The translations under genes were made by a program, and so were the position numbers. From Prochlorococcus sp. AG-402-N10 (lineage in GTDB: Bacteria; Cyanobacteriota; Cyanobacteriia; PCC-6307; Cyanobiaceae), in assembly GCA_003216465.1 (NCBI GenBank), contig QCIU01000001.1, positions 1-64,000 of the forward strand: 64,000 nucleotides of DNA, written 5' to 3'. Numbering within the stretch: the first letter of the stretch is position 1; every line of letters begins with the position of its first letter. The notes below the pieces were generated by a model that saw only the letters and a program-made list of their open reading frames with translations, was not told where the DNA came from and did no database searches. Positions 1-64,000 of the stretch are shown here, piece by piece.

Positions 1-43
1 GCGCAGCCCATTCACGAGAACTATCAGATTCAACATTAGTCAT
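1..43 (-). CDS. ftsY: Signal recognition particle receptor FtsY, 5' end only
   Basis: Only the first 14 codons are present, starting at an ATG (complement of 41-43) and running off the left edge. The visible N-terminus is MTNVESDSSREWAA. So short a piece does not identify the protein. The assignment is inferred from remembered Prochlorococcus gene order, where ftsY follows nusB on the same strand. FtsY would be the membrane-associated GTPase receptor for SRP-bound ribosomes. It lies 61 nt downstream of nusB, so co-transcription is plausible. Confidence 0.5.
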   Translation of the reverse strand, partial: MTNVESDSSREWAA

Positions 44-104
44 AAATATTTTAAATCACATTTATTTTAATTATAAAAAATTTTTGATCCATATCAAATA
101 ATTA

Positions 105-728
105 TCACACCTTAACTCTTTGCAATCTCCTTAAAACTCCATTAATCATTTTTCTACCTTGTGTATCACTATATTTGTTTGCTAAGTTAACCGCTTCATC
201 ACATGCAACAGCAATAGGAGTGCTTAAATAATGGATATCTACATAAGCTAATCGTAAAATATCACGGTCAACTCTTGGCAGTCTTTTTAATCTCCATCCA
301 TCCATTACTTGATCAATTTCAGAATCAATAATACATAAATTATTAACTATTAATGTAATTCTTTGATTTACATCTTCTCTAATATCCTTTTGATTGCTTG
401 ATACAACCAATTTAGGGAAATCTATAGTAGCTGAAAGAGAATTCATTACAGATTCAATTTTATATATGGCTTGCTTTATTTCATCTCGAACATTTGAATA
501 AGAAGATTTAATTCCTTCCTTCAATTCGCTTTCTAGAAGTTTCTCTAATGCTTTTTCTAAGTCTACTTCACAGTTATCTAACTCATCTCGACAATGATTT
601 ATCAAAACATCTAAGGCAGATTCAAAAATATCTTGAATTTGAAGTTTATCTAAATTTAAAGATCCTCTGTCTTTTATTAGACCTAATGAAAACAAAGATA
701 ATTCTCGTGATAGTGATCTGTTATGCAT
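105..728 (-). CDS. nusB: Transcription antitermination factor NusB
   Basis: NusB binds boxA RNA with S10 (NusE) and supports antitermination and processing of rRNA transcripts. The C-terminal half carries the typical pattern: an LPRVDRDILRLAYVDI segment, then a CDEAVNLANKYSD helix and the closing GRKMINGVLRRL. At 207 aa it is longer than E. coli NusB (139 aa). The extra length is a charged N-terminal helical region, as is common in cyanobacteria. A TTG three bases upstream (731) could also serve, but the ATG at 728 is the more ordinary start. It follows the DUF502 gene by 3 nt, so the two are very probably one transcript. Confidence 0.93.
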   Translation of the reverse strand: MHNRSLSRELSLFSLGLIKDRGSLNLDKLQIQDIFESALDVLINHCRDELDNCEVDLEKALEKLLESELKEGIKSSYSNVRDEIKQAIYKIESVMNSLSATIDFPKLVVSSNQKDIREDVNQRITLIVNNLCIIDSEIDQVMDGWRLKRLPRVDRDILRLAYVDIHYLSTPIAVACDEAVNLANKYSDTQGRKMINGVLRRLQRVKV

Positions 729-731
729 CAA

Positions 732-1469
732 TTAAGAAGAGGAAGTATTAGTAGAAGCCCTTAATTGAGAAAATAATTTAGAAAATGTTGGATTTGTAGA
801 ATTATCTTTTTCATCAGGATTAACAATACCTGCCGAAATAATAGTTCTAAAGGCATCTTCAACGGAAATATCAAGATCCTTAACAGAAGATTCAGGCACT
901 AATGTATACCATCCTGTTGTAGGGTTGGGAGCAGTAGGTATAAAAACACTCAACAACTTTTCATCCAATTCTGGTTGGAGTGATGGCCCAACATCACCAG
1001 TTACAAAACCAACACTAAATAGTCCCTCTCGTGGATATTCCACCAAAACTACTCTTCTAAACCTATTGGACTTATTACTTAGAAATGTTTCCAATAGTTG
1101 TTTAAGAGTTTTATAAACTGCTCCAGCGATTGGAATCTTTGATAATGTCCCTTCTCCAAATTCTAATAACCATCTGCCAACAAAATTTCTTGCCATCAAG
1201 CCAATCAGCAAAATAGCTAAAAGAGGGACGGTAAGACCTAAAGTTAAATTAATTAAATCTTGTAGTAGTGGGTTTAAAGTAATGAACGGATTGAGTTGTT
1301 TGGGAACAGAGGTGACTAACGTTAAAACAAATTTACTGACAATAGAAGATAGCCAGATAGTAGTTGCTAAAGGTATTACAACTAATAACCCAGCAATAAG
1401 ATCATTTTTAAGATCCTGTTGCAGCCTAGTTCCTAGGTTAGAATCTTGACTTTGAGTAGATTCAACCAA
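732..1469 (-). CDS. DUF502 family membrane protein
   Basis: A 245-aa protein of the DUF502 family, with no established biochemical role. After a polar N-terminus come two hydrophobic segments (about residues 22-52 and 70-95, the second containing LTVPLLAILLIGLMARNFVG). A soluble C-terminal half follows with the family-typical GEGTLSKIPIAGAVYKTLKQ and FIPTAPNPTTGWYTLVPE segments. The start is a TTG (complement of 1467-1469); no in-frame ATG gives a sensible N-terminus. It sits directly upstream of nusB with a 3-nt gap. The family call is from remembered motifs. Confidence 0.85.
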   Translation of the reverse strand: MVESTQSQDSNLGTRLQQDLKNDLIAGLLVVIPLATTIWLSSIVSKFVLTLVTSVPKQLNPFITLNPLLQDLINLTLGLTVPLLAILLIGLMARNFVGRWLLEFGEGTLSKIPIAGAVYKTLKQLLETFLSNKSNRFRRVVLVEYPREGLFSVGFVTGDVGPSLQPELDEKLLSVFIPTAPNPTTGWYTLVPESSVKDLDISVEDAFRTIISAGIVNPDEKDNSTNPTFSKLFSQLRASTNTSSS

Positions 1470-1614
1470 AATAAAAGTCCTTTTCTATATTCATTTTACT
1501 AACAATTTAACTGGTTTTTATTGATAAGGATATATTTATTTTTAATAAATTTAAATTAATTATTAGTATCTATTTAATATTACCATTTTTTTGAATCTAA
1601 ATCATAATGGAGTA

Positions 1615-2559
1615 ATGGATAATTTATTTCAGAATAAAGAAGAATTAAGTTTAAAAATAAAAGAACGAGCGATTATTGAAGGTTTTGCTGTCTCACGCAT
1701 AGCATTAATTCCAGGAAGTTCGCGCCTCAAACTTAGAACAAAATCATTAGAAAGATGGTTAGAAAACAATTATCACAGTGAAATGAAATGGATGGAAGCA
1801 CAAAGAAGAAAAAATATAGAATCTCTATTAAAAAATGCAAAAAGTGTTTTAACTGTAGGCTTTAACTATATGAGCGAAAAGACGCAGAAAACTAAAAATT
1901 TTAAGATCGGAAAATTCGGACAAGGAGAAGATTATCACAAAGTTATTTATAATAAATTAAAAAATGTAGGTAGATGGGTTAATGATGAAATACCAGATTG
2001 CAAATGGAAAATATGTGTTGATTCATCTCCTCTACTCGAAAAAGCATGGGCTGAAGAATCAGGTCTGGGCTGGATAGGTAAACATAGTAATATCATAAAT
2101 AAATATTATGGTTCTTGGTTAACTTTAGGTTTTATGATTCTGACAAAAGAACTAATCCCTGACAAACCATCGAAATCACTTTGTGGTTCTTGCGAAAAAT
2201 GTATTGAAAAATGTCCTACAAACGCAATAACAGAACCATTTGTTATAAATTCTAATTTATGCATTGCCTACCACACGATAGAAAACAGAAATGAAAATCT
2301 CCCCAAATATATACAAAAAAATTTAAATGGATGGATTGCTGGATGTGATATATGCCAAGATGTATGTCCTTGGAACAAATCTGTCCCTTTAAATAAAAAT
2401 ATTGAAGCTGAACCAAAGCAATGGATAAAAAATCTTAATGTAGAATCATTGGATTGGGATGAGAAACAATGGGCAGTCAACCTTAAAGGAACTACACTAA
2501 AAAGAATAAAACCATGGATGTGGAAAAGAAACATAAAAGCAATTATCAATAATCAGTAA
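1615..2559 (+). CDS. queG: Epoxyqueuosine reductase QueG
   Basis: QueG is a cobalamin-dependent iron-sulfur enzyme that reduces epoxyqueuosine to queuosine in the wobble position of GUN tRNAs. The N-terminal DUF1730-type half includes DSSPLLEKAWAEESGLGWIGKH, abbreviated here by its DSSPLLEK and GWIGKH ends. Two 4Fe-4S clusters are marked by CGSCEKCIEKCPTNAI and CDICQDVCPWN. At 314 aa from the chosen ATG it is shorter than E. coli QueG (379 aa), mostly in the C-terminal HEAT-like region. A TTG at 1591 would add eight residues; the ATG is preferred because it gives the family-like start. queC and queE lie about 42 kb away in this window, so the queuosine pathway appears maintained. Confidence 0.93.
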   Translation: MDNLFQNKEELSLKIKERAIIEGFAVSRIALIPGSSRLKLRTKSLERWLENNYHSEMKWMEAQRRKNIESLLKNAKSVLTVGFNYMSEKTQKTKNFKIGKFGQGEDYHKVIYNKLKNVGRWVNDEIPDCKWKICVDSSPLLEKAWAEESGLGWIGKHSNIINKYYGSWLTLGFMILTKELIPDKPSKSLCGSCEKCIEKCPTNAITEPFVINSNLCIAYHTIENRNENLPKYIQKNLNGWIAGCDICQDVCPWNKSVPLNKNIEAEPKQWIKNLNVESLDWDEKQWAVNLKGTTLKRIKPWMWKRNIKAIINNQ

Positions 2560-2563
2560 AAGT

Positions 2564-3418
2564 ATGAGAAAAATTTTAATAAAATTATTATTTTTATCAA
2601 TGATCAGTAGCTATGTTTTTAAGATAAACAACCTTAAAGCTTTGGTGCCATATTACTATTTCCCAACACCAAAAAGTTTAAAAAAAGAGAGTATAGTTAT
2701 TGGGAAAAATGCCATTGAAATCCTTAATTATGGAAAAATCAAAGAAAGTCTTAGCTTGGCTAAGACAGCAGTAAAAATTAATAATAAAGATGAAAATTTG
2801 TGGGCTATTCTTGCTGAAATACAAATAGCTAACGCACTATATCAAGATGCATTAATTTCTCTAAACAATGCGCAAGAAATTAATCCTCAACTTAGTGAAA
2901 TATATTTTATAAAAAGTGAAATATATTTAACACAAGAAAAAACAAAAAAAGCAAAACTTGCATTACAGTCAGGTCTTAAAATTAGCCCAAAAAATTTTAA
3001 AGCCATTTTTCAATTAGGAAATATTTTTTTAATAGAAGGGAATTTGATTAACTCAATAGATCAATTTAATAAAGCCATACAAATTAAACCTGATTTTTGG
3101 GAAGCAATTAACAACAAAGGATTAGCTTATTATGAAATTGATAAATTAAATCTTTCTATAAAGTATTTTAGAAAAGCAATTGCATTAAATGAAAATGCAG
3201 AATCAATATTGGCACTTGCCTCATGTATACAGACACAAAATATTAATGAAGCAATTTCTCTAGCAAAAAAAGCTTTAAAAAAAGATCCAAATTATGTTGA
3301 TTACGAATATAGAAAAAAACATCTATGGGGGAATAAACTACAAAATTCTACTGAAAAACTATTTGAAAATAGTCAACTCGCAAAAGAAATAATAATTGCA
3401 AAAACAAAAATAAATTAA
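2564..3418 (+). CDS. Secreted or lipid-facing TPR-repeat protein
   Basis: A 284-aa protein with an N-terminal hydrophobic stretch after MRK (about residues 4-26) that looks like a signal peptide or membrane anchor. Tetratricopeptide repeats follow between about residues 45 and 240. Repeat signatures include LWAILAEIQIANALYQDALISL, seen as A-x-A-x-Y-x-x-A spacing, AIFQLGNIFLIEGNLINSI and AINNKGLAYYEIDKLNLSI. TPRs mediate protein contacts, but the partner cannot be told from sequence. It starts 4 nt after queG stops and is probably co-transcribed with it. No enzymatic motif is visible. Confidence 0.8.
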   Translation: MRKILIKLLFLSMISSYVFKINNLKALVPYYYFPTPKSLKKESIVIGKNAIEILNYGKIKESLSLAKTAVKINNKDENLWAILAEIQIANALYQDALISLNNAQEINPQLSEIYFIKSEIYLTQEKTKKAKLALQSGLKISPKNFKAIFQLGNIFLIEGNLINSIDQFNKAIQIKPDFWEAINNKGLAYYEIDKLNLSIKYFRKAIALNENAESILALASCIQTQNINEAISLAKKALKKDPNYVDYEYRKKHLWGNKLQNSTEKLFENSQLAKEIIIAKTKIN

Positions 3419-3505
3419 ATTTCCTGATTATTAATACTGGTAAATATTTATTTACCTATTAATCTTAATTTAGCTTTTGAAAACAAACTGTAAATTTCAT
3501 AATAA

Positions 3506-5947
3506 ATGACTAAGGAAAAATTCACTTCCATATCGCTCAAAGAAGAAATGCAACGTTCCTACCTGGAATACGCAATGAGCGTAATAGTAGGGCGTGCTTT
3601 ACCTGATGCTAGAGATGGCCTAAAACCAGTACAAAGAAGAATTCTTTTCGCAATGCATGAATTAGGCCTTACTCCAGATAGACCATTTAGAAAATGCGCT
3701 AGAGTAGTAGGGGATGTGCTCGGAAAGTATCATCCTCATGGTGATCAAGCAGTTTACGAAGCATTAGTAAGGTTGGTTCAAGATTTCTCCACGAAATATC
3801 CAACTCTAGATGGCCATGGAAATTTTGGATCCGTTGATAACGATCCTGCCGCTGCAATGAGATATACAGAAACACGTCTAGCACCCATAGCTCATGAATG
3901 TTTTCTTGAAGAAATTGGCAGTGATACAGTAAGTTATTCAAATAATTTTGACGGTTCACAGCAAGAACCTGATATATTACCTGCACAGTTACCCTTTTTG
4001 TTATTAAATGGTTCATCAGGCATTGCGGTTGGTATGGCTACGAATATTCCACCCCACAATTTAGGCGAAATAGTTGAAGGTTTAATTGCTCTAATAAAAG
4101 ATAAAGAATTAAGTGAAAAAAAATTGTCTAGAATTATATTGGGCCCTGATTTTCCTACAGGAGGAGAACTAATTTACAATAATGCAGTTAAAGAAACTTA
4201 CGAAAACGGTAGAGGCTCTATAACAATAAGAGGAGTAATTAAAAGTGAGGAAATTAATTTAGGAAAAGGTAAACATAAAAGACATGCACTTATAATTTCA
4301 GAACTTCCATACCAAATAAGTAAAGCCGGTTGGATTGAAAAACTTGCCGACTTAGTAAATCTAGGGAAAATTGATGACATATCAGATATTCGAGATGAAA
4401 GTGACAGAGATGGGATGAGAATCGTAATTGAATTAAAAAAAGATTCAAATCCTGAAATTGTGATATCTAATTTATACAAAAAAACCTCTTTGCAATCAAA
4501 TTTTGGTGCAATATTTTTAGCTTTAGTAAACGGGAAACCTATTCAACTTACTTTAAGAAAATATCTAAATTATTTTATTGAATTTAGAGAAGAAACAATT
4601 CGAAAAAGAACAAATTATTTTCTGAAAATGACCTCAGAAAAACTTGAGGTATTAGAGGGTTTTTCAAAAGCAACTAAAAATATAAAAGATATTATTGAAG
4701 TTATTCAAAACGCTGAAAATGCGACTGAAGCAAAATCAATATTAATACCACAGCTTGACCTGAGTAACAAGCAAGCCGATGCAGTTTTAGGCATGCCACT
4801 TAAAAAATTAACAAATTTAGAAAGGAAACAATTAGAAATTGAAATGATTGAACTTTTAGAAAAAAAGAAATATCTGAGTAATCTTCTTAATAACAGAAGT
4901 ATATTACTTGAAACTTTAATTGAAGAACTAAAGACTTTAAAGACAAAATTTAATGTTAAAAGAAAGACAAGAATCTTAAAAGATGTTAACCAGGAAAACG
5001 AAATAGAGACTATCAACAATCAAATATTAGAAGAACTCATAAATAAAGACACAATGATATCAATAGATAATAGATTTTATTTAAAAAAAATTATTAGTAG
5101 TAATTACAAAAAATTATTAGACAGTGAAAACAAAATTTTAGATAATAAAACTATTCAAAAATTTATATGCCGAATTAATAAAAATTTAAAAATTATTGGT
5201 ATTACATTTTCAGGAAAAGTCCTTCAAATTAATTGGAAATTAAACATAAATAATGACTATAAATTAGATAATAAGATTTTAGGCAATATTGATCCGGGAG
5301 AAATAGTCAATTTTCATCATTTCAATTGTAAATTAAAAAATTATTTATGTATTTTAAATTCAGATGGAAGATTTAAAAAGATTTTATTTGACGAAGATAT
5401 GATAAAAAGTAATAGGATATTTTCAATTTCAAAATTAAAAAATTCTATAAAGATAGTTGATTCATTTATTTACAACGAAGAAGAAAAACTGTTAATACTT
5501 ACTTCTATTGGGAGAATTTTCAAATTTGATTTATCTAATACATATCTCAAACCAAATACAAAACAATCTCAAGGATTAGTATTAGTAAATCTTTTACCGA
5601 CTGAAAAAATAGTTTCTTGCTGTAAAACTAACGATGAAGATACTCTTTATTTAATTTCTGAAAAAGGTACTTTTTTTCATTTAAAAGTAAATGAAATTTA
5701 TAATGCTTACAATTCTAAATTAGGATACATAAATGAAAAGATTCAACTTAAAAATGATAATTTCATAAAAATAGTTTCTAGTAATCAATACATTGATATT
5801 GAGACTAATAAAAACAGATCAGCGAGGTTAGACTTTAAGAAATTATCCACTGAAACAAATAAAAACATAATCAAAGCTGACTTTTTAAATTTAGAAAAAG
5901 ATGAATATCTTGAAAACTGCTTTCGTTTAGAAAAATTTATAAACTAG
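3506..5947 (+). CDS. Type IIA topoisomerase subunit A (GyrA/ParC-like)
   Basis: This is the DNA-breakage/reunion subunit of a gyrase or topoisomerase IV. The N-terminal winged-helix core is well conserved: [26 protein letters not shown], seen as its [14 protein letters not shown] end, then GKYHPHGD and the catalytic-tyrosine motif [11 protein letters not shown]. At 813 aa the length fits GyrA. The C-terminal third, which should form the DNA-wrapping pinwheel, is very diverged and Asn/Lys/Ile-rich, and I see no GyrA-box (QRRGGKG type). It could therefore be a ParC-like relaxing or decatenating subunit, or a second GyrA. The gene ends tail-to-tail with purF, sharing the 4-nt palindrome CTAG. 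Confidence 0.9.
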
Positions 5948-7404
5948 GATTTATATTCGTTTTCTACCCATTTTAAATATTCATTATTTACTGTTCCAGT
6001 AACATAAGATCCAGTAAAACAACTCATCTCTAAATCTTTCACTAAAGAATCGTTAACTATAGATTTTCTTAAATTATCGACAGTTTGATATACAAGATTA
6101 TCAATTTCCAACTTTTCTGCTATTTCAGCTATGGATCTATCATGAGCAATTAATTCGTCTCTGTTAGGCATATTTATACCATAAACGTGAGGAAATCTTA
6201 CGGGTGGAGCTGCTGAAGTGAAAAAAACTTTATTAGCTCCTGCGTCTTTTGCCATTTGAACAATTTGCTTTGATGTAGTACCCCTGACTATAGAATCATC
6301 AACTATTAGTACATTTTTATTTTTAAATTCTGTACTCATAGCATTCAACTTTTGTCTAACAGATTGCTTACGTTTTTGGTGTCCAGGCATTATAAAAGTT
6401 CTACCAACATATCTATTTTTAAAAAAACCTTCTCTATACTCAATTCCCAATTGTCTAGCTACTTGCATAGCGGCAGGACGAGAAGAATCAGGGATAGGCA
6501 TAACAACATCAATATCTCCTGAATTTATTGTCTCTTTAATTGTTTCTGCTAAATAATCTCCCATTCTCAAACGTGCTTTATATACTGATATTCCGTTCAT
6601 TACTGAATCTGGCCTTGCCAAATAAACATATTCAAAAGCACAAGGAAATAAACGAGGATTTTCCGAACACTGTTCAGAAAAAAATTCACCGTTATTAGTT
6701 ATAAAAATTGCCTCTCCGGGTTCGACGTCCCTGACAACCTGATAATCATTATTTTCTAATACTAAAGATTCACTTGCAACCATCCACTCTTCCTTTTGAG
6801 AAGATAAGGCGATCCTTTTTCCAATTACTAAAGGCCTTATACCAAATGGATCTCGAAAAGCTAATAGTCCATGACCTGAAATTAATGCAATTGATGCATA
6901 TGAACCTTGAATTCTTTTATGTAAAGTTTTAACTGCATTAAATATTAATTCTGGCTGCAACTCTTGATTATGAATTTGTTCTTGTAATTCAGTTGCAAAT
7001 ATATTCAATAACATTTCAGTATCACTTGAGGAATTTGTATGACGCTTATCTACATTAAATAATTGCTTCTCTAAATCTCTTGTATTAGTAAGGTTACCAT
7101 TATGAATTAAAACAATTCCATAAGGTGCATTAACGTAAAAAGGTTGAGCTTCCTCTACACTTTCTGCCGAACCTTTAGTTGCATATCTAACATGTCCTAA
7201 TCCTATTTTACCTATAAGATTACGCATATCTCTAGTTCTATAAGCAGTATTTACCTGCCCTTTGGCTTTATGAATATGGAAAACAGTATTTTCCATTGTT
7301 GCTATTCCCGTGGAATCTTGCCCTCTGTGTTGGAGAAGCAAGAGGCTGTCATAAATTTGTTGATTTACATCATCAGAAGATACAATTCCTACTATTCCAC
7401 ACAT
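5944..7404 (-). CDS. purF: Amidophosphoribosyltransferase PurF
   Basis: PurF catalyses the first committed step of purine synthesis: PRPP plus glutamine gives phosphoribosylamine. The N-terminal Ntn glutaminase domain begins [10 protein letters not shown], so the nucleophile Cys follows the initiator Met directly and no propeptide is encoded. The phosphoribosyltransferase domain carries the PRPP loop [14 protein letters not shown]. Cysteines at FPCAFEYVY and in the C-terminal SCFTGSY fit the Fe-S-cluster type of PurF found in Bacillus. It is 486 aa. It lies 46 nt downstream of purL on the same strand, giving a purL-purF transcription unit behind dnaN. Confidence 0.97.
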
Positions 7405-7450
7405 AATTAATTTTTGGAAGATTTATAAAGTTGAAGATATTTATCCATTA

Positions 7451-9790
7451 TTAAAAACTATTAGAAATACTATTGTTAAATTTTTCGGTTAAATCTTCAA
7501 CCTTAATATTGCAAATATCTTTATCATCTAATCTTATATTAAGATTCTGTTCAGAAACAATCCCTATTTTTTTTACGTATATATTTTGACCAAAATATAT
7601 ACTTTTATCTTTTATAAAATTTAAAAAATTATGTTCCTTATTTTTGCTAACTGAAAAAATTACTCTTGATCCTCCCTCGCTAAACAATAATTTATCTTTA
7701 CGAATATTTTTATTTTCTAACTCTATAATTGCTCCTTTTGCAGATAAAATACAACATTCTGATAATGCTATAGATAAACCTCCATCACTAACATCATGAG
7801 AAGAAATAATATAATTTTTTAAAATTGCTTCTCTTAAAAAACTCTGACAAAATTTTTCATCTTGTAAATTAATTTTTGGCGGTCTGCCCGTAATTAAACC
7901 ATGAAAATACTCTAAATAAGAACTAGCTGCTAAAGTTGACTCAGAAGAATTTGAACCAATTATCCAAATTTGATCATTAATATTTTTCCAGCCTGAATTT
8001 ACTGCATTATCAACATTATCAATTGTACCTACCATACCAATAACAGGAGTAGGGTTAATAGGTGTAATTTTATTGTTTTCATTTTTTGATTCATTATATA
8101 AAGAAACATTCCCCCCAGTAACTGGCGTTTCTAGGGCTATACAAGCTTCAGAAATCCCCTCACAAGCTAATGCAAGCTGCCAGTATCCTATTTCTGTATC
8201 AGGCGATGAAAAATTTAAATTGTTAGTAATAGCTATTGGATCAGCTCCTACACAACTAACATTCCTTGCAGATTCCGCAACTGCCGCAATACTTCCTCTA
8301 AAAGGGTCTAATGAAACCCATCTACTATTACAGTCAACGGAAGCTGCTATTCCAGTAAAAACTTTATTTTTACATTTTTCATGTTGATTTCTAAGTCTTA
8401 TTAATGCCGCATCTGCTTCTCCTGGTTTAAAGACAGTGTTTAATTGTACTTGCGAATCATATTGTCGATAAATCCATCTTTTAGAGGCAATAGATGGAGT
8501 TGATAAAAGTTTTAAAATAATTTCTGAAAGAGTTAATGATTTTTGATCTTTTAAAGAGATGATTTCATTATTATTTATTGAGGGTAATTCTTCTTCTTTC
8601 CATTCCCACTTCCTTAATAAATAATCTGGAATTTGTTTACTAACCTTATGAATATTAATTGGAGTATCATCAGATAAAGCAGATGTAGGGATTTGAGCCA
8701 CTATTTGAGATTTATGGGAAATAATTACCTCTTTTTCTTTTATTACTTCGCCAATAACATTTGCATATAATCCCCACTTTTTAAATTGTTTTATAAGACT
8801 ATTTAATTTATCTTTTTTAACAACGAGCAGCATTCTCTCTTGAGATTCAGATAACAAATATTGATAAGGAGACATATCATATTCTCTCGCAGGAACTAAA
8901 TCTAAATTAATGGAAATTCCTAAACCACCATTTGCAGCCATTTCCGCGCTACTACAAGTTAAACCTGCAGCTCCCATATCTTGAGCAGCAATAACATCCC
9001 CCGATTTAAATGCCTCTAAACAAGCCTCTATAAGACTTTTTTCAATAAAGGGATCACCCACTTGAACTGCAGGCCTATCATCTAAAGAATTAGTTGTTAA
9101 TTCGGAACTAGCAAAACTTGCACCACCTACACCATCTTTACCTGTTGTATTTCCTACATATAAAACTGGAGCGCCCTCTTTATTAGCTCCTGAACAAACA
9201 ATTTGATCAGTCTCTAATAAACCTAAAGCCATGACATTAACAAGAGGATTTCCTGAGTAACTATCATCAAAATCTATTTCCCCACCAACAGTAGGTACAC
9301 CTACACAATTGCCGTAATGTGATATCCCTGCCACGACGCCACGTATTAGAGAGATATTAGATGTCTTATCAAGATTACCAAATCTTAATGAATTCAGAAC
9401 AGCTATTGGTCTGGCTCCCATAGTAAATATATCTCTTAAGATCCCACCTACGCCTGTCGCGGCACCTTGAAAAGGTTCAATTGCAGAAGGATGATTATGG
9501 CTTTCTATTTTAAAAACAAGTTTTTGATTATTTCCTACATCAATAACACCAGCATTTTCTCCTGGACCAACTAACACTTTCTTTCCTTTTGTAGGAAAAT
9601 TAGATAATAAAGGTTTAGAATTTCTATAACAACAATGTTCAGACCACATTACTCCAAACATACCTAATTCTGTTCTGTTTGGCTTTCTTCCTAATCTTTT
9701 TAATATCTCTTCATAATCTCCTTCACTTAAATTTTCATCTTTAAGTGATTGATTTATATCATAATTTTCATTATTTAAAATTTTTATCAT
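7451..9790 (-). CDS. purL: Phosphoribosylformylglycinamidine synthase subunit PurL
   Basis: PurL is the synthetase subunit that converts FGAR to FGAM using ATP and ammonia delivered by PurQ. At 779 aa it is the short, multi-subunit form, so separate purS and purQ are expected elsewhere. Visible family features are [17 protein letters not shown], the GPGENAGV loop, [13 protein letters not shown] with its catalytic His, [14 protein letters not shown], and the second-half metal-site segment [16 protein letters not shown]. It starts 3 nt after the preceding PRC-barrel-like gene, and purF follows. The gene order dnaN-x-purL-purF is the one I recall for Prochlorococcus. Confidence 0.97.
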
Positions 9791-9793
9791 TAG

Positions 9794-10501
9794 TTAAATC
9801 CAAGGATCATCTTCACTTTTGTTTCTCAAAGATTTTAATTCATCTTCCTCATTATAAAAAGTTTTCTGTTCAGATACATTTTCTTGGTTTATATCTTCAT
9901 CTTCTTCAAGCCAATCCTCTAATCGATTAGTTGCAATATTTTTCATATAATCAAAACGGTCAATAATATTTTTTCCTTTTTTGAAAAATTGGCGTTTTAT
10001 ACTTGATTTAACTAAAGACAAATCATCTAATGAATTTAATGATGCAAAAACTAAACCAGGTTGTTGATCGATAATATCTTCTATACATAATTTCCACCTA
10101 CTCGACCCTGGGATTTTTGGATTATTGCGTGAAATCAAATAAAACTTGATATTACCTGTTTTTATTTCAAATAAAAAATCTGCAATTACTCCTATCTTTG
10201 ACCCCTCTGAATTTATCAAATTAGCATCTATCAAAGTTGGAAATCTATTAAGGGTTCTTAAGTCAGAAATTGCAGGATCACCTTTTACATAAATATCATT
10301 TTCTACTATTTGACTTATTTGATTTAATCTCCATACATTTCGTTTTAATTCAAAATTTGAAGGACGAGAATACCATCCTAAAATCCTATGAACTGGTGGA
10401 TGCATCCATACGTTTTCACCATTTCCGTAATTGAGAGTCATATTACCCCTAACATTATAATTTAATAATTCACTTAATAAAAATTCTTTAGGTATTTTCA
10501 A
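9794..10501 (-). CDS. PRC-barrel-like conserved cyanobacterial protein
   Basis: A 235-aa soluble protein of unknown function. The middle region (about residues 75-150), including DLRTLNRFPTLIDANLI and GVIADFLFEIKTG followed by KFYLISRNNP, resembles a pair of PRC-barrel beta-sheets. The C-terminal 50 residues are very acidic with DWLEEDEDINQ. I see no signal peptide or membrane segment. It lies between dnaN and purL with spacings of 1 and 3 nt, so it must be co-transcribed with them. This position beside dnaN is conserved in picocyanobacteria as I remember it. Any link to replication is only inference. Confidence 0.8.
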   Translation of the reverse strand: MKIPKEFLLSELLNYNVRGNMTLNYGNGENVWMHPPVHRILGWYSRPSNFELKRNVWRLNQISQIVENDIYVKGDPAISDLRTLNRFPTLIDANLINSEGSKIGVIADFLFEIKTGNIKFYLISRNNPKIPGSSRWKLCIEDIIDQQPGLVFASLNSLDDLSLVKSSIKRQFFKKGKNIIDRFDYMKNIATNRLEDWLEEDEDINQENVSEQKTFYNEEDELKSLRNKSEDDPWI

Positions 10502-10502
10502 A

Positions 10503-11660
10503 CTAAGAACGAACTTGAACTGGCATAACTAGATAAGTAAAAGCGGTAAAATCATCTTTAGGAACTAGAACAGCAGGTGTTGTAGGAAGATTACATTTTA
10601 GAATTACACTTTCACTTGCAATAACTTTTAATCCTTCCAAAAGATATCTAACGTTAAAAGCAATATCAAATTTCTCAACATCAGATGCAACTGGTAGTGA
10701 TTCATTTGCATTTCCAATATCTTGAGCATCTGCACTAATTAGAGCTAAATCTTTATCTTCCAATTTAATTTTTACAACACTACTTTGTTGATCTGCTACA
10801 ACAGCTATTCTTTCTAGAGCTTCGATTAGTTGTTTTGTATTAAATGTGAAAAGTTTCGAAAACTCATCAGGTATTAATTGAGAATAATTTGGATAAGTTC
10901 CTTCAAGAGTTCTAGTAGTAATAATCTGATTAGTAGAAATAAAAACAACTTGACCCTTATCATAAAAAAGTTTGATTGAATCTTCTGAGGTTTTTAGAAT
11001 AATAAGTTTTTCAATTTCTCTTAAAGATCTAGTTGGAATAGTGACAGATAAATTTTCTTCATTGGAAAATGTAATTTCATTGTCATCAGATTTATCTTTA
11101 TTGTCCATTAAAACAACAGCTAATCTGTGACCGTCGGTTGCAGCTGACTCCAGATATTTCTTTTTAAAAGTAAAATTAACTCCTGTAAGAAGTTGTTTTG
11201 AATCATCACTACTACTTGCAAAGATAGTTAACTTAAGAGCTTTGATAAAAGAACTCGGATCAATATCTAAAGATGTTCCACTCTCAACGAATGGTAAGTT
11301 TGGATAATCATCTGATGATATACCTTTTAAATTAAAAGAACCTCTATCACTTTTAATCAAAATATTATCTGAAGTTTCATCAACATCAAGAGTTACTGGT
11401 GTTTCACTAGGTAATTTATTTACTATTTCTGATAAAAGTTTAGAAGGAATAGTAATAGCTCCGCTTTTTTTTACATTTGCTTCAAAGGATGTTTGTATTC
11501 CTAAATTTAAATCAAACCCAGTAAGACTTATTTTATTAGTACCTTGATCAGCTGTAAGAAGTAAATTTGCCAAAATTGGATGAGTAGGTCTTGTGGCTAC
11601 TGCTTTACCTACCAATTGAATAGCATTATTAAATTCATTTTGATTACAAACAATCTCCAT
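10503..11660 (-). CDS. dnaN: DNA polymerase III sliding clamp (beta subunit)
   Basis: DnaN forms the ring-shaped dimer that tethers the replicative polymerase to DNA. The protein is 385 aa, a typical length. It opens with MEIVCNQNEFNNAIQLVGKA and carries family segments such as ILANLLLTAD, SSDDSKQLLTGVNFTF, SAATDGHRLAVV and the C-terminal AVLVPKDDFTAFTYLVMPVQ. The start is the ATG at 11660; there is no clear Shine-Dalgarno motif upstream. It is the first gene on the minus strand next to the putative origin gap. A promoter driving dnaN, the PRC-like gene, purL and purF should lie within that gap. Confidence 0.98.
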   Translation of the reverse strand: MEIVCNQNEFNNAIQLVGKAVATRPTHPILANLLLTADQGTNKISLTGFDLNLGIQTSFEANVKKSGAITIPSKLLSEIVNKLPSETPVTLDVDETSDNILIKSDRGSFNLKGISSDDYPNLPFVESGTSLDIDPSSFIKALKLTIFASSSDDSKQLLTGVNFTFKKKYLESAATDGHRLAVVLMDNKDKSDDNEITFSNEENLSVTIPTRSLREIEKLIILKTSEDSIKLFYDKGQVVFISTNQIITTRTLEGTYPNYSQLIPDEFSKLFTFNTKQLIEALERIAVVADQQSSVVKIKLEDKDLALISADAQDIGNANESLPVASDVEKFDIAFNVRYLLEGLKVIASESVILKCNLPTTPAVLVPKDDFTAFTYLVMPVQVRS

Positions 11661-11995
11661 CGGACTTTAAAACTTTATCTACATATTAGATATATTTTCT
11701 TGATATTTGCAATTAAAAAATTTTTTCTATTTATCTAATAAATATATTCATTAAATTATCTATATAGTAGTAGTAGAACTTGGGGAAACTGTGGAGAATA
11801 TTAAATATCTTTTATTACAACAATGCTTTATTGAATTTATATAGGTGGAAAAATTTCATTTAATGTTGAAATTTTTATAGTATTTTCATTAACTCATATT
11901 TTTATCAACATTCTATTAATCAGTTTACTTGAATTTTCTACAGGTCTTATATACTTTTTAATAATTTTCCACAGACACTAATTTGTTTGACTAAT
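11661..11995. other. Putative chromosomal replication origin (oriC), dnaN-thrC gap
   Basis: This 335-bp gap has no plausible ORF and is very AT-rich at 11684-11764. It contains six sites that match the DnaA box (TTWTNCACA) perfectly or with one mismatch: TTATCTACA (11675-11683, +), TGTGGAGAA (11790-11798, reverse orientation), GGTGGAAAA (11844-11852, reverse), TTATCAACA (11902-11910, +), TTTTCTACA (11934-11942, +) and the perfect TTTTCCACA (11965-11973, +). Cyanobacterial origins have been placed next to dnaN in the literature I recall. The gap must also hold the dnaN promoter. The origin call combines observed boxes and location; no replication data are available here. Confidence 0.75.
11765..11798 (-). 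promoter_or_regulatory. Candidate DnaA-trio / basal unwinding element
   Basis: The + strand reads TAG four times in a row (11765-11776), then aacttggggaaac (11777-11789), then TGTGGAGAA (11790-11798), the reverse complement of a DnaA-box-like TTCTCCACA. Read on the minus strand this is box, then GC-richer spacer, then CTACTACTACTA, then a long AT stretch. That is the layout of the basal unwinding system described in Bacillus subtilis, where DnaA moves from the box onto single-stranded 3'-GAT-5' trios. The box itself has one mismatch at position 3. Function here is inference from layout. Confidence 0.55.
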
Positions 11996-13099
11996 TTAAT
12001 ATCCTAATATTTTGGTAATATTTTTTAAAGAAGGTTCTAAATTTTTCCTAAAAATAGCGTCATTATTTTTAATTGCACAATCTGGATCTTTTAATCCGTT
12101 ACCAGTTAAGACACAAACAATATTAGATTCTTTTTTTATTCTATTTTTGTTCTTAATTAATCCAGCTACTGAAGCTGCGCTAGCTGGCTCACAAAATATT
12201 CCTTCTTTAGCAAGAATTTTATAAGCATTAATAATTTCTTCGTCACTAACGGATTGGAAATCCCCTTTGCTTTCTTTTTTAACTAATTTTGCTTTTTCTC
12301 TATTTACAGGATTTCCAATCCTAATAGCGGTCGCTATTGTATTAGGATCTTCAACTATAATATTTTTTACTAGGGGAGCTGAACCTTCAGACTGAAAACC
12401 CATCATAATAGGCAATTTTAAACTTCTTTTTATTTTTGAATATTCTTTAAAGCCCATCCAATAAGCGGTTATATTTCCTGCATTTCCCATTGGAATACAA
12501 AGCCAGTCAGGTGCAAGACCTAGGTCATCTACTATTTCAAAAGCAGCGGTTTTTTGACCTTGTATTCGATATGGATTAACAGAGTTCACAAGATCTATTG
12601 GATATTCAGAGGATAATTGCCTTACAATTTCTAAAGCCTTATCAAAATTTCCTTGTATTGAAATTATTTCGGCACCATACATTAATGCTTGAGCAAGTTT
12701 TCCTTGTGCTACAAATCCATCAGGAATTAAAACATACGATTTTAAACCACCCCTAGAGGCATAGGCAGCAGCAGCAGCAGAGGTATTTCCTGTACTTGCG
12801 CAAATTACTGCATCACTACCTTCTTCTTTAGCCTTACTTATAGCCATTGTCATTCCTCTATCCTTAAAAGATCCAGTTGGATTTAAACCATCATATTTTA
12901 AATAAATTTTAGTATCATTACCTATTAAATTACTTATTGATTCACTGTAAATTAAAGGGGTATTTCCTTCATTCAGAGATACAATAGGAGTTTTTGATGA
13001 TACCGGTAGATATTGTCTATAAGCATTAATTAAACCAGGCCATTTTTTCTTTTTATAATTAAACCTGAACTTATTTTTAACTATATTTAGTAACGACAT
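11996..13099 (-). CDS. thrC: Threonine synthase
   Basis: ThrC converts O-phosphohomoserine to threonine with PLP. The 367-aa protein is the short form used by many bacteria and cyanobacteria. The PLP-lysine motif NPTGSFKDRGMTMA lies near residue 75, ASTGNTSAAAAAYASRGG follows, and the PLP-phosphate loop PMGNAGNITAYW is near residue 205. It begins with an ATG 5 nt after the upstream DUF1400 gene ends, and its stop borders the putative origin gap. Both flanking genes of that gap (dnaN and thrC) are transcribed on the minus strand. Confidence 0.95.
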   Translation of the reverse strand: MSLLNIVKNKFRFNYKKKKWPGLINAYRQYLPVSSKTPIVSLNEGNTPLIYSESISNLIGNDTKIYLKYDGLNPTGSFKDRGMTMAISKAKEEGSDAVICASTGNTSAAAAAYASRGGLKSYVLIPDGFVAQGKLAQALMYGAEIISIQGNFDKALEIVRQLSSEYPIDLVNSVNPYRIQGQKTAAFEIVDDLGLAPDWLCIPMGNAGNITAYWMGFKEYSKIKRSLKLPIMMGFQSEGSAPLVKNIIVEDPNTIATAIRIGNPVNREKAKLVKKESKGDFQSVSDEEIINAYKILAKEGIFCEPASAASVAGLIKNKNRIKKESNIVCVLTGNGLKDPDCAIKNNDAIFRKNLEPSLKNITKILGY

Positions 13100-13104
13100 A
13101 ATAC

Positions 13105-13677
13105 TTAATTTGATTTAATTTTTTCTAAAGGTGAGTTAGTAAAAAAATCTAATAATTCTGAAATTGATTCTACTTTATTCATTATTTTGCTTAAAGCATT
13201 GACATTTAAAATAACAGTTCTAGTTGGGTAATTTTCAAAAAAACTTATAAGATTTATTGTTTCATCTTTAAAATCAATACCTTGTAAAATACTTGACCTT
13301 AGAGCTAACATTCCGGTTTGTTGATCTTTTGCCTTTGGGGGGTGAATTATAGAAGAAATTCTTATCAAAACGACTTTACCTATTTCTGAATATAGTAACT
13401 TGCTAGCTATGGTAATTGGAATTTCAAAATTTTTATTTAATATTGATCGAATTTCAACATCTGGAGAACCAGTACTATTTAAAATTCTTCTTAAGTTATT
13501 TGTTGAAGAACCATTTTCAGCAAAATTTTTTAAAGAATTAACTTTTATTGTTCTTGAAAAAACGTTATAAATTATTTTAATTTCCTCTGCAGAATTTACT
13601 TTAGGGATGTTGAAAAGTAAATTATTTGCGATTAATATTAATAAAATTTTAGGAAATATAACTTTAGAAAATATCAT
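13105..13677 (-). CDS. DUF1400-like secreted protein (alpha/beta hydrolase annotation family)
   Basis: A 190-aa protein with an N-terminal signal-peptide-like segment (about residues 5-29, ending near KVNSAEEI). The mature part resembles the cyanobacterial DUF1400 region, often annotated as the N-terminal part of an alpha/beta hydrolase. Recognisable pieces are IIYNVFSRTIKVNSLKNFAE, ILNKNFEIPI and a LRSSILQGIDF-type helix. No Ser-His-Asp catalytic motif is seen, so enzymatic activity should not be assumed. It abuts the ABC1 gene upstream (1-nt spacing) and thrC downstream. Confidence 0.65.
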   Translation of the reverse strand: MIFSKVIFPKILLILIANNLLFNIPKVNSAEEIKIIYNVFSRTIKVNSLKNFAENGSSTNNLRRILNSTGSPDVEIRSILNKNFEIPITIASKLLYSEIGKVVLIRISSIIHPPKAKDQQTGMLALRSSILQGIDFKDETINLISFFENYPTRTVILNVNALSKIMNKVESISELLDFFTNSPLEKIKSN

Positions 13678-15534
13678 TTATATGTTTGCACCCGCAGCTA
13701 TTTTTACAAGCCTTACAACGCCTTTTTCGGTCAAATTTTTTGCTATTTGAAAACTCATTTCTTTTGTATATGGTTCACTTAAAAGTCTTGGAACTCTTTT
13801 TAGAAATATATCAATAGAATAACCTGGAACTTTTTGTATTATTTCCAAAAAGTTTTTGAAAGGTTCTATATATAAAATCAAATCTTGTAAATTGTTATTT
13901 TCTTTTGCAATATTTAATTGAATTGGTTTTGGAAGATAATTATTGATACTTTTCAAAAATTTAAAACTTATATTGTCTATTTGATTAGTAATGCTTTCTA
14001 TAATTTCATTTCTTAGAAATCCTCCGTTAGAAGAAAAAAGTAGATTGATGACTTCATCAAGGAGTTTTTCTAAATCTAAATTTGTTTGCTTTGCTGCATT
14101 AGATAATAAATCTTCCAATCGATCCCACTTGAATTTTTTATCGTCAAAAAGCATTTCCTTCAAACTTTCTCGTAATTGCGGGTCTGGGTCTTCCATTAAT
14201 CTTCTCGCAAAATATGGGTAAGCTGCACCAAGTATTTTAAAATTCGGATCCACGCTTAAAGCTATCCCTTCCAAAGTTAGCAAAGATCTAATTATAAGTG
14301 CATAGTATGGAGGTAATTTAAAAGGAAATTTATACATAACTCCCGACATATCGTCAGTAACACTCTTGAAATCCATCTTAGATACACCAAGTTCTACTGC
14401 ATTTATAAATACATCTTGAAAAGCTGGAACAATAGGTTGAAGATTTACTTCCTCTGAAAGGAAACCCAATTTAACAAAATCTTGAGATAATTTATCAAAA
14501 TTTTTATTTACGAGATGAACAACTGCTTGTATCAAACCTGATCTGGAACTTTTAGTAACTTCACTCATCATTCCGAAATCTAAGTAGCAGAGTCTTCCAT
14601 CTTCTAAGGCTAGTAAATTTCCAGGATGCGGGTCTGCATGAAAAAAACCATGTTCTAACAATTGTTCTAAACTGCATTGAACACCAATTTCGATCATTTC
14701 ATCCGGATCAATTCCTAATTTCCTAACCTCTTCAAGATTTGTTAGTTTAGTGCCATCAATCCATTCCATTGTTAATACTCTACGTGAAGTAGTTTCTTTA
14801 TAAATTTTTGGCACAGCTATTTTCGAATTATGTAAATGCAATTTTCTGAATTTTTCTGCATTTTTAGCTTCGTTCAGATAATCCATTTCTTCAAAAACTC
14901 TTTTTCCTAGTTCATCAATCAAGGCAACAAGATCACTTCTAATCAATCCAATATTATTTTTTAACCAATAAGCAATATTCCTAACTATGTACAAATCAAG
15001 TGTAATTTGTTCCCTTAAACCTGGTCTTTGAACTTTAACAGCTACAACTTCTTTACTTTTAAGTACAGCTTTATGTACTTGACCTAGTGAAGCTGCGGAA
15101 ATTGGTTCTTTATCAATAGATAGAAAAATTTCATCAATTGTTTTATTTAAATCTTCTTCTATCAATTCCATTGCTTTATCTCCATCAAATCCAGGTAATT
15201 GATCTTGAAGTTGTGATAACTCTTCAAGAAGGACAGCAGGAATAATGTCAGGTCGAGTTGATAAAGCTTGACCTGCTTTAACAAATGCTGGTCCTAATTC
15301 AACTAATAAATTGGTAAGTTCTTTAGCTCTTAATCTCGCTCTTGATTGAATTTTTAATCTTCCTGTTAATTTATCCCATCCAATTGAAAAAATATAAGCA
15401 AATATTGGTATTAGAGTTTCCCAAAGCCTTCTAAAAAGACGTTTGGGATTTTTTTGATAAATTTTTGAAATTGTATTTGGATCGTATTCTAATAATCCAG
15501 AGGTTTCAATAAAATCGGTATAATCTTCATTCAT
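13678..15534 (-). CDS. ABC1/AarF/UbiB-family atypical kinase
   Basis: A 618-aa member of the ABC1 (ADCK/UbiB) family, atypical kinase-like proteins linked to isoprenoid-quinone metabolism and, in plants, to plastoglobules. Family motifs are present in order: the Ala-rich KAGQALSTRPD helix (about residues 100-112), the AASLGQVHKA loop replacing a P-loop (about 155), VAVKVQRPG, the catalytic-loop-like EHGFFHADPHPGNLL (about 300), and the metal-binding YLDFGMMSE. The C-terminal hydrophobic region may contact membrane. It is divergent from recN with a 68-nt gap. Cyanobacteria carry several paralogues, and which one this is cannot be resolved here. Confidence 0.9.
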   Translation of the reverse strand: MNEDYTDFIETSGLLEYDPNTISKIYQKNPKRLFRRLWETLIPIFAYIFSIGWDKLTGRLKIQSRARLRAKELTNLLVELGPAFVKAGQALSTRPDIIPAVLLEELSQLQDQLPGFDGDKAMELIEEDLNKTIDEIFLSIDKEPISAASLGQVHKAVLKSKEVVAVKVQRPGLREQITLDLYIVRNIAYWLKNNIGLIRSDLVALIDELGKRVFEEMDYLNEAKNAEKFRKLHLHNSKIAVPKIYKETTSRRVLTMEWIDGTKLTNLEEVRKLGIDPDEMIEIGVQCSLEQLLEHGFFHADPHPGNLLALEDGRLCYLDFGMMSEVTKSSRSGLIQAVVHLVNKNFDKLSQDFVKLGFLSEEVNLQPIVPAFQDVFINAVELGVSKMDFKSVTDDMSGVMYKFPFKLPPYYALIIRSLLTLEGIALSVDPNFKILGAAYPYFARRLMEDPDPQLRESLKEMLFDDKKFKWDRLEDLLSNAAKQTNLDLEKLLDEVINLLFSSNGGFLRNEIIESITNQIDNISFKFLKSINNYLPKPIQLNIAKENNNLQDLILYIEPFKNFLEIIQKVPGYSIDIFLKRVPRLLSEPYTKEMSFQIAKNLTEKGVVRLVKIAAGANI

Positions 15535-15602
15535 AACTTTATTTATATAAATCTTTTTTTTTATTGGAAAAGAAGTTATTTTTTCTATATAGATAAATTA
15601 AC

Positions 15603-17282
15603 ATGTTAATAAAATTAAATTTAAGAAATATTGCCTTAATAGAGATTATAGAAATTAATTTCGAAAAAGGTTTGAATATTTTCACTGGAGATTCAGGCTC
15701 TGGAAAATCTTTGATTTTAGATTCTTTAAATGTTTTATTTGGCGGAACCAATATACCTTTAAAACACTTAATTCGTCCAGGAAAAGAAGACTGTTTAATT
15801 GAGGCAAAATTCTCTATCTCTCCAAAAGTAAATGCTTGGCTTTCTAGAAATGGGTTTGAGTTTATTTCTGATTATATTTTGGTTACGAGGAAGTCTTTTA
15901 AAAAAAATAATAAAATAATATCCAATTATAGGATTAATAATTTATCTATAACTAAAAAGATGATTGAAGACTTAGGTCTATTATTAATTGACTTTGCTGG
16001 TCAAGCTGATGGATTTTTATTTGATAGTAGCGAATATAGAAGATTAATTATAGATGACCTTGGTTCTAAAGAATTAAAGAGGATAAATTCTCAGATTAAA
16101 GAAAAATGGCGTGAATTTGAAAATTTAAAAAAAAGAAGAGAAGAAAAGATCCAATTTTCTAAAAAGAGAGAAGAGAATAATTTCGTAATTAAAGAGATGC
16201 ATAAGATTTTAGAGGAAGCCAATTTAAGTTCGTGTAACGAAATTATAGAATTAAAAACTAAAGAATTAAGGCTTTCAAATAATTTTGAGATAAGTAAATC
16301 TATACAATTATCACTTGACAATTTAAATAATTTTAATAATGAAGAGCCATCAGTAAGTACTTTGATAACTCAATCAATAAAACAACTAAATAGAGTTGTT
16401 GAATTTGATTCTAAGATTAATGATTTCAATGAAAATTTAATAAATATCCAAAACGATATAGAAAACTTAATTTTTGCATTAACAAAGTATTTAGAAACGG
16501 TTGAGAATGAAGACCTAAGTTTGGAACAAATTCAAAAAAGATTATTTTACTTAAAAAATTTAGAGCGAACCTTTTCTTTAGAATTGCCTCAATTAATTTT
16601 AAAGAGGGATGAACTAAAAAAATACATCGCAAATAATTTATACGAAGATGAGATTAAGAAGCTAGATATTCAAATTAATAGTCTGCAATTTAATTTAGAT
16701 AAGCTTTTTGAGAGTCAGTCTTCTTATAGACGGGAAACAGCGAACCATCTTAAAAATTCTGTATTATCTGTATTAAAAAATTTAGGCTTAGAAAATGCAA
16801 ACTTTTCTATTGACTTCCAAAAAGTTAAACCATCTCCAGTAGGTTACGAAAATATAGAATTTCTTTTTTCTGCTAATCCTGATCAAATGTTAGCTCCTCT
16901 CTCAAAAGTTATTTCTGGTGGAGAAATGTCAAGATTTTTGTTAGCTATAAAATCTTGTATTTCTAAGACTACTAACACTTTTTTCTTAGATGAAATTGAT
17001 AATGGTTTAAGTGGGAAATCTATGTTTTCTTTAGTTGAATTAATAAAAGCAACTGCAAGAGAAAGGCAGGTTTTGTGCATTACTCATCAGCCTTTTTTAG
17101 CAGCAACTGGTAATACTCACTTCAAAGTTAAGAAAAATGTAATTGATGGAGTAACCTTTTCTTCTATTTCTAAATTAACTTCACGAAAAGATCGTCAAAA
17201 TGAGCTCATTGAACTTATAGGCGGAGGTTTTAGTGCAGCTAATAATTTTGCTTCGACACTTATAGACAGAGCAGCCGCATAA
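15603..17282 (+). CDS. recN: DNA repair protein RecN
   Basis: RecN is an SMC-like ATPase acting in double-strand break repair. The N-terminus holds the Walker A motif GDSGSGKSLIL (about residues 31-41). The middle (about 150-390) is Lys/Glu/Leu-rich coiled coil. The C-terminal ATPase half has the ABC signature ISGGEMSRFLLA, Walker B TFFLDEIDNGLSG and the HQPFLAA switch. At 559 aa it matches the usual length. It is 54 nt upstream of uvrA on the same strand, grouping two repair genes. Confidence 0.95.
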   Translation: MLIKLNLRNIALIEIIEINFEKGLNIFTGDSGSGKSLILDSLNVLFGGTNIPLKHLIRPGKEDCLIEAKFSISPKVNAWLSRNGFEFISDYILVTRKSFKKNNKIISNYRINNLSITKKMIEDLGLLLIDFAGQADGFLFDSSEYRRLIIDDLGSKELKRINSQIKEKWREFENLKKRREEKIQFSKKREENNFVIKEMHKILEEANLSSCNEIIELKTKELRLSNNFEISKSIQLSLDNLNNFNNEEPSVSTLITQSIKQLNRVVEFDSKINDFNENLINIQNDIENLIFALTKYLETVENEDLSLEQIQKRLFYLKNLERTFSLELPQLILKRDELKKYIANNLYEDEIKKLDIQINSLQFNLDKLFESQSSYRRETANHLKNSVLSVLKNLGLENANFSIDFQKVKPSPVGYENIEFLFSANPDQMLAPLSKVISGGEMSRFLLAIKSCISKTTNTFFLDEIDNGLSGKSMFSLVELIKATARERQVLCITHQPFLAATGNTHFKVKKNVIDGVTFSSISKLTSRKDRQNELIELIGGGFSAANNFASTLIDRAAA

Positions 17283-17336
17283 AACCAAAAATTTCCACTA
17301 TAATAAGTTTTCTTTAAATCTATTTATGATTAAAGC

Positions 17337-20246
17337 ATGGTAAAAAAGATCATTAGTTTTAACAAAGAAAATTCAATAAAGATTAGAGGCGCTCGTCAAC
17401 ATAATTTAAAAAATATAGACCTAACTCTTCCAAGGAATAAATTTATTGTTTTTACGGGTGTAAGTGGCAGTGGTAAAAGCTCTTTAGCGTTTGATACTAT
17501 TTTTGCTGAGGGTCAAAGGAGATATGTTGAAAGCTTATCTGCATATGCAAGACAATTTTTAGGCCAAGTTGATAAACCAGACGTAGATAATATTGAGGGT
17601 TTATCTCCTGCGATATCAATAGATCAAAAGTCAACAAGTCATAATCCTCGATCAACCGTTGGAACAGTAACTGAGATACAAGATTATTTAAGATTATTAT
17701 TTGGTCGTGCAGGAGAACCTCATTGTCATCATTGTGGCCTTCCAATTGCTCCTCAAACAATTGATGAAATGGTTGATCAAATAGTTTTATTGCCAGAGGG
17801 AACAAGATATCAATTGCTTGCACCTGTTGTTAGGGGAAAAAAAGGTACTCATGCAAAGTTAATTAGTGGACTAGCTGCCGAAGGTTTTGCACGAGTAAGA
17901 ATTAATGGTGAGGTTAGAGAACTAGCAGATAGTATTGAACTAGATAAAAATCATACGCACAATATTGAGGTTGTAGTTGACCGATTGATTGCTAGAGATG
18001 GAATTCAGGAAAGATTGAATGACTCTTTACAAACTTGTCTCAAAAGAGGAGATGGTCTTGCAATTGTGGAAGTTGTTCCTAAAAAAGGAGAAGTTTTACC
18101 TCCTAATCTAGATAAAGAAAAGTTATATTCAGAGAATTATGCATGTCCTATCCATGGATCTATTGTTGAAGAACTGTCACCAAGATTATTTTCTTTTAAT
18201 AGTCCATATGGTGCTTGTCCTGATTGCCATGGTATCGGTTATTTAAAGAAATTTACTGCAGATAGAGTAATACCAGATACTTCTTTACCTGTTTATGCTG
18301 CTATAGCTCCTTGGAGTGAAAAAGATAATACTTATTATTTCTCATTACTTTATTCAGTCGGTCAAGCTTATGGCTTTGAATTAAAAACCCCATGGAAAGA
18401 TTTGAGTGATTTACAGAAAAATGTTTTACTTGCAGGTTCAGATAAGCCAATTTTAATACAAGCTGATAGTCGCTTTAAAACTTCTAGTGGTTTCGAAAGG
18501 CCTTTTGAAGGAATTTTGCCAATCTTAGAAAGGCAATTGAGCGAATCTAATGGAGAATTAGTTAAGCAAAAGTTGGAAAAATATTTAGAGTTAGTGCCTT
18601 GTAAAACTTGTTCCGGCAAAAGATTAAAACCTGAGGCACTTGCTGTCAAGATTGGACCGTACAATATCACAGATTTAACTTCGATTAGTGTTTCTGAAAC
18701 CCTACATAACATAGAGAAAATAATGGGAAAAAGTAAAAATATAAAAGATAATATTTCTTTATCTGAGAAACAAAAACAAATAGGTGAATTAGTTTTAAAA
18801 GAAATTCGATTACGTTTAAAGTTTCTGATCAATGTAGGTTTGGATTATTTAACTTTAGATAGACCAGCTATGACTTTATCAGGGGGTGAAGCACAGCGTA
18901 TCAGATTAGCAACTCAAATAGGGGCTGGTTTAACGGGAGTCTTATACGTACTTGATGAACCTAGTATTGGTTTGCATCAAAGAGATAATGATAGATTGCT
19001 TGAAACATTAAAAAATCTCAGAGACTTAGGAAATACTTTGGTTGTTGTAGAACATGATGAAGATACTATGAAATCTGCAGATTATTTAGTTGATATAGGT
19101 CCTGGGGCAGGCGTTTATGGAGGAGAAATTATTGCAAAAGGCACATTCGATGATGTTTTAAAAGCAGAAAAGTCTTTAACTGGAGCTTATCTTAGTGGAA
19201 GGAAATCAATTCCTACTCCAACAGAGCGACGATCTTCAGTTAAGAAAAGTTTAATATTAAATAACTGTTTTAAGAATAATCTAAAAGATATATCAGTCGA
19301 ATTTCCCTTAGGGAGACTAGTTTCTGTTACTGGCGTAAGTGGAAGTGGAAAAAGTACCTTAGTTAATGAATTATTACACCCTGCACTTTGCCATTCTTTG
19401 GGGTTAAAAGTTCCTTTTCCAAAAGGTGTTAAAGAGTTAAAGGGTATTAAAGCTATAGATAAAGTGATTGTTATTGATCAATCTCCTATTGGAAGAACAC
19501 CGCGATCTAATCCTGCTACTTATACTGGTGCTTTTGATCCAATTAGGCAGTTATTTACTGCGACTGTTGAAGCCAAAGCAAGAGGTTATCAGGCGGGTCA
19601 ATTTAGTTTTAACGTCAAAGGAGGAAGATGTGAAGCTTGTCGAGGTCAAGGGGTTAATGTCATTGAAATGAATTTTCTACCTGATGTTTATGTACAATGT
19701 GAAGTATGTAAAGGGGCACGTTTTAATAGAGAAACCCTTCAAGTTAAATATAAAGGTTTTAATATTTCGGATGTTTTAGAAATGACTGTTGAGCAAGCTG
19801 CTGAAACTTTTTCTGCTATTCCACAAGCAGCTGATAGATTATCTACATTAGTTGATGTAGGACTTGGTTATGTCAAATTAGGACAGCCAGCTCCCACATT
19901 ATCTGGTGGCGAAGCTCAGAGAGTAAAATTAGCAACTGAATTATCAAAAAGAGCTACTGGAAAAACTTTATATTTAATTGATGAACCAACAACGGGATTA
20001 AGTTTTTATGATGTTCATAAATTAATGGATGTTATTCAACGATTAGTAGACAAAGGTAATTCTGTAGTTGTAATAGAGCATAATTTAGATGTTATAAGAT
20101 GTTCTGATTGGATAATTGATCTTGGACCTGATGGGGGTGATAAAGGGGGAGAAATTATAGTGGAGGGTACTCCTGAAGATGTTGCTAATCATTCAACAAG
20201 CTATACTGCAAAATATCTTAAAGAAGCTTTAAATAGAGAGGTTTAA
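17337..20246 (+). CDS. uvrA: Excinuclease ABC subunit A
   Basis: UvrA is the damage-recognition ATPase of nucleotide excision repair and loads UvrB at lesions. At 969 aa it has the full double-ABC layout: first Walker A GVSGSGKSSLAFDT (near residue 41), zinc-finger pieces CHHCGLPI and later CPDCHGIGYL, first signature LSGGEAQRIRLA, second Walker A GVSGSGKSTLVNE, the C-terminal zinc finger CEACRGQG...CEVCKG, and second signature LSGGEAQRVKLA. It starts at an ATG at 17337 following a recN-uvrA gap of 54 nt. No defect is visible. Confidence 0.98.
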   Translation: MVKKIISFNKENSIKIRGARQHNLKNIDLTLPRNKFIVFTGVSGSGKSSLAFDTIFAEGQRRYVESLSAYARQFLGQVDKPDVDNIEGLSPAISIDQKSTSHNPRSTVGTVTEIQDYLRLLFGRAGEPHCHHCGLPIAPQTIDEMVDQIVLLPEGTRYQLLAPVVRGKKGTHAKLISGLAAEGFARVRINGEVRELADSIELDKNHTHNIEVVVDRLIARDGIQERLNDSLQTCLKRGDGLAIVEVVPKKGEVLPPNLDKEKLYSENYACPIHGSIVEELSPRLFSFNSPYGACPDCHGIGYLKKFTADRVIPDTSLPVYAAIAPWSEKDNTYYFSLLYSVGQAYGFELKTPWKDLSDLQKNVLLAGSDKPILIQADSRFKTSSGFERPFEGILPILERQLSESNGELVKQKLEKYLELVPCKTCSGKRLKPEALAVKIGPYNITDLTSISVSETLHNIEKIMGKSKNIKDNISLSEKQKQIGELVLKEIRLRLKFLINVGLDYLTLDRPAMTLSGGEAQRIRLATQIGAGLTGVLYVLDEPSIGLHQRDNDRLLETLKNLRDLGNTLVVVEHDEDTMKSADYLVDIGPGAGVYGGEIIAKGTFDDVLKAEKSLTGAYLSGRKSIPTPTERRSSVKKSLILNNCFKNNLKDISVEFPLGRLVSVTGVSGSGKSTLVNELLHPALCHSLGLKVPFPKGVKELKGIKAIDKVIVIDQSPIGRTPRSNPATYTGAFDPIRQLFTATVEAKARGYQAGQFSFNVKGGRCEACRGQGVNVIEMNFLPDVYVQCEVCKGARFNRETLQVKYKGFNISDVLEMTVEQAAETFSAIPQAADRLSTLVDVGLGYVKLGQPAPTLSGGEAQRVKLATELSKRATGKTLYLIDEPTTGLSFYDVHKLMDVIQRLVDKGNSVVVIEHNLDVIRCSDWIIDLGPDGGDKGGEIIVEGTPEDVANHSTSYTAKYLKEALNREV

Positions 20247-20438
20247 TAGTTGTATTTCTTCGCATTGTTTATATAATAATTTTGCAATTATCCTTTTATA
20301 AAGTTATTAAATAATAGTTATAGCAATTAATTTCAGCATTTTTATTAATTTAAAATTAAAAAATCATAATGCTTTCTTTATATTTCTAACTAAAAAATAT
20401 CTTATTTCTAATAGAGATTATATACGTGAAGTGCAAAA

Positions 20439-21851
20439 ATGAGTTTGAAACTTTTACATTTGCATCTGCATGGTTTGATAAGGTCAAATAATCTTGAATT
20501 AGGTAAAGATTCAGATACTGGTGGGCAAACTCAATATGTTTTGGAACTAGTTAAAAGTTTAGCGAATACATCTGAAGTTGCTCAAGTAGATTTAGTTACT
20601 CGTCTTATTAAAGATAGGAAAGTAGACCCTGATTACTCAAAACAGGAAGAATTTATTGTACCTGGAGCGAAAATACTAAGATTTCAATTTGGCCCCAGCA
20701 AATATTTAAGAAAAGAATTACTTTGGCCATACTTAGATGAACTAACACAAAACCTTATTTGTCATTATCAAAAGAATGAAAATAAGCCAAGTTGGATTCA
20801 TGCTCATTATGCAGATGCTGCATATGTAGGAGTTCGATTAAGTCAAGCTCTTAAACTTCCTTTAGTTTTCACTGGGCATTCTTTGGGAAGAGAGAAGAAA
20901 AGAAAACTACTTGAGGCTGGTTTAAAGACTAATCAAATTGAAAAGCTGTACTTTATTAGTAAAAGAATTAATGCAGAAGAAGAGGCCTTAAAATATGCCG
21001 ATATTGTTGTTACAAGCACTAAACAAGAATCTGTATATCAATATTCTCAATATTTTTCTTTTTCCTCTGAAAAAGCTAAAGTAATTGCTCCTGGAGTTGA
21101 CCACAAAAAATTTCATCATATTCATTCAACCACTGAGACTTCTGAAATTGATAAAATGATGCTTCCTTTCTTAAAAGATTTAAGTAAGCCTTCTTTTCTG
21201 ACTATTTCTAGAGCAGTAAGAAGAAAAAATATTCCATCTTTAGTTGAGGCTTTTGGAAGATCAGAAAAATTAAAGAGAAATACTAATTTAATTTTAGTTT
21301 TAGGTTGTCGAGAAAATACATCAAAACTTGACTCTCAACAAAGAGATGTTTTTCAAGATATTTTTGAAATGATAGATAAATATAATTTATATGGAAAAGT
21401 GGCATATCCAAAAAAGCATTCTCCAGATAATATTCCTGGAATATATAGATGGGCAGCAAGTCGAGGAGGAATCTTTGTTAATCCTGCCTTAACAGAACCT
21501 TTCGGTTTAACCTTGCTAGAAGCATCTTCTTGTGGATTGCCATTTATTTCTACAGATGATGGTGGCCCTAAAGATATTAATTTAAAATGTGCAAATGGGT
21601 TATTAGTAGATGTGACTGATATCAATAAGTTGAAATTTACTCTTGAAAAAGGTATTTCAAATCTAGCTCAATGGAAGTTATGGAGTAGAAATGGTATCGA
21701 GGGCGTTCATAGACATTTCAGTTGGAACACTCATGTAAGAAATTATTTATCAATAATGGAAGGCCATTCTCAAAAATCTATTATTGATTCATCATCTGGT
21801 ATTAAGCTAAGTTGTTTGAAAGGTAATTCTTCACTTATGAAACCCCATTGA
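20439..21851 (+). CDS. Sucrose-phosphate-synthase-type glycosyltransferase (GT4)
   Basis: A 470-aa retaining GT-B glycosyltransferase of the SPS/sucrose synthase type. The N-terminus has LHLHGLIR and SDTGGQTQYVLEL, typical of the acceptor-binding domain. HAHYADAAYVG, TGHSLGREKKRKL and the C-terminal donor-binding EPFGLTLLEASSCGLP also fit. It would make sucrose 6-phosphate from UDP- or ADP-glucose and fructose 6-phosphate; sucrose is a compatible solute in marine picocyanobacteria. It stops after the GT domain with no fused phosphatase-like domain, so a separate phosphatase is needed. The last ~25 residues overlap an antisense ORF at 21770-22030. The 192-nt region upstream (20247-20438) is AT-rich without an ORF and should hold its promoter. 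Confidence 0.85.
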   Translation: MSLKLLHLHLHGLIRSNNLELGKDSDTGGQTQYVLELVKSLANTSEVAQVDLVTRLIKDRKVDPDYSKQEEFIVPGAKILRFQFGPSKYLRKELLWPYLDELTQNLICHYQKNENKPSWIHAHYADAAYVGVRLSQALKLPLVFTGHSLGREKKRKLLEAGLKTNQIEKLYFISKRINAEEEALKYADIVVTSTKQESVYQYSQYFSFSSEKAKVIAPGVDHKKFHHIHSTTETSEIDKMMLPFLKDLSKPSFLTISRAVRRKNIPSLVEAFGRSEKLKRNTNLILVLGCRENTSKLDSQQRDVFQDIFEMIDKYNLYGKVAYPKKHSPDNIPGIYRWAASRGGIFVNPALTEPFGLTLLEASSCGLPFISTDDGGPKDINLKCANGLLVDVTDINKLKFTLEKGISNLAQWKLWSRNGIEGVHRHFSWNTHVRNYLSIMEGHSQKSIIDSSSGIKLSCLKGNSSLMKPH

Positions 21852-22030
21852 TCAAAAACTTTTGGATCAGAATGTATGATTAATTGATTTTTTTGTGTTT
21901 TTTTTAATTGAAAACCTTTTTCAGATAATCTTTTCATTAAGTTAGCTGTTTCCTCAAATCGAGAAGCCATTGCATCAAGACTGGAACAGTCACTTGTTAA
22001 GCCTTTATCTTTCCATGTAAAGAAACTCAT
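21770..22030 (-). CDS. Small hypothetical protein downstream of mraY
   Basis: An 86-aa ORF from the ATG at 22030, opening MSFFTWKDKGLTSDCSSLDA. It has a coherent composition with amphipathic helices (SRFEETANLMKRLSEKGF) and a beta-like segment (QLIIHSDPKVFDQWGF), unlike the usual antisense noise. I do not recognise a family. It starts 11 nt after mraY stops on the same strand, which suggests co-transcription. Its 3' end overlaps the sps 3' end by 82 nt on the opposite strand. A longer start at 22099 would run back into mraY and is less likely. Confidence 0.6.
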   Translation of the reverse strand: MSFFTWKDKGLTSDCSSLDAMASRFEETANLMKRLSEKGFQLKKTQKNQLIIHSDPKVFDQWGFISEELPFKQLSLIPDDESIIDF

Positions 22031-22041
22031 ATGAATACTAT

Positions 22042-23118
22042 TTAAAGAATTATTTTTAAAACTATACCCAAAACTACTAATAATGTGTTTATTTTCCAAA
22101 AATTTTCAACTATTTTTTCTTCTTTGATACCCTTTAGCTCAAAATGATGATGTATTGGTGTCATTAAAAAGATTCTTTTTCCTTTCTTGAACATTTTTTT
22201 TGTGATTTTAAAAAAACTAACTTGAATAATCACTGATAATGCTTCAATTATAAATATTCCTGACATGATAAATAACGTAAAAAAACTATTAGTTAGTATC
22301 GTAATTGATCCTAATGTGGCCCCAATAGTTAAAGATCCAGTATCCCCCATAAATATTTTTGCAGGATATTTATTAAATCTTAGAAACCCCATACATAACC
22401 CTGAGAGTGCAAAGCAAATAAAACTATATAGTATTAATTCTTTCTGACCTTTGAGCAATATTTCTGTACCAACCCCATAAAATACTATTGAGCTACACCC
22501 AGACGCTAAGCCATCAAGCCCATCAGTTAAATTTACTGCATTACTTAAACCAACTAAAGTAATAAAAGAAATTGGAAAAATCATTAAGTTAGTATCTATT
22601 TCCCAATTATTAGATATTGTAATTAAAGGATTAATATAATTATTTTGCGAAGCTAAAATAATGAATATTATTGAAATTAGTGATTGTAATATAAATTTTT
22701 CGTTAGATTTTAAACCTGTATTTCCCTTTTTTCTAATACTTATATAGTCATCCAAAATTCCTATAGTAAAAAAAGATAAACTGCAGAAAAATAATAGAAA
22801 AATACTAATATCTTTATATTTAATATTTAATATTAAGAGTAGTATTAAATAAGGTATGAAAATAAAAACTCCTCCCATTGTGGGAGTATTTTTTTTGCTT
22901 AAATGATTAGCAGGACCTTCATCTCTAATATTTTGAAATAAATTTAGTTTATTAATGAAATTTAAACCATATTTTGTTCCCAATAAAGAAATACAAAAAA
23001 ATATAAAGAAAATACCTATTAAAATATAATTATCAAACCAATAAGAATTTACAAATAATGCTAATGAAATTAAAGTAAATAATAACTTAAAGTTTAGTTT
23101 ATTAATCTTCCCACTCAT
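22042..23118 (-). CDS. mraY: Phospho-N-acetylmuramoyl-pentapeptide transferase MraY
   Basis: MraY transfers phospho-MurNAc-pentapeptide from UDP to undecaprenyl phosphate to make lipid I at the inner face of the plasma membrane. The protein has about ten hydrophobic segments. Key motifs are TPTMGGVFIF, the Asp-pair FTIGILDDYISI, NLTDGLDGLASG and the cytoplasmic PIHHHFELKG. From the ATG at 23118 the length is 358 aa, matching the family. An upstream in-frame start at 23160 would add 14 residues overlapping the preceding gene and is not favoured. The chosen start overlaps the end of the 92-aa gene by 17 nt. Confidence 0.95.
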   Translation of the reverse strand: MSGKINKLNFKLLFTLISLALFVNSYWFDNYILIGIFFIFFCISLLGTKYGLNFINKLNLFQNIRDEGPANHLSKKNTPTMGGVFIFIPYLILLLILNIKYKDISIFLLFFCSLSFFTIGILDDYISIRKKGNTGLKSNEKFILQSLISIIFIILASQNNYINPLITISNNWEIDTNLMIFPISFITLVGLSNAVNLTDGLDGLASGCSSIVFYGVGTEILLKGQKELILYSFICFALSGLCMGFLRFNKYPAKIFMGDTGSLTIGATLGSITILTNSFFTLFIMSGIFIIEALSVIIQVSFFKITKKMFKKGKRIFLMTPIHHHFELKGIKEEKIVENFWKINTLLVVLGIVLKIIL

Positions 23119-23380
23119 CATCTGAAGATTCTTCCTCAGATTTATAATCCTCTTTTTCACCCATTAAAGCTGAGAGTTCTTCCTCTTCAATTGTACTAAT
23201 TTCTTGTGAATCTCCATCTTTTTCAGCTACAAGTCTTCCTGTTTCCTCAAGCCAAGATAATAAATCAGGTTCTTCTCTTAATGGTAAAACAGGTGCAGGG
23301 TCTTTTCTGTGATAACAAGTTAAAGCCGGATTGACTTCGGCAATTTCATTTAATTTAATTGTCAATTTATTAGAGTCCAT
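23102..23380 (-). CDS. Conserved small acidic protein upstream of mraY
   Basis: A 92-aa protein from the ATG at 23380, opening MDSNKLTIKLNEIAEVNPAL. It has no membrane segment; the C-terminal half is strongly acidic with runs of Glu, Asp and Ser and ends DDEWED. I do not recognise a domain. The next gene (mraY) begins within its last codons, a 17-nt overlap that suggests translational coupling. The upstream in-frame ATG at 23437 would add 19 Cys-containing residues and collide with the divergent gene at 23436, so the shorter start is preferred. Confidence 0.7.
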   Translation of the reverse strand: MDSNKLTIKLNEIAEVNPALTCYHRKDPAPVLPLREEPDLLSWLEETGRLVAEKDGDSQEISTIEEEELSALMGEKEDYKSEEESSDDEWED

Positions 23381-23435
23381 TATGAAAAATGCTTCATCTT
23401 TATAACATAATACACAATTAAGTAATTTAAAATTC

Positions 23436-23639
23436 ATGTTTGATAAAAAGAATTTAAAATATTTTTTAATTTGGCCTTTGTCAGTATTGCTTGCAATTTT
23501 TTTTAAATGGTATGGCTTCTTAAAACCAGAGGTTTTATTAATTAATAATTATCTTATTCTGTTACTAGTTTTTGGACCATCACTTGTAGTTACAATGGTA
23601 TTAGTTTTTAATAAACTTTTGAAAACTGAAATAAATTAG
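23436..23639 (+). CDS. Small two-helix membrane protein
   Basis: A 67-aa protein with two hydrophobic helices (about residues 11-31, LIWPLSVLLAIFFKWYGF, and 35-58, containing ILLLVFGPSLVVTMVLVF) and a short basic N-terminus. No domain is recognised. It is divergent from the small acidic gene (55-nt gap) and 32 nt upstream of argG on the same strand. Composition and position suggest a real gene, but short hydrophobic ORFs arise easily by chance in such AT-rich DNA. Confidence 0.6.
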   Translation: MFDKKNLKYFLIWPLSVLLAIFFKWYGFLKPEVLLINNYLILLLVFGPSLVVTMVLVFNKLLKTEIN

Positions 23640-23671
23640 TATTTCAGATAAACACTAGAGGTAAATTTTAA

Positions 23672-24883
23672 ATGCAGCAGGTAAAAAAAGTTGTTCTTGC
23701 CTATTCAGGTGGGGTTGATACTAGTGTTTGTATTCCTTACTTAAAAAATGAATACGGAATTGAAGAAGTTGTAACCTTTGTAGCTGATCTTGGACAAGGA
23801 GATGATTTAGAGAGTATTAGACAAAAAGCTTTAAATTCTGGGGCTTCAAAATCAATAATTGGTGATTTAGTTGATAATTTTGTAGAGAGATTCGCATTCC
23901 CAGCTATTAGAGCAAATGCACTATATGGTGACAAGTATCCATTATCTACTGCTCTAGCTAGGCCGTTGATAGCAGAAAATCTTGTAACTATAGCTAGAGA
24001 ATTAAATGCTGATGCAGTAGCTCATGGTTGTACGGGTAAAGGTAATGACCAAGTAAGGTTTGATTTGGCTATTAATGCTCTAGGTCCTGATTTGCAGATT
24101 ATTACCCCTGCTAGAGAATGGAATATGAGTAGGGAGGAAGCAATTTTGTATGGTGAAAAATATGGAATTCCTGCTCCAGTATCAAAAAAATCACCATATT
24201 CAATTGATGTCAACCTTCTTGGTAGAAGTATTGAAGCTGGGTTATTAGAAGATCCAATGCAAGAGCCAATCGAGGATATTTTTTCCATGACTTCTTCTAT
24301 TGAAGAGGCACCTAATGCATCGGAAGATATAGAAATACTATTTAAAAATGGATTTCCTATTGCAATAGGAAATGAATTTTTGAGTCCAGTTGAGATCATC
24401 CAAAAAGCTAATTCTCTAGCAGGTGAACATGGTTTCGGAAGAATTGATATGATTGAAGATAGAGTAGTCGGTATTAAGAGTAGAGAAATTTATGAAACGC
24501 CTGGTCTTTTACTTCTTATAAAAGCTCATAAAGAATTAGAATCAATAACATTAAATCCAGATGTTTTAGATTTTAAAAATATAGTCGAAAAAAAATGGGG
24601 TCAACTAGTTTATCAGGGCTTTTGGTTCGGTCCTTTAAAGACTGCATTAGATGGCTTTATTGATCACACCCAAAATTCAGTAAATGGTAAAGTCAAAATA
24701 AGATTACATAAGGGAAATGCGATTATAATTGGCCGTTCTTCTGAAAATAATTCACTTTACAGAGAAGATTTAGCAACTTACAGTAAAGAAGATATTTTCA
24801 ATCACAAGCATGCGGAAGGTTTTATTTATATGTGGGGTATGTCTAATAAAATATGGGCAGAATTAAATTCAAAGAATGAATAA
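23672..24883 (+). CDS. argG: Argininosuccinate synthase
   Basis: ArgG joins citrulline and aspartate with ATP to form argininosuccinate. The N-terminal PP-loop is [18 protein letters not shown]. Further family segments are [17 protein letters not shown] (citrulline/ATP site) and [18 protein letters not shown]. The 403-aa length is that of the short, widespread type. A GAGGT-like element lies about 9 nt before the ATG, a moderate Shine-Dalgarno match. It runs convergent with rpsF, 7 nt apart. Arginine made here could feed the agmatine/putrescine genes speB and speE in this window. Confidence 0.97.
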
Positions 24884-24890
24884 TTAAAAT

Positions 24891-25367
24891 TTAAGATTCT
24901 GCAGTTTCCTTAGAATCTTTAATTTCTGGAGTGGGAGTTTCTGCTTTTAATATGTTCTTTTCTTTAGATTCTTCTGCCTTAGGCTCTTCCTTCTTATTTG
25001 TATCATTGATTCTATTTTCTTTTTTATCTATTTGGTTAGACCCTTTATTTGAAGGCTTTGGTGTTGGTAAAGGCCCTTCTTGTTTTACTGTCATATATCT
25101 AATAACATCTTCGCTCAGACGCATGGCTTTTTCTATTTTAAAAATATGTTGACCATCCCCCTGATGACTTAATTGAACATAAATCCCTTCTCTATGTTTT
25201 GCTATTTGATAAGCTAACCTTCTTTTGCCTCTCATTTGGCTATCAAGGATTTTCCCACCTAATTCTTCAAGGAGTTTATTGTATTTGTCAATATGATTAG
25301 TGACTTCATTCTCCGCTATATCTGGGCGGAGAATGTACATTGTTTCGTAATAAATTTGATCAGTCAT
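24891..25367 (-). CDS. rpsF: 30S ribosomal protein S6 with extended C-terminal tail
   Basis: S6 binds the central domain of 16S rRNA with S18. The ~100-residue fold is clear: [11 protein letters not shown] at the N-terminus, [17 protein letters not shown] and YVQLSHQG in the middle, and the [13 protein letters not shown] end. From about residue 105 a further ~50 residues form a low-complexity Lys/Glu/Pro tail ([13 protein letters not shown]). The 158-aa total exceeds E. coli S6 (135 aa). It starts at an ATG without a visible Shine-Dalgarno. It stands alone here, convergent with argG and 109 nt downstream of aroE. Confidence 0.95.
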
Positions 25368-25476
25368 GGTTTTCAGACAAGGTCTTTGGCTCAGAATTTG
25401 TTTAATGAGCGTCTGTGCATTATTTACGATACCTTATCAAGGTCAAATTCCTCATATTTAAAATTATTTATAAAGT

Positions 25477-26334
25477 TTAAAGATATTTTTTTAATGCATC
25501 ATGCATAACCTCAAAAGGTATTTCTAACCCGTCTGTCCAGAATGATAATGATTTTGCTCCTTGAGCAATTAGCATTTGTACTCCATCTATAGTCATGCAT
25601 CCTTTTTTATCGCAAAATTTTAAAAATGGTGTAGGTGAAGGATTGTAAATTAGATCATAAACAATTGTTTTTGAATTTATAGTGCTCCAAAAACTTTGCC
25701 CAAATGGTATTTCATCATCATTTGTGCTTTTATTCATGCCTACCGGAGTTGTATTGACAATTAAATCTGCTTCTTTAATTAAATTATCAGTTTTGGTATT
25801 AGTGTTCAGTAAGCCTTCTATTTTGATTTCATTTTTAAAGTTGGTAATTAATTCATTTAAAGTTTTTGTATTACGTGAAATAATGGAAATTTTTGATAAT
25901 TTTAAATTTATGAGACCTTGAATTACTGATCTTGCTGAGCCTCCAGAGCCTAATATTACACCAGTCTTTTTTATTAAATTAATTTTTTTTAAAGGATAGA
26001 TAAATCCATCAATATCCGTATTTGTCCCACTCCACTCTTTATTATCTTTTAATTTAAGGGTATTTATAGCCTTTACTTTTTTTGCAACTGGAGATATTTC
26101 ATTACAACAATTAAATACTCGTTGTTTGAAAGGAATTGTGATATTTAATCCTTTACAATTAATTTTTTTTAAACTGTTAACCACTATTTCTAGGTCTTCG
26201 ATTTTACAAGGAATTGCTATATAAATTAAATCAAGGTCCAAATATTGAATAGCTGCATTTTGCATTATTGGAGATAAAGAATGATTTACTGGATTTCCAA
26301 TTAAAGCAAGAAATGATGTTTGACTTGTAATCAT
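25477..26334 (-). CDS. aroE: Shikimate dehydrogenase
   Basis: AroE reduces 3-dehydroshikimate to shikimate with NADPH in the chorismate pathway. The substrate-binding part shows LIGNPVNHSLSPIMQNAAI and GLNITIPFKQRVF, the latter with the catalytic Lys. The Rossmann loop GVILGSGGSARSVI and the NTTPVGM motif follow, with a closing MLIAQGAKSLSFWTG-like helix. It is 285 aa. It is divergent from dnaK with a 117-nt gap that must serve both promoters. DAHP synthase, chorismate lyase and pabB/pabC lie elsewhere in the window. Confidence 0.95.
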   Translation of the reverse strand: MITSQTSFLALIGNPVNHSLSPIMQNAAIQYLDLDLIYIAIPCKIEDLEIVVNSLKKINCKGLNITIPFKQRVFNCCNEISPVAKKVKAINTLKLKDNKEWSGTNTDIDGFIYPLKKINLIKKTGVILGSGGSARSVIQGLINLKLSKISIISRNTKTLNELITNFKNEIKIEGLLNTNTKTDNLIKEADLIVNTTPVGMNKSTNDDEIPFGQSFWSTINSKTIVYDLIYNPSPTPFLKFCDKKGCMTIDGVQMLIAQGAKSLSFWTDGLEIPFEVMHDALKKYL

Positions 26335-26451
26335 TTTTTAGAGAGATTTTAAAGAAAAATTGTAATCTGTTCGGGAACCACACCTCGTTTTAGAGTAACA
26401 ATAATGACGTCGATGACCGATTATGGAGAATATTAAAGAAAGTATTTATCC

Positions 26452-28356
26452 ATGGGGAAGGTTGTTGGAATCGATTTAGGTACAACTAATAGTTGTGTTG
26501 CTGTCATGGAGGGTGGTAAACCCACTGTAATAGCAAATGCAGAGGGTTTCAGAACAACGCCATCTGTTGTCGCATATACAAAGAATCAAGATCAACTTGT
26601 TGGCCAGATTGCAAAACGCCAAGCTGTTATGAACCCTGATAATACTTTTTACTCTGCTAAGCGTTTTGTTGGCAGAAGAGTTGATGAAGTTAATGAGGAA
26701 TCAAAAGAAGTTAGCTATGGAATTGAAAAAGCTGGATCAAATGTAAAATTAAAATGTCCAGTTTTAGATAAACAGTTTTCTCCTGAGGAAGTGAGTGCTC
26801 AGGTCTTAAGAAAACTTTCTGAAGATGCTGGAAAATATTTAGGTGAAAATATTACTCAAGCGGTCATAACAGTTCCAGCTTATTTTAATGATTCTCAAAG
26901 ACAAGCTACAAAGGATGCTGGAAAAATAGCAGGGCTTGAAGTTTTAAGAATAATTAATGAACCCACAGCTGCTGCTTTAGCATATGGATTAGATAAAAAA
27001 AGTAATGAAAGAATACTTGTTTTTGATTTGGGAGGTGGAACTTTTGACGTTTCAGTGTTGGAAGTTGGAGACGGTGTTTTTGAAGTTTTATCAACTTCTG
27101 GTGATACTCATTTAGGAGGCGACGATTTCGATAGATGTATTGTTGATCATCTTGCAAGTATTTTTAAAACTAACGAAGGTATTGATCTAAGACAGGACAA
27201 GCAAGCTTTACAACGTCTTACTGAAGCTGCTGAAAAGGCTAAAATTGAACTTTCAAATGCTACTCAAAGTGAAATAAATTTACCTTTTATAACAGCTACC
27301 CCCGAAGGTCCAAAGCATCTTGATTTAAATTTGACTAGAGCAAATTTTGAAGAGCTTGCTTCTAAATTAATCGATAGATGTAGAGTCCCAGTAGAGCAAG
27401 CCCTTAAGGATGCCAAGCTCTCTACTGGTGAGATTGATGAAATAGTTATGGTTGGTGGTTCAACTAGAATGCCAGCTGTTCAAGAGTTAGTTAAGCGTGT
27501 TACAGGAAAAGATCCTAATCAAACTGTAAATCCAGATGAGGTAGTTGCTGTAGGTGCAGCTATTCAAGGAGGTGTTTTAGCAGGCGAAGTGAAAGATATT
27601 TTATTGTTAGATGTTACGCCACTATCTCTAGGGGTAGAGACTTTGGGAGGAGTAATGACAAAAATGATTACTCGAAATACAACCGTACCAACTAAAAAAT
27701 CTGAGACTTATTCCACTGCTGTTGATGGTCAAACTAATGTTGAGATTCATGTCTTGCAGGGTGAAAGAGAAATGGCTTCAGATAATAAAAGTTTAGGAAC
27801 CTTTAGACTTGACGGTATCCCTTCTGCTCCAAGAGGTGTTCCGCAAATAGAAGTAACTTTTGATATTGATGCGAATGGTATTTTAAGTGTCACTGCAAAA
27901 GATAAAGGAAGCGGTAAGGAACAATCTATCTCTATCACGGGTGCCTCAACTCTTTCAGATAATGAAGTTGAAAAAATGGTTAAAGATGCTGAATCCAATG
28001 CATCTGTCGATAAAGAAAAAAGAGAGAAAATTGATCTAAAGAATCAAGCTGAAACTCTCGTTTATCAAACAGAAAAACAACTGGGAGAACTTGGGGATAA
28101 AGTTGATGCATCCGCCAAAACTAAGGTAGAAGAAAAAAGCAAAGCATTAAAAGAGGCAACTTCAAAAGAAGATTATGAATCAATGAAGAAACTGTTAGAA
28201 GAACTTCAACAAGAACTTTATGCAATCGGTTCTTCAGTATATCAACAGCCAGGCAATCAACCTCCAGCTCCAGAAGCTTCTGAACCTAATGATTCAAACA
28301 ATGCAAGTGGTGATGATGATGTAATTGATGCAGATTTCACAGAGACAAAAGATTAA
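26452..28356 (+). CDS. dnaK: Molecular chaperone DnaK (Hsp70)
   Basis: Hsp70 chaperone. The ATPase domain opens [20 protein letters not shown] and includes [31 protein letters not shown] and [19 protein letters not shown]. The substrate-binding domain has [17 protein letters not shown]. The 634-aa length is canonical, with a C-terminal [14 protein letters not shown] tail like DnaK proteins that work with DnaJ/GrpE. Cyanobacteria have several dnaK genes; I believe this is the essential dnaK2 type but cannot prove it. No CIRCE repeat is seen in the 117-nt upstream gap. It ends tail-to-tail with the next gene in a shared TTAA. Confidence 0.97.
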
Positions 28357-29435
28357 ATAAAATATTTCTTTAGTTCATTTGCTACCCAATGAGAGCATGA
28401 AGGGGCAAGTAAAAATCCATTTTTATAGAAACCAGTACATATCATTAATCCATCACTTAAGTTTTTTTGAACGGGCGAGGGTTCCCCTTCAGGACGTGAT
28501 CTAATTCCAAACCACTTTCTTGTTACTCTCTTTTTAGATAGCCATTTAGGTTTATTCTCTATAAAATCAGTAAGTTTTTCGAAGACATTCTCTTCTGGTT
28601 TTTCATCATATTCGTCTGTAGAACCAATTATAATTTTATTTTTTGTTGTAGAAATTATGTTTTTGCCATTAATGTTAAAATGTTTTGGCAGAGATAATAA
28701 ATTAACTTCATCTGAACTTGTACAAATTTCAATAGCTTGACCTATGACTGGTTTTAGTTGGATATTATGATGCTTGTCTCCTATTAAATTTAGTGCATTT
28801 AGAGAATTGCATAAAACAATAGCGTCAGTTTTGATTTCGTTATTGTTTTTCGACACTGCAATCCACTTTTTGTTTAATTTTTTAATTTGTATTATTTCAT
28901 CTTTTAAAAAGTTTATTTTTTTACTTTTTAGGTAAATATTTAACGTATTTAATAAAGACATAGGATCTATTCTTCCATCTTTGTGGGAAATAATTCCTTT
29001 TATATTTTTTGTTTTGAATGTCTTATTGATATTCTTACTAATAAGTGATTCTTCTTCTACGATCTCAAGTCCTTCGTTTGGATTCTCGTAAACAAATTCC
29101 TTAAGCCTTTCAAATCTTTCATCATTTGTGGTCAATTGTATTAATGGTTTTTCTATATATAATTCCGGATTAAATTCTTGCAAAAATTTGATCCATTTTG
29201 GCCATAATCCAAGGCTTTGCTTTCTAAGTAGCCAACTTCTACCATTTCTCTTCTGATAAATATTTCCCATTAAAAGACCTAATGCAGCACTACTACTATT
29301 TTTATCTAAAGCTGGATCAGCAATTGTTATTTGATAACCTAATTCAGAGAGTTCTATTGCGTTAAATTTTCCTATAATTCCAGCACCTACAATAAGTATG
29401 TGTGGTTTTTGTAAATTTTCTTTTAATCTTTTCAT
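28353..29435 (-). CDS. FAD-dependent amino-acid oxidase (DAO/ThiO-like)
   Basis: A 360-aa flavoprotein of the D-amino-acid oxidase superfamily. The FAD-binding Rossmann motif is [23 protein letters not shown], with GAGIIG near residue 18, ending in an acidic strand as expected. The C-terminal part has the family pattern [11 protein letters not shown] and [16 protein letters not shown], followed by [20 protein letters not shown]. These features resemble glycine oxidase ThiO, which supplies dehydroglycine for thiazole synthesis, but a different amine substrate is possible. It overlaps the dnaK stop by four bases on the opposite strand and is divergent from purU. Confidence 0.8.
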
Positions 29436-29483
29436 TGATATATTAGATGTAATAACTTATTTGATTAAATAATTAAAAATTCT

Positions 29484-30338
29484 TTGGAACATCCTTCAAT
29501 CATATTTAAAATTGTTTGTCCTGATCGTCCAGGCCTTGTAAGTCAACTTACAAGTTGGATATCCAATTATGGTGGTAATATCAAGCACTCAGATCATCAT
29601 ACAGATCAAGATGCAGGACTATTTCTCAGTAGGATTGAATGGCATAGTATTCATTCAACAATTAATAGAAAAGAGATTTATGAAAGTTTTCAAGAAATTA
29701 TACTTGATATAAATGGAAAATTTAATATTAATTATTCTGATGAAATACCTAATGTTGCTATTTTTGTGAGTAAACAAAATCATTGTTTAATTGATTTACT
29801 TTGGCGGGTAAGAAATGGTGAACTCAAAATGAATGTCCCACTTATAATTTCTAATCATCCTGATCTTGAAAGTATTGCAAATGACTTTAATTCACAATTT
29901 GTTTATTTTGATAATGTTAATTCTTCGAAATCGGATGTTGAAGATCAAATTCTAAAATTAATAGAACAATTTGATATTGATCTTGTTGTATTAGCTAAAT
30001 ATATGCAAATTTTGAGTGACTCTTTTTTGCAAAAGTTTTCATCAATAATAAATATTCATCATTCTTTCCTACCTGCTTTCAAGGGGGCTCAACCATATCA
30101 TCGAGCATGGAAGAGGGGTGTTAAATTAATTGGAGCCACAGCACACTATGTCACTAAAGATCTTGATGAAGGACCGATTATAGAACAATGTACTGTCAAC
30201 GTAAGTCATAGAGATGAAGTTGATGACTTGATACGAAAAGGTAGAGACATTGAAAGAGTTGCTTTGGCAAGGGCCGTTAGATTACATTTAAATCATCAAG
30301 TTTTTGTTTATAACAGTAAAACTGCTGTTTTTGACTGA
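29484..30338 (+). CDS. purU: Formyltetrahydrofolate deformylase
   Basis: PurU hydrolyses 10-formyl-THF to formate and THF, balancing one-carbon pools and supplying formate for purine synthesis. An N-terminal ACT domain (IVCPDRPGLVSQLTSWIS) precedes the hydrolase domain with NIHHSFLPAFKGAQPYHRAW and TAHYVTKDLDEGPIIEQ, which carry the expected Asn-His and Asp residues. The length is 284 aa. No in-frame ATG precedes the conserved ACT start. The usable codons are TTG at 29484 (taken here) or ATT further upstream; a stop lies at 29466. It pairs functionally with purF, purL and gcvT. Confidence 0.93.
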   Translation: MEHPSIIFKIVCPDRPGLVSQLTSWISNYGGNIKHSDHHTDQDAGLFLSRIEWHSIHSTINRKEIYESFQEIILDINGKFNINYSDEIPNVAIFVSKQNHCLIDLLWRVRNGELKMNVPLIISNHPDLESIANDFNSQFVYFDNVNSSKSDVEDQILKLIEQFDIDLVVLAKYMQILSDSFLQKFSSIINIHHSFLPAFKGAQPYHRAWKRGVKLIGATAHYVTKDLDEGPIIEQCTVNVSHRDEVDDLIRKGRDIERVALARAVRLHLNHQVFVYNSKTAVFD

Positions 30339-30348
30339 CAAATAATTC

Positions 30349-31707
30349 TTAATCTTCTAATTCAATCTGAATTTGCCTTTCATAAATTGATTCTTCATTA
30401 AATGCTCTAGCTATGAGGAAACTTGCAATACAGCTAATGAGAACTGGTTTCATAATTAATAAATTTTTTGTTAATGCAAAAGCTAAAAACATTGCCGTGA
30501 TTGGTGTTCTAGAACAGCCTGCTACAAAGGCACCCATTCCAGCAAATATATATGTACTTGGCGCATGACCTGTTGCTATTTCAACCCAGCTTCCCATTAT
30601 TAGCCCAATAGCACCACCTAAAGTGAGCATTGGATAGAATAATCCTCCTGGTGCTCCTGATGATGCAGCTAAACCTGTCGTAATAAATAGAATTAATACA
30701 GTTAAGAGTGCAATTTCAATACTGATATTTTGTTCAGCTATTATTTTCTGCAACTTATCTAAATTATGAAAAGTGCTTGGTAAGAACGAATAGATAGTTC
30801 CTAAAATAAGACCACAAATACTCATTTTTAAAACAAATCTGTTTTTATACCACAGTTTTCCAAGGTTTTGCATTAGAAGAATATACTTACTGTAAAGTTC
30901 TGCAATTATCCCCACAATTACTCCTAGCAAAACCAAATAAAGAAAATCAATCGGCAAGAAAAATACCGATGGGTCATATTCTTTTTGGATTAAAAATCCT
31001 AGGTTAAAATCAAATCCTCCTGCATTAGGATCTAATCCCAAGGCTTGAATAATATCAGCAGAAGAATCCGCTATGAAGGTTGTAATCAAAACTAATAATA
31101 AAACTACTGGTCGAGCAGAGTTTAATAATTCTTCTATTGCATAAACAAATCCTCCTAAAGGAGCGCTAAAAACGGCAGCTATTCCAGCCCCACCTCCTGC
31201 AGCGACTATAACCCTCCTAAAAGCTAATGGGGCCTTGAGCCATTTTGCCATTTGCCAAGCAACTGATCCGCCCATTTGAACAGAAGGACCTTCTGGACCT
31301 AATGGGAAGCCACTACCAATGGCAATAATGCCAGATATGAGTTTTACTAATCCTACTCTCAGATTCATTGGAACTTTTTTATGTCTTAAAAAACCCATTA
31401 TTTGACATACTCCTGAACCTTTTGCGGCAGGAGCAATATTTTTAATTAAAAATCCTGCTAAAGCACCTCCTATAGCACCAAAAATTGGTAAAACTGCAAT
31501 TGATGGAAATTGGTCTAATAGAGCTAATCTCCAATTGTTAATAAAATAAATTCCAGTTTTAAAAGATATGCTAGTTATGGATGCTCCTAAGCCTGTCAAT
31601 AAAAGTGATATTGCAACAACAAAAGATCTTTGTTTGAGTAATTTTTTAATGCTACGAGAGGAGTTATTACTTGTTTTTTTAATATTTTCTTTTATAAGGT
31701 TTTGCAT
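30349..31707 (-). CDS. ClC-family chloride transporter (probable Cl-/H+ antiporter)
   Basis: A 452-aa integral membrane protein with about a dozen hydrophobic helices and the three selectivity motifs of ClC proteins: GSGVCQIMGF, GPEGPSVQMGG with the gating Glu, and GAPGGLFYPML. The internal acidic residue needed for proton coupling appears conserved in SAPLGGFVYAIEELL. This favours antiport over a passive channel. It has no cytosolic CBS domains, like bacterial ClC-ec1. It is 9 nt downstream of acnB on the same strand and convergent with purU. A role in salt or pH balance is an inference. Confidence 0.92.
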   Translation of the reverse strand: MQNLIKENIKKTSNNSSRSIKKLLKQRSFVVAISLLLTGLGASITSISFKTGIYFINNWRLALLDQFPSIAVLPIFGAIGGALAGFLIKNIAPAAKGSGVCQIMGFLRHKKVPMNLRVGLVKLISGIIAIGSGFPLGPEGPSVQMGGSVAWQMAKWLKAPLAFRRVIVAAGGGAGIAAVFSAPLGGFVYAIEELLNSARPVVLLLVLITTFIADSSADIIQALGLDPNAGGFDFNLGFLIQKEYDPSVFFLPIDFLYLVLLGVIVGIIAELYSKYILLMQNLGKLWYKNRFVLKMSICGLILGTIYSFLPSTFHNLDKLQKIIAEQNISIEIALLTVLILFITTGLAASSGAPGGLFYPMLTLGGAIGLIMGSWVEIATGHAPSTYIFAGMGAFVAGCSRTPITAMFLAFALTKNLLIMKPVLISCIASFLIARAFNEESIYERQIQIELED

Positions 31708-31716
31708 AGTCCATAA

Positions 31717-34290
31717 TTACTTTGTCAAGCTGAAATCGCGTATTTCATCAAATTGAAGATAGCGATAAAGTTCATCTGAATATGGATTTATTTTATTTTT
31801 AGTAATATCCTGATATTCTTCTATTTCAGGTATTTTTCCAAGAAGTGCGCATACTGCTGCTAATTCAGCACTGCCTAAAAATACTTGAGCATTTTTACCA
31901 AGCCTATTGTCAAAATTTCTTGTACTAGTAGAAAATACTACTGATCCTTCATCTACTCTAGCTTGATTTCCCATGCATAAAGAACAACCTGGCAATTCTA
32001 ATCTTGCACCACAATTTTCAAATATTTCATAGTAACCTTCATTTTTTAGAGTTTCCTCATCCATTTTTGTAGGTGGACAAATCCATAGTTTTGCTTTTAA
32101 ATCTTTAACATCTTCAAGAACTTTTGCGGCAGCCCTGTAGTGACCAATGTTTGTCATACAAGAACCTATAAAAACTTCATCAATATTTGTATTCGCAACA
32201 TCAGAAATTTCTTTCACATTATCTGGATCGTTGGGGCAAGCAACTATAGGTTGTTTAACATCTGATAAGTCAATTTCAATTATTTCTTTGTAATTGGCAT
32301 TTTGATCTGGCTGAATTAATTCAGGTTTATTTAACCAATTTTTCATATCATTGATTCTTCTTGATATGGACTTTGAATCTTCATAATTGCTCTCAATCAT
32401 TTTTTCTAGAAGGCAAATATTGCTTCTTATGTATTCTTCAACAGTTTCCTGAGATAAAAGTATTGTGCTTCCTGCGCATGAGCGTTCAGCTGTCGCATCA
32501 GTTAGTTCAAAAGCTTGTTCAAGTTTTAAGTTAGGCAATCCTTCAATTTCCATAATTTTCCCGTTAAATATATTTTTTTTATTTGCTTTCTCAACTGTCA
32601 AAAGTCCTTTTCTAATTGCAAAGAGGGGGATTGCATTCACTAAATCTCGTAATGTAATGCCAGGTAATAAATTTCCCTTAAATTTTACGAGTACTGATTC
32701 TGGCATATTTAATGGCATTGATCCTATTGCAGCAGCAAAGGCAACGATGCCTGAGCCTCCAGGAAATGAAATTCCAAGAGGGAATCTTGTATGACTATCT
32801 CCTCCTGTACCAACAGTATCTGGAAGGAGCATTCTGTTCAGCCAGCTATGAATTATGCCGTCCCCAGGCTTTAGAGCCACTCCCCCTCTTTGAGATATAA
32901 AGTCAGGTAATTCTTTGTGCGTAATCAAATCTACTGGTTTAGGATATGCAGCAGTGTGACAAAAACTTTGCATAACTAAATCTGCAGTGAATCCTAAACA
33001 AGCTAGTTCTTTAAGTTCATCTCTAGTCATTGGCCCAGTAGTATCTTGACTTCCAACTGTAGTCATAATTGGTTCACAGGTCATTCCAGGTAAAACCCCC
33101 TTTAAACCGCATGCTTTCCCTACTATTTTTTGTGCTTGAGTAAAGCCAGAATTAATTTCTTGTGGATTTTCTGGTCGGATAAATATTTCGCTAGATTTAT
33201 AGTTTAATTTGTTTCTTATTTTGTCTGTGAGTGACCTTCCAATCATAAGATTTATTCTACCTCCAGCTCGAATCTCATCAGTAATAGTTGATGGATACAA
33301 GTCGAATTGACTGATAACCAATTCAGTCTTGGCATTTTTTTCAATTTTTTTAATAACTCCGTCATAAGGAAATATTTTTATTAAGTCTCCTGTTTCCATA
33401 TGAGATACATCAGCTTCTATTGGTAATGCTCCTGAATCTTGTGCGGTATTAAAGAAAATTGGAGCTATTTTGCTACCAATTATTATTCCTCCGTTTTTTT
33501 TATTTGGGACAAAAGGGATATCTTCTCCTATATGCCATATCAGTGAATTTATAGCTGATTTTCTTGAACTTCCTGTCCCTACTACATCTCCAACATAAGC
33601 AATTTGTATCTTTTGTTTTTTGAGATCATTAAGAATTTTTAATCCATCTTGTTTTTTAAATTCGAGCATAGCCAATGCATGCATTGGTATATCTGGACGT
33701 GTTGTAGCGTGAACTGCAGGAGATAAGTCATCTGTATTTGTCTCACCATCAATTTTGAATACTAGACAAGTAATTTCTTTTTCTAGAACTTTTTTACTTT
33801 TGAACCATTCTGCATTTGCCCAACTTTCTACTACCTCTTTTGCATAAATATTATTTTGAGATAATTCATAAATATCATTCGCTGAATCGTAAACAAGAAT
33901 TATATTTTTTAAAACCTCTGCAGCTTTTTTAGCTAGTAAACTATTGTCTCCTTTAATTATTTCAACCAGAGAATTAACATTATATCCACCTATCATCGTA
34001 CCCAATATTTCAATTGCTTTTTCAGGGTTAATGTATCTGCAATGTTTTTCACCTTGAGCAATTGCTGTAAGCCAGCTAGCTTTTACATATGCTGCTTCAT
34101 CAACACCAGGTGGCACTCTATTTATTAACAAATCAAGTAAATACGAGCTATCGAGATTACTATCTTGTTCTAAAAACTTAGTAATACAGTTTGTTTGCTC
34201 TGCATTTAGCGGCAATGGAGGTATTCCTTTAGAAGCTCGTTTAGCTACATGATCCGCATAATCTTTGAGCAATGTTTCCAATTTATTCAT
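31717..34290 (-). CDS. acnB: Aconitate hydratase B
   Basis: AcnB isomerises citrate to isocitrate. In an incomplete cyanobacterial TCA pathway this feeds 2-oxoglutarate for ammonium assimilation. The 857-aa length and the AcnB-specific N-terminal HEAT-like domain (about residues 1-160, ending near EVVESWANAEWF) distinguish it from AcnA. A swivel domain follows (DDLSPAVHATTRPDIPMHA). Cluster cysteines are seen in IGSCMTNIGHYRAA and LPGCSLCMGNQARV. Substrate motifs include GVALKPGDGIIHSWLNRM and GTGGDSHTRFPLG. The ATG at 34290 is divergent from the DAHP synthase gene, with 97 nt between. Confidence 0.97.
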   Translation of the reverse strand: MNKLETLLKDYADHVAKRASKGIPPLPLNAEQTNCITKFLEQDSNLDSSYLLDLLINRVPPGVDEAAYVKASWLTAIAQGEKHCRYINPEKAIEILGTMIGGYNVNSLVEIIKGDNSLLAKKAAEVLKNIILVYDSANDIYELSQNNIYAKEVVESWANAEWFKSKKVLEKEITCLVFKIDGETNTDDLSPAVHATTRPDIPMHALAMLEFKKQDGLKILNDLKKQKIQIAYVGDVVGTGSSRKSAINSLIWHIGEDIPFVPNKKNGGIIIGSKIAPIFFNTAQDSGALPIEADVSHMETGDLIKIFPYDGVIKKIEKNAKTELVISQFDLYPSTITDEIRAGGRINLMIGRSLTDKIRNKLNYKSSEIFIRPENPQEINSGFTQAQKIVGKACGLKGVLPGMTCEPIMTTVGSQDTTGPMTRDELKELACLGFTADLVMQSFCHTAAYPKPVDLITHKELPDFISQRGGVALKPGDGIIHSWLNRMLLPDTVGTGGDSHTRFPLGISFPGGSGIVAFAAAIGSMPLNMPESVLVKFKGNLLPGITLRDLVNAIPLFAIRKGLLTVEKANKKNIFNGKIMEIEGLPNLKLEQAFELTDATAERSCAGSTILLSQETVEEYIRSNICLLEKMIESNYEDSKSISRRINDMKNWLNKPELIQPDQNANYKEIIEIDLSDVKQPIVACPNDPDNVKEISDVANTNIDEVFIGSCMTNIGHYRAAAKVLEDVKDLKAKLWICPPTKMDEETLKNEGYYEIFENCGARLELPGCSLCMGNQARVDEGSVVFSTSTRNFDNRLGKNAQVFLGSAELAAVCALLGKIPEIEEYQDITKNKINPYSDELYRYLQFDEIRDFSLTK

Positions 34291-34387
34291 TTGTGAGGTT
34301 TAATGCCTAATCTATTGTTATTTTTAATATTGATAAGGAGAGTATTCATAAATGCTTTTTTAAATATTCAAATTTCTTAATTAATCA

Positions 34388-35455
34388 ATGACGACTTCAT
34401 CCAATAATCAATCTTTAGAAAAAACATCTGATTTGCATGTTGTTGAAACACGTCCATTAATACCTCCAAGCAAACTTCATAATGATATACCTCTAGATTA
34501 TACTTCTGCTAGTACTGTAGCTAATTGTAGAAGATCAATACAAAATATATTGCATCAAAATGATCCCAGGCTTTTAGTTATAGTGGGACCCTGTTCAATT
34601 CACGATATTGAGGCTGCTAAAGAATATGCAGAGTATATTCAAGAATTTAGAAAAAAATACAAAGATAAATTGGAAATTGTAATGCGAGTTTATTTTGAAA
34701 AACCAAGAACGACAATTGGGTGGAAAGGATTAATAAATGACCCGCATTTAGATGGTTCCTATGATATTAATACAGGTCTACGAAGGGCAAGAAATTTACT
34801 CTCCTATTTAGCAATACATGGAATACCAGCAGCTACTGAGCTCCTTGATCCAATAGTTCCCCAATATATTGCTGATCTAATTAGCTGGACAGCAATTGGT
34901 GCAAGGACTACTGAAAGTCAAACGCATAGAGAGATGGCATCAGGACTATCTATGCCTATAGGTTTTAAAAATGGGACGGATGGTTCTTTTAGTACAGCAA
35001 TTAATGCGATGCAATCAGCTTCAAAATCTCATCATTTTTTAGGGGTTAATGATCATGGTTATGCATCTATTGTCAATACTACTGGTAATCCAGATGGTCA
35101 TATTGTCTTAAGGGGAGGTTCTAAAGGAGTTAACTTTGAAAATCAACATGTAAAAAGCATTTCGTCAAAATTACAAGAAAGTGATCTGCCTTATAAAGTT
35201 ATGATTGATTGTAGCCATGGAAATTCTAATAAAGATTATAGAAAGCAATCTGATGTACTAAAAAACGTAGCAAATCAATTAAGTAATAACGAAAAAAATA
35301 TTTTAGGAGTTATGCTGGAAAGCCATCTTAAGGAAGGGAATCAAAAACTAACAAATAGAAAGGATCTTGAATATGGAAGAAGTATCACTGACGCTTGCAT
35401 AAATGTTGATACAACAAAAGATTTGCTCAAGATTTTGTATGATTCACTTTTATAA
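34388..35455 (+). CDS. 3-deoxy-7-phosphoheptulonate (DAHP) synthase, class I
   Basis: Catalyses the first shikimate-pathway step, from phosphoenolpyruvate and erythrose 4-phosphate. The 355-aa protein is of the AroF/AroG/AroH type: VIVGPCSIHDIEAA, YFEKPRTTIGWKGLINDP and LDPIVPQYIADLISWTAIGA are diagnostic, and FKNGTDGSF and IDCSHGNSNKDY complete the active site. The first 40 residues form an N-terminal extension like that used for Tyr/Phe inhibition in the enteric enzymes; which amino acid acts here cannot be read. It ends 1 nt before the convergent phytol-kinase-like gene. Confidence 0.95.
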   Translation: MTTSSNNQSLEKTSDLHVVETRPLIPPSKLHNDIPLDYTSASTVANCRRSIQNILHQNDPRLLVIVGPCSIHDIEAAKEYAEYIQEFRKKYKDKLEIVMRVYFEKPRTTIGWKGLINDPHLDGSYDINTGLRRARNLLSYLAIHGIPAATELLDPIVPQYIADLISWTAIGARTTESQTHREMASGLSMPIGFKNGTDGSFSTAINAMQSASKSHHFLGVNDHGYASIVNTTGNPDGHIVLRGGSKGVNFENQHVKSISSKLQESDLPYKVMIDCSHGNSNKDYRKQSDVLKNVANQLSNNEKNILGVMLESHLKEGNQKLTNRKDLEYGRSITDACINVDTTKDLLKILYDSLL

Positions 35456-35456
35456 T

Positions 35457-36101
35457 TTATAAACCTGTAATAAAAAAGTTAAAGCAAAATGCCGCCGAAA
35501 TTGGCACAATTAAATTGTCTATTCCAAAAATACTAAACTGTTCAAGAACGGTACTAATAAAAGCAATAGTAATAGAATTTATATTAATTGGATATTTCTG
35601 AAAATAACTTAAACTAATAACTATTATTAAGCTAATTAAGAACATGGTCATTGTTCCAAAAAGGGACTTTTTTTGATCCCCAAAAAACCAACTTTTGGAT
35701 TCAAAGTTTTTACCTATTAATCCAGCAAACCCATCACCAAATGTCATTATAAAAAAACCAGCGATGAGAGAAGTAGGATCTTTATTCCAATAAAAATAAA
35801 TTAAAATAAATAAACTAAGACAATAAAATAATGTCCCATAACTTTTTCTGTCTACATCTTCAATATTTGGGAATAATTTAGATTGGTAATTTATGAAAGT
35901 TAATATTGAGACAAGTCCCGTAAAATAAAGTGCAGATGTTTGATTAATTTCTAAAAATTTAGCTAAAGGAATCAAAGGTCCTATTCCAATATGTATAATT
36001 TTTCTAAGAGCTTCTTTATTATTTGGATTAAAACCTTTGTAAATTATTGATATTAAAAAAATAATAAATATATAAATTATAATTAATGCAAATTTGAACA
36101 A
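35457..36101 (-). CDS. Phytol kinase / dolichol kinase-like (SEC59/VTE5) membrane protein
   Basis: A 214-aa membrane protein with about seven hydrophobic segments. It carries the CTP-dependent lipid-kinase pattern GDGFAGLIGKNFESK followed by a GDQKKSLFGTMTMF segment, as in the VTE5/DGK1/SEC59 family. In cyanobacteria such proteins phosphorylate phytol released from chlorophyll, for tocopherol or phylloquinone. The substrate here is inferred only. It lies 5 nt downstream of the sigma factor gene on the same strand. Confidence 0.8.
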   Translation of the reverse strand: MFKFALIIIYIFIIFLISIIYKGFNPNNKEALRKIIHIGIGPLIPLAKFLEINQTSALYFTGLVSILTFINYQSKLFPNIEDVDRKSYGTLFYCLSLFILIYFYWNKDPTSLIAGFFIMTFGDGFAGLIGKNFESKSWFFGDQKKSLFGTMTMFLISLIIVISLSYFQKYPININSITIAFISTVLEQFSIFGIDNLIVPISAAFCFNFFITGL

Positions 36102-36106
36102 CGTAA

Positions 36107-37126
36107 TTATGCTGCTTTTTGATGAGTAGTCATTACTCTGAGTTTTAATATTGCTTTTGCTTCTAGTTGTCTGACTCTCTCTCTAGATACATTGATTTGT
36201 CTTCCTATTTCAGCGAGAGTAAGAGGTTCTTCTCCATCTAAGCCAAATCTAAGTTTCATAATTTTTTGCTCTCTTTCATTTAATTGAGCAAGCCAAGTTC
36301 CTAAATGTTCTTTTTGGATAGTTCTATCCATACCCTCCATAGGTTCTTCGCCGTTTGGATCTGGAATGAGTTCACCAAGAGTACTACGATCTTCTTCGCC
36401 TCTTGCATGAGCATCAAGAGATGCGCATGGAGCGCTTTGAGAGATTAAGTCTTCTAAATCTTTTTGTTCAATACCCATTGCTGAAGCCATTTCTAATCTG
36501 GTAGGTTGCCTACCAAATTTATGAGATAGTTCTCGCGAAACTCTTCGCATTTTGGATAATTTTTCACTAATGTGAATTGGCAACCGAATTGTTCTTGCAC
36601 TATTATCAATAGCTCTTGTCATTCCTTGTCTAATCCACCAATAAGCGTAAGTAGAAAATTTATATCCCATTGCTGGGTCAAATTTATCGACAGCCCTTTC
36701 TAAGCCGATAGCACCTTCTTGTACCAAGTCTAATAACTCTAAACCTTGATTTTGATACTTTTTTGCAACAGATACTACGAGTCTTAAATTAGCCGCCATC
36801 ATTCTATCTCTGGCTCTTTTACCAATTTTAATTAAATGACGATCTCGAGATGATCTTTGAACTTCAGGAATTTCTAGCAATTTTTTCATGTTTTGAACAT
36901 GATGTGCTAGTTCTATTTCCTCTGCAGCAGTTAGAAGAGGAACTCTTCCTATACTACTTAAGTAATAACCTATAGAATCTGAAGCAAGTCTTGCAGATTT
37001 TTTTTGGCTCTGTTTAGCAGTTAAGCTGGATTTTGTTTTGCGAGTTTTGCCCGCAGTGTTTGGCAATCTAGGTTCTTCAATATTATTTTTTGAAGAACTC
37101 TTTCCAGATTCCAGAGGGATCCCCAT
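36107..37126 (-). CDS. RNA polymerase sigma-70 factor, group 2
   Basis: A 339-aa sigma factor lacking region 1.1. After a basic, low-complexity N-terminus (about residues 1-50) come region 1.2 (DSIGYYLSSIGRVPLLT), region 2 (ANLRLVVSVAKKYQ, GLELLDLVQEGAIGLERAVD, YKFSTYAYWWIRQGMTRAI), region 3 (RLPIHISEKLSKM) and region 4 (EPLTLAEIGRQINVSRERVRQLE). Both promoter-recognition helices look intact. Its short N-terminus marks it as one of the RpoD-related alternative (group 2) factors of cyanobacteria. I chose the ATG at 37126 over the overlapping GTG at 37129 because a perfect AGGAGG sits 8 nt before it. The 201-nt gap upstream to ppk is AT-rich and ORF-free. Confidence 0.93.
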   Translation of the reverse strand: MGIPLESGKSSSKNNIEEPRLPNTAGKTRKTKSSLTAKQSQKKSARLASDSIGYYLSSIGRVPLLTAAEEIELAHHVQNMKKLLEIPEVQRSSRDRHLIKIGKRARDRMMAANLRLVVSVAKKYQNQGLELLDLVQEGAIGLERAVDKFDPAMGYKFSTYAYWWIRQGMTRAIDNSARTIRLPIHISEKLSKMRRVSRELSHKFGRQPTRLEMASAMGIEQKDLEDLISQSAPCASLDAHARGEEDRSTLGELIPDPNGEEPMEGMDRTIQKEHLGTWLAQLNEREQKIMKLRFGLDGEEPLTLAEIGRQINVSRERVRQLEAKAILKLRVMTTHQKAA

Positions 37127-37134
37127 CACCCTGG

Positions 37135-37140
37135 CCTCCT
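37135..37140 (-). promoter_or_regulatory. Strong Shine-Dalgarno (AGGAGG) of the sigma factor gene
   Basis: The minus strand reads TTTTAGGAGGCCAGGGTG and then ATG, giving AGGAGG 8 nt before the ATG at 37126 (5 nt before the GTG at 37129). Most genes in this window have no recognisable Shine-Dalgarno sequence, so this one stands out and decides the start. Confidence 0.8.
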
Positions 37141-37330
37141 AAAATGGATTTTTTAAAAAGCTAGCACTGAAATTGAAATAAAAACTACTTTTGCGTTGAA
37201 ACTTTAAAGACAAAAAAATTAAATTTTACTAATATTTCCTCAGAACTATTTGCATGACAGGGTTTTTAATAAATATAAAATTTTTAAAAATATTAAGTAA
37301 TTTTTGAAAATGTTATAAAAATCAATCTTT

Positions 37331-39412
37331 TTACAAATTATTTATTAGATCAATTTGAGAGCGTTTTAAGTTTGAATCAGCTTTCTTTTTTGTGTAATTT
37401 CCATCTTTGTTCATTACCCATGAGTAATAATTATCATCAATATAAGTTTGTAATAGATTATATAATTGAGATTTTAACTTTAAGTCCTCTACAGGTGTAA
37501 CAGCTTCTATTCTTCTGTCTAAATTTCTTCTCATCCAGTCTGCACTGCCAATATAAACTTCTGAATTGTTGTTATTATAAAACCAAAAAATTCTGGAATG
37601 TTCAAGAAAATGACCAATAATACTTGTTACGGTAATGTTTTCACTTAAATTGTCTCTTTGAGGATATAAACAACATACTCCTCTAATAATTAGATTAATT
37701 TTAACTCCTGTTTTAGAAGCTAAATAAAGTAATTGAATAATTTCTGGGTCTACTAACGAATTCATTTTTGCAATAATTTCTCCCTTGTTTCCGTTTTTGG
37801 CACTTTCAATTTCTCTTTTTATCAAAAAAATGAATTTTTTTCGTAATGATGTTGGAGATACTAATAACTTTTGATAAGGTGTTTGTTTAGAGAATCCTGA
37901 TAAGTAATTAAATAATTCAATTAAATCAGAGGAGATATCAGGATCTGTAGAGAGTAATCCTATATCCGTATAAAAACGAGAAGTGTTTGAATTGTAATTA
38001 CCAGTTCCAATATGAAAATAATTTCTTAAACTTCCTTTTTCTTTTCTAACTACTAACGAAATCTTGGTATGTGTTTTATAACCAATTATTCCATAAACTA
38101 CATGAATTCCCGCCTGTTCTAGCTGTTTAGCCCATTGGATATTGTTATCCTCATCAAATCTTGCTTTGAGTTCAACGAGAGTCATTACTTCTTTCCCATT
38201 TTCAGCGGCTCTCATCAAAGCATTAATAATAGGAGAATCCTTTGAAACTCTATAAAGAGTAATTTTAATAGCTAATACAAGGGGGTCGTCAGCAGCTTGA
38301 TTGATAAATTCTTCAACTGACGTTTTGAATAAATCGTATGGGTGATGAAGAAGAATATCTTGTTTTCTAAGAATGCTGAAAATAGAGTTAAAGTTTTTAT
38401 CTTTAGAAGAATCAAGTGATTTTAATAATGGATGTGTGTCTCCAATGAATAAATTTTCTTTTAAATCCTCTCGATTAATTTTTGTGAGATAATTTAAATC
38501 ATCAAGTCCTAATATGCTTTTGCAAAAATAAATATATTCTTCTGGAATGGCAATACTCTCAATAAGTAATTTTAAGATATTTTTTGGAATATTTTCTTCT
38601 ACTTCTAATCTGACTACATCTCCCCCTAATCTCCTTTTTTGCAAGCTTTGTTCAACTGCCAATAGTAAGTCGTCAGCTTCAAGTTCTTTTAATTCTAAAT
38701 CTGCGTCTCTTGTTACTCTAAAGAAAGAATAACTAAGGCATCTCATGCCCTTAAATAAAGAATTTATATTGTTTCCAATCAAGTCTTCAACAGTTATAAA
38801 GTAGTGTTCTTTTTCATCATTAGCTCCAATAATTTCATCAGGAATGAGTATAAATCTCCCAATATTTTTTGTGGGGATTTTTATTCTTACAAATTGATTT
38901 TTAGATTCTTCCCCATCATTAATAAGAGCCGCTAAATTAAGACTTAAATTACTTATAAAAGGGAATGGGTGAGCAGGATCAACAACTAATGGAGTTAATA
39001 AAGGAAAAATTGAAGATAGAAAATAATTATTACACCAATTTTTTTGATTTTCATCAAGCTCATCATATTTTTGTATGTAAATACCTTCATTCTTAAGCTC
39101 AATATTTAACTCATTATTTAGATGGTTTTCTTGTATGCTAGTAAGGTGTTTAACTTCTTTGTTTATTTTTTTTAGTTGTTCTTTAGGTGTGAGCCCATCA
39201 ATACTTTTTTTTCTAATTCCTGCTTCAACCTGAGCTTTTAGCGAAGCAACTCTAACCATAAAAAATTCATCAAGATTATTACTGAAAATTGAAAAGAATT
39301 TAATTTTATCTAGTATTTTATATTCTCTACCCATGCCAGTAAGAAGAACTCGTTTATTAAAGTCAATCCAACTTAATTCTCTATTAATGTAGTTACTTGG
39401 TTCGTATTTCAT
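37331..39412 (-). CDS. ppk: Polyphosphate kinase 1
   Basis: Ppk reversibly polymerises the gamma-phosphate of ATP into polyphosphate, a phosphate store relevant in oligotrophic seas. At 693 aa it matches the family. The N-terminal domain opens YINRELSWIDFNKRVL. The catalytic phospho-histidine region is NYFHIGTGNYNSNTSRFYTD, with the first HKD-like part at VYGIIGYKTHTKISLVVR. The second histidine motif lies in FLEHSRIFWFYNN, followed by YIGSADWMRRNLDRRIE. It is 16 nt downstream of the MFS gene on the same strand, so the two may be one transcript. Confidence 0.97.
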   Translation of the reverse strand: MKYEPSNYINRELSWIDFNKRVLLTGMGREYKILDKIKFFSIFSNNLDEFFMVRVASLKAQVEAGIRKKSIDGLTPKEQLKKINKEVKHLTSIQENHLNNELNIELKNEGIYIQKYDELDENQKNWCNNYFLSSIFPLLTPLVVDPAHPFPFISNLSLNLAALINDGEESKNQFVRIKIPTKNIGRFILIPDEIIGANDEKEHYFITVEDLIGNNINSLFKGMRCLSYSFFRVTRDADLELKELEADDLLLAVEQSLQKRRLGGDVVRLEVEENIPKNILKLLIESIAIPEEYIYFCKSILGLDDLNYLTKINREDLKENLFIGDTHPLLKSLDSSKDKNFNSIFSILRKQDILLHHPYDLFKTSVEEFINQAADDPLVLAIKITLYRVSKDSPIINALMRAAENGKEVMTLVELKARFDEDNNIQWAKQLEQAGIHVVYGIIGYKTHTKISLVVRKEKGSLRNYFHIGTGNYNSNTSRFYTDIGLLSTDPDISSDLIELFNYLSGFSKQTPYQKLLVSPTSLRKKFIFLIKREIESAKNGNKGEIIAKMNSLVDPEIIQLLYLASKTGVKINLIIRGVCCLYPQRDNLSENITVTSIIGHFLEHSRIFWFYNNNNSEVYIGSADWMRRNLDRRIEAVTPVEDLKLKSQLYNLLQTYIDDNYYSWVMNKDGNYTKKKADSNLKRSQIDLINNL

Positions 39413-39428
39413 TAAGGTGATTTAATTA

Positions 39429-40706
39429 TTAATTATAAGAAATTTTGTTATTTTTTCCTTGAGCAATAAGGTAGATCATAAAAAGTAAAATAATTGACCC
39501 TGCAAAAAATGGTGCTTTCGGACCAAATTCGTCATAAACTCGTCCAGCCATTGCTATACCTAAAACCCCACCAAGACTTTGAAGACCTTGCAAATTACTA
39601 AGTATTGATCCTTGATTATCACCATCTAATTTTTTTGAAATTAATGCTCTTAAAGTAGGTGTAATTAAACCTGCTCCAACAGCTAAAAATGAAACTGCTG
39701 AATAAATATTCACCGTTGCATTTGCTTGAGGTGTAGTTATTAAGAGGAAACATGCTAAAAGGATAAATCCTGAACCAATCAAGGTTAGTTTCATTTCTCC
39801 AAATTTTTTTACTAAAGGACCAATTAGTCCACCCTGTACTATTATTGCTATCACACCAACCACTACAAGAGTTCCACTGGATGCCTTAGTCGTCCAATTA
39901 AGAGATTCTTGGAGGAAAAATATTAAAATATTTGTTAGTCCAGTAAAGGCTATGAAATATATAAAAAAAGCTAGAGATAATTTTCTTATTTTTTCTTCTT
40001 TAAATACTTTAAATAATTGCTTTAAAGGGTTTTTTAAAAGTTGTTTTGATTTGTTAAATTCATTTTTAGGCTTAGTTTCTGGTAAATAAAAGAATACAAG
40101 CATAAAGTTAATAATTGGAATTATTGAGGCTATAATTACTGGAATAATGAAATTATTATTAGTATTTTTGGCAAAAATTACAACGAATATATTCCCTAAG
40201 AAAAAACTTAGACCAAATGCTACTCCAATAAGTCCAAATGTTTTTGCCCTTTTTTCAGGGCTAGAAATATCTGCAAGAATAGTAGTCGCCGTTGCTGCAG
40301 TTCCACCGCTCAGACCATCTATAAGTCTTGCTATAAATAATAAAAACAAGGGGATAGTAGCTATTGAAGTTGACCAATCAAATAAAACCGTAAATGATAA
40401 TATTGATATTCCGATAATTGAGCCAGTTATACAAAAAAGAGTTACGGGTCTTCTTCCATATCTATCACTCATAAGCCCAATAAAAGGAGAAGCTGTAAAT
40501 TGTGCTAATTGATAAGTACAAGAAAGTAAACCATAAGTACTAGCTTTTGAGTCAAAAAGTAAAACAAAAGAAGGTAAAATTGGCAAAAGAATACTTTCGC
40601 TTAATCGATCATTTAGGAGAGTTACAAAAGCGCTGAATAAAATGAATTTTCTACTTGGCTTGAATAAACTTTTATTCACGATATTTATATTCAATTCGAT
40701 TTTCAT
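39429..40706 (-). CDS. Major facilitator superfamily transporter
   Basis: A 425-aa protein with about 12 hydrophobic segments and the MFS loop 2-3 signature GLMSDRYGRRPVTL near residue 80. A central basic loop lies around residues 210-240. The drug:H+ antiporter-like pattern around ARLIDGLSGGTAATATTILADIS and LIGVAFGLSFFLG resembles TetA-type exporters. The substrate cannot be told from sequence. It is divergent from cobA, with 18 nt between the start codons. It may share a transcript with ppk downstream. Confidence 0.88.
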   Translation of the reverse strand: MKIELNINIVNKSLFKPSRKFILFSAFVTLLNDRLSESILLPILPSFVLLFDSKASTYGLLSCTYQLAQFTASPFIGLMSDRYGRRPVTLFCITGSIIGISILSFTVLFDWSTSIATIPLFLLFIARLIDGLSGGTAATATTILADISSPEKRAKTFGLIGVAFGLSFFLGNIFVVIFAKNTNNNFIIPVIIASIIPIINFMLVFFYLPETKPKNEFNKSKQLLKNPLKQLFKVFKEEKIRKLSLAFFIYFIAFTGLTNILIFFLQESLNWTTKASSGTLVVVGVIAIIVQGGLIGPLVKKFGEMKLTLIGSGFILLACFLLITTPQANATVNIYSAVSFLAVGAGLITPTLRALISKKLDGDNQGSILSNLQGLQSLGGVLGIAMAGRVYDEFGPKAPFFAGSIILLFMIYLIAQGKNNKISYN

Positions 40707-40724
40707 CTACTACCATACTTGTTA

Positions 40725-41510
40725 ATGGAGATTAATGTGCCCGGTATAGTTTATTTAGTTGGAGCAGGTCCTGGAGACCCTGAGTTGCTAACTTTAAAAG
40801 CTTTAAGACTTATTAAAACGTGTGATGCTTTGGTCCATGATGCATTAGTCTCTGCCGAAATCATACAAGAAACTAGTATCAATACTGAAATATTTAATGT
40901 AGGTAAAAGGGCTGGTAAGTGTTCCGTTCCTCAGAATAAGACTAATTCACTTCTTGTACAATTGGCAAAGGAAGGAAAGAATGTTGTAAGGCTTAAAGGG
41001 GGAGATCCATTTGTTTTCTCAAGAGGGGGTGAAGAGGTAACTTATTTAGAAAAAAATGGTATATCAGTCGAAATTGTACCTGGTATAACTTCTGGAATAG
41101 CTGCTCCATCATATTTTGGGATTCCATTAACTCATCGAGAAGCAGGAAGCTCTATAACTTTTGTTACTGGTCATGAAGATATTAATAAGGACAAAAAGAG
41201 TGTTAATTGGAGAACTTTAGCTAAGTCATCCGATGGTTTAGTAATTTATATGGGTATTAGAAATATAGAATTTATTGTTAGAGAACTAATTTTAGGTGGC
41301 TTGTATGAGCACACTAAATGTGCTGTTATTCAAGAAGCAACTTTGCATAATCAAAAATGTTTGATTTCAGAATTAGGTAATTTAGCTGAGACAATTAGGA
41401 ATAAAGGTTTTACTTCACCATCAATAGTTGTTATTGGAAATATTGTAGATTTTAAAGTTAATAACTATATAAGTAACCTATCTGATGCTTCTTTGTCAGA
41501 GAAAAAATAA
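40725..41510 (+). CDS. cobA: Uroporphyrin-III C-methyltransferase
   Basis: SUMT methylates uroporphyrinogen III twice with S-adenosylmethionine to precorrin-2, the branch point to cobalamin and siroheme. Diagnostic motifs are VYLVGAGPGDPELLTLKALR near the N-terminus, VRLKGGDPFVFSRGGEE, VPGITSGIAAPSYFGIPLTHR and a later YMGIRN segment. It is about 261 aa, a typical single-function SUMT, with no HemD or CysG fusion. The ATG at 40725 is taken as start; a TTG at 40719 or a GTG at 40737 is also possible. It converges on the pabC-like gene. QueG in this window needs cobalamin. Confidence 0.95.
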   Translation: MEINVPGIVYLVGAGPGDPELLTLKALRLIKTCDALVHDALVSAEIIQETSINTEIFNVGKRAGKCSVPQNKTNSLLVQLAKEGKNVVRLKGGDPFVFSRGGEEVTYLEKNGISVEIVPGITSGIAAPSYFGIPLTHREAGSSITFVTGHEDINKDKKSVNWRTLAKSSDGLVIYMGIRNIEFIVRELILGGLYEHTKCAVIQEATLHNQKCLISELGNLAETIRNKGFTSPSIVVIGNIVDFKVNNYISNLSDASLSEKK

Positions 41511-41512
41511 TT

Positions 41513-42340
41513 CTATTTATACAACAAATCCCAGAAATATTTTGGATCAAAACTTGTTATGAAGTCTACATCATTCACTCTATAAATTTGTCTACAAGAT
41601 AAACTATTAATAGCAATTAAAATATCATTTTTATAAAATTTAGGTAAGATTAACTCTTCTTTTATTATTTTTAATTCTATAGCTTTTTTAACCATAATTC
41701 CTTGAAGACATCCGCTTTCTTTTCTGGGTGTAACCCATCTATTCTTTCTTTTAAGTAAAATATTAAAAGTACTACCACAACATAATTCATTTGCTGTATT
41801 TAACATTAAACAATCATCAAATAATTTTTTATTAGCTTCTATTAATACTTGTATTGATTGATTATATGAGAAAGTTTTACATTGATTAATTAAACTGTAT
41901 TGATTTCTTTTTTCTGTTTGACTTATAAATGTACTTATTGGAGAAAAATTAGGTTCTATAATATAAAATTCAATCCATAAATTATTGATATCAAAATCTT
42001 GCTGATTTTCGTTAATTCTTATTGATCTTCCTCTGTTTAAACCTCGGCTGTAATTAATTCTTATTGATCCTAATTGATCGTTTTTAATAGATAATTTTTT
42101 TATACCTAAATTAATAATATCTTTCAAATATGATTTATTCATATTCAAACTTATATTTAAAACTTTACTGCTATTTTCCAGTCTTTGGATATGTTCGTCT
42201 ATCAAAATAGCATTATTATTTTTTATTAAAACAGTTTCGAAAATTCCATCGCCAAATTTTAGACCTCTATCATTTGCTGAGATACAAATATTTTCAATAT
42301 CTAGCCATTTATCTTTATGCCAGCCTATGCTTATTTTCAT
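41513..42340 (-). CDS. Class IV aminotransferase, probable aminodeoxychorismate lyase PabC
   Basis: A 275-aa fold-type IV PLP enzyme. The N-terminal motif DRGLKFGDGIFETVLI and the PLP-lysine region QCKTFSYNQSIQVLIEA are visible, followed by LNTANELCCGSTFNIL and GCLQGIMVKKAIEL. The family includes branched-chain aminotransferase, D-alanine transaminase and ADC lyase. The 4-nt overlap with pabB strongly favours ADC lyase, releasing p-aminobenzoate and pyruvate for folate. The identity is therefore partly from context. It runs convergent with cobA, 2 nt apart. Confidence 0.8.
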   Translation of the reverse strand: MKISIGWHKDKWLDIENICISANDRGLKFGDGIFETVLIKNNNAILIDEHIQRLENSSKVLNISLNMNKSYLKDIINLGIKKLSIKNDQLGSIRINYSRGLNRGRSIRINENQQDFDINNLWIEFYIIEPNFSPISTFISQTEKRNQYSLINQCKTFSYNQSIQVLIEANKKLFDDCLMLNTANELCCGSTFNILLKRKNRWVTPRKESGCLQGIMVKKAIELKIIKEELILPKFYKNDILIAINSLSCRQIYRVNDVDFITSFDPKYFWDLLYK

Positions 42341-43656
42341 TTCAACGAATCAATTAAAGGTAAAAGTTTCCACTTTAGTTCTTCTGTTTCATTTTTTGGA
42401 TCAGAATCACTAACTATTCCACAGCCCGCAGATATATTAATTTTTTTATTTTTTACGATAAAAGATCTTATAAGTATATTGCTATCAAATTCTCCATTCC
42501 AGTCAACCTTGATAAATGATCCACAGTAAGGACCTCTTGCTTTTTTTTCTATTTCATATAGTCTTTGGCAGGATCTTAATTTTGGAGCGCCAGTTATAGA
42601 GCCTCCCGGCCAACAAGCAGTTAGCAAGTCGACCCAGTTTTTAGTTTTTTTTAATTTCCCTCTAATCACAGATGTAAGATGATGAACTTTTAAATAACTT
42701 TCAAGTTTTAATATTTCCGGTACTTCAATACTTCCTACTTCGCAGACTTTGCTTAAATCATTTCTTAAAAGGTCTACAATCATAATATTTTCAGCTCTAT
42801 CTTTTTCATTAGTTATTAAATCTATAGCATTTAAAGCATCTTGATTTAAATCTTGGTGTCTGGCTCTTGTCCCTTTAATAGGCCTTGATTCTACATAACC
42901 TTTTTTGTCTATTTTTAAAAATCTTTCAGGGGAAGTTGATAATACTGCCTCATTTATACCTTCTGAATTATTTATTATTATCCCTCCAAAAGGGCCCTGC
43001 AATTTGCTTCTTATCTTTGAATATATACTTAAGGAACTATAAGTTTCCAAAGCTTCAACTTCACATTGTGTCGTTAGATTTGCTTGGAAAATATCTCCTA
43101 TTGATATTAATTGTTTAACTTTTAAAATATTTTGCTGAAATTGGTTACTTAATTCTTCTAAATTAATTTTTGAAAAATTAAATTTTAGGTTATTTTTTAT
43201 AGAGTTTTTTTCTTTTTGAGTATCAATATTAAAAATGATATTTTCATATTTCATCAATTCAGAATTATTAGTTCCCTCAAGAATTATTTCATTTGAAAGT
43301 AGATTAAATTTAATAATTGGATCATAAGATGCAATCCACAAAGTCGCTATTTCATTATTTTTCCATGGATTTTTTGGCTCGATGTACGCTCCTGCCTCAA
43401 AGTTTAACCATCCAATCCAAAATCCTTTTTCAATATTTTTTAATTTAAAAAATGGATTATTATTAATATCTAAATTATTTAAATCTCTTGAGCAAATAAC
43501 TTTTTTTGGGTTTACTCCTAAAAAGGACCATTCCCCATTATCTTTGCCATCACTATCTAACCAAGATAATCCATGTTCTCCAAATTTTAATGCAAAATGA
43601 TTAGCAATCAATTCTGGGTCAAGCCACTTAGATAATTTTTTTGTTTTAATTTTCAT
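42337..43656 (-). CDS. pabB: Aminodeoxychorismate synthase component I
   Basis: PabB aminates chorismate to 4-amino-4-deoxychorismate using ammonia from a separate PabA. The 439-aa protein has the chorismate-binding domain in its C-terminal half. The lysine in ESRPIKGTRARHQDLN is the residue typical of PabB, where anthranilate synthase (TrpE) has alanine, and it supports this call over trpE. Other motifs are RAENIMIVDLLRNDLSKVC, GGSITGAPKLRSCQ and YCGSFIKVDWNG. It overlaps queC by 11 nt upstream and pabC by 4 nt downstream, so the three are probably translated from one message. Confidence 0.92.
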   Translation of the reverse strand: MKIKTKKLSKWLDPELIANHFALKFGEHGLSWLDSDGKDNGEWSFLGVNPKKVICSRDLNNLDINNNPFFKLKNIEKGFWIGWLNFEAGAYIEPKNPWKNNEIATLWIASYDPIIKFNLLSNEIILEGTNNSELMKYENIIFNIDTQKEKNSIKNNLKFNFSKINLEELSNQFQQNILKVKQLISIGDIFQANLTTQCEVEALETYSSLSIYSKIRSKLQGPFGGIIINNSEGINEAVLSTSPERFLKIDKKGYVESRPIKGTRARHQDLNQDALNAIDLITNEKDRAENIMIVDLLRNDLSKVCEVGSIEVPEILKLESYLKVHHLTSVIRGKLKKTKNWVDLLTACWPGGSITGAPKLRSCQRLYEIEKKARGPYCGSFIKVDWNGEFDSNILIRSFIVKNKKINISAGCGIVSDSDPKNETEELKWKLLPLIDSLK

Positions 43657-44320
43657 TTTTTTTCATTTTCCATTTTTTGAAGGCATTTTTTCTAATTCTG
43701 CAACTATCACATTTTCCACAAGGTTTTAAATTTCCTGAATAACAACTCCATGTTTTTTCTTGAGGGACATTATTATCAAAAGCTAATTGAATAATATCTT
43801 CTTTATTTAAGTCTATTAAAGGTGTCCAAAGTTTAATTGGATTTTCTTCTCTGCCTCTTTTGTTAGCAAGGTTAGCAAGCTCTTGAAACTTTTTAATGTA
43901 GTCTGGTCTGCAATCAGGATATCCGGAATAATCTAAAGCATTAACACCTAAGCCTATTAAATCAGCATTGATTGCTTCTGCATAACTTAACGCAACAGAA
44001 ATAAAGATTGTATTTCTTCCAGGTACATATGTGTTGGGAATTGTGTTTAGCTGAATACCATCAACAGGGATATCTTTTTTTATATCTGTTAGAGATGAAC
44101 CGCCCCACAAAGATAAATCAAGATTTACAATTTTGAATTCTTCTATTTCAAAGTGCTTGGCTATTGTTAATGCGGAATCTAATTCTTTTTTATGTCTTTG
44201 CCCGTAGTTAAAAGATAAGCCAAATATCTTTGCATTGGAGGCTTTTGCTAAGCCTGTAACGGTCGAAGAATCTAAACCTCCAGATAATAAAATTACTACT
44301 GATTTGTTTTTTAAATTCAT
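43646..44320 (-). CDS. queC: 7-cyano-7-deazaguanine (preQ0) synthase
   Basis: QueC converts 7-carboxy-7-deazaguanine to preQ0 with ATP and ammonia. The PP-loop is VVILLSGGLDSSTVTGLA. The zinc-binding cysteines sit at the C-terminus in CYSGNLKPCGKCDSCRIRK. The substrate region includes VPGRNTIFISVALSYAEA. At 224 aa it matches the family. It follows queE by 5 nt and overlaps pabB by 11 nt. Together with queE and queG it shows that this streamlined genome keeps queuosine synthesis. Confidence 0.96.
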   Translation of the reverse strand: MNLKNKSVVILLSGGLDSSTVTGLAKASNAKIFGLSFNYGQRHKKELDSALTIAKHFEIEEFKIVNLDLSLWGGSSLTDIKKDIPVDGIQLNTIPNTYVPGRNTIFISVALSYAEAINADLIGLGVNALDYSGYPDCRPDYIKKFQELANLANKRGREENPIKLWTPLIDLNKEDIIQLAFDNNVPQEKTWSCYSGNLKPCGKCDSCRIRKNAFKKWKMKKNEN

Positions 44321-44325
44321 ATGGA

Positions 44326-44997
44326 CTATTTAATCTTTAAGTATTTATGCGTCTGAAGACTGAGCTTCCATTCAGGATTTTTTTTAATAAAATCAATTGT
44401 AAGGGAAAACCCATCATTATTTTTCCATGCGGGTTGTAAATAATATTTTTTATTCAACATATAAAAATTGTTTTTTTCTGATAACTTCTGTAATCTATTA
44501 ATTATTTCTTGCTTTATATCAATTGCAAAATCAATATCTTTTTGATCATTAATAATTATTTTTAATTCATTACAATTCTCCAAAAAATAAGTTTTTGGGG
44601 GCGAGTGTCTTTTTGGTGATAATGTAATCCAATCATAATTACCTGATATTTTGTTTACTCCACTCGTTTCAATGTGAATTTTTATTGGATCCCCTCCCCC
44701 TTTAGAGGTTTCTATGTTTATAGCTTTACACAAATTATCTAAATTATGATGTAACGGCTCACCACCTGTGATAACTAAAAAAGATGCTCCTTTTTTTCGA
44801 GCCTTTTTTATTTCATTTGCGATTTTTTCGATTGATATTAAAGGATATTTTTTTTGATCCCAAGAATGCTTAGTATCGCACCATGAGCATCCAACATTAC
44901 ATCCAGCTAGTCTTATAAAAAAGGCACTTTTACCGGTGTGAAACCCCTCTCCTTGTAATGAATGAAATTTTTCTACTAATGGTAAGAAATTTGTCAT
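44326..44997 (-). CDS. queE: 7-carboxy-7-deazaguanine synthase
   Basis: QueE is a radical-SAM enzyme that contracts 6-carboxytetrahydropterin to 7-carboxy-7-deazaguanine. The 223-aa protein begins LVEKFHSLQGEGFHTGKSA. The cluster motif is CNVGCSWCDTKHSW, a CX3CX2C arrangement as expected for queE. The SAM-binding GGEP occurs in LVITGGEPLHHNL. I chose the ATG at 44997 because it gives the family-like MTNFLPLVEKFHSLQGEG start; an ATG-equivalent codon at 45018 would add seven residues. It lies 27 nt downstream of pyrG and directly upstream of queC. Confidence 0.95.
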   Translation of the reverse strand: MTNFLPLVEKFHSLQGEGFHTGKSAFFIRLAGCNVGCSWCDTKHSWDQKKYPLISIEKIANEIKKARKKGASFLVITGGEPLHHNLDNLCKAINIETSKGGGDPIKIHIETSGVNKISGNYDWITLSPKRHSPPKTYFLENCNELKIIINDQKDIDFAIDIKQEIINRLQKLSEKNNFYMLNKKYYLQPAWKNNDGFSLTIDFIKKNPEWKLSLQTHKYLKIK

Positions 44998-45024
44998 TAT
45001 TTCATTCAACAAAAACAAGTAATA

Positions 45025-46635
45025 TTAATTTGATTTAGTTAATTTTTTTTGTGATGCTTTTATTAAGCCTTTAAATAATGGATGTGGTTTTCCAGGTCTT
45101 GATAAAAATTCAGGATGGTATTGACATGCTAAAAAATATGGATGATTATCTAACTCAATTAATTCTACTAATCTGCCATCTGGAGATGTGCCACTGATTT
45201 TATAACCAGAATCTAAAAAACTTTGTTTGTAATAATTATTAAATTCATATCGATGTCGATGTCTCTCATAAATAACATCTTCGTTATATAGTTCTTTCCC
45301 AGTTGTATCCTTTTGGAGTCTACAAGGATAAACTCCTAATCTCATAGTGCCACCCAAGTCAACAATATCTTCTTGTTCTGGTAATAAATGTATTACAGGA
45401 TTTGGAGATTCAGGTTCCAATTCCGAGCTTGATGCTCCCGGTAATTGAGCAATATTTCTTGCCCATTCTATTACTGCACATTGCATACCTAAACATAAAC
45501 CTAGAAATGGAATTTTATTTTCTCTTGCAAATTTTATTGCTGAAATTTTTCCATTCACTCCTCTATTTCCAAAACCTCCTGGAACAACAATTGCATCAAC
45601 ATCATTTAAATAATTTTCGGCTGATTTTTCCTCGATCATTTCAGCACTGACCCAATGAAGATCTAATAAAGCTTTTTGTTCAATACAAGCATGTCTTAAT
45701 GCTTCCACTACAGATAGATATGCATCACCAAGTTCTATATATTTCCCAACTAAAGCTACTTTTATTGGTTGTCCAGGATTTCTAAGATTATGAATTATTT
45801 TTTCCCAATTCTCTAAATTACATTCTTTATCTTCAAGTTCTAGACACTTTAAGGTCTCTTTACATAAACCTTCTTTCTTTAAAGAAAGGGGAACTGAATA
45901 AATACTGTCAGCATCTAATGCTTCAATTACGCAATTAAGATTAACTCCGCAGAAACCACTAAGTTTTCTTTTTAGACCTTCATTAATTTCTTTATCACTC
46001 CTACATACAAGTAAATCTGGTTGTATACCTATGGACCTTAACTCTTTGACAGAATGTTGAGTAGGTTTAGTTTTTATTTCGCCAGAAGTTTTAATATATG
46101 GAAGTAAAGTTACGTGGATATAAGCGACATCATTTTTATTAACATCATTTTTAAATTCTCTTATTGCCTCTAAAAATGGCAGAGATTCAATATCTCCTAC
46201 TGTTCCCCCAATTTCAGTTATAACAATATCAGCATTGCTGTTAGCTGCTACTCTGTGAATCCTTTCTCTTATTTCTCCTGTTATGTGAGGAATAACTTGA
46301 ACTGTACCTCCGTTGTAACTTCCTCTCCTTTCTTTATTAATGACTGCTTGGTAGATAGATCCTGTAGTGACACTATTTAAACGAGTCATTGCAGTGTCAG
46401 TAAATCTTTCATAGTGACCTAAATCTAAATCTGTTTCAGCTCCATCTTCGGTAACGAAAACTTCGCCATGTTGAAATGGACTCATTGTGCCTGGGTCAAC
46501 ATTTAGATAAGGATCTAGCTTCAGTATTGAAACGCTATATCCTCTAGATTTTAATAATCTTCCTAAGCTAGCTGCAACAATACCCTTACCAATGCTAGAA
46601 ACAACTCCTCCAGTAACAAAAACAAATTTTGACAT
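45025..46635 (-). CDS. pyrG: CTP synthase
   Basis: PyrG aminates UTP to CTP with ATP and glutamine. The synthetase domain starts [20 protein letters not shown] and includes [20 protein letters not shown]. The C-terminal class I glutaminase domain has [15 protein letters not shown], the nucleophile elbow [15 protein letters not shown] and the closing [18 protein letters not shown]. The length is 536 aa, close to the usual 545. It lies 73 nt downstream of aspS on the same strand. Confidence 0.97.
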
Positions 46636-46708
46636 TAAATATTTTAATTAAGCACAACCTCCTTATATTTTATTTAAACAAAAAAATTATTGATAATCCA
46701 TAAATACT

Positions 46709-48505
46709 TTATTCATCAATTGTTATTTCAATATCTAATTCTTTTAATTGGGATTTGGAGACATTTGAAGGAGCATTTGTTAAAAGACATTTTGCTTGTT
46801 GATTTTTTGGAAAAGCAATTGTTTCTCTAATTGAATCTACCCCCAAAATTAGCATTGTTATTCGATCTAGCCCAAATGCTATGCCTCCATGAGGAGGGGC
46901 ACCCATTTCAAGAGCCTCAATTAAAAAACCAAATTTTTCAGAAATTTCATTATCTGTTAATCCAACAGTTCTAAGAACTTCTCTTTGCAATTCGGCTTGA
47001 TGGATACGCAGTGAACCACCTCCTAACTCTAATCCATTTAGTACCAAGTCATAAGCATTTGCTGTAGAATCATTAATTTTTTCTTTTAATTCTTTTGAGT
47101 TTTCACAATTAATGTCTTTGGGAGAACAAAAAGGATGATGTAAGGCCTCATATCTATTCTCTTCTTCATTTCTTTCAAACATTGGAAAATCTGTTACCCA
47201 CAAAAAGTTCCATTTGTCTTTCTTTATAAGCTTTAAATCTTTTGCGATATATTGCCTTACTCTATCCAGTGATTGATTAACAATCTTTGTACTTCCTGCT
47301 CCTAATAGAATTAGGTCCCCATCTTCTGCTTCTGTTATTTCTAAAATAAGAGAAATATGATCTTGATTTAAGTTATTTTTTATTGCACCAATAGTTTCAA
47401 GTTCATTTCCTTTTACTCTGATAAATGCTAATCCACCAGCACCGGCATCTTGTGCTACTTGAAAAATATCGCCACCAGGTTTAATCCGTACGTTGCTAAT
47501 ACTTTCATTACCCCCCTTAATAGTTATGGATTTTATAGAGCCTCCAGATTGAATAGCTTTAGTAAAAATATTAAATCCAATATTACCTAAAATTTTTCCT
47601 AGATCTTTTAATAACATTTCATATCTTGTATCTGGTCTGTCTGTTCCATAGTTTTCCATTGCTGAATGCCAAGTCATCCTAGGAAAAGAATCAATGATTT
47701 TAAAATTTAAAATATCTTGCCATATTTTTTTTATTAATTTTTCATTAAAAGATATAATTTCTTCTTCACTAACAAAACTCATTTCTATATCTAATTGAGT
47801 AAATTCTGGCTGTCTATCCGCTCTTAGGTCTTCATCACGGAAACATTTAGCAATTTGATAGTACTTATCTAAGCCTCCTACCATTAAAAGTTGTTTAAAA
47901 AGTTGTGGGGATTGAGGCAGGGCATAAAATTCACCGTTTGATAAACGTGCAGGAACAAGAAAATCTCTTGCCCCTTCAGGAGTTGATTTTGTAAGTAATG
48001 GAGTTTCTACTTCTATAAATCCAAAATTATCAAGATATTCTCTAATTACTGTGATGATTTTATGCCTTGTTTTTAAATTTTCTAATAATTTCCCTCTTCT
48101 TAAATCTAGATATCTATATTTTAACCTAAGCTCTTCTTTAGTATTTTCATAGTCATGTATAGAAATAGGGAAAGGTAAATTATTTTTAATTTGGTTAAGG
48201 ATTTGTAAATCTCTAACTTTAAGCTCTAACTCTCCAGTGCTTAAATTTTTGTTTATTGAATCTTTAGGTCTTTCATTAATAATTCCGCTAACCATTATTA
48301 CAGTCTCGTTTCTAAGAGTCTCTGCTTTTTTAAATAGATTTGCCCCATCATCAGGGTTAATGGTTATTTGTAAAAATCCACTATGATCTCTCAAATCTAT
48401 AAAAATTACTCCACCATGATCTCTTCTACGATCAACCCATCCACATAAATTAACTAATTGTCCAATATCTGAATTATTTAATTCATCGCAAATTTTGTTT
48501 CTCAT
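46709..48505 (-). CDS. aspS: Aspartyl-tRNA synthetase
   Basis: A class II synthetase of bacterial type, 598 aa. The N-terminal OB-fold anticodon-binding domain carries [21 protein letters not shown]. Motif 2-like [18 protein letters not shown] and motif 3 [16 protein letters not shown] are intact, and the bacterial GAD-type insertion (around residues 300-400) is present. Whether it also charges tRNA-Asn depends on residues I cannot judge. It sits between gcvT (upstream, 58 nt) and pyrG (downstream) on one strand. Confidence 0.97.
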
Positions 48506-48563
48506 CTATAAAAGATTTATTTATCAATAATAGATAATCATAATTCTTAAAGGGTAAGTTTAG

Positions 48564-49676
48564 TTAAATATCTTTTTTATAAAAGGCTCTTCTTGTGATA
48601 TAACCTTTGAATTTTTTTCCTCTTATTAATATTTGAACTTCATTATTTAAATATGCATGTGAAGTATTGATGTATGCAAACGCAATAGCTTTTTGTTTAG
48701 TAGGAGACCAACTTCCGCTAGTGATCATACCAATATTCTCATTATCTTTAAATATTTCGCACCCTTTTCTTCCTATAGCTTTACCTTCCAATGAAAGACC
48801 AACTAACTTTTTTTGAATACCTAATTTTGATTGTTTTTCGAGAAAATCTCTTCCAAAAAATTCATGATTATTCTCTAAATGTACAAGCCAACCTAAACCT
48901 GCTTCATATGGAGAGGTTTCTTCATTTATGTCTTGGCCATAAAGATGCATGCCTGCTTCAAGTCTTAGAGTATCTCTAGCTCCTAAGCCACAAGGCGAAA
49001 TATTTTTGGAAATTAAGAAATCCCATAAATTAATTGCGGCTTTTGCTGGTAATAGAATTTCTAAACCGTTTTCTCCTGTGTAGCCAGTTTTCGAAAAGAA
49101 AATTTTTTCTTCAGTTGAAATATGTTCAAACATTTTGTATTCGCATCCAAAGTTAGGGATATGCGAAATCGATGATTCAATCCATTTCTCGAATAATTTA
49201 AAGGAATTTTTGCCTTGCAGTGCCAAGAGGACATTATCTTTTTTAGCGTTTGATATAGAAATTTCTTTAGTATTTAAATTATTTTTAATCCACGAAAAAT
49301 CCACTTGGTATCTGCTTGCGTTAACTATTAAAACAATTTCTGAAATATCATCTTCTTGTATACCAAGATCATAAATTATCAAGTCATCTATTATTCCTCC
49401 TTTATCATTAAGCATTACTGTATAAAGACCTTGTCCTTGAGAAAAAGAGTATAAATTTGTTGGAAAAAATTTTTGAATATAATCTTTTGGATTAATCCCC
49501 TTAATAGAAATTACACCCATATGAGAAATATCAAAAAATCCCGCTGAAGATCTTACTGATTCATGTTCTTTGATCAATCCTGAAAATGATATCGGCATTT
49601 CCCAGCCTGCAAAATTCACTAATTTTGCATTTGACTGAACATATTTTGGATAAAGTGGACTTTTTAGCAAATCCAT
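48564..49676 (-). CDS. gcvT: Glycine cleavage system T protein (aminomethyltransferase)
   Basis: GcvT releases ammonia from the aminomethyl-lipoyl H protein and forms 5,10-methylene-THF. The 370-aa protein shows [36 protein letters not shown], the folate-site [13 protein letters not shown] and the C-terminal [18 protein letters not shown]. It is the T protein alone; gcvP and gcvH are not in the window. Only 51 nt separate it from speB upstream, too short for the glycine riboswitch that controls some gcv genes. Its methylene-THF links to purU and purine synthesis. Confidence 0.96.
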
Positions 49677-49727
49677 GAAATATTGAATTATTTATTTAGT
49701 ATTTTTATACTTTAGTTTAGAAAATTT

Positions 49728-50612
49728 TTATTGCATTTTTTCTAATGACAAAATTAAGCTTCTTAGTACTTTGGCGGCAACTATGCTACTTACTCCGCTT
49801 TTGTCAATTTCTGGAGATAATTCCACAATATCTGAAGCTACAATCCTAAAGTCTTTTAAAGTTTCAAGAATTTTTTCAAAATCATTCCAAAAAAAACCTC
49901 CTGGTTCTGGAGTTCCTGTACCCGCTAATAAACTGGGATCAAACCAATCTAAGTCTATTGTTAAATAGATCGGAGAATGAACATATGGTAGAAGTGCTTT
50001 TTTAAGCTCTTGTGTATTTCCACCTGGGAAAAAGTCTACTAATTGATTTTTGTTACGCATAAATTGAAATTCTTTTTTTGTTCCGCTTCGTATTCCTACT
50101 TGTAAAATCTTCTTTTCAGGTAATACTTCTAAGCATCTTTGCATCGCACAAGCATGACTATGTCTATTTCCAATATATGATTCTCTTAAATCTGCATGTG
50201 CATCAAGTTGAATCAATATTAAATCAGGATATTTATTTACTAATGCTTCAATAGCACCTCTAGTAATAGAGTGCTCGCCTCCTAGCATGATAGGACTAAG
50301 GTTTTTATCAATTAGGTAATTTGTTGTTGATTTGACTGACTCAATAACTGACTTTGAGTCATTTTTATCGATTAAAATCGAACCAAAATCAACATACTTA
50401 ATATCTTCTAAGTCTTTATCTATTTTTGGACAATATGTTTCTAAACAAGAACTGACTTGTCTTATGGCTTCTGGACCAAATCTAGCGCCTGGCTTAAAAG
50501 AACATGTTCCATCATAATTAACTCCAAATATACCAATCGAGCAATCCTTAGGATTTCTTTTTGCTCCCATAAATATTGCATTTTCGTTATCAAATAAAAT
50601 TTTATTTATCAT
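49728..50612 (-). CDS. speB: Agmatinase (arginase/ureohydrolase family)
   Basis: SpeB hydrolyses agmatine to putrescine and urea. Manganese-ligand motifs of the family are all present: MLGGEHSITRGAIEA (His), LIQLDAHADLRESY (two Asp and a His) and YLTIDLDWFDPSLL (two Asp). The 294-aa length fits. The HSHACAMQR segment after the second motif is like agmatinases. Its immediate neighbour, 1 nt downstream, is speE, which would use the product. Urea released could feed urease where present. Confidence 0.93.
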   Translation of the reverse strand: MINKILFDNENAIFMGAKRNPKDCSIGIFGVNYDGTCSFKPGARFGPEAIRQVSSCLETYCPKIDKDLEDIKYVDFGSILIDKNDSKSVIESVKSTTNYLIDKNLSPIMLGGEHSITRGAIEALVNKYPDLILIQLDAHADLRESYIGNRHSHACAMQRCLEVLPEKKILQVGIRSGTKKEFQFMRNKNQLVDFFPGGNTQELKKALLPYVHSPIYLTIDLDWFDPSLLAGTGTPEPGGFFWNDFEKILETLKDFRIVASDIVELSPEIDKSGVSSIVAAKVLRSLILSLEKMQ

Positions 50613-50613
50613 T

Positions 50614-51465
50614 TTAAGAATTTAGTTCTTTTACAATTTTATTTGGCATCATTTTGAATGCTGCATTTTGAAAATTTATATTCCAAATTTCGCATTCTTT
50701 TTCTATTTTTAGGGCGTCTTTGCAATTTGGCTTTGTTAAGTATAATTCTTCTTTAGAAGAGAACGTCCAACTCCAAATACCGCTTGGATATATAGGCACG
50801 AAAGAATACATAGTTTCAGAAACTCTAAAAGTTTTTTTTAGAGTTTTCAAAATATTTATATGAATATTTTTAAAGGATTCAGGTGATTCGCTTTGAGTGG
50901 CTAATATCCCCTTTGTAGTTAGTATTCTTTTACATTCTTTATAAAAAGAATCTGAAAATAATAAATTTGAAAATTCTGAAGGGTCTGAACAATCTATAAA
51001 TATGAAGTCATAACAATTGTCTCTTGTTTTTTCTACCCATTTAATACCATCATTAATGTGTATTTTTAATCTTTGGTCATTCCATGCTTCTCCTCCAATT
51101 TCGTGTAAAAATTTTTTAGATACTTTGATTACTTCCTCATCAATCTCTACCAAATCAATGTTTGCTATTTTAGAATATTTAAGGCATTCTCTTGCAGTAC
51201 CACCATCACCTCCCCCAATAATTAGTACATTAGATTTTTCTTCAATACTACTTAACGCTGGATGAACAAGGCATTCATGATAATATTTTTCATCCTTTAA
51301 TGATGTCATCCAACAACCATCTAGCATTAAAGCTTTACCGTAATAATCATTTTCTATAACGATAATTTCTTGATACTTTGAGTTTTTTCTAATTAGTACT
51401 TTCCCATTAAGGCCAAATCTTGAGCCTTTATGATATTCGTCTATCCATGTTATTATTTCTGTCAT
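50614..51465 (-). CDS. speE: Spermidine synthase
   Basis: SpeE transfers aminopropyl from decarboxylated SAM to putrescine. The 283-aa protein carries the SAM-fold motif VLIIGGGDGGTARECLK near residue 80, then DLVEIDEEVIKVSKKFL and the active-site region YDFIFIDCSDPSEFS. The N-terminal beta-strand domain includes GKALMLDGCWMTSLKDE and YHECLVHPAL. It is transcribed with speB downstream, and mazG stops 6 nt upstream. Decarboxylated SAM requires a speD elsewhere. Confidence 0.95.
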   Translation of the reverse strand: MTEIITWIDEYHKGSRFGLNGKVLIRKNSKYQEIIVIENDYYGKALMLDGCWMTSLKDEKYYHECLVHPALSSIEEKSNVLIIGGGDGGTARECLKYSKIANIDLVEIDEEVIKVSKKFLHEIGGEAWNDQRLKIHINDGIKWVEKTRDNCYDFIFIDCSDPSEFSNLLFSDSFYKECKRILTTKGILATQSESPESFKNIHINILKTLKKTFRVSETMYSFVPIYPSGIWSWTFSSKEELYLTKPNCKDALKIEKECEIWNINFQNAAFKMMPNKIVKELNS

Positions 51466-51471
51466 TTACTT

Positions 51472-52317
51472 TTAGGAATTTTTTTTCATAAGTGTTTTCT
51501 TGGCAATTTGCCAAAGCCTTTGAAAATCTTTAGGAGTTTGTTTTTTAATATTATCTCCTGCATGATGTTCAATGATTGAAAATCTGTCTAAAAATTTTTT
51601 ATTAGTTTTTTGAAGGGCTGATTCAGGATTTATTTTTAAAAAGTTTGAGAGATTTATCAGAGTAAAGTAAATATCTCCAAATTCATCTTTTATATCTGAC
51701 TTTTTTTTGCTTTTAATTGCCTCTTTTAATTCATTTATCTCTTCTTCTAACTTTTCAATAATCTGATTGGTATTTTCCCACTTAAAACCATATTCTTTAA
51801 CAATATTTGTGATTCTATCTGTACCCACTAATGGCGGTAAATTTTTTATTTTTAAATTTAAAAATTTACTAATTGATGATTTCTCATATAGCGCTTTTTT
51901 TTCTGAATTTTTAATATCTTCCCAAATCTGTTGCGATTTTTCCAAAGATACTTTTTCTTTTTTGTTAAAAATATATGGATGTCTATTAATAATTTTCTTA
52001 TTGAGATTTTTTATTACATCATTTAGCTCAAATTCTTTGTTTTCGTAACCGATTTCAGAATGAAGCATTATTTGTAATAAGAGATCTCCTAACTCTTCAC
52101 AAATGTTATTCGTATTTTTTTCATATATCGCATCTGTAAATTCGCTACTCTCTTCATGTAAAAATGGGATTAACGATATATGAGACTGATTTTTCTGCCA
52201 TGGGCAGCCCCAAGTTTTATCTTTTAACGATTTAACATTAGATATTAAAATTTTGAAATTCTCTAATGTTTTTAAATCGGAATTTTTTTGATAGTTATTT
52301 CTATTGTTTGAGGACAT
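51472..52317 (-). CDS. mazG: Nucleoside triphosphate pyrophosphohydrolase MazG
   Basis: MazG hydrolyses NTPs and dNTPs to monophosphates, cleaning damaged nucleotides and lowering ppGpp in some bacteria. The 281-aa protein has two MazG folds. The first has WGCPWQKNQSHISLIPFLHE, EESSEFTDAIYE and EELGDLLLQIMLH; the second has EKLEEEINELKEAI and KDEFGDIYFTLINL. The Glu/Asp metal ligands are kept in both. Cyanophages of Prochlorococcus carry their own, different mazG; this one is the two-domain bacterial type. It starts the series mazG-speE-speB-gcvT. Confidence 0.94.
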   Translation of the reverse strand: MSSNNRNNYQKNSDLKTLENFKILISNVKSLKDKTWGCPWQKNQSHISLIPFLHEESSEFTDAIYEKNTNNICEELGDLLLQIMLHSEIGYENKEFELNDVIKNLNKKIINRHPYIFNKKEKVSLEKSQQIWEDIKNSEKKALYEKSSISKFLNLKIKNLPPLVGTDRITNIVKEYGFKWENTNQIIEKLEEEINELKEAIKSKKKSDIKDEFGDIYFTLINLSNFLKINPESALQKTNKKFLDRFSIIEHHAGDNIKKQTPKDFQRLWQIAKKTLMKKNS

Positions 52318-52397
52318 AGAATAAATTTTATTAATTCAATTTTGCCTCAATCATGAAATATTTAAATACTTATTATAAATATTTCAACTTCATCTAT

Positions 52398-52403
52398 TAG
52401 AAT
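52398..52403 (+). promoter_or_regulatory. Possible -10 element of tRNA-Val
   Basis: TAGAAT lies 12 nt upstream of the tRNA 5' end, at a distance that fits a -10 box with a start near 52410. No convincing -35 hexamer is visible at the usual spacing. In DNA this AT-rich the match could be chance. Confidence 0.3.
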
Positions 52404-52415
52404 GATTTATCATAA

Positions 52416-52487
<72 letters not shown>

Positions 52488-52502
52488 TTTATTATTATTT
52501 TT

Positions 52503-52844
52503 ATGACTGAGATCGTTAATCTTTCAATCAGTCAAAGCGCAGCTTCTGAACTATCTAGGCAAGCTTCTTTTGGAGGTTCTCCAGGAGAAATGTCAATTGA
52601 TTTGGTTGAGGATAAGAATTGTTCCGCAGGATGGATGCATATTAAATTAAGGCCTGGGACATGTAATGGATCCCCTATATCAAGAACGGAAGGAGTAACT
52701 TTATATTCAGATTTAAAAAAATTTAATTTATTGAAAGATTTAAAATTAGATTATTATGGTGATTTAAGCGGTGGTGGATTTCTTATCTCAACACCAAAAA
52801 ATGCAAAACGTTGTTCATGCGGTTCTGGTTTTAAACTTTTGTAA
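52503..52844 (+). CDS. IscA/HesB-family iron-sulfur assembly protein
   Basis: A 113-aa A-type Fe-S carrier-like protein that would bind iron or a cluster and pass it to targets. The N-terminus (VNLSISQSAASELSRQASFG) matches the family's first helix. Cysteines occur in DKNCSAGWMHIKL, GTCNGS and the C-terminal KRCSCGSGF, the last resembling the CGCG motif. The spacing differs from SufA and ErpA, so it is a diverged member. The ATG at 52503 gives this start; longer reading into the tRNA (52458) is artefactual. The message must begin within or before the tRNA, or only 15 nt ahead of the start codon. Confidence 0.85.
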   Translation: MTEIVNLSISQSAASELSRQASFGGSPGEMSIDLVEDKNCSAGWMHIKLRPGTCNGSPISRTEGVTLYSDLKKFNLLKDLKLDYYGDLSGGGFLISTPKNAKRCSCGSGFKLL

Positions 52845-52941
52845 TGTGATTTTGCCTTTTTTTGCAAACTAATATTATTTTCGTTAATTGGCTTTTATCA
52901 AGATAAGATAAGCAAAAGGTTCTTTGAAATAAATTTTGCAA

Positions 52942-55698
52942 ATGACAGAGATGAATGATGAATTATCTTTAGAAAATTATTCACCTTCTGAAGTAGAAAA
53001 AAAGTGGCAAGGCCAATGGGAAAGTTTAAAGGCGTTTAGCCCTAATCCTGAAGATGAGAGAGAGCCTTTTTCTATTGTTATACCTCCGCCTAATGTAACT
53101 GGATCTTTGCATATGGGACATGCATTTAATACAGCTTTAATAGATGTTATTGTCCGTTTCCAGAGACTTTTAGGTAAGAATGTTTTGTGTTTGCCAGGTA
53201 CAGATCATGCTTCTATAGCAGTTCAAACCATTCTTGAAAAACAATTAAAAAGTGAAGGAAAAAAAAGTGAGGATATTGGAAGAGATGAATTTCTTAAAAG
53301 AGCATGGACTTGGAAAGAGCAAAGCGGCGGCAGAATAGTATCTCAATTAAAAAGGATAGGATATTCAGTAGACTGGACTAGAGAAAGATTTACTTTAGAT
53401 CAACAATTAAATGAGGCAGTTGTTGAGGCATTTAATATTCTTTATAAAAAGAATTTAATTTATAGAGGCGAATATTTAGTTAATTGGTGTCCTGCATCTC
53501 AATCTGCTGTAAGTGATCTCGAAGTTGAGATGCAAGAAGTAAATGGCCATTTATGGCATTTTAAATACCCATTACTTTCTAAAAGTGGTGAAAAGTTAGA
53601 TAAGTACTTAGAGGTTGCAACAACTAGACCAGAGACTTTATTAGGTGATACTGCTGTGGCAGTTAATCCGGAAGATAATAGATATAAAAAATATATTGGC
53701 GACAAAGTAAAAGTACCTTTTGTTGATAGAGAGATACCCGTTATTGCTGACTCACATGTCGATAAAGAGTTTGGTACTGGATGTGTAAAGGTCACTCCAG
53801 CTCACGATCCTAATGATTTTGCTATAGGAAAAAGGCATAACTTAAAACAGATTAATGTAATGAATAAAGATGGAACTTTAAATATCAATGCAGGTAAATT
53901 TAAAGATTTAGATAGATATGAGGCTAGAAAAAAAATAATCAAAGAATTAGATAACTTAGGTCTCTTAATTAAGATTGAAGATTATAAACATACTGTTCCT
54001 TTTTCTGATAGAGGAAAAGTTCCAATTGAACCATTATTGTCAACACAATGGTTTTTAAAAATGGATGATATCTCGCAAGGATGTTTAAAGGAAATTGATT
54101 CTAAAAAGCCAGAGTTTATTCCCCAACGCTGGGAGAAAGTTTACAAGGATTGGTTAGAGAATATTAATGATTGGTGTATAAGCAGGCAATTATGGTGGGG
54201 TCACCAAATACCTGCATGGTATGTTTTAGATGAATCGAAAGACTCAATAGAACAAAATACTCCGTTTGTTGTTGCAAGAAATAAAGAGGATGCGTTAATT
54301 CAAGCTAATAAAAAATTTGGTTTAAATATTAAATTGGTTCGTGATAAAGATGTATTGGATACTTGGTTTTCAAGCGGTTTATGGCCTTTCTCAACACTTG
54401 GTTGGCCAAATATAAATAATCAGGATTTTAAAAAATGGTATCCAAATAGTGTTCTAGTTACTGGTTTTGATATTATTTTTTTCTGGGTGGCAAGAATGAC
54501 AATGATGGGTAATACTTTCACGAATAATATTCCTTTTAAGGATGTTTATATTCATGGTCTAGTTCGAGATGAAAATAATAAAAAAATGAGCAAAAGTTCA
54601 GGAAATGGTATTGACCCAATACTATTAATTGATAAATATGGTTCTGATGCGTTGCGATTTGCTTTAATTAGAGAAGTTGCTGGTGCTGGACAGGATATAA
54701 GGCTTGATTTTGATAGGAAAAAAGATACATCTTCAACTGTTGAAGCTTCAAGAAATTTTGCTAATAAATTATGGAATGCAACTAAATTTGTATTAATTAA
54801 TAAAACTTCTAATGATAATTATTCGTTGAATGACAGTGATCAGAATTCTTTAGAGTTATGCGATAAGTGGATTTTATCAAAGTTAAATCAAGTTAATACT
54901 AAGGTAGCTAATTTGTTGAAAGAATATAAATTAGGTGAATCTGCAAAATTACTATACGAATTTTCATGGAATGATTTTTGTGACTGGTATGTAGAATTTG
55001 CAAAGCAAAGATTTAATAATAAAGAGACTCAAAATAGACAAACATCTGAAAAAGTTTTAATAAAAGTGCTTAATGATATTTTGGTAATGATTCATCCTTT
55101 TATGCCTCATATTACTGAAGAACTTTGGCATGTACTCCAACTAAGACCTGAAGAAACATTATTATCGCTTCATAAATGGCCAACACAAGAAAATAAATTT
55201 GTTGATAATAAGCTTGATAAATCCTTTCAGAAACTCTTTGAAATTATTAGATTGATTAGAAATTTGAGAGCTGAATTAGGACTTAAGCCATCAGAGCGAA
55301 GTCCTGTTTATTTGATTTCAGATAATGGCGAATTAATTGATTTTTTAAAAATTTTAGTTGATGATATACAAACTTTAACTAAATCTTCTGAAGTATTTAT
55401 TTATGAAACCGATGATATTGACAAAAAAGAGTTTGCAAAATCTTTTTCTGGGATAATTGGTGATTTAGAGGTTTATTTACCTTTTCAGAATTATGTAAAT
55501 CTAGATGCATTAAAAGAAAGGTTAACCAAGGATTTACAAAAAGTGAATTCCGAATTAGAAAATTTAAATAAGAGATTATCTAATAAAAATTTTATTGATA
55601 AGGCTCCAAAAGAAATCGTTGAAGAGTGTAGATTTAAATTAAAAGAGGGTAAGGCACAAATGGAAAGAATTAATAAAAAACTCGAATTATTATATTGA
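52942..55698 (+). CDS. valS: Valyl-tRNA synthetase
   Basis: A class Ia synthetase of 918 aa. The HIGH-type motif is PPPNVTGSLHMGHAFN near residue 52. The editing CP1 domain includes VATTRPETLLGDTAVAVNPE. The tryptophan-rich WCISRQLWWGHQIPAW follows, and the KMSKS-type motif is NKKMSKSSGNGIDP. The last ~70 residues form the Val-specific coiled-coil arm (ELENLNKRLSNKNFIDKAP). ATG at 52942 or 52951 are both possible starts; TTG at 52936 is less likely. It closely follows the tRNA-Val gene of the same amino acid, probably by coincidence. Confidence 0.97.
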   Translation: MTEMNDELSLENYSPSEVEKKWQGQWESLKAFSPNPEDEREPFSIVIPPPNVTGSLHMGHAFNTALIDVIVRFQRLLGKNVLCLPGTDHASIAVQTILEKQLKSEGKKSEDIGRDEFLKRAWTWKEQSGGRIVSQLKRIGYSVDWTRERFTLDQQLNEAVVEAFNILYKKNLIYRGEYLVNWCPASQSAVSDLEVEMQEVNGHLWHFKYPLLSKSGEKLDKYLEVATTRPETLLGDTAVAVNPEDNRYKKYIGDKVKVPFVDREIPVIADSHVDKEFGTGCVKVTPAHDPNDFAIGKRHNLKQINVMNKDGTLNINAGKFKDLDRYEARKKIIKELDNLGLLIKIEDYKHTVPFSDRGKVPIEPLLSTQWFLKMDDISQGCLKEIDSKKPEFIPQRWEKVYKDWLENINDWCISRQLWWGHQIPAWYVLDESKDSIEQNTPFVVARNKEDALIQANKKFGLNIKLVRDKDVLDTWFSSGLWPFSTLGWPNINNQDFKKWYPNSVLVTGFDIIFFWVARMTMMGNTFTNNIPFKDVYIHGLVRDENNKKMSKSSGNGIDPILLIDKYGSDALRFALIREVAGAGQDIRLDFDRKKDTSSTVEASRNFANKLWNATKFVLINKTSNDNYSLNDSDQNSLELCDKWILSKLNQVNTKVANLLKEYKLGESAKLLYEFSWNDFCDWYVEFAKQRFNNKETQNRQTSEKVLIKVLNDILVMIHPFMPHITEELWHVLQLRPEETLLSLHKWPTQENKFVDNKLDKSFQKLFEIIRLIRNLRAELGLKPSERSPVYLISDNGELIDFLKILVDDIQTLTKSSEVFIYETDDIDKKEFAKSFSGIIGDLEVYLPFQNYVNLDALKERLTKDLQKVNSELENLNKRLSNKNFIDKAPKEIVEECRFKLKEGKAQMERINKKLELLY

Positions 55699-55700
55699 GT

Positions 55701-56312
55701 ATGAACATATTACTAGAAAATATTTATAATTTTTCCTTTTTTTTTAATACTGAAATTGGTATTTTTGCGTTTGTTTGCATTTATATTTTAAGTGTTTTAT
55801 TAATACTTCCAGCCTCTTGGTTATCTTTATTATCAGGTTTTTTATATGGCTCATACTTCGGATCAATTATTGTTTTTATTTCGGCTTCCATAGGAGCTTC
55901 AGTTGCTTTTTTTATATCAAAAAGTTTTTTGGCAAAAAAATTAAAAAATTTTTTTAATCGTTATCCAAAGTTAAGTGTTGTGGATCAAGTAGTCAGAAAA
56001 GGAGGACTCAAATTAATTTTTTTAGCGCGATTATCACCGATATTTCCTTTCAGTATTCTTAATTATTTTTATGGCTTGAATAATATTAAATTCAGAGATT
56101 TTGCTCTTGGTTTGCTTGGAATAATTCCAGGTACTTTTCTTTATTGCTCTATAGGTAGTTTGGCTAAAAGTATTCAGGACTTACAGTATGTCCAATCAAC
56201 AAATAATTTATATTTGACTATCGTCGGTGTCGTTTCAACTTTTTTATTTGTATATTTTTCAGCTAAATATTCTAGAGAATACTTCGACAAATTCGAAGAC
56301 TTCAATCTTTAA
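55701..56312 (+). CDS. TVP38/TMEM64 family membrane protein
   Basis: A 203-aa protein with about five or six hydrophobic segments. The SNARE-associated (DedA-superfamily) signature is visible as LIFLARLSPIFPFSILNYFYGL and GIIPGTFLYCSIGSLA. The proximal glycine-rich stretch LLSGFLYGSYFGSIIVF also fits. Members are implicated in lipid scrambling or export, but the substrate here is unknown. It begins 3 nt after the valS stop and may be translated from the same message. It overlaps the 3' end of a small opposite-strand ORF by 11 nt. Confidence 0.85.
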   Translation: MNILLENIYNFSFFFNTEIGIFAFVCIYILSVLLILPASWLSLLSGFLYGSYFGSIIVFISASIGASVAFFISKSFLAKKLKNFFNRYPKLSVVDQVVRKGGLKLIFLARLSPIFPFSILNYFYGLNNIKFRDFALGLLGIIPGTFLYCSIGSLAKSIQDLQYVQSTNNLYLTIVGVVSTFLFVYFSAKYSREYFDKFEDFNL

Positions 56313-56451
56313 TATTCCAATCTCTTATAGATGCAATTAATACAAACCACATCAATCTAAATTTACCAAGTAAGCTTTTGTTAGATTCTAGTTCGTTATA
56401 TTTTGCCTGTCCACAAGGTGTTTTGATGTATTTAAATACTGCTTTCTTCAT
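56302..56451 (-). CDS. Candidate 49-aa small protein
   Basis: This ORF was found by reading the 256-nt gap between the TVP38 and ligase genes. It encodes 49 aa beginning MKKAVFKYIKTPCGQAKYNE. It has a basic N-terminus, one central hydrophobic stretch (LMWFVLIASIRDW) and ends in NIKD. Amino acid use looks protein-like rather than random AT-rich sequence. No Shine-Dalgarno is visible, which is usual here. It lies downstream of the DNA ligase gene on the same strand with 117 nt between. No family is recognised. The rest of the gap (56452-56568) shows only AT-rich sequence. Confidence 0.5.
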   Translation of the reverse strand: MKKAVFKYIKTPCGQAKYNELESNKSLLGKFRLMWFVLIASIRDWNIKD

Positions 56452-56568
56452 AATTAGTTTTTTAGAAATTCTTGATCTTTATTTTATATTTTACAGTCAA
56501 GATCTAAGGTTTCTATAATTAAAAACCACATTTTTCATTGACTACTTATTGAATATTATTTTATAAAT

Positions 56569-57897
56569 TTATATCTTTTCACCAGCTTTAAATCCTCTAA
56601 AGCATTTGAATCTTGGAAACCTTAGACTAAAAGCCATTGCATCTTTAGATTGAGTTTTTGCATCAGCTCGTATTTCTACAAGTTGACCGACCAGATGATT
56701 ACGTTTCGTCCAATATTCTTCACGTTGTTTATCACTAAAACCGCTCCCGCAACTAAGGCTGTATTCATACCCGTCGTCTTCCCCTTCTACGAAGATTGCT
56801 CCAAGCCTTCCTTTATTGCGGCCTGTTCCTTCCTCAACCGAGACAACTTTTAAAGTGACTTCAATGAAAGGTTTTGCTTTTAACCAACTGTGGGTTCTTT
56901 TACATTCATATATAGCATCAGGATCTTTAATCATAACTCCTTCATATCCACCTTCAACGGCAGATTTATTCAGTTCCACAAATCTTTTCTGTCCTTTAAT
57001 GGTGTCAAGATCTACATTTTCCCATTCAAGCGTTCGTATATGTTTTAGTAATACAGAATGTTTTGCAACCCATTCTTTTACTAGTAAACTTCTTTTTGAT
57101 TGATGATTTTCCCATCTTCCTTTTTGGAAGTTTGTAAGAGGACATAAGTCAAATAAATGTAAAACTGCATCTTTAGTTTGTTTCCCATCTTTTCTATGTA
57201 CTTGCTTCATTAAATCCTGAAAATTAGCACTCATCACTTCACCATCTAGGACTAAATCATAAGGCGTGGGATTTTCTTTTATAACTTTTTTTATTTCTGA
57301 GATAATATGACCAAAATTATGGAATTGCTTTCCATTTCGAGAAAACATTTCTACTTTATTTTGTCTAATGATAGTTAAAACCCGCACGCCATCTAATTTA
57401 ATTTCAATTTGTTTCTTACCTATCATTTTTTTTTCATGATTTGCGCTGTCATGCGCTAATGGGCAAGAAAAAATAGGTATCTCATACTTGGGAAATTTCT
57501 TCGCTATTTTATTTATTGTCTTTTCTGAAACTCCACATCTAAGATCTTTAATTAGCACTCGTCTATAAAATCCATTCCACTCTGCTTTTTTCGAAGATTC
57601 CATAGCTTTAAGGATCGCATCACGAGCAGCATGTCCAGTAAGCTCTCTTTTAATAAGCTTTTTGGCTAATTTATGAAAATCTGACCAAGAAAAGCTTTGA
57701 CTTTTTTCATCCTCTTTTTCAGGAACCATTTTTACACCAAAAGTTACTAATGGATCTAACGCCATGCGAATTCCCTCAAAAAAATCATCTAAGCCCTCTT
57801 CCATTGCTTTTAAGATAATTTTTTCTTTATCTAATCTACTGGGGTGTAATTCTAATTGACTTATTATCTCTTCTTTTAGCAATTCTTTTGGCCTCAC
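56569..57897 (-). CDS. ATP-dependent DNA ligase, phage T4 gp30-like
   Basis: A 442-aa nucleotidyltransferase that would seal nicks using ATP. All core motifs are visible: motif I KLDGVR with the adenylated Lys near residue 167, motif III MFSRNGKQF, IIIa LVLDGEVM, IV GGYEGVMIKDP and V HSWLKAKPF. The N-terminal helical domain shares with T4 ligase the LTGHAARDAI and RRVLIKDLRCGVSE pattern (T4: LTGNAA and RRVMMRDLECGAS). Cellular replication uses the NAD ligase LigA, so this is an extra enzyme of likely phage descent. It is 9 nt downstream of the 139-aa gene and presumably co-transcribed. No frameshift or lost residue is seen, so it appears functional. Confidence 0.9.
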   Translation of the reverse strand: MRPKELLKEEIISQLELHPSRLDKEKIILKAMEEGLDDFFEGIRMALDPLVTFGVKMVPEKEDEKSQSFSWSDFHKLAKKLIKRELTGHAARDAILKAMESSKKAEWNGFYRRVLIKDLRCGVSEKTINKIAKKFPKYEIPIFSCPLAHDSANHEKKMIGKKQIEIKLDGVRVLTIIRQNKVEMFSRNGKQFHNFGHIISEIKKVIKENPTPYDLVLDGEVMSANFQDLMKQVHRKDGKQTKDAVLHLFDLCPLTNFQKGRWENHQSKRSLLVKEWVAKHSVLLKHIRTLEWENVDLDTIKGQKRFVELNKSAVEGGYEGVMIKDPDAIYECKRTHSWLKAKPFIEVTLKVVSVEEGTGRNKGRLGAIFVEGEDDGYEYSLSCGSGFSDKQREEYWTKRNHLVGQLVEIRADAKTQSKDAMAFSLRFPRFKCFRGFKAGEKI

Positions 57898-57906
57898 AAG
57901 GAATCA

Positions 57907-58326
57907 TTAATTAACTTTGGCTATTCTGTCTATTTTCCAATCTTTATCCATTTTTGCAAAGGTAAAATCTAATGGAAGCTCATCTTGTTTATCTTCTGAC
58001 TTTAAATTTAACGTTATTATGATTTGATCTTCTTGAACTCTTGGTCTTCCAGATTTTAAATTCCTGTATTTGTTGAGGTTTAAACTAGCTAAGAATTTGA
58101 GAAAGTCTTGACGTTTAACATGAGTTTTATAAGTTTTTGTAGTCAAACCATAAGCTGCATCAATTCTCCCAGCAGCTATTTGATCAAAAAACTTTCTTAC
58201 CAATGGATTAATACCTCGTGCACTTATAACTAATTTGACTGCATTAAAAGTCCAAAAAGAAACAAGTACCGCTCCGCCAACTAATAAAGCTTTTATTCCG
58301 ATATCTTTAACTAGTGTTGCATCCAT
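57907..58326 (-). CDS. Membrane-anchored conserved protein, DUF4878-like fold
   Basis: A 139-aa protein with one N-terminal membrane helix (about residues 10-33, ALLVGGAVLVSFWTFNAVKL). The soluble part resembles NTF2/DUF4878-type domains: LVRKFFDQIAAGRIDAAYGL, then TKTYKTHVKRQDFLKFLASL and a closing DKDWKIDRIAKVN. Such domains are often periplasmic or thylakoid-lumenal binding modules, but no ligand is known here. It immediately precedes the DNA ligase gene (9 nt) and is divergent from the SprT-like gene (86-nt gap). Confidence 0.7.
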   Translation of the reverse strand: MDATLVKDIGIKALLVGGAVLVSFWTFNAVKLVISARGINPLVRKFFDQIAAGRIDAAYGLTTKTYKTHVKRQDFLKFLASLNLNKYRNLKSGRPRVQEDQIIITLNLKSEDKQDELPLDFTFAKMDKDWKIDRIAKVN

Positions 58327-58412
58327 GTTAATTGTGGTTTTTTTCTTACTTTAAGAAAATAAATCGTTTTTGATGGCTTTTTTTGTCAAAATAATATTAA
58401 TTTTAATCCATA

Positions 58413-58940
58413 ATGCCTGTAATTCCTCTTTTACCTTTATTTCATAGATTTAATAGCCAATATTTTGAAAATTCTTTAGCTGTTAATAATCAACCTTTAG
58501 TAAAATTAAGATGGAGCGATAATAGATTAAAAACTACTGCAGGTTTTTATAAAAGAAAAAGAATAAATGGTTTATTAGATTCTGAAATTATATTATCTAA
58601 ACCTATTTTGAGTAAGTTATCTACTTGCGAAATACACAGTACTCTTTGTCATGAAATGATTCATGCATGGGTAGACAGGATATTAAAAAAGAATGAGATA
58701 CATGGTCCAAATTTCTTAGATAAGATGAATGAAATAAACGCAAAAGAGAAAAATTTTCAAATTTCTGTAAGGCACTCTTTTCCTATTGAAAGGAGAGAAT
58801 TAAAATATATAGGAACATGTCAAAAATGTGGTGAAAAATTTTTTTATAGAAAAAGAATAAAGAATATCGCCTGTAAAAAATGTTGTGTTAATTACTATGG
58901 TGGATCATGGAATAAAAACTGTTTAATTTTGTTTGATTAA
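58413..58940 (+). CDS. SprT-like zinc metalloprotease domain protein
   Basis: A 175-aa SprT/Spartan-type protein. The N-terminal segment LFHRFNSQYFENSL and LRWSDNRLKTTAGFYKR matches the SprT fold. The active-site motif is LCHEMIHAWVD (HExxH variant). The C-terminal zinc ribbon uses CQKCGEKFFY and NIACKKCC. Eukaryotic Spartan cleaves DNA-protein crosslinks; bacterial SprT proteins are poorly understood. It sits divergent from the ligase-containing unit, which hints at DNA maintenance but does not show it. Confidence 0.85.
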   Translation: MPVIPLLPLFHRFNSQYFENSLAVNNQPLVKLRWSDNRLKTTAGFYKRKRINGLLDSEIILSKPILSKLSTCEIHSTLCHEMIHAWVDRILKKNEIHGPNFLDKMNEINAKEKNFQISVRHSFPIERRELKYIGTCQKCGEKFFYRKRIKNIACKKCCVNYYGGSWNKNCLILFD

Positions 58941-59023
58941 AAATATAAGATGTGTTTTTGTTTCTATATTTGGAATTTTTTATTTTTTTAATGTAATTTA
59001 TATTTAAAAAAGCATAATAATTT

Positions 59024-59587
59024 ATGGATTCAAGGAGAATTAGAAATCTAAGAAATAGTTTTGATAGAACTATTGTTGATAAACAAGTTGATAGAATTTT
59101 TGAAACTGGTAGACAATTTGTTGATGGAGTATCTGGAGCAAGGCCAGGTAAGAGAAGAAACTCAGATTTTCAAGGAATAACAAGTAAGAGTGCAAAAAAA
59201 GTAGGAAGATGGGTCTCTGAAAAAGTGGATTTATTTTTTGATGAAGACAATGATGATTGGTATGACGATAATTTTGATGATGATAATGGCGAGGTTAAGA
59301 CATTTACTAGAGAATCAAATTCTATTCAATCATCTAAACCACATTCAAAAAGACCTTTAGAGGCAATATCCTTGAGGCAACCAAAAAATTTTCAAATAAC
59401 TGAGCAAAAAAGATTGCCTTATGGAAAAGAAGTTAAGAATCAAGATTGGCCAAATGAATTTGATTTTAAAGTTGAGAGATGGCAAAGATCTTCAGAAAAA
59501 GAGATTGATACAGTTAGAGATGAATTAAACCAACGTGGCGGCTCAAAATCAAGAAATTTACCTAGATCCAGAAGAAGAAGAGTATAG
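59024..59587 (+). CDS. Asp-rich conserved hypothetical protein
   Basis: A 187-aa hydrophilic protein without signal peptide or membrane segment. The N-terminus is basic (MDSRRIRNLRNSFDR), a strongly acidic stretch lies at residues ~68-90 (FDEDNDDWYDDNFDDDNGE), and the C-terminus is again basic, ending RSRRRRV. Alternating charge blocks suggest a mostly disordered protein that may bind nucleic acid; that is inference. I do not recognise a family. Its 3' end overlaps the chorismate lyase gene by 30 nt on the opposite strand. Confidence 0.65.
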   Translation: MDSRRIRNLRNSFDRTIVDKQVDRIFETGRQFVDGVSGARPGKRRNSDFQGITSKSAKKVGRWVSEKVDLFFDEDNDDWYDDNFDDDNGEVKTFTRESNSIQSSKPHSKRPLEAISLRQPKNFQITEQKRLPYGKEVKNQDWPNEFDFKVERWQRSSEKEIDTVRDELNQRGGSKSRNLPRSRRRRV

Positions 59588-60172
59588 ATTTGCAAATTCA
59601 TTAATATCTGAAGAACCTAGCAAACTTTCTAGATGAGGATTGAATACTTCCCTAATAATAGTTAAAGGCTTTTTGTCTCTGAAAAATCTATAATTTCTTG
59701 ACCAGAATGGACCTTTAAAGCAAAATTGATCCTCTAACCATTTTGCATTCACAAGTGAAATATTATCAACTTCCCTAAATAGTTCTGATCTGTCTTGAGT
59801 TAAATTTTTCCAAATTGGTTCCTCTTTGGCCTTTAAATTTTGACTAACTTGCTCTGCATTCCACCAACTTTCTGCCCATGCTAGGTTTTTATTATTATTT
59901 TTAATCCAGACTTGTCTTCTTATTAAAGGTCCAGTTAATTGGTTTATTTCCTGAGGACCCTCTTGACTGGATAGAGGATCTAATTGCATTGAAATTAATT
60001 TAATTTTTGTTTCTTGATTAGTTAAAAGTTGTAGATGTCTCGTGGGACTTCCATCACCAAGTAACATTAATTTCCAAGCCCCAGATAATTTTGGAAGTGC
60101 ATTTTCTACTAAAAAAGTAGAAGCTTTCTCTTCCCATAGTATTTTTGGCGAGTTAAAAAGTTTATTATTCAG
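59558..60172 (-). CDS. Chorismate lyase-like protein (CTG start)
   Basis: A protein resembling cyanobacterial chorismate pyruvate-lyase (DUF98/Ycf21 type), which makes 4-hydroxybenzoate for plastoquinone. Recognisable parts are [40 protein letters not shown] and a C-terminal [14 protein letters not shown]. The first ATG (60067) would cut off the conserved LSGAWKL segment. Reading continues in frame upstream through [20 protein letters not shown] to a stop just before. The only sensible initiator in that stretch is CTG at 60172, overlapping the mnmG stop as CTGA. That gives 204 aa, in line with the family. A loss of the start codon cannot be excluded. Confidence 0.75.
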
Positions 60173-62157
60173 TGCTCTGACAGATTACTTTTCAAATGAT
60201 AACTTTTTTCAGCAAAAATATTTGTCTTTTCTTTTTTTATTTCTTTAATTTTCAACCAAACTAGTAAAGCAGTTAAATCAGCTTTGCTAACTCCAGGAAT
60301 TTTTGAAGCGTCTCCAAAATTTGTTGGTTTGATCTTATTCAAATTTTCCCTTGCTTCTAATGATAAAGTCTTTATCTTTTCGTAATTTAACTCTGGGGGT
60401 AGAGATTTGAGACTTTGACGCTTAATCTGATCTATATTGTTTTTTTGTCTTTTAAGGTATCCCTCGTATTTAATATCTATTTCAACACCTTCGCTTATTG
60501 AAGATGATATGTCTTTCTCGTTCAAATCATATTTAATTAGATCTGAATAATGAAAATTTGGTCTTTTTAAGAGTTCTTTCAAAGTGGTTGAGCCTTTGAT
60601 TTTTGATCCTGTGTCTAATTCTATTTTGCTTGCTATTTTATCGGTATTTTTTATACGGGTGCATTCTAATCTTAATTTCTCTTTTTCAAGCAATTTCATT
60701 TTTTCTTGATAAGACTTCCATCTCTTCTCATCAATAAGCCCTATTTGAAAACCTAATGGTGTTAGCCTTCTATCGGCATTATCTCCTCTTAAAGTTAACC
60801 TATATTCACTCCTACTAGTAAGAACCCTGTATGGTTCTTTGAGATCTTTGGTAATTAAATCATTTATCATAGTGCCTATATAGCTGCTTTCCCTAGTAAA
60901 GATTATTGGATCTTTTGTGTTTAGTTTTCTTGTTGCATTTATTCCTGCAACTAATCCTTGTGCAGCTGCTTCTTCATACCCAGTTGTTCCATTGATTTGC
61001 CCAGCACTAAATAAATATTCAATTTCTTTTGTTTCAAGTGATGTTTGGAGCTGTGTTGCAGGTATATATTCATACTCGACAGCATATGCTGGTCGTAACA
61101 TTTTACATTTGCCTAATCCAGGTAAGGTTCTCAAAAGTTTTAATTGAATATTTTCGGCTAAACCTGTAGAAAATCCTTGTACATATATTTCAGGAGTATT
61201 AATTCCTTCTGGTTCCAGGAAAATCTGATGAGATTCTTTATCAGCAAATTTAACGATTTTATCTTCAATTGATGGACAATATCTTGGTCCCTTACTATCT
61301 ATAAAACCACCGTAAATGGGAGTTAAATGTAAATTATCTCGAATGAGTTGATGTGTTTTAGTAGTTGTTCTTGTGATGTGGCAACTTACTTGGGGCATAT
61401 TATTTTTGATGTCTGGATCAAACGAAAAATATTTATCAGCTGCTGTACTTGGTTGAATATCTAATTCATCAAAAATGATGCTTTTTTTATCAACTCTTGC
61501 TGGAGTTCCTGTTTTTAAACGTTCTGTTTTTATTCCAATTTCGTGCAGGTTTTGAGTCAGACCCTGTGCTGCTTGTTCACCAGATCTGCCTGCTGACATT
61601 GATTTATTTCCTATCCATATTTTACCTTCTAAAAAAGTACCAGCCGTGATGATAACTGATCTAGCTGAATAATAACTACCAAAGAAAGTTTTTACACCTT
61701 TTATTCTTTTTTGTATGGTTTTTTTGGAGTTCAATCCAATTACTTCAGTTTTTGCAATATCAAGTTCAGTAATCATGGCTTCCTTCAAAGACAAATTATC
61801 TATATTTTGCAGTATTTCGATCATTCTTTTTGAATATTCTTTTTTATCTGTTTGAGCTCTTAATGCCCATACAGCTGGACCTCTACTTGCATTTAATATT
61901 CTTTTTTGTATAGCAGTCTCATCTGCTAATTTTCCAATAATTCCTCCTAATGCATCAACTTCATGAACTAATTGACTTTTTGCGGGTCCGCCAACTGCAG
62001 GGTTACAAGGCTGCCAGGCAATTCTATCTAAATTGATTGTAAATAATGCTGTTGAAAATCCTAATTTTGCTGTTGTTATAGCTGCTTCGCATCCTGCATG
62101 CCCTCCACCAATAACGATGATGTCAAAAGATTCATTAGGGGATTGATGATCTTGCAT
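60169..62157 (-). CDS. mnmG: tRNA uridine-5-carboxymethylaminomethyl modification enzyme MnmG
   Basis: MnmG (GidA) with MnmE installs the cmnm5 group on wobble U34 of tRNAs, using FAD and methylene-THF. The FAD-binding loop is [18 protein letters not shown] near the N-terminus, followed by [23 protein letters not shown] later LKTGTPARV motif and the C-terminal helical domain are present. The length is 662 aa, slightly longer than E. coli (629). It is 12 nt downstream of dnaB. The stop codon overlaps the presumed CTG start of the chorismate lyase gene. Confidence 0.97.
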
Positions 62158-62169
62158 TTTAGGATCGAA

Positions 62170-63552
62170 TTAATTAGCTAAATTCCTAAATCTAGTAAAT
62201 TGGGGCTCAAATAATAATTTAACAGTTCCAACAGGACCATTTCTGTGTTTCGTGACAATAATTTCAGTTATTCCTCTATCTTCAGTTTCAGGATTGTAAT
62301 ATTCGTCTCTATAAATCATTAATACTAAGTCTGCATCTTGCTCTATAGATCCAGATTCTCTAAGGTCACTTAACATAGGTCTTTTATTTGTTCTTGATTC
62401 AACTCCTCTACTTAATTGAGATAAAGCTACTACTGGTACTTTTAATTCTCTTGCCATACTTTTTAATCCTCTAGTAATACGAGATAGCTCTTGAACTCTA
62501 TTATCAGGGGTTGTTCCTTCCATTAGTTGTAAGTAGTCAATAACTATTAAACCAAGCTCTTTTTTCTGTTCAGCTATTAATCTTCTGCATAGGGATCTCA
62601 TCTCTAAAACACTTAAATTAGGTTTGTCATCTATAAATATTGGAAGTTGACCTAATGAGTTAATTCCTTCTCCAAGTAAAGGCCATTCATCTTGTTGTAG
62701 TCTTCCGGTTCTTAATCTTCCGCTTTCTATACCTACTTCCATAGAAAGTAATCTATAAGTAAGTTGTTCTTTACTCATTTCAAGGCTAAATACACAAACA
62801 GGAAGATCCTGAGATTGAGCTACATTCTTTGCTAGGTTTAAAACCATTGAGGTTTTCCCCATTGAGGGTCTTCCAGCTACGATTATTAAATCACTTCTTT
62901 GAAAACCTTGAGTCATTGCATCAAGGTCATAAAAATTTACTGGAATACCCGCTACCGATGTACCTAGGGACCTTGACTCTATTTCATTAAATGTACTTGT
63001 CAGAATTTCTGCGGCTTGTGTAAGCCCTTTTGTAGGTTTTTCTTGACTAATTTCAAAAATTTTTTGTTCTGCCTTATCTAGTACTTCATTAGTTTCTTGT
63101 GTTTGATCAAATCCTAGTTGAACAACCTCATTTCCAGATCTTATTAGTTGTCTTCTTATAAATTTATCACTAATTAAATTCGCTACTTGTTCTATTGAGG
63201 CAGTAGAAGATACATTTTCGACTAATTCTACTAATTTAGTGTTTCCTCCAATTTTTTCAAGTGATCCATTGTCAGCAAGCCAAGCGCTCATTGAAGTTAG
63301 ATCTGTAGGTTTGCCTTGCGTATGTAACATTAAGGCTGTTTTATAAATCTCTTGATGCGCATTTATATAAAAAGCTTCTGGTTTAATTAAATCTGCAATT
63401 CTTCCTATTGCATCTGGATCAAGGAGGATCCCACCTAAAACAGCCTCTTCTGCTTGAATATTTTGAGGAGGAACCAAGCCAGCATTTTCGTTATCAAAGT
63501 CTTTTTTAAAATTTTTATTAGACCCATTATTTGGAAAAGGAACCGAAACCAT
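62170..63552 (-). CDS. dnaB: Replicative DNA helicase DnaB
   Basis: DnaB is the hexameric fork helicase. The N-terminal domain (PQNIQAEEAVLGGILLDPDA, about residues 33-52) is intact. The RecA-like domain has Walker A VAGRPSMGKTSMVLNLA, Walker B LIVIDYLQLMEG and ALSQLSRGVESR plus the arginine-finger region SDLRESGSIEQDADLVLMI. The 460-aa length is standard and no intein interrupts it. The order rplI-dnaB-mnmG on one strand suggests a shared transcript; the gap to rplI is 58 nt. Confidence 0.97.
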   Translation of the reverse strand: MVSVPFPNNGSNKNFKKDFDNENAGLVPPQNIQAEEAVLGGILLDPDAIGRIADLIKPEAFYINAHQEIYKTALMLHTQGKPTDLTSMSAWLADNGSLEKIGGNTKLVELVENVSSTASIEQVANLISDKFIRRQLIRSGNEVVQLGFDQTQETNEVLDKAEQKIFEISQEKPTKGLTQAAEILTSTFNEIESRSLGTSVAGIPVNFYDLDAMTQGFQRSDLIIVAGRPSMGKTSMVLNLAKNVAQSQDLPVCVFSLEMSKEQLTYRLLSMEVGIESGRLRTGRLQQDEWPLLGEGINSLGQLPIFIDDKPNLSVLEMRSLCRRLIAEQKKELGLIVIDYLQLMEGTTPDNRVQELSRITRGLKSMARELKVPVVALSQLSRGVESRTNKRPMLSDLRESGSIEQDADLVLMIYRDEYYNPETEDRGITEIIVTKHRNGPVGTVKLLFEPQFTRFRNLAN

Positions 63553-63610
63553 ATACTTAAATACTTAGATATATACTCTGACTAGTTTTCGGAATAATGC
63601 AACAAATTTA

Positions 63611-64000
63611 TTAACTTGTTACTTCAATGTTAACTTCCGCACTTACTTCTTGATGTAATTTTATTTTTGCAACGAAAGAACCCAAATTATGAATATCTGG
63701 AACTGTTATATCTCTTCTTTCAATATCTTTTTTCGTGGCTGCCTCAATAGCTTCAGCAACATCCCCATTAGTCACGGTTCCAAAAAGAACTCCATCTTCA
63801 CCTACTTGTTTCTTAATTATAAATCTACCTATGGTTGCTAAAGCTGTTTTAAACTCTATAGCTTCTTGTTTTACTTTTTCTGCAGCAATTTTTTCTTTCG
63901 CTCTTTTGCGCTCAATTTGTTTCAGAATTGAAGGAGTTACATTAGCTGCTTTACCAAATGGAAATAAGAAATTTCTTGCATAACCAGGTGCTACTTCAAC
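63611..64000 (-). CDS. rplI: 50S ribosomal protein L9, 3' part
   Basis: The last 129 codons of L9, running off the right edge; about 20 N-terminal residues are missing. The reading begins [19 protein letters not shown], which is the conserved end of the N-domain. It continues through the long connecting helix ([20 protein letters not shown]) to the C-domain with [19 protein letters not shown] and ends [11 protein letters not shown]9 sits at the base of the L1 stalk. It is directly upstream of dnaB. Confidence 0.93.

Follow-up and report, generated by a model that had tools for sequence, protein, structure and literature searches.

A DnaA-trio element beside dnaN as the putative basal unwinding system of a Prochlorococcus chromosome origin

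The basal unwinding system (BUS) is a known kind of origin element, and the DnaA of Synechococcus elongatus separates the strands of its own scaffold in vitro, a reaction that needs both DnaA boxes and DnaA-trios (PMC8287927). In Bacillus subtilis, a DnaA oligomer starts on two co-oriented boxes and takes hold of two bases per 3'-GAT-5' trio, the first and the second (PMC10721633). The G is captured by Arg202 and Glu228 and the A, through its amine, by Asn187, and the third base is flanked by Ile190 and Ile193 (PMC10721633). Alanine at Asn187 or Arg202 causes a severe growth defect in B. subtilis, and none of the five capture residues is universally conserved (PMC10721633). The published BUS rule calls for one box with up to 2 mismatches and another with up to 4, a spacer of 0–16 bp, most commonly 13, and at least three DnaA-trios with a middle A, located on the strand opposite that of the boxes; the spacer between box and trios averaged 4 bp in the published training set (PMC8287927). 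DnaA-independence has been described in certain cyanobacterial groups (Ohbayashi 2020, PMC7198777).

Prochlorococcus origins have been placed between dnaN and thrC (PMC2836286). In the descriptions of predicted oriC covered here, no trios are assigned to Prochlorococcus; the DoriC tables, which carry trio predictions, may list one. In the literature searched, no publication joined DnaA-trio with Prochlorococcus.

Anatomy and conservation of the element

The window analyzed here is a 64,000-nucleotide stretch of the Prochlorococcus sp. AG-402-N10 genome. Its putative oriC is an intergenic region of 335 nt and 79% AT (11661..11995) between dnaN, encoding the DNA polymerase III beta clamp (10503..11660, minus strand), and thrC, encoding threonine synthase (11996..13099, minus strand); both gene names come from the first-pass annotation, and that of thrC also from PMC2836286. 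Read along the minus strand, the element consists of box 1, box 2, the spacer AGTT, the array CTACTACTACTA, and then 81 nt of AT-rich DNA toward dnaN. Box 1, the trio-distal box TTCTCCACA (11790..11798, minus strand; plus-strand letters TGTGGAGAA), differs from the cyanobacterial box TTTTCCACA by one mismatch, lies 13 nt from the first trio, and aligns with the corresponding box of relatives. Abutting it is box 2, GTTTCCCCA (11781..11789, minus strand), which has two mismatches to TTTTCCACA and is separated from the first trio by the 4-nt AGTT (11777..11780, minus strand). The four DnaA-trios occupy 11765..11776 (CTACTACTACTA on the minus strand, TAGTAGTAGTAG on the plus strand, with AACTTGGGGAAAC following at 11777–11789), and the plus strand, 3'-GATGATGATGAT-5', is the strand that DnaA would capture as four 3'-GAT-5' units, each with a middle A. 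The adjoining tract (11684..11764) is 88.9% AT, a value reached by 0.1% of the 81-nt stretches in the window; it is the presumed unwinding region and presumably also holds the dnaN leader or promoter. On the thrC side lie the DnaA-box-like sites TTTTCCACC (11844..11852, minus strand) and TTTTCTACA (11934..11942, plus strand), each with one mismatch, and an exact cyanobacterial DnaA box, TTTTCCACA (11965..11973, plus strand). The gap thus holds four boxes with at most one mismatch, box 1 included, versus 0.12 expected from the rest of the window. The window's own abutting boxes are degenerate, with one and two mismatches, which counts against a BUS reading.

The four TAG trios, the reverse-oriented box-like TGTGGAGAA with its one mismatch, and the AT-rich tract of about 80 nt had all been proposed in the first-pass annotation at exactly these positions. 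The 13-nt spacer that it placed between box and trios has the extent claimed (11777–11789), but it is not a plain spacer: the aligned layout of relatives, for example TTTTCCACA-GTTTCCACA-4 nt-CTACTACTACTA, identifies it as a second, degenerate box followed by 4 nt. The annotation had also likened the arrangement to the Bacillus unwinding system. The order and polarity bear this out, with the same succession of box, box, 4 nt, trios, and AT-rich DNA in 59 loci of the family, but the system is not confined to Bacillus, in vitro BUS unwinding being known for S. elongatus DnaA (PMC8287927).

Chance expectations were determined for the repeat and for the whole arrangement. Four consecutive TAG units occur once in the window and in 0 of 100 shuffles, and the whole genome holds 3 copies of (TAG)4/(CTA)4 versus 8 of a reversed control pattern. 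The repeat by itself is weak evidence; the arrangement carries the case. Of 1000 random 335-nt stretches drawn from the window, none satisfied a strict rule (a box with at most 2 mismatches, 0–16 nt, and CTACTACTA), and of 1000 dinucleotide-shuffled versions of the intergenic region, one did. The permissive BUS rule, coded here to accept two alternative standard boxes and to scan both strands, and hence looser than the original, was passed by 763 of 1000 random 335-nt stretches and by 811 of 1000 shuffles of the gap. Since most random stretches of this AT-rich window pass, about three-quarters of them, passing proves little, and BUS calls need the backing of conservation.

The element is kept between related genomes. 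Within the genus, we examined the best 80 of 171 named loci and 30 loci from a genus search (window's own among the 30) that matched dnaN in 203 of 266 genomes; the larger locus set contains 24 duplicate pairs. All 110 loci, a number that counts the window's own and the duplicates, had at least two CTA units starting 115–139 nt upstream of dnaN. For the 80 named loci, themselves the best of 171, the best 12-mer of this stretch agreed with CTACTACTACTA at 12 positions in 67, at 11 in 12, and at 10 in one. Among 92 distinct upstream regions (117 loci), CTA was found at trios 1, 2, 3, and 4 in 91, 91, 81, and 88 regions, respectively. Column conservation was 0.92–1.00 over the trios versus 0.43–0.95 over 60 columns of the AT-rich flank, so the trios do not vary freely; free variation between close strains was the observation that the first-pass annotation had named as fatal to its proposal. 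The TCCACA columns of box 1 and the CCACA columns of box 2 were conserved at 0.97–0.99, and box 2 read GTTTCCACA in 24 and GTTCCCACA in 33 of the 92 regions. One row (L111, whose contig starts inside box 1) was misplaced in this tabulation and was later positioned by its CTA repeats. Box 1 is nearer by one base in L022 (and in its duplicate, L107, from G097).

In other genera of the family, 59 loci were examined: the 20 best-ranked outside the genus, from a search with a dnaN match in 184 of 201 genomes, 12 from another search, and 27 picked to cover further genera. The box-box-4 nt-trio layout was the best fit in 59 of 59, with CTA as the first trio in 55 and CTT in 4; the finder yields a best fit in every case and favors loci with C at the start of a trio and identity to CTACTACTACTA. 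The order, the polarity, and the AT-rich flank were kept throughout, the boxes being degenerate in several GC-rich loci, and the element lay within about 215 nt of dnaN.

For the phylum, we used a profile (R1) trained on 38 elements, the window's copy included and partly elements upstream of dnaN. In the window's genome it gave one strong match (E 7.8e-9, the window's copy being a training row), with the next at 0.256. At E ≤ 1e-4, 42 of 244 phylum genomes matched: 23 of 24 in the family, 15 of 90 others in the class (12 families), and 4 of 130 outside it. Eight of the 15 class matches and all 4 outside the class were absent from the training set (12 of 19). At this threshold, the profile found no match in 75 of 90 genomes that belong to the class but not to the family, or in 126 of 130 from outside the class; in searches over more than 40 genomes, weak matches may be lost. 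The family genome that was missed (G270) has a degenerate copy (E 0.126). The four genomes outside the class, G482, G474, G460, and G503, have strong matches, and the layout may therefore predate the window's class. In two class families (f7 and f11; L188, L189, L191, L209, and L210), tandem TTTTCCACA boxes were observed 2 or 3 nt apart, and CTA trios were not found upstream of dnaN in these five loci.

The distribution of dnaA itself was also surveyed. A search for the DnaA C-terminal domain gave no match in 18 of the 244 phylum genomes, among them G494, which gave a partial DnaA match in another search. None of the 42 genomes with a strong BUS match is among these 18 (Fisher p 0.049, relatedness ignored). 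A DnaN tree of 104 rows, built by a quick method and with several long branches, covered 18 of 24 family and 86 of 90 class genomes. On it, all 12 rows lacking dnaA fell among the BUS-negative ones, dnaA state changed at least 5 times, and an independent-pairs test of the linkage had no power. That loss of the BUS explains loss of dnaA is a lead only. The BUS-poor groups look like the DnaA-independent groups of PMC7198777, a correspondence that we infer.

Position of the element relative to dnaN and the origin

Three genomes allowed the element to be separated from dnaN, the two being at least 0.1 Mb apart in each. In G483, the element lies at C1:1859, 0.5 kb after dnaA, and dnaN at C1:3.08 Mb; the positions of element, dnaN, and dnaA are 2.339, 2.447, and 0.61 Mb in G545 and 0.391, 0.697, and 1.71 Mb in G625. 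Counting boxes with up to one mismatch within about 1.5 kb on each side gives 13, 12, and 12 for the three detached elements, respectively; the origin of T. elongatus BP-1 has 12 boxes and flanking genes of unknown function (PMC4674748). The element therefore appears to go with the origin, not with dnaN: constant company with dnaN, as expected of a dnaN promoter or leader, was not found in these three genomes.

GC skew was assessed in a relative (G033), whose single contig of 1,657,990 bases has dnaN at position 174, by twenty 20-kb samples at a resolution of about 80 kb. From the dnaN end to about 0.65 Mb, skew was positive or close to zero; beyond this point, as far as the last sample at 1.58 Mb, it was negative or close to zero. 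The sign changes near 0.65 Mb and again near the dnaN end, the latter, at the resolution of about 80 kb, being the switch that marks an origin. The first-pass annotation had named an origin elsewhere as its second refuting observation, and this coarse check gave no sign of one. The skew, the cluster of boxes in the gap, and the published placement (PMC2836286) are consistent with an element inside the chromosome origin.

A second trio array, TAGTAGTAGTAG in the opposite orientation, was seen in the detached origins L265 (1501–1570, G545) and L264 and, altered, in L241. AT-rich DNA separates it from the first array, about 20 bp away, which looks as though DnaA could capture both strands. A downstream TAGTAG within 80 nt occurred in 10 of 170 upstream loci screened (1 of 114 in the genus, 7 of 49 in the family, and 2 of 7 in the class), and the inverted array was rejected as part of the general element on this count.

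Variation of the trios and of the DnaA capture pocket

The 236 trios of the 59 family elements carry natural substitutions. The first base was C in 234, a figure that is partly by construction because the finder rewards C at trio starts. On the box strand, the middle T changed to G in 45, to C in 3, and to A in 2, and the third-position A changed to G in 47, to T in 5, and to C in 1. Transversions thus made up 47 of 50 changes at the captured middle base, versus transitions in 47 of 53 at the uncaptured third base (Fisher p 7e-19, relatedness ignored); the finder treats middle G, C, and A alike, so this middle-base preference is not by construction. Seen from the trio strand, the middle A is mainly replaced by C; the amine is thereby retained, and this is the replacement best tolerated by B. 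subtilis both in vitro and in vivo (PMC10721633). Judged from these alignments, trio variation in the family fits the published rules of nucleobase capture.

The number of middle-base changes rose with local GC content (rho 0.77), measured over up to 1 kb upstream of dnaN and not over the genome. Parsimony on a 38-row DnaN tree required at least 4, 4, and 7 changes at the middle positions of trios 2, 3, and 4, respectively, the minimum for trio 3 including two T-to-A rows, and this repetition indicates that middle-base substitution evolved repeatedly. In 26 of the family genomes, chosen as GC-rich, the middle base changed to G in 39 cases, to C in 3, and to A in 2, so that 39 of 44 changes are to C on the trio strand. 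The GC-rich family loci that show this pattern, mostly T to G and hardly ever T to C on the box strand, are L125–L129, L134, L135, L138, L140, L144–L146, L148–L150, L166–L170, L174–L177, and L182. We know of no report of a natural A-to-C trio substitution. The comparison is an evolutionary test of nucleobase capture: evolution mostly chose C, the base that structure and genetics allow, and the uncaptured neighbor changed mostly by ordinary transitions.

The window's DnaA was compared with that of B. subtilis at the same pocket. Ile203, Ile206, Glu241, and Arg277 match B. subtilis Ile190, Ile193, Glu228, and Arg264, but Ser200 stands for Asn187 and Lys215 for Arg202, a difference at two of the five capture residues that counts against the BUS reading. 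In 57 DnaA loci from the family and class, Asn, Ile, Ile, Arg, and Glu were present in 56, the exception being the window's genome. Among 29 more DnaAs of the genus, the 28 closest (90–95% identical; G033 included) have Ser and Lys and the 29th has Asn and Arg; of 25 further DnaA pieces, 24 have Asn and Arg and one (G024) has Ser and Lys; and all five residues are kept in 26 of 26 GC-rich genomes. In total, 30 DnaAs, all of the genus and including the window's (L351, L408–L435, and L446), carry Ser/Lys, with the two Ile and the Glu kept, versus 107 other cyanobacterial DnaAs in which all five residues, Asn and Arg included, are kept. The G024 protein (L446) is 98% identical to the window's DnaA over 100 residues and 87% over the whole protein; recombination within dnaA could account for the mismatch. 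In a separate genus of the family (g9; G273 and G327), DnaA is 51% identical to the query, versus 64–76% for the other full-length family matches outside the window's genus, and the dnaA frame of G273 contains a TAG; the initiator there is possibly relaxed or replaced.

Among genus genomes with both DnaA and origin element at hand, a trio with a non-T middle base on the box strand occurred in 6 of 23 with Ser/Lys versus 0 of 26 with Asn/Arg (p 0.007, relatedness ignored). The six changes (four CAA, one TAA, and one CCA) leave the trio strand with T or G, which lack the amine; in the window itself, all four trios are canonical. An amine-less middle change was also found in five GC-rich Asn/Arg genomes, which speaks against co-evolution. 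That pocket and trios are co-evolving, with relaxed origin-opening specificity in the window's Prochlorococcus clade, is a tentative reading to which we give rather less than even credence, and since the link comes mostly from one clade, it is a lead rather than proof. If it is true, evolution of the base-reading code used by the origin opener can be seen in progress in picocyanobacteria: the trio base changed in the GC-rich relatives, which kept a Bacillus-type pocket, and the reader itself (Asn to Ser and Arg to Lys) changed in the window's clade. Natural DnaA pocket variants are now on hand for assay. The altered pocket and the mostly A-to-C middle change of the GC-rich relatives both look new.

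Alternative explanations and relation to described systems

The repeats and boxes might instead form a conserved dnaN promoter or leader, for example one autoregulated by DnaA, and not an unwinding site. The close placement of the element upstream of dnaN in genus and family would suit this explanation, and the region must also contain the dnaN promoter. However, a sigma-70-type scan found 3 sites versus a shuffle mean of 4.4 (cyanobacterial promoters may not fit such a scan), and in three genomes the element sits at least 0.1 Mb from dnaN and amid box clusters, in G545 and G625 also far from dnaA. This detachment disfavors the promoter or leader reading, which we regard as highly improbable. 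A chance microsatellite, a (TAG)n run that happened to lie beside a box-like word and was kept through recent ancestry, draws on the 3 genomic copies of (CTA)4, which alone is not rare, and on the ease with which random stretches pass the permissive rule as coded. Against it, none of 1000 random stretches matched the strict pattern, and phase and spacing are fixed across the family and in distant families where the flanks have drifted. Conservation disfavors chance to the point that we consider it exceedingly unlikely.

The trios could also be bystanders at an origin opened by loop-back or ATP-DnaA sites or by the AT-rich tract at large. Three more box-like sites beyond the element, in both orientations, and the several opening modes recorded among other origins (Ori-Finder 2022) leave this idea some room, yet selection for AT content alone would not give trio columns so much better conserved than their flank, and strand separation by S. 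elongatus DnaA in vitro requires both boxes and trios (PMC8287927). We hold it to be very unlikely. The anatomy, the conservation, the rough coincidence of a skew switch in a relative, the independence from dnaN in some relatives, and a recognizable, though partly altered, capture pocket in DnaA were observed directly, and on these sequence comparisons, the element is very probably the BUS of the Prochlorococcus chromosome origin.

For such a BUS, the steps of binding, filament growth, base capture, melting, and helicase loading can be sketched by analogy with the Bacillus and S. elongatus work. DnaA domain IV would bind the two abutting boxes (11781–11798), with the box 2 protomer sitting 4 bp from the trio array. 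More protomers would join along the plus strand, covering the four 3'-GAT-5' trios, with every inter-protomer pocket holding the G and A of one trio. The plus strand would thereby be stripped from its partner, opening would spread into the AT-rich tract toward dnaN, and the helicase would be loaded there. The element offers a base-precise, testable putative origin-opening site for a dominant ocean phototroph.

An AT-rich flank adjoins the BUS of B. subtilis, as it does the Prochlorococcus element. The wider arrangement is likewise that of the B. subtilis BUS at incC (DnaA-box 6/7 and DnaA-trios), with two co-oriented boxes, a short spacer, and 3'-GAT-5' repeats (PMC8287927, PMC10721633, PMC6669920). 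Unlike that system, the Prochlorococcus element has four trios, whereas six engage DnaA in the B. subtilis structure (PMC10721633); its boxes abut; it lies beside dnaN, with dnaA on another contig; and the equivalents of Asn187 and Arg202 are Ser and Lys in the window's clade. It resembles the oriC and BUS of S. elongatus, a member of the same phylum, in lying near dnaN (PMC7198777) and in the box TTTTCCACA (PMC4674748). It also agrees with the Prochlorococcus and other cyanobacterial oriC regions predicted in DoriC and Ori-Finder, which are adjacent to dnaN and carry TTTTCCACA boxes in most cyanobacteria (PMC6323995, PMC4674748, PMC2836286).
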